Shown here piece after piece: positions 1 through 52,624 of a DNA stretch of 52,624 nt. Both the position numbers and the translations under genes were made by a program. The DNA lies in contig DXAF01000037.1 in assembly GCA_019117185.1 (NCBI GenBank), positions 1 to 52,624 of the forward strand. Direction: 5' to 3'. This DNA is from Candidatus Limosilactobacillus intestinipullorum (GTDB taxonomy: Bacteria > Bacillota > Bacilli > Lactobacillales > Lactobacillaceae). The notes under the pieces are model-generated. The model saw only the letters and a program-made list of their open reading frames with translations, was not told where the DNA came from and ran no database searches. Positions within the stretch are counted from its first letter, which is position 1; the number at the start of each line of letters is the position of its first letter.

Positions 1-179
1 CGTTCAAAGTCAGTTTGCGCTAGCTCAGCCCGGTACTCACTATTTAGCCGGTGAAGTTCGTTAAAGATGGTGGTCTTACTAAAGCCTAAGTAGTTAGCGA
101 TGTATCGCAAGGAACGTCCTTCATTATGAAGCGTTTCAATGACAACACGGTGCTGGAATGATAAAATAGTGGTGCCCAT
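1..179 (-). CDS. IS30-family transposase, N-terminal fragment (runs off the left edge)
   Basis: The ATG at 177-179 is preceded by an AAGGACC ribosome site, and the frame stays open to base 1. The 60 visible residues begin MGTTILSFQHRVVIETLHNE and continue with a helix-turn-helix (SLRYIANYLGFSKTTIFNEL at about residues 23-42). This arrangement is typical of the DNA-binding N-terminus of IS30 transposases of lactobacilli. IS30 enzymes carry a DDE catalytic domain further on, which lies outside the window, so intactness cannot be judged. Confidence 0.8.
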   Translation of the reverse strand, partial: MGTTILSFQHRVVIETLHNEGRSLRYIANYLGFSKTTIFNELHRLNSEYRAELAQTDFE

Positions 180-275
180 TAAGGTCCTTCTTTCTAATGG
201 ATTGTGTGGTAACACCATTAAAGACCTTGATGGGTTTTTCTGTCCACTTAAATGTTCAACTTAAATTTTACAATC
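1..275 (-). mobile_element. IS30-family insertion sequence, 5' end only
   Basis: The left edge holds the start of an insertion sequence read on the minus strand. It comprises the first 60 codons of an IS30-type transposase plus about 95 bases of non-coding end up to roughly position 275. The exact terminal inverted repeat cannot be fixed because only one end is present; the segment near 253-275 is the best candidate. It lies about 40 bp upstream of the toxin-antitoxin start, so an outward promoter from the element could affect that operon (inference). Confidence 0.75.
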
Positions 276-314
276 TGCCATATTCAATAATAACTATTGA
301 AAAGGGTGATTGAT

Positions 315-563
315 ATGGCACAAATTAATATCAAAATTGATGATGACTTAAAACAGGGCGCAGCTAAAGTTTTTTCGTCAATGGGCTTGGATTTGTCCAC
401 TGGCATTAAGATTTATCTTAAGCGAGTTACACAAGATAGCGAGTTACCGTTCACTCCCCAGGCAACGTCAGAACTTGATCAGGCCATCGCATAAGCCGAT
501 CGGGGTCAGGTAGAAATGTTTGATAACTTTGACGAATGGGCGGCATCATTAGATGAAGATTGA
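315..563 (+). pseudogene. DinJ/RelB-type antitoxin interrupted by an in-frame TAA
   Basis: The frame starts at ATG 315 behind AAAGGGTG and reads MAQINIKIDDDLKQGAAKVF, the ribbon-helix-helix DNA-binding start of DinJ/RelB antitoxins. It meets TAA at 492-494 after 59 codons. Past that stop the same frame continues for 22 codons (ADRGQVEMFDNFDEWAASLD then ED and TGA at 561-563), which is the acidic tail that normally binds the toxin. The downstream stop overlaps the toxin start by 11 bases, as in intact modules. A CAA to TAA change is the simplest explanation. A shorter start codon (TTG at 297) has a worse ribosome site. The truncated product should still dimerise on DNA but probably lacks its toxin-binding part. 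Confidence 0.8.
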
Positions 564-855
564 GCAAGTACCGACTTTTAAGCGTAATGTAAAGAAATTA
601 AAACGAAAGCATTACGATCTAGAAAGATTGAAGAAAGTTGTTAAGCTAATAGTTGAAAATAATATAGATGAACTAAAGAGGAAACATAAACTAGGGATAA
701 TCAGAGGAACTCATCCAACCGTTTGGCATGTTCGTGTTGACAGAAGCGACAACGATGACTGGGTCCTTTGCTACAGAATTGAAAACGACCAGTTAGTATT
801 ATTACTACTGACAACGGGCGGTTATGAAGTCCTCAAGCATATTCCATATAACTAA
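553..855 (+). CDS. YafQ/RelE-family mRNA interferase toxin
   Basis: This 100-residue protein belongs by pattern to the RelE/ParE superfamily, YafQ branch: basic N-terminal helices (FKRNVKKLKRKHYDLERLKK), a central His-Val-Arg strand, then DDWVLCYRIENDQLVLLLL and a TGG-x-H-type tail. In YafQ a C-terminal His and neighbouring acidic/His residues cut ribosome-bound mRNA; here a His lies at about residue 96 and others at 54 and 59. The gene appears intact and begins inside the end of the antitoxin frame, implying translational coupling. Because the antitoxin frame is broken, an intact active toxin is unexpected. It may be neutralised by readthrough, by a second antitoxin elsewhere, or be inactive through residues I cannot judge by eye. 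Confidence 0.75.
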   Translation: MKIEQVPTFKRNVKKLKRKHYDLERLKKVVKLIVENNIDELKRKHKLGIIRGTHPTVWHVRVDRSDNDDWVLCYRIENDQLVLLLLTTGGYEVLKHIPYN

Positions 856-961
856 GGCGATGGCAGTGGCTATCGTCTTTTATTAGGCTCTTTGGCTCTT
901 CGTCAAGAAGTATAGGAAAAATTGAATAACTTTTAAGCTATACTATATTAGTTAGATAAAG

Positions 962-1129
962 TGTTGCTCAGGTAAGCGTTCTACACCTGTAGGAACCCTC
1001 ATTGAAACGCGGCTAGCCTTTAGGAAGCACAAAGAGTGGCTCTAGCATTCGGAAAATCCGGACGCTAGAGCCACTTGGGCGCGCTACAGTATTTTTCTTT
1101 TTATGGGGGAGTTTTGTCACAGCCCCGTC
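962..1129 (-). repeat. Interspersed repeat copy 1 (inverted), contains terminator hairpin
   Basis: Read on the minus strand this segment starts GGGGCTGTGAC (near 1126-1116), carries the hairpin at 1035-1075, then TTTGTGCTTCCTAAAGGC, and ends in GGGTTCCTACAGG. The same order of blocks recurs on the plus strand near 3690, 20490 and 27729. The 318 bases between the toxin and the next gene hold only this element and an AT-rich stretch. Confidence 0.7.
1035..1075. terminator. Hairpin in repeat copy 1, likely bidirectional terminator
   Basis: AGTGGCTCTAGC at 1035-1046 pairs perfectly with GCTAGAGCCACT at 1064-1075, and an inner TTCGGA/TCCGGA stem caps it. It separates the convergent toxin gene and the minus-strand gene ending at 1175. 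There is no long U-tract, so termination strength is uncertain. Confidence 0.55.
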
Positions 1130-1174
1130 GCCTTTTTCTTGCTAACAATGCCTATATATATTCTAAGCACCAAC

Positions 1175-1549
1175 TTACCCTTGGATGTAATCAATCACAA
1201 ACTTCGTCAGCGGGGTGTGGGACCACTGGTCGGCCGTCTGCTTTAGGGCCGACCAGAAGGCTTCGTCTTGGATATGCTGGAGGATTTCGACCGCCAGCGG
1301 GGTGGTGTTGCTGATGATGATTTCATCCTTAGTAATCGTTCCTTGGAAGACCTGGGCGTTGATTAGCTGAACAAAGATTTCGTGGATGGCCTGGTCAACT
1401 GTTGCGGGATCGTACTTATCAACCACGGCCTTAAATTTTGCGTTTCCCTTGCCGAGTTCATGAATGACCACCTGGTCGTAGATGGGGATCATGCTGGCTG
1501 TCTTATCAAAGATCACAAAGTAGGTAAAGAGGTAGTCGTCAGTATTCAT
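1175..1549 (-). CDS. Hypothetical cytosolic protein, 124 aa
   Basis: I do not recognise a family. The protein (MNTDDYLFTYFVIFDKTASM...) is acidic with no signal peptide or membrane segment and is rich in short hydrophobic helices. The start chosen is ATG 1549, ten bases behind AAAGGATG; a TTG two codons earlier is too close to the ribosome site. A TACAAT -10 element sits upstream at about 1577-1582 on the minus strand. It is flanked by repeat copy 1 at its 3' end and diverges from the exonuclease gene. Confidence 0.6.
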   Translation of the reverse strand: MNTDDYLFTYFVIFDKTASMIPIYDQVVIHELGKGNAKFKAVVDKYDPATVDQAIHEIFVQLINAQVFQGTITKDEIIISNTTPLAVEILQHIQDEAFWSALKQTADQWSHTPLTKFVIDYIQG

Positions 1550-1656
1550 TGTCAAAACATCCTTTCATTTTATCGATTGTATCATATTTTCTCCCTGGCT
1601 TACGGTACTAAATTCGGGTATAATTGGTACGAACATATGTTTGAGGAGGAACCACC

Positions 1657-2373
1657 ATGCCAGTTGCCAAAGATCAGCTAATAACCGCTAGTCCAGTTCA
1701 GATCTCATCCTTTTTACCGTTTACCCGGACATTACTAACCGATCGGCAAGCACAACCTACACCGACTTATCAACCGCGGACTAAAGCAGCACCAGTTCAA
1801 AACCTTAACCAGCTACGGACCGTACTCAATAGTGATGCCCGTCTGCTGATTTTGGATCTTGAGTTCTTCCAAGTCGGCCAACAGCGGCACATTTCCCAGT
1901 TGGCGGGTCGGCTCTATGACCAGCCGGTAAGTTTTAATTATTACTTTTATCATGACCAACAGTCGGGCAACCGGCAGTTGCAGTTCCTTCGGCGCTATGA
2001 CGTGCCGCTTTCTCAGGCGCCCCATTTTACCATCAAACATCAGCTCCCCCGGGTAGTGGCGCTGGTGGACCAGTTAGCCCCGGACTACATCGTCAGTTGG
2101 GATAACCACCTCGACTTTAAGGCCCTCCAGGCTGCAGCGGACCGCCAGTGCCTCTCCAAGAACCGCCGCTTTTGGAATACGGTACAGTCGTTAGACCTGG
2201 AACAATTAATTGCCCAGCAGGTCTGGCAGGGACAAAAGACGCTGGGGTTAAAGAAGATGTGCCAACTGCTCAACTTGCCAGCGGTCGAGTTTCATAAAGC
2301 CCACAATGATGTTAAAGCGATCGAATGGCTTCTGAAGTTTTATGCCCGCGACCTGGGACAGGAGCTGCTATGA
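1657..2373 (+). CDS. DnaQ-like (DEDDh) 3'-5' exonuclease domain protein
   Basis: The gene encodes 238 residues from an ATG preceded by GAGGAGGAACCACC. After a variable N-terminus of about 65 residues come the three exonuclease motifs of the DEDDh class: LILDLEFF (D and E at about 71 and 73), SWDNHLDFKAL (second D near 150) and FHKAHNDVKAIEWLL (His and last D near 215-220). These residues bind two metal ions in RNases and proofreading nucleases. No helicase or polymerase module is attached, so the substrate is unknown. The motif set is clear; the role is not. A TATAAT at 1619-1624 provides a -10 element. Confidence 0.7.
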   Translation: MPVAKDQLITASPVQISSFLPFTRTLLTDRQAQPTPTYQPRTKAAPVQNLNQLRTVLNSDARLLILDLEFFQVGQQRHISQLAGRLYDQPVSFNYYFYHDQQSGNRQLQFLRRYDVPLSQAPHFTIKHQLPRVVALVDQLAPDYIVSWDNHLDFKALQAAADRQCLSKNRRFWNTVQSLDLEQLIAQQVWQGQKTLGLKKMCQLLNLPAVEFHKAHNDVKAIEWLLKFYARDLGQELL

Positions 2374-2418
2374 AATAAGAAAAGACTGAAGAAGATTCCC
2401 CAGTCCCATTATCTAATA

Positions 2419-2892
2419 TTATTTTTTCCAGTCCATCACTCGGTTGTTTTGCTTGCTACTTTGACCAATCAACTGGTTATTGAGGTAAAACTTGGTCTTC
2501 ATCCCCTTGTGGACGTCGCTTTCAGCCAACTTCTGCTGCTGGTCATCCATCAGGGTCCCGATCACACCGTTTTGCAGGCTATCAATTAGCAAATCCCGGT
2601 GTGGTTTACTCAGCTGGTAAAAGTCATCATTGACCGTTACCTTGACTTGCTTATTGCCGAGGTACTGGATGTTCTTAATACTGGTGTAGCCGTCGAACTG
2701 CTTGTCATTAGACTCGTACTGCTGGCAGTTGGCCAGGTAGGTGGCGATGTCACGGTTAGCGATATCGATGTTCTCCTGGCTGGCGGCAGCCACGGTCGGC
2801 ACAGCGTTCGTCAGACTATTGGTGGCAACTATGGCCCCGCCGAAGCTAAAGCAGGCCAGAGCCGTAATCGTGATGTTCTTAACTTTATTCAT
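2419..2892 (-). CDS. Small secreted protein, unknown function
   Basis: The start is ATG 2892 behind GAGGAGG with six-base spacing; the longer in-frame start at 2916 lies upstream of that site and is rejected. The 157-residue product has a short basic N-terminus (MNKVKN), a hydrophobic core and an Ala-rich stretch ending VAAAS around residue 35-37, consistent with a signal peptidase I site. There is no lipobox Cys or sorting signal. The remainder is soluble and slightly polar. A weak hairpin at 2383-2404 (GACTG/CAGTC) may terminate both this gene and the convergent exonuclease gene. Confidence 0.65.
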   Translation of the reverse strand: MNKVKNITITALACFSFGGAIVATNSLTNAVPTVAAASQENIDIANRDIATYLANCQQYESNDKQFDGYTSIKNIQYLGNKQVKVTVNDDFYQLSKPHRDLLIDSLQNGVIGTLMDDQQQKLAESDVHKGMKTKFYLNNQLIGQSSKQNNRVMDWKK

Positions 2893-3002
2893 GTTAATCC
2901 TCCTCATCTTAAACACTGTCTATTATGACTATTTTTAGCCCACTGGGTAAGTTAAATTGCGGTTGGCGTTCACATTTAGTTTAAAGTTCGTTAGAATAGC
3001 CA

Positions 3003-3686
3003 TTGGTGATTAATTTGATAAAAGAAGAACAAGAGAAAAAACGGCTGGCGAGCCGGCAGACCGTTCAGCAGCGCCTGGCCCGCCTTCAGCAAAAAGAAGC
3101 GGTCGAGTTTAAAGAACACCTTGACAACCTTAACGATGGGGTGATTGCCATCATCTTAACCGTGATGGTTTTAGAAGTGCCACTCCCGAGCCAGGCCGGG
3201 GTCTCCTACCGCAACTTCATGGGGTCGATCTTTATCTTCCTGGTGAGCTTTTTTGTAGTGGCGAACTTCTGGTATGACCTTAACCGAATGTTGCTGGTCT
3301 TAAACCGGGTCTCCAAGAAGATGATCGTTAATGACTTTATCTTCTTGGCAGCACTATCGGTGATCCCGATGTTAACTAAGTGGATGATGCTCGAACCCAG
3401 TAGTCTGGCAGTATTTGACTATGGAATTGCGTATTTTATTGCCAATCTCATGAAGTTAATTATTTCTGCCAATGCCTGGGAGGAGTTATTTAACGAGGTG
3501 GAGGGGAGCCCGCACATGTTTTCGATACGGCTGGGGCGCCGGTTGTTGATCGTTTTGATCATCAATGCCGTCTTAATCTTTCTCGCCTACGTCATGCCAC
3601 GGTGGGACCTCTTAGCCTACCTATTATTAACAATCTACAACTTCTTCTACCCAGAGAAGACGGCGATTGACCAGCAGGTAAAGTGA
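3003..3686 (+). CDS. TMEM175-family (DUF1211) integral membrane protein
   Basis: After a basic coiled N-terminus, the segment LNDGVIAIILTVMVLEVPLP (about residues 43-62) matches the hallmark helix of prokaryotic TMEM175 proteins, where an (F/L)-(S/N)-D-G motif precedes a Leu-lined pore helix. About five to six hydrophobic helices follow. Family members are potassium-permeable channels; function here is by family only. The start is uncertain: TTG 3003 gives the longest frame, and TTG 3015 lies behind a weak GGTGAT. The gene is followed directly by repeat copy 2 with its strong hairpin. Confidence 0.65.
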   Translation: MVINLIKEEQEKKRLASRQTVQQRLARLQQKEAVEFKEHLDNLNDGVIAIILTVMVLEVPLPSQAGVSYRNFMGSIFIFLVSFFVVANFWYDLNRMLLVLNRVSKKMIVNDFIFLAALSVIPMLTKWMMLEPSSLAVFDYGIAYFIANLMKLIISANAWEELFNEVEGSPHMFSIRLGRRLLIVLIINAVLIFLAYVMPRWDLLAYLLLTIYNFFYPEKTAIDQQVK

Positions 3687-3689
3687 AGG

Positions 3690-3860
3690 GGAACTCTCCC
3701 ACAAAGAGCAAAATGCTACAGAGTAGTACACGAAGGGACCTTTAGCATTCGGATTTTCCGAAGCTAAAGGTCCCTTCGTGCTTCCTAAAGGCTAGCTGTG
3801 CGTCGACGGGGGTTCCCTCGCAAGACAAACTAGCAAGCTGGTTCTATCTCACTCTTGTTC
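3690..3860 (+). repeat. Interspersed repeat copy 2
   Basis: The unit reads ...CAGAGTAGTACACGAA, a long hairpin, then GCTTCCTAAAGGCTAGCTG, CGTCGACGGGGGTTCCCT, ACTAGCAAGCTGGTTCT and CTCACTC. The tail is nearly identical to that of the copy at 27729, except that about 17 bases after GGTTCCCT are missing. Its 3' edge overlaps the glpF promoter region. Confidence 0.75.
3729..3780 (+). terminator. Long hairpin in repeat copy 2
   Basis: CACGAAGGGACCTTTAGC (3729-3746) pairs perfectly with 3763-3780, and an inner TTCGGA/TCCGAA stem completes the hairpin with one bulged A. It closes the TMEM175 gene and insulates glpF. There is no classic U-tract. Confidence 0.6.
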
Positions 3861-3883
3861 TACCGCCAACAAAAGGGTAGAAT
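3855..3883 (+). promoter_or_regulatory. glpF promoter
   Basis: TTGTTC (3855-3860) and TAGAAT (3878-3883) are separated by 17 bases, placing transcription start near 3890, just before the cre site. Confidence 0.6.
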
Positions 3884-3892
3884 GTATAACCA

Positions 3893-3906
3893 TGGAAACG
3901 ATTTCA
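3893..3906 (+). promoter_or_regulatory. cre site (CcpA catabolite-repression operator) for glpF
   Basis: TGGAAACGATTTCA matches the cre consensus TGWAANCGNTNWCA at all but one position. It lies just downstream of the predicted start site and touches the ribosome site, a position at which CcpA normally represses. Glycerol uptake would thus be shut off on preferred sugars (inference). Confidence 0.7.
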
Positions 3907-3919
3907 AGGAGTGGAGCTA

Positions 3920-4627
3920 ATGAACGGTTTTAATGGTGAGTTTTTTGGTACGTTAATCTTGATCTTGATTGGGGGTGGGTGTTCGGCGAGTGTGAACCTG
4001 AAGCGCAACTATGCCCACGCCAGCGGTTGGTGGTTTGTCTGTGTTAGCTGGGGATTGGCGGTGACGATGGGGGTCTATGTTGCTGGACGATTGGGATCAG
4101 CAGGGCACCTCAACCCGGCGGTGACGATCCCGTATGCCATCTGCGGACTCTTCCCGTGGCGGCAAGTGTTACCCTACCTGGCGGGACAGTTTCTCGGCGC
4201 GTTCGTCGGGGCGGCGCTGGTCATCGTCTTTTACTACCCGCAGTTTAAGGCTACTAAGACGGTTAAGGAGGGGAATAGTGTCGGCATCTTTGCGACCCGG
4301 CCGGCGATCAGGGCAGTATTTTTCAATTTCTTCTCGGAAGTGGTGGTGACCTTCGCCTTTATTTTTATCCTATTAAACCTTGGCAACTTTACGACGGGGA
4401 TGAAACCATTCATCGTTGGCCTAGTGATAACCGTTATTGGGACTGGTCTGGGGTCTACAACTGGGTTTGCCTTAAACCCAGCCCGTGACTGGAGTCCCCG
4501 CCTGGCCTACACAATCCTTCCCGTCCCCAATAAGTCGTCGGCGGAATGGTGGTATGCCTGGGTGCCAATGGTGGGGCCACTGACGGGGGGATTGCTGGCC
4601 TGCCTGTTAGAAACGGCCTTACTGTAA
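3920..4627 (+). CDS. glpF: Glycerol facilitator (aquaglyceroporin)
   Basis: This 235-residue membrane protein has the two half-helix signatures of the MIP family, HLNPAVT and ALNPARD. The Asp after the second NPAR is typical of glycerol-conducting members rather than pure water channels. Six transmembrane segments are visible. The start ATG 3920 follows AAGGAGTGGAG; an upstream GTG at 3911 lies inside that site. It is monocistronic with its own promoter and cre box, and the partner kinase glpK lies 11 kb away at 15719. Fit to the family is good throughout. Confidence 0.9.
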   Translation: MNGFNGEFFGTLILILIGGGCSASVNLKRNYAHASGWWFVCVSWGLAVTMGVYVAGRLGSAGHLNPAVTIPYAICGLFPWRQVLPYLAGQFLGAFVGAALVIVFYYPQFKATKTVKEGNSVGIFATRPAIRAVFFNFFSEVVVTFAFIFILLNLGNFTTGMKPFIVGLVITVIGTGLGSTTGFALNPARDWSPRLAYTILPVPNKSSAEWWYAWVPMVGPLTGGLLACLLETALL

Positions 4628-4744
4628 ATTGGTCTAATTATTAATTATCATTAAAAATGGTTGACTAGTGAACTATAAAATGACAAAATGTGTTTGTGAA
4701 TATTGATTGGTCTATTTAAAATGGCAACTGAAAGGAAGATCGTC

Positions 4745-5398
4745 GTGCAAACACTTACGCATACGGGACTGTTTATTAATGGAGTTAACCGCGGTAACTT
4801 GAGCCGGTTGGCGGTGCGCAGCCAGGATGGCCTGATTTTGAGTGATGCGACGGTTGCGGCCCTGGAGGCGGGAACGTGGCACTTGTCAGCGACCGTCACT
4901 AACCGGGTACTGACCCCAATTAACGGTGACGATGTGGGTAAATTACAACAACGGGCGGAACAATTGACCCTGTGTGGGGACAACGTTTGGGTCCAAGTGC
5001 CAGTGATGACGGCTGGCCAGTTTAACCGGGGCCTTATTCAGCAGCTGCTCAGTGAAGGCGTCCCGCTGGCGGTTAATGGGGTCGCTAGTAAGCAGCAGGC
5101 CTACCAGCTTCTCATGATCGCGCGTGACTACCCGACGCCATTGCTGATCAACCTTTGTCCCGCAATTGCCCACTATGACCTGGTAGTGAGTGTGGCCCTG
5201 GCCCACTTGCTTCCCCAGGTCCAGGTGGTTAGTCCCGCACCGACCATGGCTGATTTCTGGGCTGGCAGCGACCTCCAGCTCGATGGGATGATACTAAGTC
5301 CACGGCAATTTGCGGCCCTGCAGTTCCTTGCTGCATCGGCTAGCGGCCAGACCTGTAGTCTGCGGACGCGCCAGCAATACGAATTAGTGATGGGCTAA
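4745..5398 (+). CDS. Fructose-6-phosphate aldolase/transaldolase-fold protein lacking the catalytic lysine
   Basis: The likely start is GTG 4745 behind AAAGGAAG, giving 217 residues, close to the 220 of fructose-6-phosphate aldolase. The segment NVWVQVPVMTAGQFNRGLIQ followed by LLSEGVPLAVNGVASKQQAY resembles the barrel strand IVVKVPVT...GIPTLGTAVYGAAQ of that family. The Schiff-base lysine of K-V-P-V-T is replaced by Gln (Q-V-P-V-M). Later strands (PTPLLINL, PQVQVVSPAPT, DGMILSPRQFAALQF) fit the barrel poorly but in order. If the alignment is right, the protein cannot use classical class I aldolase chemistry and may be a binding or regulatory relative. It follows glpF by 117 bases, on the same strand. 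Confidence 0.45.
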   Translation: MQTLTHTGLFINGVNRGNLSRLAVRSQDGLILSDATVAALEAGTWHLSATVTNRVLTPINGDDVGKLQQRAEQLTLCGDNVWVQVPVMTAGQFNRGLIQQLLSEGVPLAVNGVASKQQAYQLLMIARDYPTPLLINLCPAIAHYDLVVSVALAHLLPQVQVVSPAPTMADFWAGSDLQLDGMILSPRQFAALQFLAASASGQTCSLRTRQQYELVMG

Positions 5399-5411
5399 AC
5401 ACGAGTAATAA

Positions 5412-5457
5412 AAGCGACTTTCCGCGTTCGGATTTTGCCGAATACTGAAAGCCGCTT
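5412..5457. terminator. Bidirectional terminator
   Basis: AAGCG-A-CTTTC pairs with GAAAG-C-CGCTT around an apical TTCGG...CCGAA. A/T-rich tracts lie on both sides. It serves the aldolase-like gene and the convergent MFS gene. Confidence 0.7.
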
Positions 5458-5468
5458 ACTTTTTAAAA

Positions 5469-6707
5469 TTATTTTCTGGTTTCGTACCGGGGCCGAAAGA
5501 TGATCCAGATCCCGATCATGTTCAACAGGAGGATTAACCCGGTGACGGCAAACACCATTGGGTAGTTAAAGAGCCCGGAAATGACGGAACCAATCACTGA
5601 ACCGAGCACGGCGCCAACCGCTTGAAAGGACTGGTTCAGGCTGAAGATCCGTCCAAAGGCCTCCGCCGGAACGTCGAGGGTTAATACCGTCTGAATGGCG
5701 GGGGTCAAGGCGGCGTTCGCCAGGCCAAGGAGGAAGCGCCAACCGGCTAGTGACCAGGCCGAGTGGGTAAAGGTCATCGGGATAAAGAGGATGAAGGCCA
5801 CCATTAACCCGGTCCGCAAGACGACCTTGGGTCCGATCCGGTCCATCGTGTGGCCGACCTTGGAGGCCGCGATTAACGTCCCCAGTCCCGGGGTGGCCGC
5901 GACCACCCCAGCAACGAAGGCGATGTTACCGTGGTTATGCATCAGGGACTTGACGTAAAGACTGATGATTGGGGTAATCGACATCGAAGACGAGATCACA
6001 ACCATCGTGGTGAAGAACATGGCGACGATTACGACCGGGTTGTCAAGTTCCCGGAAGATTTGGCCGATCGGTTTCATCTTCTCCTTCTTAATAGGGGTAA
6101 AGTGCTCCTTAACTAAAAAGGTCGTCCCTAAGAAGGTAAGAAACATCAGGGCCCCGGTGATGAAGAAGGGGATCCGGTAACCAAAGGCCCCGGAGAGTAC
6201 CCCACCGAGTAGGGGACCAACGAGGTTACCGGCCACCCCGGCAGTGGTCATCGCTGACATTACCCACCCGGAATGGGAACGGGGCGTTTCGCCCGCCATC
6301 AATGCGGTGGCGTTGTTGATGTAACCGGAAAAGGCCCCCTGTAAGAAGCGCAGCCCGATGATCCACCAGACGGACCGGGCGAAGCCAATGCAAAAGATCG
6401 TGCAGGCCATCACTCCTGCGGCCCGCATACACATCAACTTGCGTCCTTTCCGGTCGGCTAGGTTCCCCCACATTGGGGAGACGATTGCCTGGCTAACGAA
6501 GGTAACCCCAAACGCCAGCCCGGAATAGATGTTTAATTGAAAGTGGCTAAAGTGGCCGAGCTCACTGATGAATAGTGAGATAAACGGCATCGTCATTGAG
6601 TAGCCGGCGCCGGTAATGAACGCGCCCAACCACAGGATATAAAAGGTGCGGTGCCAGCCGCTGGGATACTGCTCCTTTGACTGTGCAGCTTCCATAGATT
6701 CAATCAT
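5469..6707 (-). CDS. MFS drug-type exporter, 12 TM (DHA1 type)
   Basis: The protein has 412 residues with twelve hydrophobic helices. The loop after TM2 carries GNLADRKGRKL, the MFS motif A, and the fifth helix carries a motif-C-like GVAGNLVGPLLGG, which marks proton-driven exporters. Substrate cannot be told from sequence. The upstream AGGAG abuts ATG 6707, so a second ATG at 6695 may be the true start. It follows the DHA2 exporter by 35 bases on the same strand and is probably co-transcribed with it, which suggests a small efflux operon. Confidence 0.8.
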   Translation of the reverse strand: MIESMEAAQSKEQYPSGWHRTFYILWLGAFITGAGYSMTMPFISLFISELGHFSHFQLNIYSGLAFGVTFVSQAIVSPMWGNLADRKGRKLMCMRAAGVMACTIFCIGFARSVWWIIGLRFLQGAFSGYINNATALMAGETPRSHSGWVMSAMTTAGVAGNLVGPLLGGVLSGAFGYRIPFFITGALMFLTFLGTTFLVKEHFTPIKKEKMKPIGQIFRELDNPVVIVAMFFTTMVVISSSMSITPIISLYVKSLMHNHGNIAFVAGVVAATPGLGTLIAASKVGHTMDRIGPKVVLRTGLMVAFILFIPMTFTHSAWSLAGWRFLLGLANAALTPAIQTVLTLDVPAEAFGRIFSLNQSFQAVGAVLGSVIGSVISGLFNYPMVFAVTGLILLLNMIGIWIIFRPRYETRK

Positions 6708-6742
6708 CTCCTAAAAGTTAATCCTGCCTATTGTAACAGATA

Positions 6743-8107
6743 TTAGTGATGCTTACTAATTGAAAGGTAGTAGCCAAAGGTCGCCAGCATTAAGAAAATC
6801 AAGATGACGGTCACCCACATTGCTAGCCGGATCCCGGCAACCAGGTTCTGGGGGATCCCGGAAATGACCACCAGCATGGTGACCGAGACGGCCCCGGAGA
6901 CCTGGCGAAGGGTGTTATTTAACGCCGTCCCATGACTATTTTCGGCTTGGGACAGACCGGAGAAGGCCTCGGAAAGGCCCGGGCTAAAGACGAAGGCATT
7001 ACCAATCATCCGGATAGCGTAGGCGACCGTCAATAGTGCGACGGAGGAGTGGGCGGAGATGGTAACCAGCGGGTAGGAGGCAACCAGCATTAGTACCCCA
7101 CCGGTAATGACCAGCCACTTGGGCCCGTATTGGTCGTAGAGGCGGCCAATGTAAGAGGCAGCAACCCCATTACAGATGGCGCCGGGCAAGAGGATCAACC
7201 CAGAGTTAAAGCTCCCCATCTTTAGGATGTTTTCGGTGAAAATGGGGATTAGCTGCTCAGTTCCCAGCAGGATCATGAAGGCAAAAATACCGACAAAGGT
7301 CATGAGCCGGAAAGATGAGTATTTAAAAATCTGTACTTTAAGCATCGGGTTAGTGAGGTGCAGCTGCCGGTGGACAAAGAGGGCGATGATGATCAGGCCA
7401 CAGATTAGCATTGCCCAACCAGCGGCGCGGTTAATTTCAAAGACGGTCAAGCTGCCCAGTGCCAGGCCAGAACCAACAAAGGAAATGAAGACCGACCAGT
7501 AGTCAATCTTAATGTTGCGGGGTGTCGAGAAGTTCTGCAGTTTAAAGTAACCGATAATGAATACCAGGATCATGAAGGGCATGACGGTGATAAAAAGCCA
7601 CCGCCAGGGAAGTACCTGGAGGATAAAACCGGCGAGTGTCGGTCCCAGTGCTGGCGCCGTCGAAATAACCAGGCTGGAGAGACCCAGGATGGACCCCCGC
7701 TTTTCAATTGGGTAGATTGAAATCATGGTGGTCATCTGAAACGACATCAGCATCCCACTGGCCCCCGCTTGGATGAGGCGGGCCAGGAGGAGGGAGTAGA
7801 AATTAGTGGCTAAACAGCCAATGACGGTCCCAATGATAAAGGCGCCGATCGTCCAGAGGAAGACGTGCCGGTTGGTAAACTTATCATACATGTTAGATGA
7901 AAGTGGGGTGACGATCCCGATAATCAGGGTGTAGCCGGTGGTTAGCCATTGGACGGCGTTAAGGGAGACGTGGAGTTCATGTTCGATCACCGGTAGCGCG
8001 GTGACCATCATGGTCTGACTAGCCAGGCTGACGAAGGCCGATAATAAAAGAATGACGGTAATTAGCCGCCGAGTTGCTGGTGTAATGGTAGTACTTGGTT
8101 GGTTCAC
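6743..8107 (-). CDS. MFS multidrug exporter, 14 TM EmrB/QacA (DHA2) type
   Basis: The 454-residue protein fits the 14-helix DHA2 group. Signs are an N-terminal MMVTALPVIEHELHVS (the motif D1 region), QWLTTGYTLIIGI in TM2, LSSNMYDKFTNRH after TM2 and LGPTLAGFILQVLPWRWLF as motif C. The start is a GTG at 8107 with AAAGGA eleven bases upstream. It is first in a two-gene efflux operon and diverges from the phosphoesterase gene. No regulator gene is adjacent. Confidence 0.8.
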   Translation of the reverse strand: MNQPSTTITPATRRLITVILLLSAFVSLASQTMMVTALPVIEHELHVSLNAVQWLTTGYTLIIGIVTPLSSNMYDKFTNRHVFLWTIGAFIIGTVIGCLATNFYSLLLARLIQAGASGMLMSFQMTTMISIYPIEKRGSILGLSSLVISTAPALGPTLAGFILQVLPWRWLFITVMPFMILVFIIGYFKLQNFSTPRNIKIDYWSVFISFVGSGLALGSLTVFEINRAAGWAMLICGLIIIALFVHRQLHLTNPMLKVQIFKYSSFRLMTFVGIFAFMILLGTEQLIPIFTENILKMGSFNSGLILLPGAICNGVAASYIGRLYDQYGPKWLVITGGVLMLVASYPLVTISAHSSVALLTVAYAIRMIGNAFVFSPGLSEAFSGLSQAENSHGTALNNTLRQVSGAVSVTMLVVISGIPQNLVAGIRLAMWVTVILIFLMLATFGYYLSISKHH

Positions 8108-8245
8108 ATTTACGAGTTCCTTTCTATAATTAGGTTACCCTTCCAATTTACCACTGCCATTTCGCCATTTCTAATCAAAATTTGCGGTGGGGTGGTGAAT
8201 TTTCTGTTATCATATTTAATGATCGGAAAAGGAGGAAACAACGGC

Positions 8246-9109
8246 TTGAAAACACGAATTGCAGTTTTTTCGGATGTTCATGGCAACCTCAGTGCCTTTG
8301 AAGCAATGTATCAGGACAGTCTCAAGCAGGGGGTGGACCAGTATTGGTTCGTAGGGGACCTCTTAATGCCGGGGCCTAGTGTGCAAAAAGTCTGGTGCCT
8401 GTTTGAAAAAATGAACCCGGCGGTCGTGGTCCGGGGCAACTGGGATGACCTGGTCGTGCGCGGTGCACGTGGGTTGATGGATGTTGATAAGCCCTCCCAC
8501 GTTTACTTTGCTCGGTTGGCCCAATACGTTGACCGACACGCGCCAGCGGGGATGATTGATAATCTCGCCAGCTGGCCCCTCCACGTTACGAAACAGGTGG
8601 GGGCCCTTAACTTTGGTATTTCCCATAACCTGCCCCAGCTGAATATGGGTCAGGACCTGTTTCCCACCAAACCAACGGTCAACTTTGACCGTCTCTTTCA
8701 GTTGCCAGGCAGCCAGCCCGTCGACGTCGCTATTTATGCGCATGTCCACCACCAGCTGCTTCGGTACGCTAACGATGAACGAATCATCCTTAACCCAGGG
8801 GCGGTCGGGGAACCGTTTAACCACTGGTCCGGGTTGCAGCGGGACTTGCGGGCCCATTACCTGGTCTTGGAAGTCGATGATACTGGGCTAGCGGAGACCA
8901 GCTTCCGCCACGTAAATTATGACCGGACGGCGGAGATCGACCGGGCCCAAAGTGATGCCATCCCCTATGCCCAACTTTACCAGCGGATGATGAAGACGGG
9001 GCTGGCCTATACCCATGATGACGAGCTCTTGACCCGGTTTAACCGTCAGTATGGCTATGCGGACGAGTACCAACGTTTTGCTGCGGAGAAATTACGGCAA
9101 GCAGATTAG
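8246..9109 (+). CDS. Metallophosphoesterase (YfcE/calcineurin-like)
   Basis: The start is TTG 8246 behind a perfect AAAGGAGG; the open frame extends upstream but without a ribosome site. The 287-residue product begins MKTRIAVFSDVHGN and shows the ordered metal ligands of the superfamily: DVHGN, GDLL, RGNWDD, SHN, AHVHHQL and LNPGAVG. It is longer than the ~180-residue YfcE phosphodiesterases because of a C-terminal extension of about 80 residues (DRTAEIDRAQ onward) of unknown function. It is probably a soluble phosphodiesterase or phosphatase; the substrate is unknown. Confidence 0.8.
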   Translation: MKTRIAVFSDVHGNLSAFEAMYQDSLKQGVDQYWFVGDLLMPGPSVQKVWCLFEKMNPAVVVRGNWDDLVVRGARGLMDVDKPSHVYFARLAQYVDRHAPAGMIDNLASWPLHVTKQVGALNFGISHNLPQLNMGQDLFPTKPTVNFDRLFQLPGSQPVDVAIYAHVHHQLLRYANDERIILNPGAVGEPFNHWSGLQRDLRAHYLVLEVDDTGLAETSFRHVNYDRTAEIDRAQSDAIPYAQLYQRMMKTGLAYTHDDELLTRFNRQYGYADEYQRFAAEKLRQAD

Positions 9110-9223
9110 TTGCAAATGGTCAGGTAATGTCAGATAATTAATAGGAATAGTTTCGCAGATGTTTAATTTAGTTGTTTGTCGTTATGCATTAAGTTAATTT
9201 AATCAAAGGAGAACACACCTTAT

Positions 9224-9493
9224 ATGGCAAAGAAGTCCAAGATTGCTAAATTACATCACCAAGAAGCACTAGTAAAGAAGTACGCGGCGAAGCGGAAGGA
9301 ATTAAAGGCCCAGGGTGACTACATCGCCTTGTCTAAGTTGCCACGTAATTCCAGCGCGGTGCGGCTGCATAATCGTGACCGCTATGATGGTCGGCCCCAC
9401 GCTTACATGCGTAAGTTTGGTATGTCACGGATTAGCTTCCGTAACTTAGCACACAAGGGGCAAATTCCGGGTGTACGGAAGGCTTCCTGGTAA
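9224..9493 (+). CDS. rpsN: 30S ribosomal protein S14, zinc-independent form
   Basis: The 89-residue protein [20 protein letters not shown]... ends with the invariant [24 protein letters not shown]-type tail. It lacks the two CxxC pairs of the zinc-ribbon S14 found in the main ribosomal operon. In Firmicutes this form is often an extra copy used under zinc shortage and controlled by Zur. I see no convincing Zur box in the 110 bases upstream. The gene stands alone with a ribosome site AAAGGAG and a strong terminator. Confidence 0.92.
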
Positions 9494-9501
9494 AAAAATT
9501 A

Positions 9502-9535
9502 AACGGGTAGGAAGATTTGCGTTTTCCGACCCGTT
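9502..9535 (+). terminator. rpsN terminator
   Basis: AACGGGT pairs with ACCCGTT, the inner GGAA pairs with TTCC, and seven T follow. Confidence 0.85.
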
Positions 9536-9558
9536 TTTTTGTGTTGCCTAAAAAGTTC

Positions 9559-9573
9559 TTAGAATTATTCTAA
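9559..9573 (+). promoter_or_regulatory. PerR/Fur-type box 1
   Basis: TTAGAATTATTCTAA is a perfect 7-1-7 inverted repeat of the PerR/Fur class. It lies directly upstream of the ahpC -35 element. Confidence 0.75.
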
Positions 9574-9579
9574 AAAGAC

Positions 9580-9607
9580 TTGATTAATTTCGAAAGAGGA
9601 TTATACT
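9580..9607 (+). promoter_or_regulatory. ahpC promoter
   Basis: TTGATT (9580-9585) and TATACT (9602-9607) have a 16-base spacer. The promoter is bracketed by two PerR-type boxes. Confidence 0.65.
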
Positions 9608-9619
9608 TATAGTTGTAGT

Positions 9620-9634
9620 TGAGAATGATTCTAA
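9620..9634 (+). promoter_or_regulatory. PerR/Fur-type box 2
   Basis: TGAGAATGATTCTAA is a 7-1-7 repeat with one mismatch. It lies just downstream of the predicted start site, in the roadblock position. Confidence 0.7.
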
Positions 9635-9651
9635 TTAAGGGGAGGATATCA

Positions 9652-10215
9652 ATGAATTTTGTTGGACACGAAATTGAAGACTTCAAGGTAAACGCATACC
9701 AAGACGGTGAGACGAAGGAAGTTACCAAGAAAGATGTTCTTGGCAAGTGGAGCATCTTCTTCTTCTACCCAGCAGACTTCTCATTTGTTTGCCCGACCGA
9801 ACTGGAAGCTTTGCAAGACAAGTATGACGACTTCAAGAAGGCCGATGCCGAGATTTACTCTGTTTCTGAAGACACGGAATTTGTTCACAAGGCCTGGGCG
9901 GAAGCTTCTGATAAGATCGGTAAGATCAAGTACCACATGCTGGCCGACCCGGCAGGTAAGTTAGCCCGGATGTTTGACGTCTTAGACGAAGATGCCGGTC
10001 AAGCTTACCGGGGCGTCTTCATCGTGGACCCTGATGGCAAGATCCAATCCTACACGATTAATAACATGGGCATTGGCCGGAGTGCGGAAGAAATTCTGCG
10101 GACCCTGCAAGCGGCCCAATTCGTCCGCGAACACGGTGACCGGGTTTGCCCAGCTAACTGGAAGCCAGGTCAAGACTCCATCAAGCCAAGCTTAGACCTG
10201 GTTGGTAAGCTTTAA
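9652..10215 (+). CDS. ahpC: Alkyl hydroperoxide reductase subunit C (2-Cys peroxiredoxin)
   Basis: The 187-residue protein starts at ATG 9652 behind AAGGGGAGG. The peroxidatic Cys47 lies in FVCPTELEAL and the resolving Cys166 in RVCPANWKPG, as expected for the typical 2-Cys AhpC group. It reduces hydrogen and organic peroxides in the cytosol and is recycled by AhpF, encoded 18 bases downstream. Two PerR/Fur-type boxes flank the promoter, so peroxide-induced derepression is likely. That would be the main peroxide defence in a catalase-negative organism (inference). Confidence 0.95.
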   Translation: MNFVGHEIEDFKVNAYQDGETKEVTKKDVLGKWSIFFFYPADFSFVCPTELEALQDKYDDFKKADAEIYSVSEDTEFVHKAWAEASDKIGKIKYHMLADPAGKLARMFDVLDEDAGQAYRGVFIVDPDGKIQSYTINNMGIGRSAEEILRTLQAAQFVREHGDRVCPANWKPGQDSIKPSLDLVGKL

Positions 10216-10233
10216 TCAGAAACCGGGTGAATA

Positions 10234-11892
10234 ATGATGGCAGATGAACACTTATACGACCTGATCATTGTTGGTGCGGGTCCGGCGGGATTGTCTGCCG
10301 GATTATATGCTGGCCGGGCGACGCTGGATACCCTGATTTTAGAGGGCGACACGGTCGGTGGCCAGGTCACTACGACCTCCGTTGTTTACAACTACCCCGC
10401 CGTGGAAAAGGTCGACGGGACCCAGTTGATGAATAAAATGCAAAAGCAGGTGGCTGACTTTGGAGTGACCATTAAGCATGACCAAGTCGCCAAGTATCAA
10501 TTGGCTGACGAGGTCAAAGTCCTGGTTGGCAAGAGCGGCCAAGAATATCATGCTCGGAGCGTGATTATTGCGACCGGTGCGAGTCCGCGTAAGGTCGGCT
10601 TCCCCGGCGAAGATGAATTCCGCGGTCGCGGGGTGGCTTATTGCTCGACCTGTGACGGGGACCTCTTTACCGGCCTACAAATCTTTGTGGTCGGTGGTGG
10701 CTACGCTGCTGCCGAGGAGGCTGATTACCTGAGTCGGTTTGGCAAACACGTCACGGTCCTGGTCCGTAGCGACCACTTCAAGTGCCCACCATTGATGGCG
10801 GCTCGTGCCCTTAATAACCCGAAGGTCTCGGTTGAATACAACACCGAGATCAAGAAGGTCACTGGGGATGACTACGTCACGGCGGCAACCCTGGTAAACA
10901 ACAAGACCGGTAAGGAAACCGTCTACCACGTTGACCAGGGTGACAACACCTTTGGCATCTTTATCTACGTGGGGACCCAACCAGCGACTAAGGACCTCCA
11001 GAGGATCATTGACCTGGACGACTATGGTTACATCAAGGCTGACGCCAACGGGGCCACCAACGTTTCCGGTGTCTATGCGGCCGGTGACGTAATTGTGAAG
11101 AACCTGCGGCAGATCATCACAGCGGCGTCCGATGGGGCGGTGGCGGCGACGAGTGCCGAACAGTTCATTACCGCCCAAAAGCAGCGACAGGGGATCCCAA
11201 TTCATGCCGACGTGGCTAAGAAGGCGGCATCGACGGTTGGTCAAACGACGAACCTGGAAAAGCAAGAAGAAGTGACGCCGCATGAAGGCAACTGGCTTAG
11301 TGCGGACATTGATAGCCAGCTTAAGCCTATCTTTGAACGCCTGACCAAGGACGTCACCTTAGAAGTAGTCATGAATGGTAGTGACCTAGCCCAACAACTA
11401 CTTAGCTTCGTGACTGAGTTTGCGGGCTTAGATGACCACATGAGCGTCAAGCAGACCGCAGATGACAGTGCCCAGCTGCCGACCTTAAAGCTCTTGGACG
11501 CTGATGGCAACGATACCGGCCTGCACTACATGGGGATTCCAACCGGTCATGAGTTAAATTCCCTGGTATTGGGTGTTTACAACGTTGCTGGTCCGGGACA
11601 AACAATTGCGCCGGAAATGGCCGAACGGATTAAGCAACTACCAGCCGCTAACATCCGGATTGGTGTTTCGCTGACCTGTCACTTCTGTCCCGACGTGGTG
11701 GCGGCCTGCCAACGGATGGCTTCATTAAATCCCAACATCACGGCCACGATGATCGACCTCCAGCACGATCCTGAATTACGCAAGGATAAGAAGATCATGA
11801 GCGTGCCAGCCACGATGATTGATGACTCACCAGTAATCTTCGGTAGTCAATCACTCGAACAACTAGTGGCGGCCGTGGAAGAGTACCAATAA
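10234..11892 (+). CDS. ahpF: AhpF-type peroxiredoxin reductase with permuted domain order
   Basis: Residues 1-310 form a low-molecular-weight thioredoxin-reductase unit: FAD motif VGAGPAGLSAGLYAGR, redox centre Cys137-Ser-Thr-Cys140-Asp-Gly, NAD(P)-binding VVGGGYAAAEEA and YAAGDV. Residues from about 345 form a double thioredoxin fold with Cys482-His-Phe-Cys485, equivalent to the N-terminal domain of classical AhpF. In the textbook protein (about 520 aa) that domain comes first; here it is fused at the C-terminus through a linker of about 30 residues. All redox centres are present, so electron flow from NAD(P)H to AhpC is expected. The gene forms an operon with ahpC. Two adjacent ATGs (10234, 10237) leave the start ambiguous by one codon. 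Confidence 0.88.
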   Translation: MMADEHLYDLIIVGAGPAGLSAGLYAGRATLDTLILEGDTVGGQVTTTSVVYNYPAVEKVDGTQLMNKMQKQVADFGVTIKHDQVAKYQLADEVKVLVGKSGQEYHARSVIIATGASPRKVGFPGEDEFRGRGVAYCSTCDGDLFTGLQIFVVGGGYAAAEEADYLSRFGKHVTVLVRSDHFKCPPLMAARALNNPKVSVEYNTEIKKVTGDDYVTAATLVNNKTGKETVYHVDQGDNTFGIFIYVGTQPATKDLQRIIDLDDYGYIKADANGATNVSGVYAAGDVIVKNLRQIITAASDGAVAATSAEQFITAQKQRQGIPIHADVAKKAASTVGQTTNLEKQEEVTPHEGNWLSADIDSQLKPIFERLTKDVTLEVVMNGSDLAQQLLSFVTEFAGLDDHMSVKQTADDSAQLPTLKLLDADGNDTGLHYMGIPTGHELNSLVLGVYNVAGPGQTIAPEMAERIKQLPAANIRIGVSLTCHFCPDVVAACQRMASLNPNITATMIDLQHDPELRKDKKIMSVPATMIDDSPVIFGSQSLEQLVAAVEEYQ

Positions 11893-11938
11893 AATAGGAA
11901 CGGGAGCACGGCTGACCGGCCACGCTTCCTAAAAAAAG

Positions 11939-11983
11939 AACACTCTGCAAATTCGGCTTCATTTTCCGGATATGCAGAGTGTT
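11939..11983. terminator. Bidirectional terminator between ahpF and pepD
   Basis: AACACTCTGCA pairs with TGCAGAGTGTT around an apical ATTCGG...CCGGAT, with T/A tracts on both sides. Confidence 0.8.
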
Positions 11984-11990
11984 TATTTTT

Positions 11991-13397
11991 TTACAGGTTC
12001 TCGTCTGTATTAAAGTTCAGTGCCGAGTAGTCGGTCATCTTGGTAATCAGGCCAAGGGCCAGGCTCTTGTAAGCATTGAGGGTATCGGTAGCAAAGTTGC
12101 TGCTCTGCCGGTTTAAAAAGGTCGTCCGCTCGTCTCCAGTGTAGCGGCTTAACTCGGCGTCGGTTTCCTTGATTAGTTGGATGGCAGCCGCCCGTCGTTC
12201 TTTTTGAACGTCCTCCAGTAACGGGAGGAAGTCATGGAGGTGGCTGTCAACCAGGACACTGGCGTGCTTGAAGATCCAGTAGGCGGAGTTTAGCTGGGCA
12301 GGCAGCTTACCGCGCTTGTAAGGGACTGGGACATCGGTAATCCCGTTGAAGAACGGTACGTAGGTGCTTTGTGCCGCTACCCCGAGGGCCAACCAGTGGA
12401 TATTCGCCCCGGTGGACCGGCCCATCTGCAGGACGTGGGATTCCTGGGTCTTGGCCAAGCTAATTGGCCGGTACTTGTGGGCAACCGGGCCCTTACCCAG
12501 CGGGTCAAAGGCCGTCCCTTCAAAGTGGTTGCTGAGGTAGGCCTGGGCGTCCAAGACGGAGAGCTTTCGTTCCGGCTTCATGATGAAGGGCAATTCACTA
12601 CTCTCTGGCTGCTCACTCTGGGCGGCCTGGGGGCTAAACATCTGGTGACCGACCCATACCCGGGGCTCACTGTAGACCGCGTCGGACCGGTCCGCCGTCC
12701 CAAAGATCTTCCGGAAGTTAAAACTGTCCGGGGAGGGGTTGAGCTGGTGGTCAGCAACGAAGTCTTGGATACCGGGATGGAACATGAAGTTATCGGGGTC
12801 ATTAAAGTCCACCTCTTGGATGGCTAGCTGGTTGGCAACCACCGCATAACTATCATCCGGGATTCGCTGGGCAACCCAGTAGTGCCCACTCCCGTTTTCA
12901 AAGTACCAGGCTTCTTCATTATCCGCAAAGAGCACCCCGTTGACTTCGCCGCTACCGTGCTGGGCAATTAGGTCGCCCAGCCGCTGGACCCCTTCGCGGG
13001 CCGACTTAACAAAGGGCAGAACCACGGTCACCATGGCCTCTTCATTAAGCCCACTTTCCACCAGGGGATCACAGCCAAGGACGAGGGGGTTGGCGTAGGC
13101 ACTTTCGGTAGCACTCATGGCCACGTCGTACTCGTTAATGCCATCTTCTTCAAAGAGCCCCTCCTTATCGGTCCATTCTGGTGTGGCGGTGTAGCGGGCG
13201 CTGTCACCAGGGAGGTCGATGGCTAGTTTAGTGTCCTTGGATAAAAAGTGGGGGCCGAGTTCGCCGTGCTGGTGGACAACCATGTGCTTCGGCCAGGCAG
13301 CTTTGGCGTCTTCGTTGCGGCCGATCATGATTGAACCGTCAATGCTGGCTTTTTTACCGATTAAAATACTAGTACAAGCAGTTAATTTGTTTGTCAT
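11991..13397 (-). CDS. pepD: C69-family dipeptidase
   Basis: The 468-residue protein begins MTNKLTACTSILIGKKASID. Cys8 is the expected N-terminal nucleophile of this Ntn-hydrolase family, followed by DGSIMIGRNEDA. The length matches PepD enzymes of lactobacilli, which cleave a broad range of dipeptides in the cytosol. The family also needs the GVLFADNEEAWYFENG-like strand seen near residue 160. The ribosome site AAAAAGGAG is 13 bases from ATG, longer than usual. It is monocistronic and shares a bidirectional terminator with ahpF. Confidence 0.88.
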   Translation of the reverse strand: MTNKLTACTSILIGKKASIDGSIMIGRNEDAKAAWPKHMVVHQHGELGPHFLSKDTKLAIDLPGDSARYTATPEWTDKEGLFEEDGINEYDVAMSATESAYANPLVLGCDPLVESGLNEEAMVTVVLPFVKSAREGVQRLGDLIAQHGSGEVNGVLFADNEEAWYFENGSGHYWVAQRIPDDSYAVVANQLAIQEVDFNDPDNFMFHPGIQDFVADHQLNPSPDSFNFRKIFGTADRSDAVYSEPRVWVGHQMFSPQAAQSEQPESSELPFIMKPERKLSVLDAQAYLSNHFEGTAFDPLGKGPVAHKYRPISLAKTQESHVLQMGRSTGANIHWLALGVAAQSTYVPFFNGITDVPVPYKRGKLPAQLNSAYWIFKHASVLVDSHLHDFLPLLEDVQKERRAAAIQLIKETDAELSRYTGDERTTFLNRQSSNFATDTLNAYKSLALGLITKMTDYSALNFNTDENL

Positions 13398-13504
13398 CAG
13401 GATAGTCGAACTCCTTTTTAAATTGATTTATTAACGTTTAGCAATTGTACCGCGAAATGGCGGAATAGTCGAATGATGTGGGTGATTAAACCCAAAATAA
13501 TTGC

Positions 13505-13532
13505 TTGCGCGTTATAATGGGGTCGCTATAAT
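13505..13532 (+). promoter_or_regulatory. Antiporter gene promoter
   Basis: TTGCGC and TATAAT (13527-13532) have a 16-base spacer. A second TATAAT at 13513 is an alternative -10 element. Confidence 0.5.
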
Positions 13533-13564
13533 AAATAAGATACTGATAAATGGAGGAGAGAAAA

Positions 13565-15394
13565 ATGGAGCAAGGCGCTGTTCTGATCGTGATGGTAGCG
13601 GCCCTGGTAATCCCCATCGCCATGGCCCGCTTTAAGCTTCCGAGTGTCCCCACCGCGGTCGCCGAAATCGTCACCGGTATTATCCTGGGGAAGAGTTTCT
13701 TCAATGTGGTGACGCCCAACGATACGTTAAATCTGATGTCAACCTTTGGGGTCATCATGCTGATGTTTTTATCGGGGATGGAAATCAACTTTGACCTGTT
13801 TAAACGTCAGCCGGGTAAGCAACGGGACCCGAAGTCACCGGTTAAACTCGCGGTCCAGGCCTTTGCCTTGGTTATTGTTACCGCGGCGGTCCTAGGATTA
13901 TTATTGCGCGGGGTGGGCCTGTTTAGCGACGTCTTTTTGGCAACGATCCTATTTTCAACCGTTGCCCTGGGGGTCGTGATTGCCACCCTGAAGGAAAAGG
14001 AGATCCTGGGCCGGCCGGCTGGACAAACGATCCTCTTGACGGCCGTTTTGGGTGAGGTTATCCCGATGCTGTCACTGACGATCTACGCCTCGATCAACGG
14101 GGGGAACGCCGGTCGCCTTTGGTTGATCCTTCTCTTGTTTGTGGCGGCGATCATCCTTTTACGCCGGTTTAAACAACCTTACCTCTGGTTCAACCGGATT
14201 TCCAAGTCGACCACCCAGTTAGACATCCGGCTAGCGTTCTCATTGATCTTTATCCTGGTCACGATTGCCGAAACGGTCGGGGCGGAAAACATCCTGGGGG
14301 CCTTCTTGGCCGGGATGGTAATGAAGTTGTTGGAGCCGACCGAGGCCACAAAGGATAAACTGACCTCAATTGGTTACGGCTTCTTGATCCCTTTCTTCTT
14401 CATCATGACGGGGGTTAAGCTTAACCTGCGGATCCTGTTAACTCATCCCCAGGCCCTGGCACCGATTCCCGTCTTGGTCGGCTGCTTTATCATTGCCAAG
14501 CTGCCGGCGATCTTGATTTATCGGCGCCGCTTTTCTGCCCGCAACTCCTTTGCCGGCAGTTTCCTGGTGGTCACGACGATCACGTTGGTCCTGCCATCGT
14601 TAGCGGTGGCCCAGGAGCTACACGCGATTACGGCGACCCAGTCCGATGCCTTTACCCTGGCCGCGGTGATTGTCTGCATTATCGCACCGATCGTCTTTAA
14701 CGCCGCCTACAAGCTGGAAAAGGCGGACCTGATTAAGCAGCGGGTGGTCTTTATTGGTACCAACACTTTCAGTGTGCCGGTAGCTCAGCAGTTATCGAAA
14801 AACTGGTACAAGGTCCGGATGGTTACTGATGACGAGGATAATTACAAGACCTTCAACAGTGAAGTGGCCGATCTGACCTACCTGCCCAAGCTGGATGCCG
14901 CGGCCTTACGGGAAAAGGAGCTATTTGATACTGACGTAATGGTAATGTGCTTCCCCGGTGATAACAAGAATGCCCGCCTGGCTAAGATGGCCAAGGAGGC
15001 GGGGGTGGCCCGGGTGATCGCTGGGCAAAACGCGCCGGGTCGTAACCGGGACAAGGTTGCTAGCTTAGTTGACCAGGGCGTGGAGATCTTCAACACCTTT
15101 AACGTCCAGATCAGTGTCTTGCGGTCCCTAATTGAAACACCATCCATTCTGGAGATGCTGATGGATACTGAGGCCGGACTTTACGAAGCGGTGGTCCGCA
15201 ACCAGCGTTTCGTTGGTCAAGAACTCCACACCCTGCCGTTCATTGACCAGATTACAGTAAGCCGGATTTACCGTAACCACCGGGCAATTTCACCGCATGG
15301 GGATACCGTCTTGGAAGCGGGCGACCACATGATCTTTACCGGTGAACGGTCCGCGGCGGAGGATGTCCGGCGGCAGTTACGGCGGCGGAATTAA
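13565..15394 (+). CDS. CPA2-family monovalent cation/proton antiporter (KefB-like) with TrkA domains
   Basis: ATG 13565 follows GGAGGAG; an earlier ATG at 13550 overlaps that site. Residues 1-385 form about twelve membrane helices of the sodium/hydrogen exchanger fold, with LSGMEINFDLF early and AENILGAFLAGMVMKLLEP in the ion-binding region. A TrkA-N-like Rossmann domain follows (RVVFIGTNTFSVPVAQQLSK), though its glycine pattern is degenerate. A C-terminal TrkA-C domain (about 535-605) closes the protein. Such transporters move K+ or Na+ out against protons and are gated by nucleotides at the Rossmann domain. The ion and ligand cannot be told here. Confidence 0.82.
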   Translation: MEQGAVLIVMVAALVIPIAMARFKLPSVPTAVAEIVTGIILGKSFFNVVTPNDTLNLMSTFGVIMLMFLSGMEINFDLFKRQPGKQRDPKSPVKLAVQAFALVIVTAAVLGLLLRGVGLFSDVFLATILFSTVALGVVIATLKEKEILGRPAGQTILLTAVLGEVIPMLSLTIYASINGGNAGRLWLILLLFVAAIILLRRFKQPYLWFNRISKSTTQLDIRLAFSLIFILVTIAETVGAENILGAFLAGMVMKLLEPTEATKDKLTSIGYGFLIPFFFIMTGVKLNLRILLTHPQALAPIPVLVGCFIIAKLPAILIYRRRFSARNSFAGSFLVVTTITLVLPSLAVAQELHAITATQSDAFTLAAVIVCIIAPIVFNAAYKLEKADLIKQRVVFIGTNTFSVPVAQQLSKNWYKVRMVTDDEDNYKTFNSEVADLTYLPKLDAAALREKELFDTDVMVMCFPGDNKNARLAKMAKEAGVARVIAGQNAPGRNRDKVASLVDQGVEIFNTFNVQISVLRSLIETPSILEMLMDTEAGLYEAVVRNQRFVGQELHTLPFIDQITVSRIYRNHRAISPHGDTVLEAGDHMIFTGERSAAEDVRRQLRRRN

Positions 15395-15465
15395 TCGCTT
15401 TCAAGGATACCGTTAGCGCTTTATTTATGTTAAGATAGAAAGAAATTGATCGAGGAGGAATTAAC

Positions 15466-15651
15466 ATGCCATTAGTTCACATCGACCTGATTGAAGGCCG
15501 GACCGACGAACAATTAAAGGGGTTGGTCAAGGACGTTACCGCAGCCATTTCCAAGAATGCCAACGTTCCAGCTGACCGGGTGCACATTGTCTTGAACGAG
15601 ATGTCCAAGGACCGTTACAGTGTTGGCGGTAAGATGGTAAGCGACAAGTAA
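15466..15651 (+). CDS. 4-oxalocrotonate tautomerase family enzyme
   Basis: This 61-residue protein begins MPLVHIDLIEGRTDEQLKGL. After Met removal Pro1 becomes the catalytic base, as in 4-oxalocrotonate tautomerases, and the size matches the one-domain subunits that form hexamers. The ribosome site GAGGAGG is strong. The physiological substrate of the lactobacillal members is unknown. The gene stands alone with a TAAGAT -10-like element upstream and a perfect terminator downstream. Confidence 0.88.
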   Translation: MPLVHIDLIEGRTDEQLKGLVKDVTAAISKNANVPADRVHIVLNEMSKDRYSVGGKMVSDK

Positions 15652-15658
15652 GCATTGG

Positions 15659-15689
15659 AGGGCCACCCAGTTGATTGACGGGTGGCCCT
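15659..15689 (+). terminator. Terminator after the tautomerase gene
   Basis: AGGGCCACCC (15659-15668) pairs perfectly with GGGTGGCCCT (15680-15689), followed by TTCTTTT. Confidence 0.85.
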
Positions 15690-15718
15690 TTCTTTTGTTC
15701 CGGAAAGGATGAAGCAAT

Positions 15719-17224
15719 TTGAGCGAACAACAATATATTATGGCCATCGACGAAGGGACCACCAGCGCCCGGGCAATTATCTTTGACCATGCGGGAAATA
15801 AAATTGGGATGAGCCAAAAGGAATTCCCCCAATACTTCCCCAAGCCGGGTTGGGTCGAACACGATGCCATGGAGATCTGGGATAGTGTTCAGGCCGTCAT
15901 CTCGGATGTCATGATCAAGACCCAGATTAAGCCTTACAAGATTGCGGCAATTGGAATCACCAACCAGCGGGAGACGACCGTTATCTGGGATAAGAATACT
16001 GGGAAGCCGATCTACCACGCGGTGGTTTGGCAGTCCAAGCAGACCAGCGATATTGCTGAACAGCTGATTAAGGATGGCTACAAGGACATGATCCACGCCA
16101 AGACCGGTCTGGTGATTGATTCCTACTTTGCGGCCACCAAGATTAAGTGGATCTTAGACCGGGTCCCGGGTGCCCGGGCCAAGGCCGCCAAGGGGGAGCT
16201 CCTCTTCGGGACGATCGATACCTGGCTCTTGTGGAACCTTAGTGCACGCCGGGTTCACGCGACCGACGTTTCCAACGCTAGCCGGACGATGCTCTTTAAC
16301 ATCCATGACCTGGATTGGGACCAAGACATTTTGGACCTCTTAGACATCCCCCGCACCATGCTGCCGGAGGTTAAGCCTAGTTCGGCGATCTTTGGCTACA
16401 CCGGTGACTACCACTTCTACGGGGTCCAGATCCCGATCGCGGGGATTGCTGGGGACCAACAGGCAGCCCTCTTTGGCCAGGCGGCCTATGAGAAGGGTTC
16501 GGTCAAAAATACCTACGGGACCGGGGCCTTTATTGTTATGAACACGGGCTTAAAGCCCACTCTGTCTGATAATGGACTTTTGACTACGATTGCCTACGGG
16601 CTGAACGGTCAGACCTACTATGCCCTGGAGGGGAGTATTTTCGTGGCCGGGTCCGCGGTCCAGTGGCTCCGCGATGGCCTCCAGCTATTTAACCACACCA
16701 GTGAGTCAGAGCAAATGGCCGTCGATGCCCAGACGACGGGGGGTGTCTACGTCGTACCGTCCTTTACGGGACTGGGCGCCCCATACTGGGACCAAGAAGT
16801 GCGGGGGGCAATCTTTGGCCTGACCCGGGGGACGAACCGCAAGCACCTGGTCCGGGCCACCCTGGAATCGATTGCCCTGCAGACCCGGGACGTGGTGGAC
16901 ACGATGGTCAAGGATACCAAGCTGCCACTGACCGCTTTGACGGTCAACGGGGGTGCTTCCCGCAACGACTTCATGATGCAGTTTCAAGCGGATATTTTGC
17001 AGACGCCGATTAAGCGGGCCGCAATGGAAGAAACGACGGCGTTGGGCGCCGCCTTCCTCGCGGGCCTAGCCGTCGCCTTCTGGAATGACCAGGAGGAGTT
17101 GCGGCGCCTGTCGAAGATTGGTGATGAATTTGCACCGCAAATGGCGCCAGAAGAAGCTGACCAGATTTACGCCGGGTGGCAGCAAGCAATTAAAGCAGCA
17201 CAGTACTTTAGTCACGGAAAATAA
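15719..17224 (+). CDS. glpK: Glycerol kinase
   Basis: The 501-residue FGGY kinase begins at TTG 15719 behind [26 protein letters not shown] is the ATP-binding start, and [18 protein letters not shown] is the C-terminal FGGY signature. The segment [20 protein letters not shown] contains the His that in Gram-positive GlpK is phosphorylated by HPr to activate the enzyme. It converts glycerol to sn-glycerol-3-phosphate. Its transporter glpF lies 11 kb upstream under a cre site, so the two genes are not in one operon. No glpO/glpD oxidase gene is in the window. Confidence 0.95.
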
Positions 17225-17236
17225 TAGGTGAAATCA

Positions 17237-17740
17237 ATGAAACAAATGCAACCTGAACAGTTAATAGCCGCCCTGGGCGAGTTTGTTGAAACTTATCATA
17301 TGGATGCGGGGGGCCGTTACCAGTCACTATACGCCGAATTACTGTTGCAATGGCAGGCACTCAATAACCTACCGATGTCGTGGGCCGATGAGCGCAGTCG
17401 GGTCATGGCGGACAAATATTGGCGGGGGATGAATGCTTGGTACGCCAAGTTTGACCAGCACCGTGAAGAGGCCCGCCAGATTGGGCTGGGACTAAGTAGT
17501 CCGATGGCCTTCTTATACTATGGGGTCGCCCAAGACTTTGCCAAGCAGGTGATGGACCAGTTACCACCGGTGGACCTCCACCAGCCGGTCATGAAGATTA
17601 ATGACTTTCCCTTCCGCCTCCACCAGCAGTTGGCTGAATTTAACCAGTTGGACGTGGAGATGCTGACGATGATTGACGTGCAGCTCTTGATTGAATACTG
17701 GCACGTCCTGGCCGACGCGGTCGGGAAGAAGAGCGCGTAA
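17237..17740 (+). CDS. Hypothetical protein downstream of glpK
   Basis: I do not recognise a family. The 167-residue product (MKQMQPEQLIAALGEFVETY...) is soluble, mainly helical and rich in Gln, Trp and Tyr. ATG 17237 follows the weak site AGGTGA; a GTG at 17228 lies four bases after the glpK stop. The tight spacing and the terminator at 17751 suggest co-transcription with glpK. A link to glycerol use is only positional. Confidence 0.6.
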   Translation: MKQMQPEQLIAALGEFVETYHMDAGGRYQSLYAELLLQWQALNNLPMSWADERSRVMADKYWRGMNAWYAKFDQHREEARQIGLGLSSPMAFLYYGVAQDFAKQVMDQLPPVDLHQPVMKINDFPFRLHQQLAEFNQLDVEMLTMIDVQLLIEYWHVLADAVGKKSA

Positions 17741-17750
17741 TTTAAAATGA

Positions 17751-17794
17751 ATAACCTCCAGTGAAAAGGTTTAGGCCTTTTCACTGGAGGTTAT
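17751..17794. terminator. Long perfect hairpin terminator
   Basis: ATAACCTCCAGTGAAAAGG (17751-17769) is perfectly complementary to 17776-17794. It lies between the convergent ends of the glpK unit and the minus-strand sigma unit. Confidence 0.8.
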
Positions 17795-17817
17795 TGTTTA
17801 TGCAGACAGGATTACCT

Positions 17818-18060
17818 TTAGTTCTCCTTCAGCCAGGACGTCAGGAACTTAGCCAGTGCTTGGGCGTCATCCCGGTCCAGGCTAAAGGTATTGTCATGGC
17901 CCTGTTTTTGAAAGTCGACGTTGGTGAGGAGGAGCTGCAAGCGGTTCGTGGTAGGCTGCGCATAGAAGCTCAGCTCGTTAGCACAGCCATCATCCTCGTC
18001 CTCACCGGCATAGCGAATGTTGAGCCAGTGGGTATGGACTCGTCGTTGGTGTTTCGTCAT
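17818..18060 (-). CDS. Small hypothetical protein downstream of the sigma factor
   Basis: The 80-residue protein (MTKHQRRVHTHWLNIRYAGE...) has a basic start, an acidic patch (EDEDD) and no membrane segment. Its ATG overlaps the TGA of the sigma-factor gene by four bases, so it is translationally coupled to it. I do not recognise a family. Position could suggest a partner or antagonist of the sigma factor, but nothing in the sequence shows this. Confidence 0.55.
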   Translation of the reverse strand: MTKHQRRVHTHWLNIRYAGEDEDDGCANELSFYAQPTTNRLQLLLTNVDFQKQGHDNTFSLDRDDAQALAKFLTSWLKEN

Positions 18061-18614
18061 TTTGTCACCCCAAATCTCCCTTCATTGTAGTCGAGCTGGC
18101 GGGCCTTTGCAATCAGCCCGCGTTTCCACTGGTAGACGGCCGCTGGACTGACGCCGTAATGGTCGGCGATCTGCCGGTCACTGAGCTGGTGGCAGAGGCA
18201 GGCGTGGAGGTAGCGGCGCTGGTTAAGTGAACAGTGGCGGGCCAGTTCGGTAAAGTAGGCGACGTTGAGGACCCGGGTGAGGGCCGCGTCGGCCTGGCCT
18301 GGTTCCGTGAGGGGGTCAGCATCGAGTGAAAAGTCCTGGAGTTCACTGGCGTGCTGGTCACGACGCAGGAGGTCGAGCAGGCGCCAGTAGACCCGCTGGT
18401 AGGCGAAGGCTAAAAAGCTGGCACCGGGCTTTGGGGACCGGGTGACAAAGTCAGCATAGGCGGTTGCGTAGGCGAGGCAGCCCTCTTGAAAGAGGTCGTC
18501 GTAGTTACTACTGAACGGGGAGACGTGGAGCCGCTTGAGGACCCCGTAGATGATCCCAATTTGCTTATCGCTAAACAGTTCTTCTAGTCCTTGGTTAATT
18601 TTTTGCGTTGTCAT
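18057..18614 (-). CDS. Sigma-70-like RNA polymerase sigma factor (SigH/ComX-type candidate)
   Basis: The 185-residue protein has the two regions expected of a small alternative sigma factor. Residues about 38-57 (YDDLFQEGCLAYATAYADF) match region 2.1-2.2, where the D-x-x-Q-E-G motif contacts core polymerase; region 2.3-2.4 follows (SFLAFAYQRVYWRLLDLLRR). Residues about 143-168 (LSDRQIADHYGVSPAAVYQW) form the region 4 helix-turn-helix. The length and architecture resemble the SigH/ComX group that drives late competence genes in streptococci and lactobacilli, but the exact subgroup is not proven. It diverges from a ComK-like gene and is coupled to a small downstream gene. Confidence 0.7.
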   Translation of the reverse strand: MTTQKINQGLEELFSDKQIGIIYGVLKRLHVSPFSSNYDDLFQEGCLAYATAYADFVTRSPKPGASFLAFAYQRVYWRLLDLLRRDQHASELQDFSLDADPLTEPGQADAALTRVLNVAYFTELARHCSLNQRRYLHACLCHQLSDRQIADHYGVSPAAVYQWKRGLIAKARQLDYNEGRFGVTK

Positions 18615-18728
18615 ATTGAGAATTTCCCTTCTGGTTAATTCTCAAGAGCTCTTGAGTACCACCCATTGTAGTGACTAGGCACTAGCTGAGCGAACGATAA
18701 AATAGCACTAACGGCCCGAAAAAAGGTG

Positions 18729-18757
18729 TTGACGGGGGTGAATTCTCTTGATATCTT
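18729..18757 (+). promoter_or_regulatory. Promoter of the ComK-like gene
   Basis: TTGACG and TATCTT (18752-18757) have a 17-base spacer. It lies within the 213-base divergent region shared with the sigma-factor gene. Confidence 0.55.
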
Positions 18758-18765
18758 AATATTCG

Positions 18766-18779
18766 CGCAAGCGCTTACA
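18766..18779 (+). promoter_or_regulatory. cre-like site downstream of the ComK-like promoter
   Basis: CGCAAGCGCTTACA matches the cre consensus TGWAANCGNTNWCA except at positions 1 and 3. It sits just after the predicted start site. Confidence 0.4.
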
Positions 18780-18828
18780 AATTTAATGAAAAAAAGCAAT
18801 AGTTTGCGGTTTGAATTGGGGGGTCTTT

Positions 18829-19578
18829 GTGTTATATAAAGAAGTATTTGATTTTGGTGATATTGCGACGCTGGAGGTGACCAGGGAGGTGGAAGGTTTC
18901 CAGCCCCGGTTTGACAACTGTCTGGCCCTGACGGCGTATGATGACCAGCGGACATTGGTGTTGACGCTGGCTGGCCAATTATTGGTAGTTAAAACGAGCC
19001 TGGCGGCGTGCCTCAGAGAGTTTAGCCAGTATTATCAGATTCACGGCTATGAGATGGATGTCTACTATGCCCTGGTTCACTGCCAGACTCAGGGATTAAT
19101 TGCGGGACACTACCGGTTAGTACCGAGTCAGGGGGCTAGTAACCCGCACGTGGTTTATTACAACGCCCACTTCATTGACTCAAAGAGTTATTCTAAGGAA
19201 CGGCAGCGGGTCCTATTGACCTTAAACAATGGCCATGATTCCTTCCAGCTCTGTATCGATGCCTGTTATAGTAGCTTTGTCCGGATCTTGGCAGCGGCTG
19301 AGCTAGTTAGTAAGTACCAACTACAAAATATCGAGGCCGAGATGCGGCGATTGGGGATGCGCAAGGAGCCGGTGGCGATCCAGGGGTCACAGGATGTCTT
19401 CCAGTGCCAGCGCGATGCGGACCAGTTCCACACGCATCTCCAATCGATGATGATCGTGGGGATCATCACTGCTGCCTTTGAGAATTCCTATGGACAAAAG
19501 CCGGACGCGATTTTCAACCGTTCACTTGCCAGTATCTTAAATTATTCTAAGTTCATTAAAAAGGATAAGAAATGGTGA
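18829..19578 (+). CDS. ComK-family-like protein (tentative)
   Basis: The start is GTG 18829, five bases behind a GGGGGG tract. The 249-residue soluble protein shows a sequence order reminiscent of B. subtilis ComK: a strand start VFDFGDIATLEV, a Cys/Arg-containing helix (VKTSLAACLREFSQYYQIHG) where ComK has DRSCRFFGSSYAGRKAG, and a strand-turn region HVVYYNAHFIDSKSYSKERQ followed by VLLTLNNGHDSFQLCID where ComK has WISHVHVKEF and TEVTFSNGKTMELPI. Overall identity is low and this is an eye-made match. It is longer than ComK (192 aa) by a C-terminal extension. If correct, it is a minor-groove transcription activator. It diverges from a sigma factor. Confidence 0.45.
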   Translation: MLYKEVFDFGDIATLEVTREVEGFQPRFDNCLALTAYDDQRTLVLTLAGQLLVVKTSLAACLREFSQYYQIHGYEMDVYYALVHCQTQGLIAGHYRLVPSQGASNPHVVYYNAHFIDSKSYSKERQRVLLTLNNGHDSFQLCIDACYSSFVRILAAAELVSKYQLQNIEAEMRRLGMRKEPVAIQGSQDVFQCQRDADQFHTHLQSMMIVGIITAAFENSYGQKPDAIFNRSLASILNYSKFIKKDKKW

Positions 19579-19664
19579 TAGGGCTTTCTACTATGTAATA
19601 GACAAGTTATAATATAGTCGTTAATAACTTAACAGACTAATACAAAATGGGGAGTGAGTAATTG

Positions 19665-20063
19665 ATGACTGCAAGATCAAAAGAGAGCGGGTTAAAGTAC
19701 GCTACTAATATTTTACAAGATCAATGTCAGTCGGTGCTGATTTTCTGGTTGGGTTTTCGACCGCTAAAGATGGAAGAACTGACCGAACTCCTTTCGGACG
19801 TACCCAAAGAAGAACTGGTAAGTAAGCTACATGCTTTACAGAACTTAAGGGTAGTCAACCCCATTTGTGACAAGGCCGATTGCTATTCGCTGACGGAGGA
19901 TGGTGACCAGCTACGGCGCTTGATGATTTCGGTAAGTGTGTGGGGTGTCCAGCAGCAGGATGAAAATGCTGACCGGCAGTCCATGTTTGTCATTGAACCG
20001 GAATTAGATGCCAGCATCAAAGATCTTGTAAAATATCGGCAAACCGTTGAAAAGTATTTGTGA
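19665..20063 (+). CDS. HxlR-like winged-helix transcriptional regulator
   Basis: The 132-residue protein has the HxlR order: a helix-rich N-terminus (LKYATNILQDQCQSVLIFWL), a helix-turn-helix (MEELTELLSDVPKEELVSKL), a wing strand pair and the family signature YSLTEDGDQLRRLMISVSVWG. Many HxlR members sense redox or electrophiles through an N-terminal Cys; Cys22 is present but the position is not an exact match. The start ATG 19665 follows GGGGAGTGAG. It lies 86 bases after the ComK-like gene on the same strand with AT-rich DNA between, so co-transcription is possible but unproven. Confidence 0.65.
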   Translation: MTARSKESGLKYATNILQDQCQSVLIFWLGFRPLKMEELTELLSDVPKEELVSKLHALQNLRVVNPICDKADCYSLTEDGDQLRRLMISVSVWGVQQQDENADRQSMFVIEPELDASIKDLVKYRQTVEKYL

Positions 20064-20121
20064 TTTGATTTTTTGTGCAACCGGTTAAAGGGCCGGGAAG
20101 CTATTAATAAAATAATCAAAC

Positions 20122-20163
20122 CCCGTTGACCGACAGCCCACTTGTGAGTAGTTGGTTAACGGG
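20122..20163 (+). terminator. Terminator after the HxlR-like gene
   Basis: CCCGTTGACC pairs with GGTTAACGGG (ten pairs including one G-T), followed by TCTTTTTTT. Confidence 0.85.
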
Positions 20164-20202
20164 TCTTTTTTTATTCTATAATAGTAATAAGAGGTGATAA
20201 AG

Positions 20203-20469
20203 ATGAATCGAACGTTCATGTCTGGCTATTATCAGGGCGTCGTGGAAGTGGCCCCGGCGGCATTGTCGGCCGCCCAGGTGACGGAGTTGGCAGTAACAAT
20301 GACGATTCAGCACCTGCGGCACGTTGGGGTGGCAGTAACCACCATTCACGACTTCTTAGTTGATGACATTGGCGCCGACGCCCGGCTTGTGGCCCGCTTT
20401 ATTAACTTGGACGCGGACCAGCTGGCGACCGCCCAGGCCCGGATATTAGCGTTGGCCTTTACCAAATGA
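20203..20469 (+). CDS. Small hypothetical protein
   Basis: The 88-residue protein (MNRTFMSGYYQGVVEVAPAA...) has no signal peptide or clear membrane helix and is Ala/Val rich. ATG 20203 follows AGAGGTGAT; the alternative GTG at 20194 lies inside that site. A TATAAT at about 20176 provides a -10 element. I do not recognise a family. Repeat copy 3 begins about 20 bases after the stop. Confidence 0.55.
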   Translation: MNRTFMSGYYQGVVEVAPAALSAAQVTELAVTMTIQHLRHVGVAVTTIHDFLVDDIGADARLVARFINLDADQLATAQARILALAFTK

Positions 20470-20489
20470 TTGTTATCGACATTATTAAA

Positions 20490-20597
20490 GCGGGGTTATG
20501 ACATAATCTCTACAACCTAGCTAAAGAACGAACATTGCAGTACACAAATGGCCTCCAGTGCCCGGCAAAGCCGAACATTGGAGGCCTGTTTGTGCTT
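20490..20597 (+). repeat. Interspersed repeat copy 3 (short, tail missing)
   Basis: The unit reads GGGGTTATGACATAATCTCT, then CTAGCTAAA, TGCAGTACACAAA, a hairpin and TTTGTGCTT, where similarity to copies 2 and 4 stops. By eye it matches copy 4 at close to nine bases in ten up to that point. Confidence 0.75.
20551..20585. terminator. Hairpin in repeat copy 3
   Basis: GCCTCCAGTG pairs with CATTGGAGGC, with an inner CCGGC/GCCG element. It sits between convergent genes. Confidence 0.6.
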
Positions 20598-20634
20598 ACG
20601 GCAGAGGTGCCGCATTCTTGTTTAATTGTAACGA

Positions 20635-21492
20635 TTACTTACCCTGCTTGAGGATGATGTCGGATGGCTTAACTTCACTACCGAAGTATGGCTTCAGTTG
20701 GTGGTTGTAGTCTTGCGTGAAGAAGCCTTCCTTGTTTAGCTTAGTAATTTCCTTATTGGACCAGTTTAAGAGGGAAGTATTGCCCTTCTTAACGGCGGGG
20801 GCGATGTATTGATGAGGGCCGACGCTCTTAATCCCAACCGTGTACTTAGGGTTCTTCTTGACCCAAGCGTAAAGGTAGGAGTTGTCATCAGCTAAGGCCG
20901 CCGCCCGGTTGTTCTTCAAGGCGTTAAATTGCTGGGTCTTGGAGTCAAACTTCATCAGGTTAACCCCTGGTTGCTTGCTGGTGAAGTAGTTTTCGGCGGT
21001 CGTCCCCTTGGTAACGATTAACTTCTTACCCTTCAGTTGGGAAACCTTGGTGATCTTCTTGTTCTTTGGTGAAACCACCCCGACGGAAACCTTCATGTAT
21101 GGCTTAGCAAAGGACACGGCGTTCTTCCGCTCCGGGGTCACGGTGAAGTTGGCTAAGACGATGTCGGCCTTGTTGGAGTTAAGGGTGTCGACCCGGTTGT
21201 TGGCGTTAACCTGAACGAACTTAGGCTTAACGCCCAGGTCCTTAGCCATCCGGCGGGCTAATTCAACGTCATAACCGACCCGCTTACCGTCCTTGTTTAC
21301 CCAGCCGTATGGTGGCAGGTCACCGAAGACGGCAACCCGTAATTGGCCCCGCTTCTTGATGGCGGCAACGGTACTTGCGTTGCTAGCGGCGTGGGCGGTG
21401 GACGGCTTGATGGTGCTGGCCCCAATCAAGAGGGCGGCGGCGCTTGCCAGGGTGACCCCGGCGGTAATTACTTTTTTCCAATTAATCTTCAT
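20635..21492 (-). CDS. Amino-acid ABC transporter substrate-binding protein (cysteine/cystine candidate)
   Basis: The 285-residue secreted protein has a basic N-terminus, a hydrophobic core and STAHAAS near residue 35, then the family-3 binding-protein fold: LRVAVFGDLPPYGWVNKDGK, GYDVELARRMAKDLG, DIVLANFTVTPERK and VSFAKPYM. It is exported and captures the ligand for the permease pair encoded upstream in the same operon. Unusually for Gram-positives it has no lipobox Cys, and indeed no Cys anywhere. It is the last gene of a four-gene operon. The ligand is inferred to be cysteine or cystine from the operon leader, not from the binding pocket. Confidence 0.85.
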   Translation of the reverse strand: MKINWKKVITAGVTLASAAALLIGASTIKPSTAHAASNASTVAAIKKRGQLRVAVFGDLPPYGWVNKDGKRVGYDVELARRMAKDLGVKPKFVQVNANNRVDTLNSNKADIVLANFTVTPERKNAVSFAKPYMKVSVGVVSPKNKKITKVSQLKGKKLIVTKGTTAENYFTSKQPGVNLMKFDSKTQQFNALKNNRAAALADDNSYLYAWVKKNPKYTVGIKSVGPHQYIAPAVKKGNTSLLNWSNKEITKLNKEGFFTQDYNHQLKPYFGSEVKPSDIILKQGK

Positions 21493-21510
21493 GATGCATG
21501 TCTCCTTTAA

Positions 21511-22251
21511 TTAAAAATCCATACTGTTGAGAAATTCGGTGGCCCGGTCGGTCTGGGGGTGGTCAAAGAACTGCTGCCCAGGCGTTTCTTCTAGGATCCG
21601 GCCGTTCTCTAAGAAGAGGACCTGGTCGGCAATCTTAGCGGCGAAGTTCATCTCGTGAGTCACGATGATCATCGTCATGTGGTCCTGGTCTGACAACTCT
21701 TTGATGATCTTGAGGACCCCCCGGACCATTTCCGGGTCGAGGGAGGCGGTAACCTCATCAAAGAGCATCAACTCGGGGTGCATGGCTAGGGCCCGGACGA
21801 TGGCGATCCGCTGCTTTTGCCCCCCGGACAGTTCCCGGGGGTAGGCATCGGCGTGGTTACGGAGTTCCACCCGGTCGAGTAACTCCAGGGCCTCCTTTTG
21901 AACGGCCGCCTTGTCCCGTCCTTGGACCTTGACCGGCGCTAAGAGGATGTTATCCAGCACGGTCAGGTTCGGGAAAAGGTCGTAGCTTTGAAAAACCATC
22001 CCGATCTTTTGTCGGAGGTCTTGCCAGGTCTTGGGGTTGGGGTCGACCTGCTTACCGTGGAAGTAAATGCGACCGTCCTTGAACGGTTCCAGGCCGTTGA
22101 GCGTCCGGATGAGGGTGCTTTTCCCAGATCCAGAGGGACCCAGCAGTGTGACCACTTCACCCTTGTTAATGCTGAAGTTGATGTCGTGCAGGGCCTGCCA
22201 GTCGCCGTAAAACTTGTTTAAGTGTTCAACTTTGAGAATTTCTTCTGCCAT
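21511..22251 (-). CDS. Amino-acid ABC transporter ATP-binding protein
   Basis: The 246-residue ATPase carries Walker A GPSGSGKST, signature LSGGQKQRIAIVRAL, Walker B LMLFDEVTASLDPE and the switch His in VTHE. The D-loop reads DEVTASLDP, the variant common in polar amino-acid importers. The ribosome site is a weak AGGTGA. It lies 13 bases after the second permease gene and 18 bases before the binding-protein gene. It contains no cysteine. Confidence 0.93.
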   Translation of the reverse strand: MAEEILKVEHLNKFYGDWQALHDINFSINKGEVVTLLGPSGSGKSTLIRTLNGLEPFKDGRIYFHGKQVDPNPKTWQDLRQKIGMVFQSYDLFPNLTVLDNILLAPVKVQGRDKAAVQKEALELLDRVELRNHADAYPRELSGGQKQRIAIVRALAMHPELMLFDEVTASLDPEMVRGVLKIIKELSDQDHMTMIIVTHEMNFAAKIADQVLFLENGRILEETPGQQFFDHPQTDRATEFLNSMDF

Positions 22252-22264
22252 ATTTTCACCTACT

Positions 22265-22942
22265 TTAGTATTGTTGCTTAGCGGTTAAGTGCTTTGCCCA
22301 CTTGGATAGTGGGTAGTCGATGATGAAGTAGAGGATAAAGATCAGTCCGTATACCCAGAAGACGCCGGTCGGGTAGGTCTGGTTGTTGGCCTCGATGATT
22401 TGCTGGCCGACGTTGATAACGTCCATGATGCTAATCATTAGCAGCAGTGACGTCGTCTTGATTACCCGGGTGGCCAGGTTAATCGTGGCCGGTAATTCTA
22501 GGCGGAGGGCCTGGGGTAAGAGGACGTAGCGGAAGAGCTGCCACTGGTTAAGGCCCAGCGCCAAGCCAGATTCCCGCTGGTGCTCCGGAACTGATTCGAG
22601 GGCCCCCCGGACAATGTCACTAAATTCTGCCGCGACCCAGAGGGTAAAGGCCAAAACCGCCATCCAGGTCGCCGGCCAGTTGACGTTAAACTGGCGGGGC
22701 AGGATGTAGTAGACCAAAAATAAGAGGACGACGGTCGGGACGATCCGGAAAAACTCCAGGTACAAGCGGAGGATAAAACGGATGATGCGACTCTTCATTG
22801 TCCGGAACATCCCCAGGATGGTCCCCAGCGCGAGGCCCAAGATCAAGGAGAGGCCGGCGATCCAAATCGCGGTCCACAGTCCACCCATGAGACGGAGGAA
22901 GTTGGTTCCTTCAAATAAAACGTTAATTCCCGAATGTGCCAT
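22265..22942 (-). CDS. Amino-acid ABC transporter permease 2
   Basis: The 225-residue membrane protein has about five helices and the EAA-type loop ESGLALGLNQWQLFRYVLLP that docks on the ATPase. It resembles the HisM/GlnP group of polar amino-acid permeases. ATG 22942 follows AAAGGAGGG, and the start overlaps the end of permease 1 by 20 bases, indicating coupled translation and a likely heterodimer. It contains no cysteine. Confidence 0.9.
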   Translation of the reverse strand: MAHSGINVLFEGTNFLRLMGGLWTAIWIAGLSLILGLALGTILGMFRTMKSRIIRFILRLYLEFFRIVPTVVLLFLVYYILPRQFNVNWPATWMAVLAFTLWVAAEFSDIVRGALESVPEHQRESGLALGLNQWQLFRYVLLPQALRLELPATINLATRVIKTTSLLLMISIMDVINVGQQIIEANNQTYPTGVFWVYGLIFILYFIIDYPLSKWAKHLTAKQQY

Positions 22943-23582
22943 AACGGACCCTCCTTTCGAGCCAGTTGAGAATTAGGATCAGTGGAATCAAAATGATGGC
23001 ATAGGCGACTACCAGGACGAAGAGGTATTCGTTGGACTGGTAGTACATCCCAATCAGGTCCAGGGCGGTGTTGGTTAACTCGGGGATGGCAATCACCGAG
23101 AAAATCGAGGTTTCCTTGACCAAAAAGATCACGTTGGCTGCCAAGGCGGGCATACTCAGCGCAAACCCTTGGGGGAAGACCACGTAACGGGCGAGTTGCA
23201 GATTACTCATCCCCAGCGCCCGACCGCCGTCGAGCTGGGACTTGCTGACCCCGTTAAAACCACCCGTAAAACCTTCAGCCATGTAGGCACCACCAAGGAA
23301 AATCAAACCGACGATGCCGCAGGTTTCAGCGGACATCTTCCAACCGAGCACCGGAAAAGCGTAGTATAAGAAAAATAGCTGGATAAGCAAGGGCGTGTTC
23401 CGAGCCACTTCCACGTAGATATCAAAGAAGCGGCTGAGCACCGGGACGCGGAAGTACTGGACTAGGCTGGCGATGATCCCAACGATGATGGCACCGATGA
23501 TCCCGACCAGCGAGAGCCACAGGGTAAGCTTAAAGCCTTGGATAAAGTTCGGTAGGCTTTGCTGAATTACTGTCCAACTCAT
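22923..23582 (-). CDS. Amino-acid ABC transporter permease 1
   Basis: This is the first structural gene of the operon, 219 residues from ATG 23582 behind GGAGG. It shows the same permease fold with loop DGGRALGMSNLQLARYVVFP. It contains the only Cys in the four transporter proteins (SAETCGIVG). It begins 46 bases downstream of the attenuator terminator, so its expression should depend on readthrough of that terminator. Confidence 0.9.
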   Translation of the reverse strand: MSWTVIQQSLPNFIQGFKLTLWLSLVGIIGAIIVGIIASLVQYFRVPVLSRFFDIYVEVARNTPLLIQLFFLYYAFPVLGWKMSAETCGIVGLIFLGGAYMAEGFTGGFNGVSKSQLDGGRALGMSNLQLARYVVFPQGFALSMPALAANVIFLVKETSIFSVIAIPELTNTALDLIGMYYQSNEYLFVLVVAYAIILIPLILILNWLERRVRYGTFGN

Positions 23583-23627
23583 CAATCAATCCTCCATTCA
23601 TAATACTTAGTCAAAGTCCATACAAAA

Positions 23628-23660
23628 AGGCTGACGATCCAAGTCCAGAATCGTCAGCCT
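23628..23660 (-). terminator. Attenuator terminator in the transporter leader
   Basis: On the minus strand AGGCTGACGAT and ATCGTCAGCCT form a perfect 11-bp stem with an 11-base loop, followed at once by TTTTTGT. It stands between a promoter and the first permease gene with no cistron of normal size in between. That is the layout of a transcription attenuator. Confidence 0.85.
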
Positions 23661-23715
23661 AGTGACTCCCGGGGTGAAGTCGTGGCCCGGGTGAAATTTG
23701 ACTAGTGAGTACGGA

Positions 23716-23802
23716 TTACTGAAACTTTGGTACGTCAAAAAGCATGTTGGCAATTTTGCAACATGGACAACAAGCTTGACTTGACACAACAAAGTTTGAC
23801 AT
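23716..23802 (-). CDS. Cys-rich leader peptide controlling the transporter operon (proposed)
   Basis: A 28-codon frame starts at ATG 23802, ten bases behind AAAGGGG (23813-23819), and ends with TAA at 23716-23718. It reads MSNFVVSSQA, then Cys-Cys-Pro-Cys-Cys at codons 11-15 (TGT TGT CCA TGT TGC), then KIANMLFDVPKFQ. Four Cys in five codons is exceptional in a genome where Cys is rare. The Cys codons overlap the 5' arm of a hairpin (CATGTTG...CAACATG), and codons 2-5 can pair with codons 25-27. The intrinsic terminator lies 56 bases after the stop. The model is that a ribosome stalled for charged tRNA-Cys changes the fold and lets transcription continue. A metal-binding micropeptide is the alternative. 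Confidence 0.75.
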   Translation of the reverse strand: MSNFVVSSQACCPCCKIANMLFDVPKFQ

Positions 23803-23835
23803 GAACTTCGTACCCCTTTCGTAATTGATGGTTTT

Positions 23836-23864
23836 ATGATACCCAGGTTCTTACTATTTGTCAA
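23836..23864 (-). promoter_or_regulatory. Promoter of the transporter leader
   Basis: On the minus strand a consensus TTGACA (23859-23864) and TATCAT (23836-23841) have a 17-base spacer. Start would fall near 23829, giving a leader of about 245 nt. Confidence 0.8.
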
Positions 23865-23966
23865 TGACTTACAAAGAATTCTTTAAAAATGAAAGCTGAT
23901 AGCGGTTACTTGAAATAAGGGCTGAATTTAGACTTTTCAAGTAAAAAAGCATGGTAAAATACTTAA

Positions 23967-24045
23967 GGGAGCCGCGACACCCAAGTCACAGTTCCCCTAG
24001 TAGAAGTATGTTGGCGAAGGTGATTCATAAATCGCCTTCGCCATT
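23967..24045 (+). ncRNA. Candidate small RNA or leader RNA
   Basis: A TAAAAT element (23955-23960) precedes two hairpins. The first is GGGAGC/GTTCCC around 23968-23996. The second is a strong 13-bp stem at 24013-24025/24030-24042 (GGCGAAGGTGATT with a CATA loop). No coding frame is present. It could be a short RNA, a leader of the membrane protein at 24137, or part of the divergent promoter region. No known riboswitch was recognised. Confidence 0.35.
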
Positions 24046-24136
24046 ATTATAACAAAATTTTTAAATAAAGTATCAAAAGTACCAATAATAATTGCGATTC
24101 TTAAGAATTAAGCATTAGCAGGAGGGCGTTAATAAG

Positions 24137-24376
24137 ATGCGGACGAAGATTTCAATACTCTTGGCGGTGGTGGGGATCATCATCATCGTGGCGGCTTTGA
24201 CCATGACGGGTCAGCAGAAGGTGGCAACGATTGTTCTCGGACTGATCATTGCCTGTGCTGGCTGCTGGGTCTTCTTAGTCAACGAACGGTTCATGAACCA
24301 GCACCGCGGCTTTGTGATCGTGGTATCAGTCCTGCTGGTCCTCCTGGTGGTCGGCTATGCAATTAAAATTGGCTAA
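24137..24376 (+). CDS. Small membrane protein with three helices
   Basis: The 79-residue product has three hydrophobic segments (about 5-22, 29-47 and 57-76) separated by short polar loops. I do not recognise a family. ATG 24137 follows GGAGGG by about ten bases. It lies behind the candidate structured RNA and is closed by a strong terminator. Confidence 0.65.
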   Translation: MRTKISILLAVVGIIIIVAALTMTGQQKVATIVLGLIIACAGCWVFLVNERFMNQHRGFVIVVSVLLVLLVVGYAIKIG

Positions 24377-24385
24377 CTATATAAA

Positions 24386-24427
24386 ACGGGCGCAATTCCC
24401 CAGTTAATGCTGGCGGAATGCGCCCGT
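24386..24427. terminator. Bidirectional terminator
   Basis: ACGGGCGCAATTCC pairs with GGAATGCGCCCGT (one mismatch) and six T follow. The reverse side serves the HAD hydrolase gene. Confidence 0.85.
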
Positions 24428-24448
24428 TTTTTAATGATGTTGGTTGAC

Positions 24449-25285
24449 TTAAACCGCTTGCTCGTGGCTCGTCGGTACGGAGAGCTTGAAGTAGTCCTGG
24501 AGGTACTTGGCCAGGCCGTTGTGGTCATTATCGACGCTGGTGACGTCATCGGCTACGTCCTTGATGGCCGGGATCGCGTTTTTCATTGCAACCCCGCGGC
24601 CAGCAGCGTCCAACATCTCGAGGTCATTGTGTTCATCACCAAAGGCAATGATGTTTTGGCGGGCGATGTTGAATTGCTTGGCAATGTAAAACATCCCCGA
24701 TTCCTTGTGGGTCCCCCGGTGGATCAACTCCAGGATGTTATAAGAACCGCCCCAGACCCGGGGCTCGACGAAGTCACCATACTTCTCGTTGACTGCCTGA
24801 ATGATCTTCCCCTCTTCACCACTCCGGTATTCGATGGTTAGCGCAATCGGGTCGGTCGTCAGGTTGTGGCCATTAAGGAGCTGGTCCTTGGTCAGGTGGT
24901 CCGGCAAGAATTCGGGCAGGTCCTTGGTGGGGTGGTTAGCCCAGACGTGGAACTTGTCTTCGACCGTGATCGTCTTGATCCCCAACTCCTGGCGGTGGTC
25001 AAGCAGGTCCAGGGCCAGTTCCCGGGTCAGCTCCACCGCATACTCCTTATCCCAGGCCTCGTGAGGAATATGGGTGAGGGCGCCGTTGAAGTTGACCATT
25101 GGGGTCTTGATACCGATCTGGTCATAGATGTGGCGGGCAATCCGGTAGGGCCGGCCGGTAATAATGCTGACGATGTGGCCGGCATTTGCCGCGGCCCGCA
25201 GGGTTTGGATCGTCGCCGTTGTCAGGGCGGCTTGGTTATTTAGTGTTGTCCCGTCAAGGTCCAACGCAATCAAGTGTTGGTTCAC
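24449..25285 (-). CDS. HAD-superfamily Cof-type sugar/nucleotide phosphatase
   Basis: GTG 25285 is chosen because GAAGGAG lies eight bases upstream; the frame is open further but without a site. The 278-residue protein has motif I DLDGTTLN (nucleophile Asp), motif II SIITGRP, a Lys region and motif IV GDEHNDLEMLDAAG. The C2-type cap between motifs II and III identifies the Cof/YidA subgroup, which dephosphorylates sugar phosphates and related metabolites. The substrate is unknown. Confidence 0.88.
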   Translation of the reverse strand: MNQHLIALDLDGTTLNNQAALTTATIQTLRAAANAGHIVSIITGRPYRIARHIYDQIGIKTPMVNFNGALTHIPHEAWDKEYAVELTRELALDLLDHRQELGIKTITVEDKFHVWANHPTKDLPEFLPDHLTKDQLLNGHNLTTDPIALTIEYRSGEEGKIIQAVNEKYGDFVEPRVWGGSYNILELIHRGTHKESGMFYIAKQFNIARQNIIAFGDEHNDLEMLDAAGRGVAMKNAIPAIKDVADDVTSVDNDHNGLAKYLQDYFKLSVPTSHEQAV

Positions 25286-25424
25286 AACTGTCACTCCTTC
25301 GTTCAAATGCATTATCCAAACATTATACGGGAAAAGTGACCAAAAGTGAACCGGTTTGGCTGGCAACTGGTTTTGTCGGTGGCGAAAATACGGTACAATA
25401 ATGAAGAGAAATGAGGAGTGAACA

Positions 25425-26798
25425 ATGAAGTTACCAAGTGAATTTATTAGTAAGTACCAGCACCTGTTGGGCGACGAAGCCCCGGCTTTTTTGGCGGCTT
25501 TTGACCAGGAGAGTCAGAGTGGCTTCCGGGTGAACCTGCTGAAGGCAGCCCCGAAAGCCACCCTGGCGACCGCGACGGGTAAGGTGGAATACGTGCTGAC
25601 CGGTTACCGGGGTCCCATTAATGGGAAGTCGTTAGACCACGTTGCTGGCGCAATCTATAGTCAGGAACCGTCAGCGATGTACGTCGGTGAGGTAGTCGAC
25701 CCCCAGCCGGGGGAACGGGTTCTCGACCTCTGCGCGGCCCCTGGTGGCAAGACTACCCACCTGGTGGCCAAGATGGGCGACCAAGGATTGCTGGTTGCCA
25801 ATGAAATTTTTCGTAAGCGGGCCCTGGTCTTAGCGGAGAACCTTGAACGGTGGGGGACCCGGTCAACGGTAGTGACCAACGAAAGCCCGGCCGAACTAGA
25901 GGGGCAGTTCCCCCGGTTCTTTGACCGGATCTTAGTCGATGCCCCCTGCTCTGGTGAGGGGATGTTTCGCAAGGAGCCCGCGGGGATCGAATATTGGAAC
26001 CCTGACTACCCGGCCGAGTGTGCCAACCGTCAGCGTAAGATCCTGGCTTCGGCGTTGAAGATGCTGAAGCCGGGCGGGACCCTGGTATATTCGACCTGTA
26101 CCTTTGCACCGGAAGAAGATGAACAAAACGCCGCCTGGTTGCTTGAAGAATATCCGGACCTGACCATGGAAGAAGTCAAGAAGTACCCGGGGATGGATGC
26201 TGGGCGACCGGACTGGGCTGACGGTAATCCCGAATTGACGAAGGCAGTCCGGCTCTTTCCCCACCATCTGCAAGGGGAGGGGCACTTCATTGCCAAATTT
26301 AAACTGACGGCTAACGATGGTGCGACCCCGGTAAAGGTGCGAACCAAGAAGAAGCGGGGTAAGAAGAGGCCGGCAAATAACCGGTTGGACCGGGACCATC
26401 AGGCGGAGTTTAAGGAATTTTGCCAGTGGTTCATGCCGGACTACCAGCCTAACCACCTGCTAACTTTTGGCGACCAGCTTTACGACCTCCCCGCTGGCAT
26501 CGACTCGCTAGACGGGCTGACGGTCCTTCGCCCTGGGTTGCACCTGGGGACGTTTAAGAAACGGCGGTTTGAACCGGCCCTTGCCTGGGCGCTGACCCTG
26601 CGGCCGGGGATGACTGACCGGGAGATTAGCCTGACGGATGACCAGTGGCGCCAGTACGTTCACGGAGATGTCATCACGGCTGCCAGTGACCAGCAGAATG
26701 GTTGGTACCTGTTGACTTGCCAGGGCCTCGCTTGCGGCTTTGGTAAGTTGGTCAACGGGACGGTGAAGAACTTTTATCCCAAGGGACTACGCTTTTAG
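25425..26798 (+). CDS. rsmF: rRNA cytosine-C5 methyltransferase, RsmF/NOP2-Sun type
   Basis: The 457-residue protein has an N-terminal RNA-binding part, the SAM-binding motif LCAAPGGKTTHLVAKM, the catalytic pair in VDAPCSGEGMFRK and VYSTCTFAPEEDEQ, and a long C-terminal domain (from about 305) starting with a basic stretch RTKKKRGKKRP. Two Cys in motifs IV and VI are required for m5C formation. The size and C-terminal PUA-like domain point to RsmF (16S rRNA) rather than RsmB. ATG follows GAGGAG. It is the first gene of a likely pair with the SPFH gene 18 bases on. Confidence 0.85.
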   Translation: MKLPSEFISKYQHLLGDEAPAFLAAFDQESQSGFRVNLLKAAPKATLATATGKVEYVLTGYRGPINGKSLDHVAGAIYSQEPSAMYVGEVVDPQPGERVLDLCAAPGGKTTHLVAKMGDQGLLVANEIFRKRALVLAENLERWGTRSTVVTNESPAELEGQFPRFFDRILVDAPCSGEGMFRKEPAGIEYWNPDYPAECANRQRKILASALKMLKPGGTLVYSTCTFAPEEDEQNAAWLLEEYPDLTMEEVKKYPGMDAGRPDWADGNPELTKAVRLFPHHLQGEGHFIAKFKLTANDGATPVKVRTKKKRGKKRPANNRLDRDHQAEFKEFCQWFMPDYQPNHLLTFGDQLYDLPAGIDSLDGLTVLRPGLHLGTFKKRRFEPALAWALTLRPGMTDREISLTDDQWRQYVHGDVITAASDQQNGWYLLTCQGLACGFGKLVNGTVKNFYPKGLRF

Positions 26799-26816
26799 TG
26801 GAAAGGAAGACTAATA

Positions 26817-27683
26817 ATGGAAGAGAAAAACGCGTTTCACGTTAATGGTTACTTAGCCCTGCTCTTGACCATTATCGGGGCAATCGGCGGTGCCTGGTGT
26901 GTCTACGGCGGTTGGCACCGGCAGAGTATGGGGCTGATCATCTTAGGGGGCTTGATCCTATTAGCTGTGTTGATTGCCTGCACGTCACTGACGATCATCC
27001 AGCCAAATGAGGCCAAGGTCTTGACCTTCTTTGGGAACTATATCGGGACAATCCGCGATGCCGGTCTCTTCATGACCGTGCCCTTTACCGATAAGCTCCG
27101 CGTCTCACTCCGGGTTTGCAACTTTAACAGTCAGATCCTCAAGGTCAATGACTCCAAGGGGAACCCAGTGGAGATCGCGGCGGTAATCGTCTACCGGGTG
27201 GTTGACACTGCTAAGGCCCTATTTTCGGTTGATGATTATGAACAGTTCGTCCAGATTCAGAGTGAATCAGCAGTCCGGCACGTGGCGAGCGAATATCCCT
27301 ATGACACCTTTGAAAACGAGCAGGCACTGACGTTGCGGAGTAACCCGACGGAGGTGTCGGACAAACTGGCGGCAGAGTTGCAAGACCGGCTTAACGTGGC
27401 GGGGGTCGAAATCATCGAGACCCGGCTGACTCACCTGGCCTACGCCACTGAAATTGCCAGCGCAATGCTCCAAAAACAACAGTCATCGGCAATCCTGTCT
27501 GCCCGGAAGATCATCGTGGAAGGGGCGGTATCAATCACCGAGGATGCCATTAACCGCTTGGCTAAGGAGGCAGACTTGGACCTAACCGATGACCAGCGCC
27601 TGCAGATCATCAACAACATTATGGTCGCCATCATCAGTGAGCGGGGAACCCAACCAGTGATTAATACGGGAACGAGTGATTAA
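26817..27683 (+). CDS. SPFH/Band 7 (stomatin-like) membrane protein
   Basis: The 288-residue protein has two N-terminal membrane helices (about 10-30 and 38-58). The SPFH domain then starts at TIIQPNEAKVLTFFGNYIGT and continues PVEIAAVIVYRVVDTAKALF and ESAVRHVASEYPYDTFE, with a helical C-terminal region rich in Ala and Glu. Such proteins form large rings at the membrane and support protease or lipid-domain functions. No protease gene is adjacent. AAAGGAAG precedes ATG, and repeat copy 4 follows the stop. Confidence 0.85.
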   Translation: MEEKNAFHVNGYLALLLTIIGAIGGAWCVYGGWHRQSMGLIILGGLILLAVLIACTSLTIIQPNEAKVLTFFGNYIGTIRDAGLFMTVPFTDKLRVSLRVCNFNSQILKVNDSKGNPVEIAAVIVYRVVDTAKALFSVDDYEQFVQIQSESAVRHVASEYPYDTFENEQALTLRSNPTEVSDKLAAELQDRLNVAGVEIIETRLTHLAYATEIASAMLQKQQSSAILSARKIIVEGAVSITEDAINRLAKEADLDLTDDQRLQIINNIMVAIISERGTQPVINTGTSD

Positions 27684-27728
27684 GGATAATTATCCAATCC
27701 GCTTTTACAGATTAATCGTCTATCAAGT

Positions 27729-27927
27729 AGGGGCTGTGACGTAAGCTCTACAACTTAGCTAAAATACGAACAGTGCAGTACACAAATGGCCTCCAGTGCC
27801 CGGCAAAGCCGAACACTGGAGGCTTATTTGTGCTTCCTAAAGGCTAGCTGCGCGTCGACGGGGGTTCCCTACAGGCTTGCTTCGCTTCGAAAGACGAACT
27901 AGCAAGCTAGTTCTGTCTCACTCCCTT
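27729..27927 (+). repeat. Interspersed repeat copy 4 (fullest copy)
   Basis: It contains GGGGCTGTGACGTAAGCTCT, CTTAGCTAAAATACGAACAG, TGCAGTACACAAA, the hairpin at 27789-27823, TTTGTGCTTCCTAAAGGC, CGTCGACGGGGGTTCCCT, ACAGGCTTGCTTCG and a small palindrome AACTAGCAAGCTAGTT before CTCACTCCC. It lies between the SPFH and fni stops; the 276-base gap holds nothing else that I can identify. Confidence 0.75.
27789..27823. terminator. Hairpin in repeat copy 4
   Basis: GCCTCCAGTG pairs perfectly with CACTGGAGGC. The inner loop matches that of copy 3. Confidence 0.6.
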
Positions 27928-27959
27928 CCTTTTGTAATTATCAATTTTAAAGTTCGAGT

Positions 27960-29006
27960 TTAAAATTCGAGCCCGCGTTGTGAAACGTAATTAAGGAGCT
28001 CGGGACTAAGTACGTATGCGGCATTGGCTAATCCGGCGTAATCATTAACCCCCAATAGGGCCAGCAAGTGGGTAATTACTCTTGTCCAGTCGGTGACCGT
28101 CTGTTCAAGTGCGTCGCTACCTTCTTTTATTAGGATATTAAGGAAATAACCGGCGACCCCACAGGCCTGAGCACCCAGCACGCCGGCTTTCACCACGTCG
28201 AGCGGGGACGTGATCCCTCCCGAGGCAATTACCCCCAGTTTAGACTTAGCAGCCCGTGCTTCGAGCAATGCCTCCGGCGTGGATTGTCCCCAACCATATA
28301 GCAGGGAAAAGTCCGTTGAGTGATTGCGCCGGTCTTCAATCATCGCAAAGTTGGTACCGCCCCGGCCGCTGACGTTGACTACTTGGACCCCGGCCTGGCT
28401 TAGGCGGGTGACGTCACTCTTGTTCATTCCAAAGCCGACTTCCTTAACAATCACTGGTACGTCTAATGCGTCCACCAGCTTACTGATGTTGGTTAACCAG
28501 TGAAAGGACCGGTCGCCCTCCGGCATCACCAGCTCTTGGGCGGCGTTGAGGTGGAGCTCCAGTGCGTCAGCATCCAGCATTCTAACGGCGGACCGGGCCT
28601 GGTCAACAGTGGCACTCGCACTGAGGTTAGCAATTATGACCCCCGTCGGGTTTTCCTCCCGGACGACGGTAAAGGAGTCCCGGACAGCTGGGTCTTTTAA
28701 CGCGACGCTAACCGAACCCGTAGCCATTGCCAGTTGGTGTCGAGCAGCGAGTCGGGCCAACTGGCGGTTAACCTGCATGGCCCGTTTACTGCCGCCGGTC
28801 ATGGCTTCAAGGTAAAAGGGGACCGTCAGTGAAATTCCCGGGGCCAGTTCGGTACTAGTGTTGACTTCTGCCACCGCCGTTTCCGGCAGGGCGGTATGAA
28901 CCAAGCGGACCTGGTCAAACGGGTGGTCACCGTGGGCCCGCTCGTAATACTTAGTAGCTAGTGACAGGTGCTCGTCTTTACGTTGTGCTTGTCGTGATTC
29001 CTTCAT
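27960..29006 (-). CDS. fni: Type 2 isopentenyl-diphosphate delta-isomerase
   Basis: ATG 29006 follows GAGGAG; the longer in-frame start has no site. The 348-residue FMN enzyme opens with RKDEHLSLA and continues with FYLEAMTGGS, LELHLNAAQE, VIVKEVGFGM, VSGRGGTNF and IASGGITSPLDV (phosphate and FMN binding). It interconverts isopentenyl and dimethylallyl diphosphate, the last step needed for undecaprenyl precursors. It follows mvaK2 but a terminator and a TATAAT element intervene, so it may be its own transcription unit. Confidence 0.93.
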   Translation of the reverse strand: MKESRQAQRKDEHLSLATKYYERAHGDHPFDQVRLVHTALPETAVAEVNTSTELAPGISLTVPFYLEAMTGGSKRAMQVNRQLARLAARHQLAMATGSVSVALKDPAVRDSFTVVREENPTGVIIANLSASATVDQARSAVRMLDADALELHLNAAQELVMPEGDRSFHWLTNISKLVDALDVPVIVKEVGFGMNKSDVTRLSQAGVQVVNVSGRGGTNFAMIEDRRNHSTDFSLLYGWGQSTPEALLEARAAKSKLGVIASGGITSPLDVVKAGVLGAQACGVAGYFLNILIKEGSDALEQTVTDWTRVITHLLALLGVNDYAGLANAAYVLSPELLNYVSQRGLEF

Positions 29007-29036
29007 ATCACTACTCCTCTGGATAATTCTATAATC

Positions 29037-29042
29037 ATTATA
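29037..29042 (-). promoter_or_regulatory. fni promoter -10 element
   Basis: On the minus strand TATAAT is preceded by ATG, an extended -10-like context. The -35 region is poor. Confidence 0.45.
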
Positions 29043-29065
29043 CATGCTTTGCGATTGAATAAAAA

Positions 29066-29094
29066 ATGAGGCCTGAAATTGAATTCAGCCTCAT
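29066..29094 (-). terminator. Terminator between mvaK2 and fni
   Basis: On the minus strand ATGAGGC-TGAA pairs with TTCA-GGCCTCAT and is followed by TTTTTTATT. Confidence 0.75.
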
Positions 29095-29099
29095 GATCT

Positions 29100-30212
29100 T
29101 TATTTCAATGGTAGGCGCTCTTGAACCTGACGTTTGACATCAGCGATGAAGTGAACGTTAAGCGGCAGCTGCTCAATGTGGTTCTTGGCCCATGACTTGA
29201 GGACGCCCCGGAAGTCGGCCTGGTGGTCAATCGCCACGATCCCACAGTCACCGCCCCCGGCACCAGAAGTCTTCGCCGCCCCGCCAAAGCGTTCGGCGAT
29301 CTGGCAAAGCTGGTGGAGGACCGGCGTCTCGATGTCGACCCCGGAGTTGTTGCCAAGTTGCTTCAAGAGGTCGCGGTTATAGCGAATCTCCCGCTTAATC
29401 TTCTCCAGGTCTTGGTGGTGAAAGCCATCGACCATCCGCTGGATGCAGGCCTTACTTTCGTCCAGGAAACGGTGGTATTCCGCTTGCTGGCGGGCCTTGA
29501 AGAGGGAAATTTTATCAACCAGTTGGGAAGTCGAGGCTGGCTTACCAGTCCAGCCAATTAGCAATTCCAGGTTAGCGGGGGCGTGCAGTGACTCAATCTT
29601 AAGATCGGGCCAGGGGAGGTCGACCAGTGACTTGATATCAAGGTATTTCCGCTGTTGGGCCAACCACTGCCGGTCAAAGGAGTGATAAGAGATCCATCCC
29701 CCGTAAACCGAGGCAGCGACGTCACCTAGCGACCCGTTACCTTGGACTTCGAAGTGGGCGATGGCCGCCAGTTTGAAGATTTCATCCTTGCTGACGGGCA
29801 GGTTGTAAAAGCGGCAAAGGGCCTTGACGGTGGCGACAGTTACGGCCGCCGAAGACCCGAGACCGTACTTGCGACCATTTTGACTATCGAGCTGGCTGTC
29901 GATTTGCAGGTCATAGATCCGGAGTTCCCGTTCGAACTGGCGGGCGTACTCTTCGGTCACCCGGATTGCTGATAAGATGTATGAAAATGGGTTGTCCCGT
30001 TTGTCGACTACCATCTGGTCGCCCATCCGTCGCCAGAGCAGCTGGTCGTTGTGGTACTGGCGACTGAAGATCTGGCCCATCTCCCGGGCTGATTCCTTAA
30101 TTGTACAGGTGACGAACTGGTCGAGGGCCACCAAAATGGCGGGGTAGCCGTTTTCCACAACGGCGTATTCGCCGGCAATGTAAAGTTTTCCTGGTGCTTT
30201 TTCAGTAATCAA
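29100..30212 (-). CDS. mvaK2: Phosphomevalonate kinase
   Basis: TTG 30212 is preferred (ITEKAPGKLYIAGEYAVVEN) because GAGAAGGG lies ten bases upstream; the frame could begin at TTG 30236. The 370-residue GHMP kinase shows APGKLYIAGEYAVV, the phosphate loop YGLGSSAAVTVAT and the C-terminal KTSGAGGGDCGIVAI. It phosphorylates 5-phosphomevalonate to the diphosphate. It lies in the operon mvk-mvaD-mvaK2 with about 25 bases after mvaD. Confidence 0.92.
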   Translation of the reverse strand: MITEKAPGKLYIAGEYAVVENGYPAILVALDQFVTCTIKESAREMGQIFSRQYHNDQLLWRRMGDQMVVDKRDNPFSYILSAIRVTEEYARQFERELRIYDLQIDSQLDSQNGRKYGLGSSAAVTVATVKALCRFYNLPVSKDEIFKLAAIAHFEVQGNGSLGDVAASVYGGWISYHSFDRQWLAQQRKYLDIKSLVDLPWPDLKIESLHAPANLELLIGWTGKPASTSQLVDKISLFKARQQAEYHRFLDESKACIQRMVDGFHHQDLEKIKREIRYNRDLLKQLGNNSGVDIETPVLHQLCQIAERFGGAAKTSGAGGGDCGIVAIDHQADFRGVLKSWAKNHIEQLPLNVHFIADVKRQVQERLPLK

Positions 30213-30237
30213 TGCTGTGTTTCCCTTCTCAATCAAT

Positions 30238-31209
30238 CTAGTTATTCCAAATCTGAATTCCCGGGCCCGGTTTGGCTACCACCAGCCGGTCGGCACCAAA
30301 TTGGGCGGCCAGGGCCTGGTGGATCGGCTGTCGGTTCTGCCGGTCATATATTACCTTTACGTTTGGCCCGGCGTCCATGGTGAAGTAGCAGGGGATTCCC
30401 TGGTCGCGGAGCGCACGGATGACGTTCATAGCGGTAATCGTTTCCCCGGTAAAGTAAGTAAAGCCGGGGTCGGCGGAGAGCGTTAGGGCGTGCATCCGCA
30501 AGGCGTTTTGCTCCGCAATGCGGCCGATTGCGTTGACATCCCGGTTGTCAATGGCTTTCTTGATGGCAGCCATGTCGTGGTCAACGATGGCCGGCCAAAC
30601 CTGGTAATAGGGCGAAGTGGTCACGCTTTGCTGCATTCCATAACGGCTTGAGACCTTTTTCTTAGCGGTATTGATCATCACCGCCATCATTTCGATTCCG
30701 AAGTCGACTTTCTCCATAATTGGCTGGGCATAGGAGGTCGCGTCATCATGCCCCCGGCGCCATTCAACCAGCCCCCCGTAAATTGACCGGGTGGCTGATC
30801 CGGAACCACGCCGGGCTAAGCGTGACAAAGCGCGCCGGTCCAGGTCCAGCCCGGCGGCCCGGCTGGCGGCACCAGCGAGGGCCGCAAAGGCGGAGGCCGA
30901 TGAGGCTAAGCCGGCGGCCATCGGGACGTGGTTCGTCGACGTTACCCAGGCCGGGCTGGTGAGGCCACTTTGCTGGCGGACGAGGTCGAGCACGTGATGA
31001 ACCTTCCGGGCCGCTTGCTGGTCAAGGACGGTGCCGTCGATGGTTACCTGGTCGGCAGCCAAGCGGTCGTCAAAGTCAACCGTGGTGGTGGTATAGAATT
31101 CGTCCAGTGTCAGGGACAGGCTATCTGTCTGGGGGAGGATGAGATCCTGGTCCCGTTTGCCCCAGTACTTAATCAAGGCGATGTTAGTATGAGCTCGTGC
31201 GGTTGCCAT
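30238..31209 (-). CDS. mvaD: Diphosphomevalonate decarboxylase
   Basis: The 323-residue GHMP-family enzyme begins MATARAHTNIALIKYWGKRD, a signature of MvaD. It has VPMAAGLASSASAFAALAGA as the phosphate-binding loop, SGSATRSIYGG with the catalytic region, and ends TMDAGPNVKVIYD. It uses ATP to decarboxylate mevalonate diphosphate to isopentenyl diphosphate. Its ATG overlaps the TAA of mvk by one base, so the two are translationally coupled. Confidence 0.95.
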   Translation of the reverse strand: MATARAHTNIALIKYWGKRDQDLILPQTDSLSLTLDEFYTTTTVDFDDRLAADQVTIDGTVLDQQAARKVHHVLDLVRQQSGLTSPAWVTSTNHVPMAAGLASSASAFAALAGAASRAAGLDLDRRALSRLARRGSGSATRSIYGGLVEWRRGHDDATSYAQPIMEKVDFGIEMMAVMINTAKKKVSSRYGMQQSVTTSPYYQVWPAIVDHDMAAIKKAIDNRDVNAIGRIAEQNALRMHALTLSADPGFTYFTGETITAMNVIRALRDQGIPCYFTMDAGPNVKVIYDRQNRQPIHQALAAQFGADRLVVAKPGPGIQIWNN

Positions 31210-32159
31210 TAGTCAACCTCCTGCTGGTCTAAGGGTTGAATCCAGGTTTGCTTAGCGCCGTTTTCCTTAAGGATGCTAGCGAGCCGACGGGCCCCTAGTG
31301 CCGTCCGCATTAGGGCAAACATGCAGCCCCCCCGGCCACCACCAGTTAGTTTAGCGCCGAGGGCACCGTTTTGCTGGGCGACCGCGATCAAGTGGTCAAG
31401 GCTATCGTCGCTGACGGTGAGCGCCGCCAGGTCCGCCTGAGCTGCGGTTAGGGCGGTCCCTAATTTTGCCAGCTCGTTATGGGCGAGAAAGTCCCGACTG
31501 GCCTTCACCAGCGTGCCAAGGTGTTCAATATGCTGTTGGGCCATTTCCGGCTGGTCGACCAAGAGCTGCTGCACGCTAGCAATGGCTTCCTTAGTGGCCC
31601 CCTTAACGCCGGTATCGGCGATCACCATGGTTGCCGACAAGTTCATCGACAATGGCTGGCTTTCCTGGCCCTTGATGTAGTAGAGTGGGTGCGCTGACGA
31701 GGCCGTGGCGGCGTCTAATCCGGACGGGCTACGGTGGGTGACCTCCTCTTCAATGTCGGCCAGCGCCAACAGTAAGTCGCGGTCCAATGGCTGCTCGTAG
31801 TAATCAAAAAAAGCACGGACAATTGCGACCGCGGTAGCCGCAGATGATCCCATGCCCCGTTCGGCCGGTAAATCACTGGTAATCGTTAAGCGCCAACCAT
31901 CGTTGTGGCCGGCAAAGCGGTCGACTAGGGCGGTAATTAACTTCTGGATGCCGCGCAATGCCGCGGGTGCCGCATTGCGCGGTCCGTCGAAATAGCGGCT
32001 CTTAATCTCTTGTTGGCCGGCTGGCAGCTGGTCGATGGTCACCGTCAGTTTAACGTTGGGCAAGGGGAGGGCAATCGCCGGTTGCCCGTACACAACGCTG
32101 TGCTCCCCCATTAAGATAATTTTCGCATGGCTCGTTCCAATCCCCTGTTGTTTCACCAT
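31209..32159 (-). CDS. mvk: Mevalonate kinase
   Basis: The 316-residue GHMP kinase begins with SHAKIILMGEHSVVYGQPAI and has the phosphate loop LPAERGMGSSAATAVAIVRA and a C-terminal KLTGGGRGGCMFAL. It phosphorylates mevalonate and opens the operon mvk-mvaD-mvaK2. The upstream enzymes of the pathway (HMG-CoA synthase and reductase) are not in the window. The divergent neighbour is dinG. Confidence 0.94.
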   Translation of the reverse strand: MVKQQGIGTSHAKIILMGEHSVVYGQPAIALPLPNVKLTVTIDQLPAGQQEIKSRYFDGPRNAAPAALRGIQKLITALVDRFAGHNDGWRLTITSDLPAERGMGSSAATAVAIVRAFFDYYEQPLDRDLLLALADIEEEVTHRSPSGLDAATASSAHPLYYIKGQESQPLSMNLSATMVIADTGVKGATKEAIASVQQLLVDQPEMAQQHIEHLGTLVKASRDFLAHNELAKLGTALTAAQADLAALTVSDDSLDHLIAVAQQNGALGAKLTGGGRGGCMFALMRTALGARRLASILKENGAKQTWIQPLDQQEVD

Positions 32160-32194
32160 CGTAACCTACTTTCTCAGATAAAATTCCAGACTTC

Positions 32195-32222
32195 ATCATA
32201 ACTTAATTTTGAAATTTGTAAA
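32195..32222 (-). promoter_or_regulatory. mvk operon promoter
   Basis: On the minus strand TTTACA (32217-32222) and TATGAT (32195-32200) have a 16-base spacer. Confidence 0.5.
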
Positions 32223-32343
32223 AGGGGCCGGTAAAACTTATTACCAAATCTAAATAATTTCGCCGGGGCCGGACCAGGACATGATTGGGCGGAATGGTGT
32301 ATGATGTTACTAGCTATTAATATAGGTGAAATCCGGTGATAAT

Positions 32344-35193
32344 TTGAATAAAAAAACCAAACAGCGGTCTAAAAAGCGTGACCAAAGTGCTCCAATCTAT
32401 TCGGTCGTCGATCTGGAGACGACCGGGACGAGCATTAATCACGGTGACCGGATCATCCAGATTGGCTGCGTACTGGTCCAGGATGGTCAAATTATTAATC
32501 GTTTTGAAACTAAGGTCAACCCACGGGAGCGGATCCCCCGTTCAGTCGTACAATTGACCGGGATCCGGGACCAAGACGTCCGCAAGGCCCCGCTCTTTGA
32601 AGACATTGCGGGAACCGTCTACAGCCTGTTATCGGGGACAATCTTTGTGGCTCACAACGTTAACTTTGACTTCCCGTTTTTAAACGCGGAATTAGAACGG
32701 GCTGGTTACCCGCCGTTGCCGATCCAGGCGATTGACACGGTTACCATGAGTCAGATCCTGTTACCGACGGCTAAGAGTTTCCGCCTCCGCGACCTGACGA
32801 GCAGCCTGCACATTGAACACGATCATCCCCACAGTGCCGTGTCTGATGCAGAAGCGACTGCCAGCCTGCTGATTGATCTCCTCAAGAAGGTCCGGCAGCT
32901 GCCAACCTTGACGTTGGACCAGCTGGTGGAGCTAAAACTAGACTTGCCCCAGCAGACGGCCCAGGTCTTTAGTAATGAACTAAAGTGGCGGGCCGACCAC
33001 CCCCAACCGCTATCTGAAGACCTCTACGTCAGCCACGGGCTCGTCCTCCACAAGCTCCGGCCCCTGGCGGTTAACAAGCGGGCGGCTACGGTCCGTTATC
33101 CCGCCACTAAGCGGGCGAAGCTAAAACTATTTAGCGACCAGCTGGAGTTGCGCCCGGTCCAGTCCAAGATGATGAATAGCATCTACAATAACTACACCCA
33201 CGATGAACCCAAGAACATGGTGGTGGAGGCAGGGACCGGGACGGGGAAGACCCTGGGCTACCTCTTGCCACTGGCGTACGCGGCTTATCCCGACAAGCGG
33301 ATCGTGGTCAGCACGGCGACCAACTTGTTACAAGAGCAGATTGCCAATCAAGTGGTCCAACAGCTCAACCGGGTCCTGCCGTTTACGCTTAACGGCGTCG
33401 TGGTTAAGGGAAACCAACACTATATTGACCTCGACAAGTTCGTCCACTCCCTCAGCATCATTGAAGATTCTAAGCTGGTCCAGCTCTTGAAGGCCAAACT
33501 ATTGGTATGGCTCCTTCAGACGACCAGTGGGGACCTCGATGAACTTAACCTGACATCGACCCAGTCGCCATACTTTACTGAGATCCGCCACCGGGGGGTT
33601 CGGTCACTTAACCCGGCTGGTCCCTTTTACAAAGATGACTTCCTCGTCCGTCGTGACCGGCGCTTAGACCAGGCGGATATTGTGATTACGAACCACGCCT
33701 ACCTGGTGGCCCATGCGGACGAACTGGGGGATGGCACCCGGCGGCCGTACTTGGTCATTGACGAGGCTCAACACCTCAGTACCAGTATTCTCCGCCAGTC
33801 CCGCCGGCAGTTTAACTTCCAGCAATTACGCACCGCGGTGCACGTCTTAAGCGGCCTGGTCAATAACGGGAGTGACCGGAACCTGACCAACGTCTTTAGC
33901 GACCACCCGCTGGGTAACTATAACGTTGAGTTGCTGCGCGAGGACCTGGCCCACGTGGAAACGGCGGTCAACCAATTCCAGCAGGCCCTGTACCGGCAAT
34001 TCGTCCAGCAGGCCACGACCAGCGTTGACCATGAGTTGATCGAACAACCACTGGCTAACGACCAACTGGCCGACCTCCTCGACGTTGGTGGCCCGGTCAT
34101 GATGCAACTTGAACAGGCCCTAGGGAGCGTCCAGCTGCACTTTTCGGCCTTGCAACACATCTTTGCCCAGCAGACAAGTCGCTGGTTGGTCAGTGACCGT
34201 TACTTGATGAGCCAGTTCCAAAGCCAGCTAGCCAAGCTCGGTGATGCGGACGCGACCCTGAACACCTTTAACGAAACCCTGAAGGAGCACGGCAGCGCCG
34301 CGGCCTTTTGGCTCACCATCCGGCAGTCGACGGAGCGCAGTTCCCTAGTCCTCAGCGGGGGCTTGTTGTCTGCCAACCACTTCTTGACTGAGCGGGTCTA
34401 CCCCTACTTTGCCCAACCACTGTTCGTCGGGGCGACCCTCTTTACGTCGACCCGGTCACAGTACCTGTACCAGCAGCTGGACCTCGACCGCCGGGCCACG
34501 CTGACCAAGCGTTTTGCTTCGCCGTTTGACTATGCCCAGCAGGCCAAGGTCCTGGTAGCCAAGGATGCACCGTCACCAAGTAACCGGGGTAACGCGGCCT
34601 ACATTAACTACCTGGCTGCGACGATTTACCGGCTGAGCAAGCAGACTAATTGCCAGACGATGATCCTCTTTAATTCACTAGTCATGATTGAACAGGTCTA
34701 TAGCCAGCTACGCGAGACCGACCTGTTCGACCAGCGAGATATCCTGGCCCAAGGCATCACCGGTAACCGGGATAAGATCCTCAAGCAGTTTTCCAGTGGT
34801 CACAATGCAATCCTGCTGGGGGCCACCAGCTTTTGGGAAGGGGTCGACCTGCCCCGGACGGCCCTGGAACTGCTGATCGTGACCCGGCTGCCGTTTGATG
34901 CCCCCGATGAGATCATGACCCGGGCCTACAATAACTTGCTTAAGCAAGAGGGGAAGAACCCCTTCTATCAATCGGAGCTCCCGAAGGCAACGATGCGCCT
35001 ACGTCAGGGGCTCGGCCGGTTGATCCGGAGCAAGGCCGATACGGGGGTAGCGGTGATTCTCGACCCCCGGTTAGTGACCCGGCGTTACGGACAGACGATC
35101 ATGAAGAGTCTGGAACGCGACTACGCAGTTGACGTGCTGCCGACCGACGAAGCCGTGCAAATCACTAATGATTTTATTAAAAAACGCCATTAG
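32344..35193 (+). CDS. dinG: DinG-family helicase with N-terminal 3'-5' exonuclease
   Basis: TTG 32344 lies five bases behind GGTGA; a GTG six codons upstream also follows a GGTGA, so the start is uncertain. Residues about 20-185 form a DnaQ-like exonuclease (DLETTG, VAHNVNFDFPFLN, HSAVSDAEATASL). A superfamily 2 helicase follows: Walker A EAGTGTGKTLGYLLP, Walker B VIDEAQHL, GATSFWEGVDLP and motif VI QGLGRLIRSK. The whole protein has only two Cys, so it lacks the iron-sulphur cluster of enterobacterial DinG, as in Staphylococcus and Bacillus forms. It probably acts in DNA repair. It heads the dinG-ypmB-dnaD block. Confidence 0.92.
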   Translation: MNKKTKQRSKKRDQSAPIYSVVDLETTGTSINHGDRIIQIGCVLVQDGQIINRFETKVNPRERIPRSVVQLTGIRDQDVRKAPLFEDIAGTVYSLLSGTIFVAHNVNFDFPFLNAELERAGYPPLPIQAIDTVTMSQILLPTAKSFRLRDLTSSLHIEHDHPHSAVSDAEATASLLIDLLKKVRQLPTLTLDQLVELKLDLPQQTAQVFSNELKWRADHPQPLSEDLYVSHGLVLHKLRPLAVNKRAATVRYPATKRAKLKLFSDQLELRPVQSKMMNSIYNNYTHDEPKNMVVEAGTGTGKTLGYLLPLAYAAYPDKRIVVSTATNLLQEQIANQVVQQLNRVLPFTLNGVVVKGNQHYIDLDKFVHSLSIIEDSKLVQLLKAKLLVWLLQTTSGDLDELNLTSTQSPYFTEIRHRGVRSLNPAGPFYKDDFLVRRDRRLDQADIVITNHAYLVAHADELGDGTRRPYLVIDEAQHLSTSILRQSRRQFNFQQLRTAVHVLSGLVNNGSDRNLTNVFSDHPLGNYNVELLREDLAHVETAVNQFQQALYRQFVQQATTSVDHELIEQPLANDQLADLLDVGGPVMMQLEQALGSVQLHFSALQHIFAQQTSRWLVSDRYLMSQFQSQLAKLGDADATLNTFNETLKEHGSAAAFWLTIRQSTERSSLVLSGGLLSANHFLTERVYPYFAQPLFVGATLFTSTRSQYLYQQLDLDRRATLTKRFASPFDYAQQAKVLVAKDAPSPSNRGNAAYINYLAATIYRLSKQTNCQTMILFNSLVMIEQVYSQLRETDLFDQRDILAQGITGNRDKILKQFSSGHNAILLGATSFWEGVDLPRTALELLIVTRLPFDAPDEIMTRAYNNLLKQEGKNPFYQSELPKATMRLRQGLGRLIRSKADTGVAVILDPRLVTRRYGQTIMKSLERDYAVDVLPTDEAVQITNDFIKKRH

Positions 35194-35217
35194 TTATCAC
35201 TTCGGGGATTTTTCTGC

Positions 35218-35267
35218 TATAATCAATAAGATTGACGGTCGGGGTGGCAAGTTAGGCACCGCGGTCC
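35218..35267 (+). promoter_or_regulatory. ypmB promoter and leader with an interrupted T-box-like sequence
   Basis: TATAAT (35218-35223) with a TG extension gives a promoter. The leader then reads GGGGTGG (35241-35247), nine extra bases, and CACCGCGGTCC (35257-35267). Without the nine bases this would match the T-box core GGGTGGNACCGCG. No specifier stem is visible upstream, so it is at most a remnant or a coincidence. Confidence 0.35.
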
Positions 35268-35288
35268 GAAGAAAGAGGTAGTTCAAGA

Positions 35289-35807
35289 ATGCAAAGTCGA
35301 CGTGAAGTTCAGCAGGCCCAGAGCCGGAGTTCGGCGGCTCGGCGGCTCCGTAACGTGTTGCTGGTAATTCTCTTTGTTATTCTGGTGGGGTGGTTAACCT
35401 ACGCCGCCAGTAACCAGCCCCGGCATGCGGCTAAGAAGCAGGCCACCCAGATGGCAGAAAAGTATGCCCACCTGCAAGACCCCCAGAAGTTTTATATCTA
35501 TAACCGGGAGAGCACCTTCTATACCGTGACCGGGAAGAACCAGCAGGGGCAGCCGATCCTGGTAATGGTTCCCCAAAAGGGCGGCCATATCCGGGTGCTG
35601 AAGCAAAGTGCCGGCCTCACTGCCAACCAGGTCACGAACATGACCAAGCAGCGCCGGCACCCGTCGACCATCCTGAAGGTGGCACTGGGGATCTTTAACG
35701 ACAAGACGGTCTGGGAGGTTACCTACCGCAACCGGAAGGGGCAACTATGCTACGACCTGATTAATTTCAAGACCGGCAAATATGTCCAAGAGATTAACAA
35801 CTTATAA
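35289..35807 (+). CDS. ypmB: YpmB/TseB-like membrane-anchored protein
   Basis: The 172-residue protein has a basic N-terminus, one membrane helix (about 23-42, NVLLVILFVILVGWLTYAAS) and an extracellular part with two PepSY-like repeats (KFYIYNRESTFYTVTGKNQQ and VWEVTYRNRKGQLCYDLINF). In B. subtilis the homologue in the same dinG-dnaD position (TseB) regulates the cell-wall synthase PBP2A. AAAGAGG precedes ATG. The aspB and asnS genes that usually follow in related genomes are absent here. Confidence 0.75.
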   Translation: MQSRREVQQAQSRSSAARRLRNVLLVILFVILVGWLTYAASNQPRHAAKKQATQMAEKYAHLQDPQKFYIYNRESTFYTVTGKNQQGQPILVMVPQKGGHIRVLKQSAGLTANQVTNMTKQRRHPSTILKVALGIFNDKTVWEVTYRNRKGQLCYDLINFKTGKYVQEINNL

Positions 35808-35819
35808 TTAAGATGACTA

Positions 35820-35850
35820 AGCTCTAACGTTCATTGCGGACGCTAGGGCC
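35820..35850 (+). terminator. Imperfect hairpin between ypmB and dnaD
   Basis: GCTCTAACGT pairs with ACGCTAGGGC apart from one mismatch and one G-T pair. Only a short T tract follows, so termination may be partial. Confidence 0.4.
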
Positions 35851-35881
35851 TTATTTACGAAATGACCGAGGAGGAAGGAAG

Positions 35882-36592
35882 ATGGCTGATAACGTTTTAC
35901 AGCGCTATTTAGCAGCGGGGGAGACCCTGATTAGCAACGTCCTTTTGCACCACTACAAAGAGTTGGGGCTAACGACGTCCCAGCTGGTCTTATACCTGCA
36001 GTTTAAATCCTACCAGGACCAGGGGATGGTGAATCCTGACATCCGCCAGATTGCCAAGAACCTGGGGACATCGGAGGTCCAGGTCTTTGACCAGCTCCAC
36101 CAGCTCATTACTGGTGGCTTGGCTGAGCAGAAGATGCAACGGCAGGCGGACGGTAAGGAAGAGGCGGTCTATGACTTTAGTCCACTCCTCGACCGGGTGG
36201 CCTTGCTAGTGGACCAGCAAACGAGTGTGGCGGCGGCCGCCAGCGGTGCTAACGAGCGGATGCAAACCTTTAACCAGCTAGAAGCGGAGTTTGGGCGGCC
36301 CCTCTCGTCAATGGAGATGCAGATCGTTAACGACTGGCTGGATAAGGATAATTACAGTACCACGATGATTAAACTAGCCCTGCGTCAAGCAGTGTTAAAC
36401 AGTGCCCTCAACCTCAACTACATGGAACGGATCTTGCAAAGCTGGGACCGGCAGGGGTTACGGACTAAGCACGACATTGAAGAGCACGAGCGCCAGTTCG
36501 AAGAGCGGCGCGATAGTGGCCAAAGTAAGCGCCAGTCGGGCCAGCCAAAACCCCGGGGACCGCAAATTCCCATCTATAAGCTCGGTGAATAA
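35882..36592 (+). CDS. dnaD: DNA replication initiation protein DnaD
   Basis: ATG 35882 lies behind GAGGAGGAAGGAA; the frame is open further upstream but without a site. The 236-residue protein has an N-terminal winged helix (LQFKSYQDQGMVNPDIRQIA) and a C-terminal DnaD domain with the conserved YxxxIxxxWxxxG motif (YMERILQSWDRQG). The C-terminal tail is basic and Gln/Arg rich. DnaD bridges DnaA-opened origins and helicase loading. The usual neighbour nth is missing; a DMT transporter gene follows instead. Confidence 0.9.
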   Translation: MADNVLQRYLAAGETLISNVLLHHYKELGLTTSQLVLYLQFKSYQDQGMVNPDIRQIAKNLGTSEVQVFDQLHQLITGGLAEQKMQRQADGKEEAVYDFSPLLDRVALLVDQQTSVAAAASGANERMQTFNQLEAEFGRPLSSMEMQIVNDWLDKDNYSTTMIKLALRQAVLNSALNLNYMERILQSWDRQGLRTKHDIEEHERQFEERRDSGQSKRQSGQPKPRGPQIPIYKLGE

Positions 36593-36616
36593 TAAAGAGG
36601 AAGGATTGATTGAATT

Positions 36617-37534
36617 ATGGATAATGGTAAAGTATCCCATGGTGTGATGAAGGGGATTGGCTGGGCAGCCGTTGCGTCAGCCATGTGGGGGATTTCGGGG
36701 ACGACCCTCCAGCTGATCTCCCAAAACCTGGCAATTCCCGCAACCTGGATGTTGTCGACCCGGACGCTGATTACCGGGGTGATCCTGCTGGTAATCAGCC
36801 TGATCCTGTACGGACGGCGGACCTTTGACGTGTTTAAGCACTGGGACACCACGATTTCGGTGGTTACGTACGCGATTTTTGGTCTGATGTTAAACCTTTT
36901 GACCTTCTACTACGCGGTCCAGACCGGGAATGCTTCGGCCGCCACGATTCTCCAGTACCTCTCACCACTATTTATCGTGCTGGGGGATGTGGTCATTATG
37001 CGCCAGCGGCCACTCCGTTCGGACATCATCGCCTTTGCCCTGGCGATGGTTGGGGTGGTCTTATGCATCACCCGGGGGAGCCTCCATTCACTGGCCTTGC
37101 CAATGGTGGCGATCCTGTGGGGACTCGGTTCCGGGATTACGGCGGCCTTTTACATCGTCTTACCCAAGCGGGCCGCGGCAAAGAACCCACCGCTGGTTGT
37201 CTTAGGCTGGGGGACAATGATTGCGGGAGTCCTCTTTAACCTCTACCGGCCAATGTGGGTCAATCCCCCGCACGTTTCGCTGACCTTGGTCTTGTCGGTG
37301 GGGACCGTGATCCTCTTCGGGACGATCCTGCCATTTGGCCTGTTACTGCACGCTTCTAACTTTGCACCATCGGACGTGGTCAGTATCATGGATGCCCTCC
37401 AGCCGATTGTTACTTCTATTCTGAGTGTGATCTTTTTCCACCTCTTCATGAACTGGGTCGAAGTGCTTGGCATTGTCCTGGTCCTCGTTGCCATCTACGT
37501 ACTGCAGGATGGCCGGCGCCGGGTCAAGGTCTAG
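36617..37534 (+). CDS. EamA/DMT-family transporter
   Basis: The 305-residue protein has ten hydrophobic helices in two EamA repeats: SAMWGISGTTLQLISQNL early and LWGLGSGITAAFYIVLPKRA in the second half, ending in a basic tail (DGRRRVKV). It resembles RhaT/YdcZ-like small-molecule exporters; the substrate is unknown. AGAGGAAGG precedes ATG. It lies 25 bases after dnaD and may be transcribed with it. Two terminators back to back close the unit against pbp1A. Confidence 0.85.
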   Translation: MDNGKVSHGVMKGIGWAAVASAMWGISGTTLQLISQNLAIPATWMLSTRTLITGVILLVISLILYGRRTFDVFKHWDTTISVVTYAIFGLMLNLLTFYYAVQTGNASAATILQYLSPLFIVLGDVVIMRQRPLRSDIIAFALAMVGVVLCITRGSLHSLALPMVAILWGLGSGITAAFYIVLPKRAAAKNPPLVVLGWGTMIAGVLFNLYRPMWVNPPHVSLTLVLSVGTVILFGTILPFGLLLHASNFAPSDVVSIMDALQPIVTSILSVIFFHLFMNWVEVLGIVLVLVAIYVLQDGRRRVKV

Positions 37535-37559
37535 GTTAAATTTGATTATAGATCATATG

Positions 37560-37597
37560 AAACCGGGCAAGTCGGGATGAAACGGCTTGCCCGGTTT
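37560..37597 (+). terminator. Terminator after the DMT transporter gene
   Basis: AAACCGGGCAAG pairs perfectly with CTTGCCCGGTTT. Confidence 0.85.
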
Positions 37598-37619
37598 GTT
37601 TATCTGTAGAATGAAAAAA

Positions 37620-37651
37620 GAGCCTTCAAATGCTTGAACATTTGAGAGCTC
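37620..37651 (-). terminator. Terminator after pbp1A
   Basis: GAGCCTTCAAATG pairs with CATTTGAGAGCTC (mismatch in the middle). On the minus strand TCTTTTTTC follows. Confidence 0.8.
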
Positions 37652-37679
37652 CTTTTAATATAACTTATTGCATTACATA

Positions 37680-39959
37680 CTAGTGGACTGTGGTAGGCGC
37701 GGCACCACCATTTCCAGTAGCGTTACCGGGAGTGGGGGCATTATTAGCACCACTATTGTTATTACCGTTGTTGTTATTACTATTGCTTGCACCAGTATCA
37801 TTCCGGTCGCTTTGCTGGCCATTGTGGTCATTATTACTGAAGACCGAACCAGAAGTGACGATGGAATCCCGGAGCGATGATGAGTGGCTTTCACTCGATG
37901 AGGATGAACTATTGTCGTCGTCATCGTCATCGATGGCAGCGTACTGGAGCGCCCACTTGGAATCCTTGATTACCAGTTGCCGCTTACCATTGACCCGGAC
38001 GGCTTCGACCGTATCCGGCATCCGCCAGTTGGAAGCGTGGTTTTGGCTGTCAAGGTATTCCATCTCATCCTTGTAGAGCCACTGGGCGGAATCAATGTAA
38101 GTATCCGAGATGGGACTAGCCGATTGTGGTTGGTCATACCCGGTCCAAACCGCAATTGAGTAGTTCTTGGTGTAACCGGCCATCCAGGAGTCCATGACCC
38201 CGGATTGGTTACCACCCGGATAGTTGCTCGTCCCGGTCTTCCCAGCCTGGTTAACCCCGCTGATGTGGGCGGCGGTCCCGGAACCTTGGGAGTCGGTGAA
38301 CACGCCCTTAAGCATGTCAGTCATCATGTAGGCCGTCGCCTTGTTCATGGCACGGTGGCCATTCGGGCTATAGCGCTTGACGTTACCATCCTGGGTGGTG
38401 ATTGATGAAATGTAGTATGGTTCATAGTAGGTCCCACCGTTAGCAAAGGCCGCGTAGGCAGCGGAGATTTGTAGTGGTGAGATGTAAAGGCTAATCGCGT
38501 TTTGCAGGTTGTCCGGCTTCTTTTGTGAGATGCCCAGACCCTTTAAGAAGGTCGTGGCCCGCTTAATACCGACATCCTGCAGGGTCCGGATGGCAGGGAC
38601 GTTCCGTGACTGCACGAGGGCGGCCCGCATTGTCATCGTTCCCTTATACTTGTTATCAAAGTCATGGACGGCGGTGTTGGTACCAGGGTAGTAGAACTTG
38701 GTATCGGAAACCGACTTGAAGGTTGGCCACTGGAGGTATTCAATGGCCGGCCCGTAATCCATGATTGGCTTAGCAGTCGAACCAGAACTCCGGTTGGTCT
38801 GGACGGCCCGGTTCAAACCGTAGATGGTGTTACCGAGCTTCCGGCCACCGAGCATTGCGACCACCTGACCGTTGTGGGGGTCGGTGACGGCCACCCCGGT
38901 CTGCATCTTGTCGCTTTGGAAGGATACCGTGTTGTTGGCGGCGTTGTACAGGTGCTTTTGCGCATCCAAGTCGATGTTGGTGTGAACCTGCAGACCGTCG
39001 TTGTAAGGGTTGTAACCCTTTTGCTGGAGGTCGGCGAGGACTTCCTTGACGTAGGCATCGATAACCTTCTCGTTGACGTTCACGTCCCCGTTGGAAGTGT
39101 TACCGTGCTTCGGGTCCAGGTCCGCAGTGATGCTTTCCTGGGCCGCCTTATCCGCCTGGGCCTGGGTAATGTACTTACTCCGGACCATGGCGTTGAGCAC
39201 TTCGTTACGCCGCTGAGTGGCCGCCTGGGTATCAGAAGCCAACGGGTTGTAGTAGGTTGGTGACTGCGGCATCCCGGCAAGCAGGGCCTGCTGGGAAAGA
39301 CTCAATTGGTTTAAGTCCTTACCATAGTAATACTGGGCCGCGGTCTGCATCCCGTAGACCCCGTTCCCCATGTAAACCTTATTAATGTAAAAATCGAGGA
39401 TCTGGTTCTTGCTGAAGTGGCGTTCAACGTTGATGGCCAGCCAGGCTTCCTGAGCCTTACGCTTGAAGGTCCGGTCCGAGGCCGCCGTTGAAAAGACTGA
39501 CAGCTTAACCAGTTGCTGGGTCAGGGTACTACCACCCTGCATCCCGGACGAGTGGCCAAAGATGTTGGCGGTTGCGGCCCCCATAATCCGGATGGGGTCG
39601 ACACCATGGTGCTTGTAGAAGCGCCGGTCTTCGATGGAAACAACGGCGTGTTTTAAGGTCTCCGGTACCTGGTCGCTCTTTACGTACTCCCGCTTTTGCA
39701 ACCCGAGGCGTGAAATGACCCGGTTTTGGTTATCGTAGATCGTCGTCCCATTTTGGCTGGCCAGTTCGCTTTGACTAACTTTGGGCGCACTCGATGCATA
39801 GTAGAAAAATAGGGCGGCACCCGCGACGATTAGTAAGATCACAACCCCGACAATCGCGAGGATGATCTTCTTGACTAACCCGCCACCGCTTTGCGTCTCG
39901 TCAAAATCTTCTTCGCTATTCTGACGAGACCTGCGGGTCGGTTGATCATTATTCGGCAT
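37680..39959 (-). CDS. ponA: Penicillin-binding protein 1A (bifunctional)
   Basis: ATG 39959 follows AAAGGAG. Of 759 residues, 28-52 form the membrane anchor. The glycosyltransferase domain carries Glu110 in VSIEDRRFYKHHG and GGSTLTQQLVK. The transpeptidase has active Ser394 in SGSTAKP, SRN near 460 and Lys574-Thr-Gly-Thr-Ser. The C-terminal tail of about 85 residues is low complexity: six Asp, a Ser run, then Asn/Gly-rich sequence. The enzyme polymerises and cross-links peptidoglycan. It overlaps recU by 11 bases, as the recU-ponA pair does in Bacillus. Confidence 0.95.
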   Translation of the reverse strand: MPNNDQPTRRSRQNSEEDFDETQSGGGLVKKIILAIVGVVILLIVAGAALFFYYASSAPKVSQSELASQNGTTIYDNQNRVISRLGLQKREYVKSDQVPETLKHAVVSIEDRRFYKHHGVDPIRIMGAATANIFGHSSGMQGGSTLTQQLVKLSVFSTAASDRTFKRKAQEAWLAINVERHFSKNQILDFYINKVYMGNGVYGMQTAAQYYYGKDLNQLSLSQQALLAGMPQSPTYYNPLASDTQAATQRRNEVLNAMVRSKYITQAQADKAAQESITADLDPKHGNTSNGDVNVNEKVIDAYVKEVLADLQQKGYNPYNDGLQVHTNIDLDAQKHLYNAANNTVSFQSDKMQTGVAVTDPHNGQVVAMLGGRKLGNTIYGLNRAVQTNRSSGSTAKPIMDYGPAIEYLQWPTFKSVSDTKFYYPGTNTAVHDFDNKYKGTMTMRAALVQSRNVPAIRTLQDVGIKRATTFLKGLGISQKKPDNLQNAISLYISPLQISAAYAAFANGGTYYEPYYISSITTQDGNVKRYSPNGHRAMNKATAYMMTDMLKGVFTDSQGSGTAAHISGVNQAGKTGTSNYPGGNQSGVMDSWMAGYTKNYSIAVWTGYDQPQSASPISDTYIDSAQWLYKDEMEYLDSQNHASNWRMPDTVEAVRVNGKRQLVIKDSKWALQYAAIDDDDDDNSSSSSSESHSSSLRDSIVTSGSVFSNNDHNGQQSDRNDTGASNSNNNNGNNNSGANNAPTPGNATGNGGAAPTTVH

Positions 39960-40584
39960 GATAAACTCCTTTTTTCTTAGCAGCGATAATTTGGTCAACT
40001 GCTTGAAGATATGGTAAACGTGGGTTCAACTGGTAGTCAATTGAAAAACCCGTTCGTTGGATATCGGTTAGCAGAATTGATTTGCGACCACCACTGGCCT
40101 GGGCATCCCAATAATGGAAAAGAATGCTTGCCGGTAACAGGTAAACACGGTCTAATTCCGTAAATTTAATAAAGGCAAAGCAAATTCCACCCTGCCGCAC
40201 ACATTCACGCATGTGCCGGATCTGGTGTTCGTGGAAGTTCTTTAACGGAAAGGACCGCTTGTTGCGGGTCTCTTTGGCGTCAAAGTCAATGTAGTAACCC
40301 TTGTAGATGCCATTGTAGTCGGTGGTCGAAGGGCGCCTAAAGTAGGCCTCCCGAATAATTGCCGCACTCCGCTTGGGATAGTCGACCTTGACTAACTGGA
40401 CGGGAGTCGGCTTCTTATGAATAACTGCAATGTGCCGACTAAGGTAGTACTGGTTACTGTGGTTGATCTCATCTTCCAACGACATCCCCCGCTTAGCGTA
40501 AATCGACTGGTGGGGGGTCGGTAAATCACGGTTAGCGTGATATGATTGGTGGGGATGCTGACCATTGGGGTAGTGAATAGTCAA
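39949..40584 (-). CDS. recU: Holliday junction resolvase RecU
   Basis: TTG 40584 behind TTAGGAGAG gives MTIHYPNGQ, which aligns with the B. subtilis start MIRYPNGK; longer starts lack a site. The 211-residue protein contains RGMSLEDEIN, IAVIHKKPTPVQLVKVDYP, SSTTDYNGIYKG-like STTDYNGIYKGYYIDFDAKE (the catalytic Asp/Glu/Lys) and FHEHQIRHM. It cuts four-way junctions during recombinational repair and segregation. It is first in the recU-ponA operon and diverges from ypsA. Confidence 0.95.
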   Translation of the reverse strand: MTIHYPNGQHPHQSYHANRDLPTPHQSIYAKRGMSLEDEINHSNQYYLSRHIAVIHKKPTPVQLVKVDYPKRSAAIIREAYFRRPSTTDYNGIYKGYYIDFDAKETRNKRSFPLKNFHEHQIRHMRECVRQGGICFAFIKFTELDRVYLLPASILFHYWDAQASGGRKSILLTDIQRTGFSIDYQLNPRLPYLQAVDQIIAAKKKGVYHAE

Positions 40585-40667
40585 TGTGCTCACTCTCCTA
40601 ACTAGCAATATATTATACCAGAAAAAAACATAAATGATTGATACAGAACGGTTACGGGGGCAATTTT

Positions 40668-41252
40668 ATGCGACGGTTATGGATTACCGGCTACCGCAGC
40701 TATGAATTAAGTACCTTTCGCGACGACGATCCAAAGATCACGGTGATCAAGCACGTACTTAAACAGCGGCTGACGAGCCTGTTAGATGAAGATAATGATG
40801 AGTTTTGGGTGATTACCGGTCCCCAACTGGGTGTTGAGCAGTGGGCAGCGGGACTGGCGGTCGACCTCCGCAAGGACTACCACCAATTAAAGGTGGCACT
40901 GATGTTGCCTTATGCCGACTTTTCTAACCGGTGGAACGCTGATAACCAGCGCAAGCTTGCCGACCTTCGTCAGCGGGTTAATTTTTCCAAGGAAGTAACC
41001 GCTAAGCCCTACGAGTCACCAGACCAGCTCCGTTTGTACCAGCAGTTCATGCTAAGCCATACCGACCGGCTGCTGATGGTCTATGATCCCGACCACCCGG
41101 GCAAACCAAAGTATGATTACCAGGCTGCCCAACACTTTTCCAACCGACAAAATTACCCGGTTGACCTAATCGACTTTGACGAGCTTCAGGAAGCCGCAAT
41201 TGAATGGAGCGAAGCGGAGCGCGAACGTAAGCTGGCGGAAAGGGGCTTTTAA
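40668..41252 (+). CDS. ypsA: YpsA-family protein (DUF1273, SLOG fold)
   Basis: ATG 40668 is preceded by ACGGGGGC, a weak site. The 194-residue protein has the SLOG-like nucleotide-binding start LWITGYRSYELSTF and GPQLGVEQWAA, then ALMLPYADFSNRWN and DRLLMVYDPDHPGKPKYDYQ. In B. subtilis YpsA influences cell division and is linked to GpsB genetically, and the gene order ypsA-gpsB-rnpB is kept here. The ligand is unknown. Confidence 0.85.
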   Translation: MRRLWITGYRSYELSTFRDDDPKITVIKHVLKQRLTSLLDEDNDEFWVITGPQLGVEQWAAGLAVDLRKDYHQLKVALMLPYADFSNRWNADNQRKLADLRQRVNFSKEVTAKPYESPDQLRLYQQFMLSHTDRLLMVYDPDHPGKPKYDYQAAQHFSNRQNYPVDLIDFDELQEAAIEWSEAERERKLAERGF

Positions 41253-41364
41253 TGCGTACGGCTGAGTGATGGTGGGGGAGTTCACAAGATTGCCCTTGCA
41301 ATCAAACCTAAATTTGGTAAGATTATTATGTATTATGCAAACTAAACGATTGAGGTGTTAAAGG

Positions 41365-41727
41365 TTGGATAGCATTAATTACACGCCGCAGGATATCCTG
41401 CACAAGCAGTTTAAAGAGAAGAGCATTGGTAAGGGATATGACATGGCTGATGTGGATGAATTCCTCGACAATGTTATTAAAGACTACGACGCCTACAACA
41501 AGGAAGTTGACCGCCTGAGCGATGAAAATGAACGGCTGAAGGCCAAGGTTGACGAGCTGAATCGCCAAGTAGAAGTTGGTTCCACCATGCCGAGCCCGGC
41601 CAAGAACCAGCAGCCCGTTTCTAATGCTACCAACATGGATATCTTAAAACGGCTATCTAATTTGGAGCGCCGGGTATTCGGTTCCCAAATTAATGAAGGC
41701 GAAAACAACGATTCACACTTGCTTTAG
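41365..41727 (+). CDS. gpsB: Cell-cycle/cell-wall adaptor GpsB
   Basis: The 120-residue protein starts at TTG 41365 behind TGAGGTG. Its DivIVA-like N-terminus ([39 protein letters not shown]) is followed by a coiled coil (about 45-70), a flexible linker and a C-terminal helix ([17 protein letters not shown]), matching GpsB order. It docks class A PBPs at the septum; ponA lies 1.4 kb upstream. The promoter of rnpB begins inside its last codons. Confidence 0.93.
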
Positions 41728-41747
41728 TGCGCGTTATCGAATACAAT
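41719..41747 (+). promoter_or_regulatory. rnpB promoter
   Basis: TTGCTT (inside the gpsB end) and TACAAT (41742-41747) have a 17-base spacer, just ahead of the RNA. Confidence 0.65.
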
Positions 41748-41752
41748 ATTAC

Positions 41753-42143
41753 TTTGTAAGCTTTGGGTAATTGAGCACAGCTTTTGTTGTGTTAGGAAGG
41801 TCCATGCTCGCACAGGCTGCGATGCCTGTAGTGTTTGTGCTCGCTGAAAAAATAAGGCGGGGCACCGGCTTGCCCGGTGACGGCGGAAAAAACGGCTACG
41901 GTTTTACTATGCCCGAGTATTCCTGAAAAGTGCCACAGTGACGATACAACAGGGGAAACCCTGTTGGTGGAACGCGGTAAACCCCTCAAGCGGTAAACCC
42001 AAACTACGGTAGGGGAGCTTTGGATAGCAAATTGAAGCGATTCCAGGGGAGAGTTTTTACTCTGAGATAGATGATTACCTCGACCTAGCCATTGCCTGGT
42101 GGTTAGGTTACGACAAAACATGGCCTACAGATGCTTACAAGCA
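41753..42143 (+). ncRNA. rnpB: RNase P RNA (bacterial type B)
   Basis: The P1 helix is formed by TTGTAAGC (41754-41761) and GCTTACAA (42133-42140). Conserved core pieces follow in order: GGAAGGTCCATGCTCGCAC, GATGCCTGTAGTG, GAGTATTCCTGAAAAGTGCC, ACAGTGACGA, GTGGAACGCGGTAAACCCC, AAACCCAAACTACGGTAGGG, GATAGATGATTACC and GACAAAACATGGCCTACAGA. The layout agrees with the Bacillus-type RNA that processes tRNA 5' ends with RnpA. Ends are approximate by a few bases. Confidence 0.96.
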
Positions 42144-42146
42144 GGT

Positions 42147-42168
42147 GCCCGGTTCGCCGGGCTTTTTT
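42147..42168 (+). terminator. rnpB terminator
   Basis: GCCCGG-TTCG-CCGGGC is followed by six T. Confidence 0.9.
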
Positions 42169-42189
42169 ATTTTAAATTTTGACTTGGCC

Positions 42190-42217
42190 TTGACTTTTAA
42201 TTAAAAGCTGGTATCTT
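42190..42217 (+). promoter_or_regulatory. pyr operon promoter
   Basis: TTGACT and TATCTT (42212-42217) have a 16-base spacer. Confidence 0.6.
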
Positions 42218-42231
42218 GATAGTAATCAATG

Positions 42232-42338
42232 TCCTTTAAGTTAGTCCCGTGAGGCTAGTAAGGTGCGGAATAATGGTATGCCAGTAGACCATCCTGGCGA
42301 CATTGCCCCTCGACTTCACGGTGAGTCGAGGGGTTTTT
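42232..42338 (+). promoter_or_regulatory. PyrR-dependent attenuator 1
   Basis: The PyrR-binding loop AGTCCCGTGAGGCT followed by AGTAAGG fits the known recognition sequence. A 10-bp terminator stem (CCCCTCGACT/AGTCGAGGGG, 42306-42333) with TTTTT follows. UMP-bound PyrR would stabilise the loop and allow termination before pyrR. Confidence 0.9.
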
Positions 42339-42370
42339 CTTTTGGGGCAGACATGAAAGAGGTGTAATGA

Positions 42371-42901
42371 TTGGAGAAGCAAATTATTGACGCCATGGCG
42401 ATGAAGCGGGCCTTAACCCGGATTACTTACGAGATTATCGAGCAAAACAAGGGGACCCAGGGTCTGATCCTCATCGGGATTAAGACCCGGGGCGAGTTTA
42501 TTGCCCGGCGGATCGCCAACCAGATGGCTAAGTTGGAAGGCGCCCAGGTGCCGGTGGTCCCCTTAGATATCAGTGGTTACCGTGATGACCTGCAAGATGA
42601 CCAGACGGTTACGGAGAGCAAGGTGGACGGACACCTGCCGGTTGCCATTGATGACCAGCGGGTCGTACTGGTCGACGATGTCTTTTATACCGGGCGGACG
42701 GTCCGGGCGGCGATGGATGCCTTGATGGACCAGGGCCGGCCCCAAATCATTAGTGTGGCCGTCTTGGTTGACCGGGGCCACCGGGAGATGCCGATTCGGC
42801 CGGACTTTGTTGGCAAGAACGTGCCGACCGCTAGTCAAGAACGGGTCAAGGTCAATATGACCGAAGTTGACGCCGTTGACAATGTCGAATTAATTAAATA
42901 A
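42371..42901 (+). CDS. pyrR: PyrR, pyrimidine operon regulator / uracil phosphoribosyltransferase
   Basis: TTG 42371 follows GAGGTG. The 176-residue protein has the PRPP-binding loop VVLVDDVFYTGRTVRAAMDAL and the start EKQIIDAMAMKRALTRITYE typical of PyrR. It senses UMP/UTP against PRPP and binds the nascent leader RNA at the two sites found here (42232 and 42916). The short distance to attenuator 1 shows autoregulation. Confidence 0.96.
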   Translation: MEKQIIDAMAMKRALTRITYEIIEQNKGTQGLILIGIKTRGEFIARRIANQMAKLEGAQVPVVPLDISGYRDDLQDDQTVTESKVDGHLPVAIDDQRVVLVDDVFYTGRTVRAAMDALMDQGRPQIISVAVLVDRGHREMPIRPDFVGKNVPTASQERVKVNMTEVDAVDNVELIK

Positions 42902-42911
42902 GGATAACCAT

Positions 42912-43006
42912 TAACTTCGCTCCAGAGAGGGCAGCATGGTTGCACACCCGCAGATTAAGGCGGGGACCAGACTGCCCGGAGCAAGATTACCCCAGGCTTT
43001 TTTATT
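42912..43006 (+). promoter_or_regulatory. PyrR-dependent attenuator 2 (pyrR-pyrB gap)
   Basis: GCTCCAGAGAGGGCAGCATGG resembles the PyrR loop, with CTCC...GGGCAG pairing to CTGCCCGGAG at about 42971-42980 as closing stem. A weaker terminator stem, GCCCGG/CCCAGGC, ends at 42998 and is followed by six T. It lets PyrR tune the biosynthetic genes separately from its own. Confidence 0.75.
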
Positions 43007-43021
43007 ACAAAGGAGAAAATC

Positions 43022-43972
43022 ATGACAGAACTTGTTAAGTTACCACACTTCGTCAGTGTTGAAAAATTAACCGTTGACCAGATCGCCGCCCTGATTGCGC
43101 GGGCCGAATACTTCAAGCAGGGCGGCGCAACGCCGGCATTTAAACAACCAGTTTACGTCACCAACATGTTCTTTGAAAACTCAACCCGGACCCACACCAG
43201 CTTTGCGATGGCCGAAAAGAAACTCGGCCTGACCGAGATTCCCTTCGATGCGGCTCATTCGTCAATGGCCAAGGGTGAGACCCTCTATGACACCTGCCTG
43301 GTGATGAATGCCCTGGGCGTTGACCTGTCCGTTATCCGGGCGACCCAAAATGCCTACTACGAACCACTGATTCACCCCCAAGACGACCAACACCTGGACC
43401 TGGGGATCGTCAACGCCGGCGATGGCAGCGGCCAGCACCCGTCCCAGAGCCTGCTGGACATGATGACCATCCACGAACACTTTGGCCACTTCAAGGGCCT
43501 GAAGGTGGCAATCGTCGGTGACATTACCAATTCCCGGGTGGCCCGGTCCAACATGGAAATCTTGACCCGCCTGGGGGCAGAGGTTTACTTCTCCGGTCCT
43601 GAATACTGGTACGACCATGCCTTCGATCAGTACGGCAAGTACCGGCCCCTCGATGAACTAGTCGGGACGGTGGACGTGATGATGCTCCTCCGGGTCCAAC
43701 ACGAACGCCACGCGGGAGATGCTAACGAGGCCCGCTTTGACGCCGCCAATTACCACCGGGAATACGGGATCAACCACGACCGGTACGACCGCTTGAAAGA
43801 TGACTGCATCATCATGCACCCGGGTCCGATCAACCACGACGTTGAGCTCGCCGGTGACCTGGTGGAAGCACCGCAGTCGGCCTTCTTTAAGCAGATGCAA
43901 AACGGGGTCTTCATGCGGATGGCGATGTTAGAAGCCGTTGTCCGTGGTCGTCGCTTAGGAGGGTTAGAATAA
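43022..43972 (+). CDS. pyrB: Aspartate carbamoyltransferase catalytic chain
   Basis: The 316-residue protein carries the carbamoyl-phosphate loop [18 protein letters not shown], the later loop [25 protein letters not shown] and the end [17 protein letters not shown]. It makes carbamoyl-aspartate, the committed step. No regulatory chain gene (pyrI) is present, as expected in lactobacilli. The AAAGGAG site precedes ATG, and the TAA overlaps the pyrC ATG by one base. Confidence 0.97.
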
Positions 43973-45258
43973 TGAAAACATTAATTCAAAACGGGACTGT
44001 TTACACCAACGGTCAATTAGTTAAGGCCGACGTTTTAATCGATGATGACCGCATCCAGGCGATTGGCAACCTGGCGGACTTGGCCGATGAGGTGGGCCGG
44101 GTCGTCAACGCCAGCGGCCAGCTCGTCACCCCTGGCCTGGTTGACGTCCATGTCCACTACCGCGACCCCGGCCAGACCCAAAAGGAAACGATTAAGACTG
44201 GTTCGGCGGCGGCCGCTCACGGTGGTTTCACCACGGTGGGGGCGATGCCGAATGTCGAACCCGCCCCCGACACCCCCGATCGGGTAGCCCAGATGGTTAA
44301 ACGCAACCAAGAAGAGGGCAGTGTTCACATTGCCCAGTACGCCACGATCACGACTGGCCGGTCCGGTGACCAGCTGGTTGACTTTGCGGGCGTCAAGGCC
44401 GCTGGGGCCTTTGCGGTCAGCAATGACGGTTCCGGGGTCCAGACGGCGGGCACGATGTACAAGGCGATGCAGGGGGCAGCCCAGGCTGGCCTGCCCCTAG
44501 CCGCCCACGTTGAAGATAACTCTCTCCTCTTCGGTGGGGTCATGAATGAGGGCCAGCGGTCAAAGGAACTTGGTGTCCCGGGGGCGCCTAGTGTTTCCGA
44601 ATCGGCTCAGGTGGCCCGCGACCTGGTTTTGGCCAACGCCACTGGGGTCCACTACCACGTTTGCCACATCTCCACGAAGGAAAGCTTGGCCATGGTCCGG
44701 TTTGCTAAGCAGCAGGGGGTCAATGTGACCTGTGAGGCATCACCCCACCACCTCCTCTTGGCCGATAAGGATATCCCGGCCGGCGACAGCAACTACAAGA
44801 TGAACCCGCCACTGCGGGACGAAAGCGACCGGCAAGCATTAGTGGCCGCCCTGCAAAACGGGACGGTGGACATGATTGCGACCGACCACGCGCCCCACAC
44901 GGTTAGTGACAAGCCCGGTGACTTTACCAAGTCCGCTAACGGGATTACCGGGAGTGAAACCGCCTTTTGCGAGCTCTACACGAAGCTGGTTAAGCCAGGG
45001 ATCATTAGCCTTGCAAAGCTCCTCGACCTCTTAACCGCTAAGCCCGCCGACCTCTTTAATCTCACCGGTGCGGGCCACCTGGAACCAGGCCAGCCGGCTG
45101 ACATTGCGATTTTTGACCTGGACCACGAGTTTGAAATTAAGCAGGAAGACTACCAATCAAAGGGGATCAACACGCCGTTTACCGGTGACCACGTTTATGG
45201 GGAAACGGTGCTGACCCTGGTTGATGGTCAGGTTGTATACGAACGAAAGGAAGATTAA
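43972..45258 (+). CDS. pyrC: Dihydroorotase
   Basis: The 428-residue amidohydrolase shows the zinc-binding [10 protein letters not shown], the HVEDN and CHISTKESL His motifs, and [10 protein letters not shown] with the catalytic Asp. This is the class I long form found in Gram-positives. It closes carbamoyl-aspartate to dihydroorotate. It overlaps pyrB by one base and shares its last A with the carA start. Confidence 0.96.
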
Positions 45259-45260
45259 TG

Positions 45261-46349
45261 ATGGAACGCTACCTTGTACTAGAAGACGGCAGTGTTTACG
45301 CCGGCGAAGGCTTCGGCGCCGACCGGTCCACCCTTGGTGAAGTGGTCTTTACGACCGGGATGACGGGCTACCAAGAGGCAATTACCGACCAGTCCTACGC
45401 TAACCAGATCCTGGTGTTCACCAACCCGCTGATTGGTAACTACGGGGTTAACCTTGATGACTATGAATCACTGGAGCCCCAGATCAAGGGGGTAATCTGC
45501 CACCAGGTGGCTCGTCGGCCGAGCAACTGGCGGATGCAAGACACCCTGCCAAATTTTCTTGATCAACAAGACGTACCAGGAATCCAGGGGATTGACACCC
45601 GGGAATTAGTCCGGAAGCTTCGCCAGCACGGGACGCTCCGCGGGGCCATTGTCGATGATGTCGCCGACCTGGCCAGCCTGGTGAAGAAGCTCCGGGCGGC
45701 CCACCCGACGGCCAACATCATCAGCCAGGTTTCCACCAAGTCACCATACCCGAACCCGGGGACGAAGCGGAACATCGTCGTAATTGACTTTGGAATCAAG
45801 CACAGCATTCTCCGGGAGTTAGCCGAACGGGAATGCAACGTGATCGTCCTGCCTTACACCGCGACGGCCCAGCAGGTCCTTAACCTCAAACCCGATGGGG
45901 TCTTATTGAGCAACGGCCCGGGAGACCCTGAGGAGATGGGGGCGGCAGCCCAGATGGTGGCCGAAGTGGAAAAGCACCTGCCACTGTTTGGCATCTGCAT
46001 GGGTCACCAGATCTTCGCCCTCGCTAACGGGGCCCAGACTTACAGGATGAAGTTCGGTCACCGGGGCTTCAACCACCCGGTCCGTAATATCGCTACCGGT
46101 GAGATTGCCTTTACCTCGCAAAACCACGGTTACGCGGTTGACCCGGCTTCCGTGGATAGTGACAAGCTGCTGGTAACCCACGTCGAAGTCAACGACGGGA
46201 CGGTGGAAGGGTTGCGGCATAAGCAATACCCAGCCTTCTCCGTTCAATTCCACCCGGACGCGGCGCCGGGACCGCACGACGCGGACAGCTTATTTGATGA
46301 CTTTATTAGTATGGTCGACCAACAAAGGAGTGAACGGACGAATGCCTAA
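45261..46349 (+). CDS. carA: Carbamoyl-phosphate synthase small (glutaminase) subunit
   Basis: Two ATGs (45258, 45261) follow AAAGGAAG; the second has better spacing. The 362-residue protein has an N-terminal CPSase domain and a class I amidotransferase domain with the nucleophile Cys in [14 protein letters not shown] and the His in [11 protein letters not shown]. The third triad position is Asp rather than the Glu of FHPEASPGP in enterobacteria; from memory this variant is common in Lactobacillales. It feeds ammonia to CarB. It ends overlapping carB by eight bases. Confidence 0.95.
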
Positions 46350-49300
46350 GCGTACTGATATTCATAAAATTTTAGTGATTGGTTCGGGCCCTATCATCAT
46401 TGGTCAGGCGGCTGAATTTGACTATTCTGGGACCCAGGCTTGCTTGGCCCTGCGAGAAGAGGGCTATGAGACGGTCCTGGTTAATTCCAACCCGGCCACG
46501 ATCATGACCGACAACGAAATTGCTGACCACGTCTACATTGAACCCCTGACGGTAGAATCGGTTTCCCGGATTATCCGGAAGGAATACCCGGACGCCATCC
46601 TGCCAACTTTGGGTGGTCAGATTGGCTTGAACTTGGCGGTGGCCCTGTCCAAGACCGGCCTGCTGGACGAACTTGGCATCCAATTGCTGGGGACCAAGCT
46701 AGACTCGATCGACGAGGCGGAAGACCGGGAAAAGTTTAAGGAATTGATGCAACGGCTGGGCGAACCAGTACCAGCTTCCCAGACGGTCGAAACCGTTGAC
46801 GAGGCCCTCGACTTTGCCCACCAGATCGGCTACCCCGTGATCGTCCGGCCCGCCTTTACCATGGGTGGTACCGGTGGGGGGATGTGCCACAACGATGAGG
46901 AGTTGCGGACCATCGCCGCCAACGGGCTGGACCTCTCACCAGTGACCCAGTGTTTGATTGAAAAGTCGATTGCTGGTTACAAGGAAATCGAATTTGAAGT
47001 AATGAGGGACGCCAGCAATAATGCTATGGTGGTCTGCTGCATGGAAAACTTCGACCCGGTTGGTATCCACACCGGGGACTCGATCGTCTTCGCACCGAGC
47101 CAGACTTTATCCGACCGTGAATACCAAATGCTCCGTGACTGTGCCCTGAAGTTGATCCGGGCCCTGAAGATCGAAGGGGGTTGCAACGTCCAGTTGGCCC
47201 TCGACCCGAACAGCTACCACTATGACGTCATCGAAGTGAACCCCCGGGTCTCCCGGTCTTCAGCCCTAGCTTCCAAGGCGACGGGGTACCCGATTGCCAA
47301 GATGGCCGCTAAGATTGCCGTCGGCCTGAACCTGGACGAAATTAAGAACCCGGTAACGGGGACGACCTACGCCGAATTTGAGCCAGCCCTCGACTACGTA
47401 GTCTGCAAGATTCCCCGCTGGCCATTTGACAAGTTTACCCGGGCTGACCGCCGCCTTGGCAGTCAGATGAAGGCCACCGGGGAAGTCATGGCGATTGGCC
47501 GGACGGCGGAAGAAGCCTTACAAAAGGCAGTCCGGTCACTGGAAATCGACCAAAAGGACCTCTTCTCCGCACCAGCCCACGCGGCGACCGATATTCAATT
47601 AGAAGATAAGTTAGTTCATGCCGAAGACGACCGGCTCTTCTACATTGCCGAAGCCTTTCGCCGGGGTTACACAATTGAAGACGTCCACGAACTGACTAAG
47701 ATCAACGACTACTTCCTCGACGTGGTCCACCACTTAATCGAATTAGAAGGACAGATCAAGGACCACCCGAAGGACTTGGCTACCTTAAAGACGGCTAAAA
47801 AGTATGGCTTTAGCGATCCGACAATCGCTAAGCTCTGGCAAATGAAGCCAGATCAGGTGCGGGCCCTCCGGAAGGCCAACGGGATTATCCCGGTTTACAA
47901 GATGGTCGACACCTGTGCGGCCGAATTTGATTCCTCTACGCCATACTTCTACAGCACCTACGATCGGCAAAATGAAAGCCAGCGAACGGCTAAGAAGTCG
48001 GTTCTGGTTATCGGTTCCGGCCCGATCCGGATTGGCCAAGGGGTGGAATTCGACTACGCTACGGTCCACTGTGTTAAGGCCCTCCAGTCACTGGGCTACG
48101 AGGCGATCGTGATGAACTCTAACCCGGAGACTGTGTCGACCGACTTCTCCGTTTCCGACAAGCTCTACTTTGAACCGCTGACTTTGGAAGATGTCATGAA
48201 TGTCATCGACCTGGAGCAACCGGTGGGCGCCATTGTCCAATTCGGTGGGCAGACGGCGATTAACCTAGCAGCGGGCCTGGCCAAAAACGGGGTCCAGATC
48301 CTCGGCACCAGTGTCAAGGACCTCGATGCGGCAGAAGACCGGCGGATTTTTGATGACATCATTAAGCGCCTTGAATTGAAGCAACCTGTCGGCTTAACTG
48401 CTACGACCCACCAGGGGGTAATTGACGCTGCCGACCAGATCGGTTACCCAGTACTGGTCCGGCCAAGTTACGTGCTCGGTGGTAAGGCGATGGAAATTGT
48501 TTATAACGAAAAAGAACTCCGTCAGTACCTGCAGGAGAACGCGGACGTAGCGGCGGACCACCCAATCTTGATCGATGCCTACTTGGAAGGACGGGAGTGT
48601 GAAGTCGATGCCATTTGTGACGGCACCGACGTCCTCTTGCCAGGGATCATGGAACACATTGAACATGCCGGGGTCCACTCGGGTGACTCCATGGCCGTCT
48701 ACCCGCCACAAAGCTTCGACGACGACATCAAGCAGCAAATTGTCTCGGCGACTAAGGAACTGGCGATTGCCTTGAAGTGCCGGGGAATCATGAACATCCA
48801 GTTTATTATCCACGACCACGAGGCCTACGTGCTGGAAGTTAACCCGCGGGCTAGCCGGACGGTGCCATTTCTCAGTAAGATCACTGGAATCGAGATGGCC
48901 CAGGTGGCTACCCGGGTCATCATGGGCAAGAGCCTGGCTGCCCAGGGCTACCACGATGGCCTCTACCCTGAAAGCACGATGATCCACGTTAAGGCCCCGG
49001 TCTTCAGTTTCAACAAGCTGGATGACGTTGACTCCTATCTCGGACCCGAGATGAAGTCGACTGGTGAAGTCATGGGTACGGACCAGACCTTTGCCAAGGC
49101 CCTCTATAAAGCCTTTGCCGGGGCGAAAATGCAACTGCCGGACAACGGGAGCGTCCTGTTGACGATTGAAGACAACGACAAGCAGACGATCCTACCGCTG
49201 GCTAAGCGCTTTGCCCTAATCGGCTGGCGCCTGCTGGCCACGTCCGGGACGGCGGACTTCTTGAAAGACCATGGTCTCCACGTTGAAACGGTGGGCAAGA

Positions 49301-49524
49301 TTGGCGAGGACGACGGTGACCATAACATCTTGCGGGTCATCAAGGATAACAAGGTTGACCTGGTTATCAACACGATGGGTCATGACTACGCGAAGAATTC
49401 GGATGGCTTCATCATCCGGCAGACCGCGATTGAACATAACATTCCACTGCTGACGGCGCTCGATACCGTGGACGCTTTATTGATGGCATTGGAGAACCGG
49501 TCATTTACGACGGCCGCATTATAA
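46342..49524 (+). CDS. carB: Carbamoyl-phosphate synthase large subunit
   Basis: ATG 46342 follows AAAGGAG and overlaps the carA stop. The 1060-residue enzyme contains two ATP-grasp halves: the first from [20 protein letters not shown] with [13 protein letters not shown], the second from [20 protein letters not shown] with [15 protein letters not shown]-terminal MGS-like regulatory domain begins around residue 930 ([20 protein letters not shown]). It is the last gene of the pyr operon here; pyrD, pyrF and pyrE are not adjacent. Confidence 0.97.
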
Positions 49525-49532
49525 AATTAAAA

Positions 49533-49560
49533 AAACTGGGATTAATGTAAGTCCCAGTTT
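49533..49560 (+). terminator. pyr operon terminator
   Basis: AAACTGGGA pairs with TCCCAGTTT and T-rich sequence follows. Confidence 0.85.
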
Positions 49561-49617
49561 TTCTTTTTACAGACAAATATGGTATTTTAAATAGGTAAGA
49601 GAAGGGGAGTGGCAGTG

Positions 49618-49992
49618 ATGAAGTTGATCGTAACTCCGGCCGCGGCTGATTATATAATTAAGCAAGCCCGTCTAAAATCTGGAGATTCCGTGGCTGTTCG
49701 TGGTGAACGTATGGCGAAGGGTCAGTTTGCGATTACTTATCAGCCCAAGACACCGGACCAGGCCGTGGCGCATTACCAGCAGGCCGGACATGACTTTTTC
49801 GTTGAGTTTGGGGATGAATGGTTTTTCTCCGGTAAGGTTACGACGGTCGATTATCGTGCCGGTCAACTAGTCTACCAATCGGTCAAAGAGACACTAGCCG
49901 AACCAATAACACAAGCTAAGGGCCAATCAACGCAGCCGCAACCCGATGCCAGTACGGCAGCCTCCCGGAAGTATGAAGATTACTGGGAGTAG
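49618..49992 (+). CDS. HesB/YneR-like small protein (Fe-S scaffold fold without cysteines)
   Basis: ATG 49618 follows AAGGGGAGTGG. The 124-residue protein has the HesB/IscA-like opening MKLIVTPAAADYIIKQARLK and the central HDFFVEFGDEWFFSGKVTTV, but none of the Cys that bind iron in IscA. This Cys-free branch (YneR/YqkB-like) is common in Firmicutes and its role is unclear. The last 40 residues form a polar Gln/Ser/Ala tail. The gene stands alone. Confidence 0.65.
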   Translation: MKLIVTPAAADYIIKQARLKSGDSVAVRGERMAKGQFAITYQPKTPDQAVAHYQQAGHDFFVEFGDEWFFSGKVTTVDYRAGQLVYQSVKETLAEPITQAKGQSTQPQPDASTAASRKYEDYWE

Positions 49993-50018
49993 TATAATTA
50001 GACTTGGAGGGGATCACA

Positions 50019-50836
50019 ATGAAGACGATTAAACTAAATAATGGAATTGAAATGCCGATGGTCGGCTTTAGAACTTACCAAATAGAACCAGAGATTGCGA
50101 CCGCCCACATTCTACAAGCATTGCGGACCGGCTATCGTTTAATCGATACGGCGCAGTATTATGGTAACTAAGCTGAGGTCGGCGAAGCACTGACGGAGAG
50201 CGGCTTGGCCCGGGATAAAGTTTTGTGACTACGAAGGTGCGGACGACTGGTTATGAGGAAACTAAGCAAGGAATTGATGATTCTTTGAAGCGGTTTAACC
50301 ATGACTACTTTGACCTCATTTTGATTCACTGGCCAATGGAAGATGACTTTGGTACTTACCGGGCCCTGGAAGAAGCTTACCAGGAAGGCAAGACGCGGGC
50401 GATTAGTTTGAGTAATTTCAATGCGGCCCAGGTGCAAGCTATTATTGATAATTTCACCGTAGCACCAGCACTTGACCAGATCGAAACCCACCTACTGTGG
50501 CAGCAAAAGAAGATGCATGCTTACTTGACTAGCAAGGGGATTGCCCACGAATCCTACTCCCCGCTGGGTGAAGGACAACCGGAATTCTTGGAGAACCCAA
50601 CCCTAGTTGAAATGGCAAAGCTTTATAAGGTAACACCTGCCCAGCTAACCCTGCGGTTCATGGACCAAGAAAACATTATAGTAATTCCAAAGACGCTGGA
50701 CCCAAAGCAAATGGCCGAAAACTTGGATCTCTTTAACTTTACGATTACGGAAAAGGACATGAAGATTCTCGAGAGCTTAGATGAGAAGAAACCACTCGAT
50801 GGTTAGCCGGCCGCGATGTTGGAAGACCAATATTAA
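50019..50836 (+). pseudogene. Aldo/keto reductase pseudogene (two nonsense codons and a frameshift)
   Basis: The frame begins at ATG 50019 behind GGAGGGG and reads MKTIKLNNGIEMPMVGFRTY, an AKR start, to DTAQYYGN. TAA at 50169-50171 stands where the family has Glu (YGNEAEVG). The frame continues to KVL-TGA near 50225, where one T is missing from KVFVTTKV; after the frameshift, VTTKVRTTGY onward is intact with HWP, LSNFN and VIPKT-like motifs. A final TAG at 50804-50806 replaces the Trp of PLDGWPAAM, and the frame ends at 50836. Three separate lesions indicate real decay rather than one sequencing error. Confidence 0.85.
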
Positions 50837-50851
50837 TTAAAAAGAGGAGTT

Positions 50852-51991
50852 GTGACAGTGCAAAAATATCAGTTGATGGCAACGGCGGCGGCCGGAATTG
50901 AAGCCTTGGTAGGCCGGGAGCTCCGGGCGCTTGGCTACGAGACTAAGGTCGAAAACGGCCGGGTGCGGTTTACCGGTGATATGAAGGATATCTTAACCGC
51001 CAATTTGTGGTTGCGGACCGCGGACCGGGTGAAGATTATCGTCGGTGAGTTTACGGCCCGGACCTTTGACGAGCTGTTTGAACAAACGACCGACTTGCCT
51101 TGGGAAGACCTCTTGCCGGTAGATGCCGAGTTTCCGGTAGAAGGCCGGAGCCACCATTCGCAATTGCATAACGTGCCGAGTGTGCAGGCCATTGTGAAGA
51201 AGGCGATTGTCCAGCGCCTGAGTCGGGTCTACCACCGGCGGACGCGGTTGCCAGAAACCGGGGCACTGTACCCACTTGAAGTGGCCATTAATAAGGACCA
51301 GGTAATGTTGACCTTGGATACGACCGGGGAAAGTCTGTTTAAACGGGGCTACCGGAAGAACAAGGGGGGCGCGCCGTTAAAGGAAAATATGGCGGCGGCC
51401 CTGGTGATGCTGGCCCACTGGTTTACCGATAACCCCTTTGTCGACCCGGTGTGTGGGTCGGGGACGATCCCGATTGAAGCGGCGTTGATGGGACATAATA
51501 TTGCGCCGGGGATTAACCGGGCCTTTGCCTGTGAGCAATGGGTGAACCTGACGCCGGATGGCCTGTCGGATGAGGTTCGCGATGCGGCGGATGCGCAGGC
51601 GGACTATGACGTGGAGCTCGATATCCACGGTTACGATATTGACCAGAACATGGTGGAGATTGCCCAGGAGAACTGCCGGGCCGCGGGGTTGACCCACGAT
51701 ATTACCTTTAAGCAGTTAGCGTTGAAGGATTGGCACACGGACAAGATCAACGGGGTCATCGTGGCCAACCCACCATACGGGGAACGGCTGAGTGACCACG
51801 AGGCGGTCCACGAGCTCTACCGACAAATGGGCGAACTCTACCGGCCAATGACGACCTGGAGTAAGTACATTTTGACAGCTGACTTGGAATTTGAAAAGTA
51901 CTATGGTGCTAAGGCTACCAAGCGGCGGAAACTGTATAACGGGGCCCTGCGGACGGACCTGTTCCAGTACTGGGGTAAGAAAATTAGATAA
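50852..51991 (+). CDS. ypsC: THUMP-domain 23S rRNA guanine-N2 methyltransferase (YpsC/RlmL-N type)
   Basis: GTG 50852 (or 50858) follows AAGAGGAG. The 379-residue protein has an N-terminal ferredoxin-like plus THUMP domain (about 1-155), then a Rossmann methylase with VDPVCGSGTIPIEAALMG (SAM binding) and VANPPYGERL (the NPPY catalytic motif). It corresponds to the N-terminal half of E. coli RlmL, which makes m2G in 23S rRNA. In Bacillus ypsC follows rnpB directly; here the pyr operon lies between. Confidence 0.9.
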   Translation: MTVQKYQLMATAAAGIEALVGRELRALGYETKVENGRVRFTGDMKDILTANLWLRTADRVKIIVGEFTARTFDELFEQTTDLPWEDLLPVDAEFPVEGRSHHSQLHNVPSVQAIVKKAIVQRLSRVYHRRTRLPETGALYPLEVAINKDQVMLTLDTTGESLFKRGYRKNKGGAPLKENMAAALVMLAHWFTDNPFVDPVCGSGTIPIEAALMGHNIAPGINRAFACEQWVNLTPDGLSDEVRDAADAQADYDVELDIHGYDIDQNMVEIAQENCRAAGLTHDITFKQLALKDWHTDKINGVIVANPPYGERLSDHEAVHELYRQMGELYRPMTTWSKYILTADLEFEKYYGAKATKRRKLYNGALRTDLFQYWGKKIR

Positions 51992-51994
51992 AAA

Positions 51995-52045
51995 GAAGAT
52001 CCTCTAAGTATGAGGTAGGGTGTCTACTAGCTACTTAGGGGATCT
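51995..52045 (+). terminator. Terminator after ypsC
   Basis: A 15-bp stem (AAGATCCTCTAAGTA at 51995-52009 with 52031-52045) is followed by TTTTT. Confidence 0.9.
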
Positions 52046-52521
52046 TTTTGAATAGCAATAACCAGCAGGTATTCTGGGTCGCCATTAACATGACAGAATA
52101 AGCTGTTCAGTGCCGTTTATAATTAGGTAATCAAAAGTCAGTGGATAACTGGCTTTTTTTATTTTAGGCTGGTTTGGCGGGCTATCCGTAAGCGAACGGA
52201 TCCTTCAGCCACCGGCATTAAAGTATATTTATCTATTGAAAAACGAAATAATTATTTTAAAGTTGTAAGAAGAGTGCTATTAATAAAACAATTAATGTAC
52301 ATGGGCATAAGTGTTTGTCAAAGCATTGCTAGATAGGTTAAGGGGTGAATTAAAACGGTAGTTTAAAAACGAATGATTGTTATCAGTTGAATGATAAAGT
52401 CAAATATCAATAATGCGATAAAGTAGTATCAATTTGCAAATAATATTAAGAAAGAGGTAAAATAGTTTTCCGTTAAATAAAAATTTTTTACGTATATACG
52501 TAGATTGGGAGAAGACATCAC
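52046..52521. other. Long AT-rich intergenic region
   Basis: No gene is visible in 476 bases. The left part holds a TATAAT (52118-52123) followed by a small terminator-like hairpin (AGTCAGT/ACTGGCT, 52136-52154, then seven T), which could bound a very short RNA. From about 52230 the sequence is much richer in A and T than the neighbouring genes and has many stops in all frames. It probably carries the promoter of the next gene. Confidence 0.5.
52489..52502. repeat. Perfect 14-bp palindrome before the His-rich gene
   Basis: TACGTATATACGTA lies 19 bases upstream of the ATG at 52522, between a T-rich tract and the ribosome site. It could be an operator. Confidence 0.5.
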
Positions 52522-52624
52522 ATGTCACAGAATAATGATAATAAGGATCAGTTAGCAGGTCAGTCGGTGCCGGGGGAGCAGGAACTTCACCACCATCATC
52601 ATCGACACCACCACCATCATCACC
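52522..52624 (+). CDS. Start of a protein with a natural polyhistidine N-terminus (runs off the right edge)
   Basis: ATG 52522 follows GGGAGAAG. The 34 visible residues read MSQNNDNKDQLAGQSVPGEQ, Glu-Leu, five His, Arg and six or more His. Similar Asn/Asp- then His-rich cytoplasmic tails precede the membrane helix of some LytR-CpsA-Psr cell-wall ligases of lactobacilli, so this could be such a protein at the start of a cell-surface polysaccharide region. The identity is a guess until the rest is seen. Confidence 0.5.
   Translation, partial: MSQNNDNKDQLAGQSVPGEQELHHHHHRHHHHHH

Follow-up and report, generated by a model that had tools for sequence, protein, structure and literature searches.

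A putative cysteine-responsive, ribosome-mediated transcription attenuator upstream of a predicted L-cysteine ABC importer operon in Limosilactobacillus

Organization of the leader and the operon

The window, i.e. the whole stretch of 52,624 nt from Candidatus Limosilactobacillus intestinipullorum analysed in this work, is contig C11 of a 1.74-Mb genome in 74 contigs. On its minus strand, a promoter, a Shine-Dalgarno (SD) sequence, a 28-codon open reading frame and a terminator precede a four-gene ABC operon (see Table 1); the leader comprises about 200 nt between the sigma-70 type promoter (23864–23836) and the importer operon (23582–20635). The preliminary description of this DNA had named the promoter, the ribosome site and the frame with its Cys-Cys-Pro-Cys-Cys run, all of which were confirmed by sequence; the terminator placed there before the first permease gene is likewise present, but with 13 pairs instead of 11. 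The distance from the −10 box to the leader ATG is 33 nt, and in all 11 type-I relatives checked the best-scoring promoter (10–11 of 12 consensus matches) ends 31–34 nt 5' of the leader start. The translatability of the leader was judged from the sequence. Codons 11–15 contain the 5' arm of a hairpin (CATGTTG with CAACATG), part of which turned up unprompted in the analysis. The fold of the 226-nt leader had an energy of −74.9 kcal/mol (z −3.92), and none of 200 shuffled sequences was as good.

Table 1. Features of the leader and the ABC operon (window coordinates).
Feature	Position	Strand	Description or basis
Promoter	23836..23864	-	TTGACA (23864-23859), 17 nt, TATCAT (23841-23836); 11/12 consensus matches
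Leader SD-like sequence AAAGGGG	23819-23813	-	sequence
Region 1, GGGGUACG	23809..23819	-	includes the leader SD; able to pair with region 2; A2 alignment
Leader ORF, 28 codons, MSNFVVSSQACCPCCKIANMLFDVPKFQ	23802-23716	-	sequence and relatives
Regulatory codons 11-15, Cys-Cys-Pro-Cys-Cys	23758..23772	-	Cys at 11, 12, 14, 15; sequence
Region 2, UUCAG-UAAUC-CGUAC-UCA-CUAGU	23700..23723	-	around the leader stop codon; partner region 1 or region 3
Region 3	23644..23663	-	ACUAG, terminator 5' arm and loop edge (to CUGGA); antiterminator partner of region 2
Intrinsic terminator, 13 bp	23660-23628	-	-21.9 kcal/mol, followed by U-tract; sequence and covariation
First ABC permease gene	22923..23582	-	BPD_transp_1
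Second ABC permease gene	22265..22942	-	
ABC ATPase gene	21511..22251	-	amino-acid importer type
Substrate-binding protein gene	20635..21492	-	285 aa; nearest solved chains 2YJP and 1XT8

An overlapping frame of 85 aa (23607–23864), uninterrupted over the 84 codons counted in the window, was rejected as not conserved: Among 11 relatives, neither of the two other frames is open for more than 49 codons. At the Rfam gathering threshold, no family including the T-box (RF00230) matched the leader; the matches within the window were confined to an RNase P class B RNA (41759–42132) and a PyrR binding site (42229–42341).

The binding protein suggests that the operon encodes an importer of L-cysteine. 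Among solved structures, the protein was closest to 2YJP (2.1e-82) and 1XT8 (3.1e-72), followed by the next chain at 1e-40, and matched 2YLN with only 9.2e-21. PMC7170509 identifies 2YJP as NGO2014, which binds L-cysteine in Neisseria gonorrhoeae, and 2YLN as a protein that binds L-cystine; in PMC4757695, 1XT8 is named as cysteine-binding protein of Campylobacter jejuni. The proposed substrate thus follows from the proximity to two L-cysteine binders, and this evidence is independent of the leader. No NCBIfam equivalog cut-off was reached among the matches listed (ATPase: best 25 of 188). The nearest named permeases were those of an uncultured Lactobacillus metagenome-assembled genome (95% identity) and of Limosilactobacillus viscerum (94%). 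A cysteine-dependent system of L. reuteri, cyuABC, is mentioned in the part of PMC6722424 that was available.

Conservation and covariation of the leader

Small ORFs at most 450 nt upstream of a gene were scored by a strict rule (at least three Cys within six codons) and a loose rule (CC or CxC). Of the 50 genomes of the genus, 24 carry a homologous permease (E ≤1e-60): The loose rule was satisfied upstream of 24/24 of these homologs versus 42/268 other long ORFs, and the strict rule upstream of 19/24 versus 7/268; random stretches gave 467 (loose) and 112 (strict) of 2351. The peptide contexts of the leaders differ widely (CCPCC, CCSCC, CSACC, CCCC, CCTC, CCTCACC, ACCCVV); the Cys cluster therefore persists while the remaining residues change. 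Accordingly, the check proposed in the preliminary description, namely whether Cys run, frame and terminator are kept while other codons drift, was largely passed within the genus.

On the family level, 62 of the 80 retained permease homologs belonged to Lactobacillaceae. Of the 62 named Lactobacillaceae homologs, only 26 complied with the loose and 15 with the strict rule; the device is therefore not universal. Convincing leaders include those of Lactobacillus hamsteri, L. rodentium, L. acetotolerans, L. xujianguonis, L. gallinarum and L. kefiranofaciens as well as of three Companilactobacillus species. In L. hamsteri (L093) and L. acetotolerans (L103), a tandem pair of terminator-like hairpins precedes the permease. 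Among 246 order-level genomes, the permease was present in 10 (E ≤1e-70), of which G514 does not belong to the family; five of the 10 loci read had a loose-rule ORF, including three convincing leaders (L223–L225, identical in sequence to already named loci), and no such ORF was found in L227 and L229–L232. By eye, an ORF resembling a leader, MQLQTCPIQCLNKLTVCYLVL, precedes a terminator in L229; its three Cys codons are not clustered, and it may represent a degenerate or variant form.

Two further searches were of low specificity. The pattern TGYTGYCCNTGYTGY matched 31 of 50 genus genomes, but most of its 48 places looked like chance on inspection; six were convincing leaders (the window, L048, L005, L021, L040 and L010). 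A leader profile gave hits in 95 of 301 genomes at E ≤10, mostly noise, and nine of the 28 loci read in context were convincing (L002, which is a locus of the window's own genome, L054, L055, L056, L057, L058, L060, L064 and L072).

Covariation was analysed in alignment A2, consisting of those 19 of the 35 ABC-operon leaders that have the TTCAG...CGTAC layout (A3: 13 leaders), with the helix slid along the columns and 500 shuffles as controls; the leader sequences are related, and the test values therefore overstate independence. The terminator helix is 94.3% paired (23–49% if slid by 1–3 columns), with both-side changes at 10 of 13 pairs and 39 such cells versus at most six when slid. The antiterminator connects the end of the leader ORF with the terminator by three helices (UUCAG:CUGGA, UCGUA:UACGA and CUAGU:ACUAG) and is 86.7% paired versus 23–39% in the slid versions; none of the 500 shuffles reached its paired percentage or its covariation score, 162 of them reached its five doubly changed pairs, and the slid versions had up to 13 doubly changed cells against its 14. 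The CGUACU of region 2 that the antiterminator uses is also the partner of the leader SD, GGAGUACG: This helix is 77.0% paired (slid: 31–53%), its covariation score was reached by five and its number of doubly changed pairs by 187 of 500 shuffles, and one slid version equals its doubly changed cells. On this comparative basis, terminator and antiterminator are supported by covariation, the SD helix being the least firmly supported.

The CTAGT/ACTAG structure pointed out in the preliminary description belongs to the supported antiterminator as one of its three helices. The antiterminator candidate favored there, GTCAAGCTT:AGGCTGAC, is not the one backed by covariation and, by eye, is not shared by L048/L200, a close relative.

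In L204, L206, L208 and L210, changes occur jointly in the SD (G to A), region 2 (C to U), the terminator 5' arm (G to A) and its 3' arm (C to U); L205 has the region 2 and both terminator-arm changes of this set. These co-occurring changes illustrate the switch well; they may go back to a single event within one clade. The frame of L208 and L210 extends past region 2 before it stops. Tested against shuffles on its own, the window was not stronger than chance (SD:region 2, p 0.22; region 2:region 3, p 0.51), and at p 0.05 the 35 ABC-operon leaders taken singly were significant in 18 and nine cases, respectively; since such single-sequence duplex tests were mostly weak, the analysis relies on comparison.

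A hairpin also forms within the leader ORF between early and late codons (e.g. VSSQ with FDV) and between the Cys and NM codons; the pairing of codons 2–5 with codons 25–27, as described previously, is present in the window. The hairpin is 81.3% paired (30–45% when slid) and shows both-side changes at seven of 22 pairs; its covariation score was reached by none of 500 shuffles and its number of doubly changed pairs by 239. The coding sequence would thus be shaped by RNA pairing throughout the leader ORF. This bears on the possibility that the Cys-rich leader acts as a peptide, either by arresting the ribosome or as a metal- or thiol-binding sensor, so that its residues rather than its codons are read. 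Indeed, non-Cys residues (NM.F[DE][VL]P) recur in front of different genes; however, in the ABC-operon leaders these are the base-pairing codons of the hairpin, with the seven doubly changed pairs among them, so that the hairpin can account for the recurring NM.FDVP residues, and number, spacing and position of the Cys residues vary more widely than a binding site would be expected to allow. A peptide-based function is hence considered improbable.

Slightly less probable still is control of the promoter by a transcription factor, with the terminator as constant leak control. It would be in line with the sequence AGTAAG, which lies inside the promoter spacer of the window and in 12 of the 28 leaders listed, but it leaves the Cys clusters, the conserved antiterminator and the SD helix unexplained; both types of control may exist side by side. 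The AGTAAG sequence (spacer 23858–23842 of the window, and relatives) is sometimes repeated near the SD and possibly is a regulator site.

T-boxes are the usual device in Lactobacillales, and two of 40 homologous loci tested (out of the 62 named loci) have one, but with none in the leader at the Rfam gathering threshold a T-box or small-molecule riboswitch is very improbable at this site. The two T-box loci, L141 and L145 (2198–2439), are Loigolactobacillus operon homologs; the specifier of the latter is, by eye, AUG (Met) and not Cys, and the Loigolactobacillus homologs may therefore serve methionine. A T-box sequence of the GGGTGGAACC type was also seen by eye in L228 and L230 (homologs of genus g13).

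Predicted folding and direction of control

The direction in which a translating ribosome would act on the attenuator was evaluated by computing how often RNA further upstream sequesters the 5' arm of the terminator in a transcript ending just past the terminator loop. The ribosome was assumed to cover the RNA up to 15 nt downstream of the first nucleotide of its P-site codon, and stalling at the first clustered Cys codon was compared with the absence of a ribosome and with a ribosome at the stop codon. The set comprised 29 of the 35 leaders (six near-identical ones excluded), or 26 after the mucosae-type leaders L207, L214 and L220 were also dropped. In these 26 leaders, the 5' arm was held with a mean probability of 0.66 in the stalled state, 0.33 without ribosome and 0.19 at the stop codon, compared with 0.48, 0.51 and 0.30 in shuffled controls, and the stalled-minus-free difference exceeded the mean of the leader's own controls in 26/26 cases. 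The drop without ribosome is the telling part, because a larger amount of exposed RNA alone would favor pairing. For the window, the values were 0.74 (stalled), 0.44 (free) and 0.44 (stop); the stalled value was reached by 20% of its shuffles and the stalled-minus-free difference by none of 25. Weak cases were L215, L221 (low stalled value of 0.30), L107 and L147; in L107, L147 and L217 the stalled-minus-free difference was unremarkable (reached by 40–56% of shuffles). Wilcoxon values are indicative only, since the sequences are related and the footprint is assumed.

The mucosae-type leaders (L207, the near-identical L211, L214 and L220), in which Cys-Cys stands directly before the stop codon (...ACC-stop), do not fit the switch model, and a stall-favored antiterminator was not found in them: The values for L207, L214 and L220 were 0.00, 0.74 and 0.10 in the stalled state, 0.00, 0.86 and 0.10 at the stop codon and 0.60, 0.75 and 0.19 without ribosome. 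For L207 the measure is possibly wrong, because the terminator chosen by the script is poor (−5.4 kcal/mol). These leaders may work by stall duration or by another fold; their leader structure is a different and longer one, for which the switch model offers no explanation.

Altogether, the leader of the window is very probably a real, conserved, ribosome-mediated attenuator that senses cysteine; the specific reading as a transcription attenuator responding to charged tRNA-Cys is assigned a probability of about 0.88. From anatomy, conservation, covariation and folding bias, which were established by computation, we infer ribosome stalling, use of the terminator in vivo and a response to cysteine. 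RNA polymerase would start at the promoter and a ribosome would begin the 28-codon leader. With ample cysteine, this ribosome would reach the stop codon within region 2 and cover that region, leaving region 3 free, so that the terminator forms (OFF). Without a ribosome, the leader would fold upon itself and its own SD would hold region 2, with the same outcome (OFF). If charged tRNA-Cys is short, the ribosome would stall at codons 11–15, open the leader hairpin and free region 2, which could then pair with region 3; the terminator would not form and the cysteine importer would be transcribed (ON). In most leaders the clustered Cys codons start near codon 11, i.e. a ribosome's length downstream of the start; a second ribosome that queues on the SD may therefore belong to the signal.

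The earlier proposal of a ribosome-mediated tRNA-Cys attenuator for a cysteine/cystine importer is hence supported by the binding protein, the covariation-backed antiterminator and the direction of folding. It requires two modifications: A segment other than the favored candidate forms the antiterminator, and the leader SD seems to be included in the switch's first strand. The switch would represent cysteine sensing by the translating ribosome in a group whose usual device is the T-box, and its segments are defined so precisely that a small number of point mutations would suffice for a test.

Known attenuators and leaders of other genes

In the E. coli trp and his attenuators, a four-segment switch forms the antiterminator upon stalling and the terminator if the ribosome reaches the stop codon or translation is absent; the logic proposed here is the same, with Cys codons and with leader SD and early codons as segment 1. 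Attenuation of branched-chain amino-acid genes in Listeria is reportedly ribosome-mediated and, together with the His leader of Bacillus, belongs to the same Firmicutes kind, although other amino acids and genes are concerned. The Bacillus His leader peptide (hisS*/hisZ) stands for ribosome-mediated attenuation in place of a T-box, according to the available part of PMC2965389.

Among Cys-containing leaders, the uORFC-8-2 motif before cysS of Rhodobacterales has tandem Cys codons (positions 14–15), and ribosome-mediated attenuation has been proposed for it (PMC8632094, accessible portion). As far as this portion goes, it resembles the present leader in its short upstream ORF, tandem Cys codons, Cys-codon hairpin and terminator, but is restricted to cysS in Alphaproteobacteria, in contrast to the leaders of Lactobacillaceae, which precede four types of genes, differ in sequence and have a first strand that contains the SD; compared by description, the leader of the window is no member of this motif, its gene being an ABC permease and not cysS. 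Mycobacterial polycysteine leaderless short ORFs (Canestrari 2020, as cited in PMC13236596) and actinobacterial cys leaders (Seliverstov 2005, PMC1262725) share the tuning of cysteine-related genes by Cys codons of a leader ORF; judging from the excerpts, they are leaderless and translational or without conserved terminators, whereas SD, terminator and conserved antiterminator are present here. The SD and the 33 nt upstream of the ATG also set the present leader apart from leaderless short ORFs. Among the literature matches listed, with subscription papers largely outside the search, no Lactobacillaceae Cys leader was found. The features of an attenuator that were found comprise promoter, SD and short ORF, a Cys-codon cluster, a terminator and, by computation, a stall-favored antiterminator; the mechanism is of a known kind, and lineage, gene set and SD-based first strand seem to be new.

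The same layout occurs before other genes. A second leader of the same genome, MTNAIFAKAATCCACCANANMLFALPYDYSAGRRQS, precedes an SDF-family symporter (PF00375) that is TcyP-like by our reading. Of 251 family genomes, 32 contain a homolog of the symporter (E ≤1e-80); of the 29 loci read (own gene aside), 17 complied with the strict and 19 with the loose rule, some of these ORFs looking accidental. Leaders with the same core precede genes of OppA-like binding proteins (PF00496; L055–L058 and L064; Pfam was run on the L055/L083 gene) and also Peptidase_C26 itself, the latter with an amino-acid permease gene next to it downstream in L040; in L083 a Peptidase_C26 gene is divergent from the leader. 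The gene kinds are thus four: cysteine ABC importer, TcyP-like symporter, OppA-like protein and Peptidase_C26 with amino-acid permease.

In 17 hand-picked leaders of these other genes (L172, L176–L178, L188–L190 and L192 left out), the mean folding values were 0.68 (stalled), 0.47 (free) and 0.26 (stop) versus 0.50, 0.54 and 0.35 in shuffles; the stalled value exceeded the stop value in 16/17 and the free value in 15/17 leaders. At p 0.05 against shuffles, the SD:region 2 helix was significant in four and the region 2:region 3 helix in none of 19 other-gene leaders, the scoring script having missed L177 and L178. In two symporter leaders, the SD helix is formed by other letters: GAGUAAUCAU:AUGAUUACUC in L081 (p 0.105) and GAGCUAAUGAUU:AGUCAUUAGUUC in L171 (p 0.000). 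A cysteine regulon of Lactobacillaceae, in which ribosome-read leaders with an SD first strand replace T-boxes before at least four kinds of genes, is therefore put forward only tentatively and considered rather doubtful as a whole, since just those four of 19 leaders have an SD helix that reaches significance on its own. Leader-bearing transporters and peptidases of unknown role would probably serve cysteine, cystine or cysteine-containing peptides. The occurrence of Peptidase_C26 and OppA suggests that gamma-glutamyl peptides with cysteine, for instance glutathione, may be used.

Short ORFs of the MKMCCC type at a large distance from the symporter gene, upstream of it (L188–L190, genera g5 and g37), and L192 were discarded, as no clear switch was seen. 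Part of a homolog of the cysteine-binding protein was recognized by eye nearby in L083, with no match to Pfam at 1e-10. In L083 and L040, genes of Peptidase_C26, an OppA-like protein and an amino-acid permease are clustered with Cys leaders, a possible route to cysteine from gamma-glutamyl peptides.
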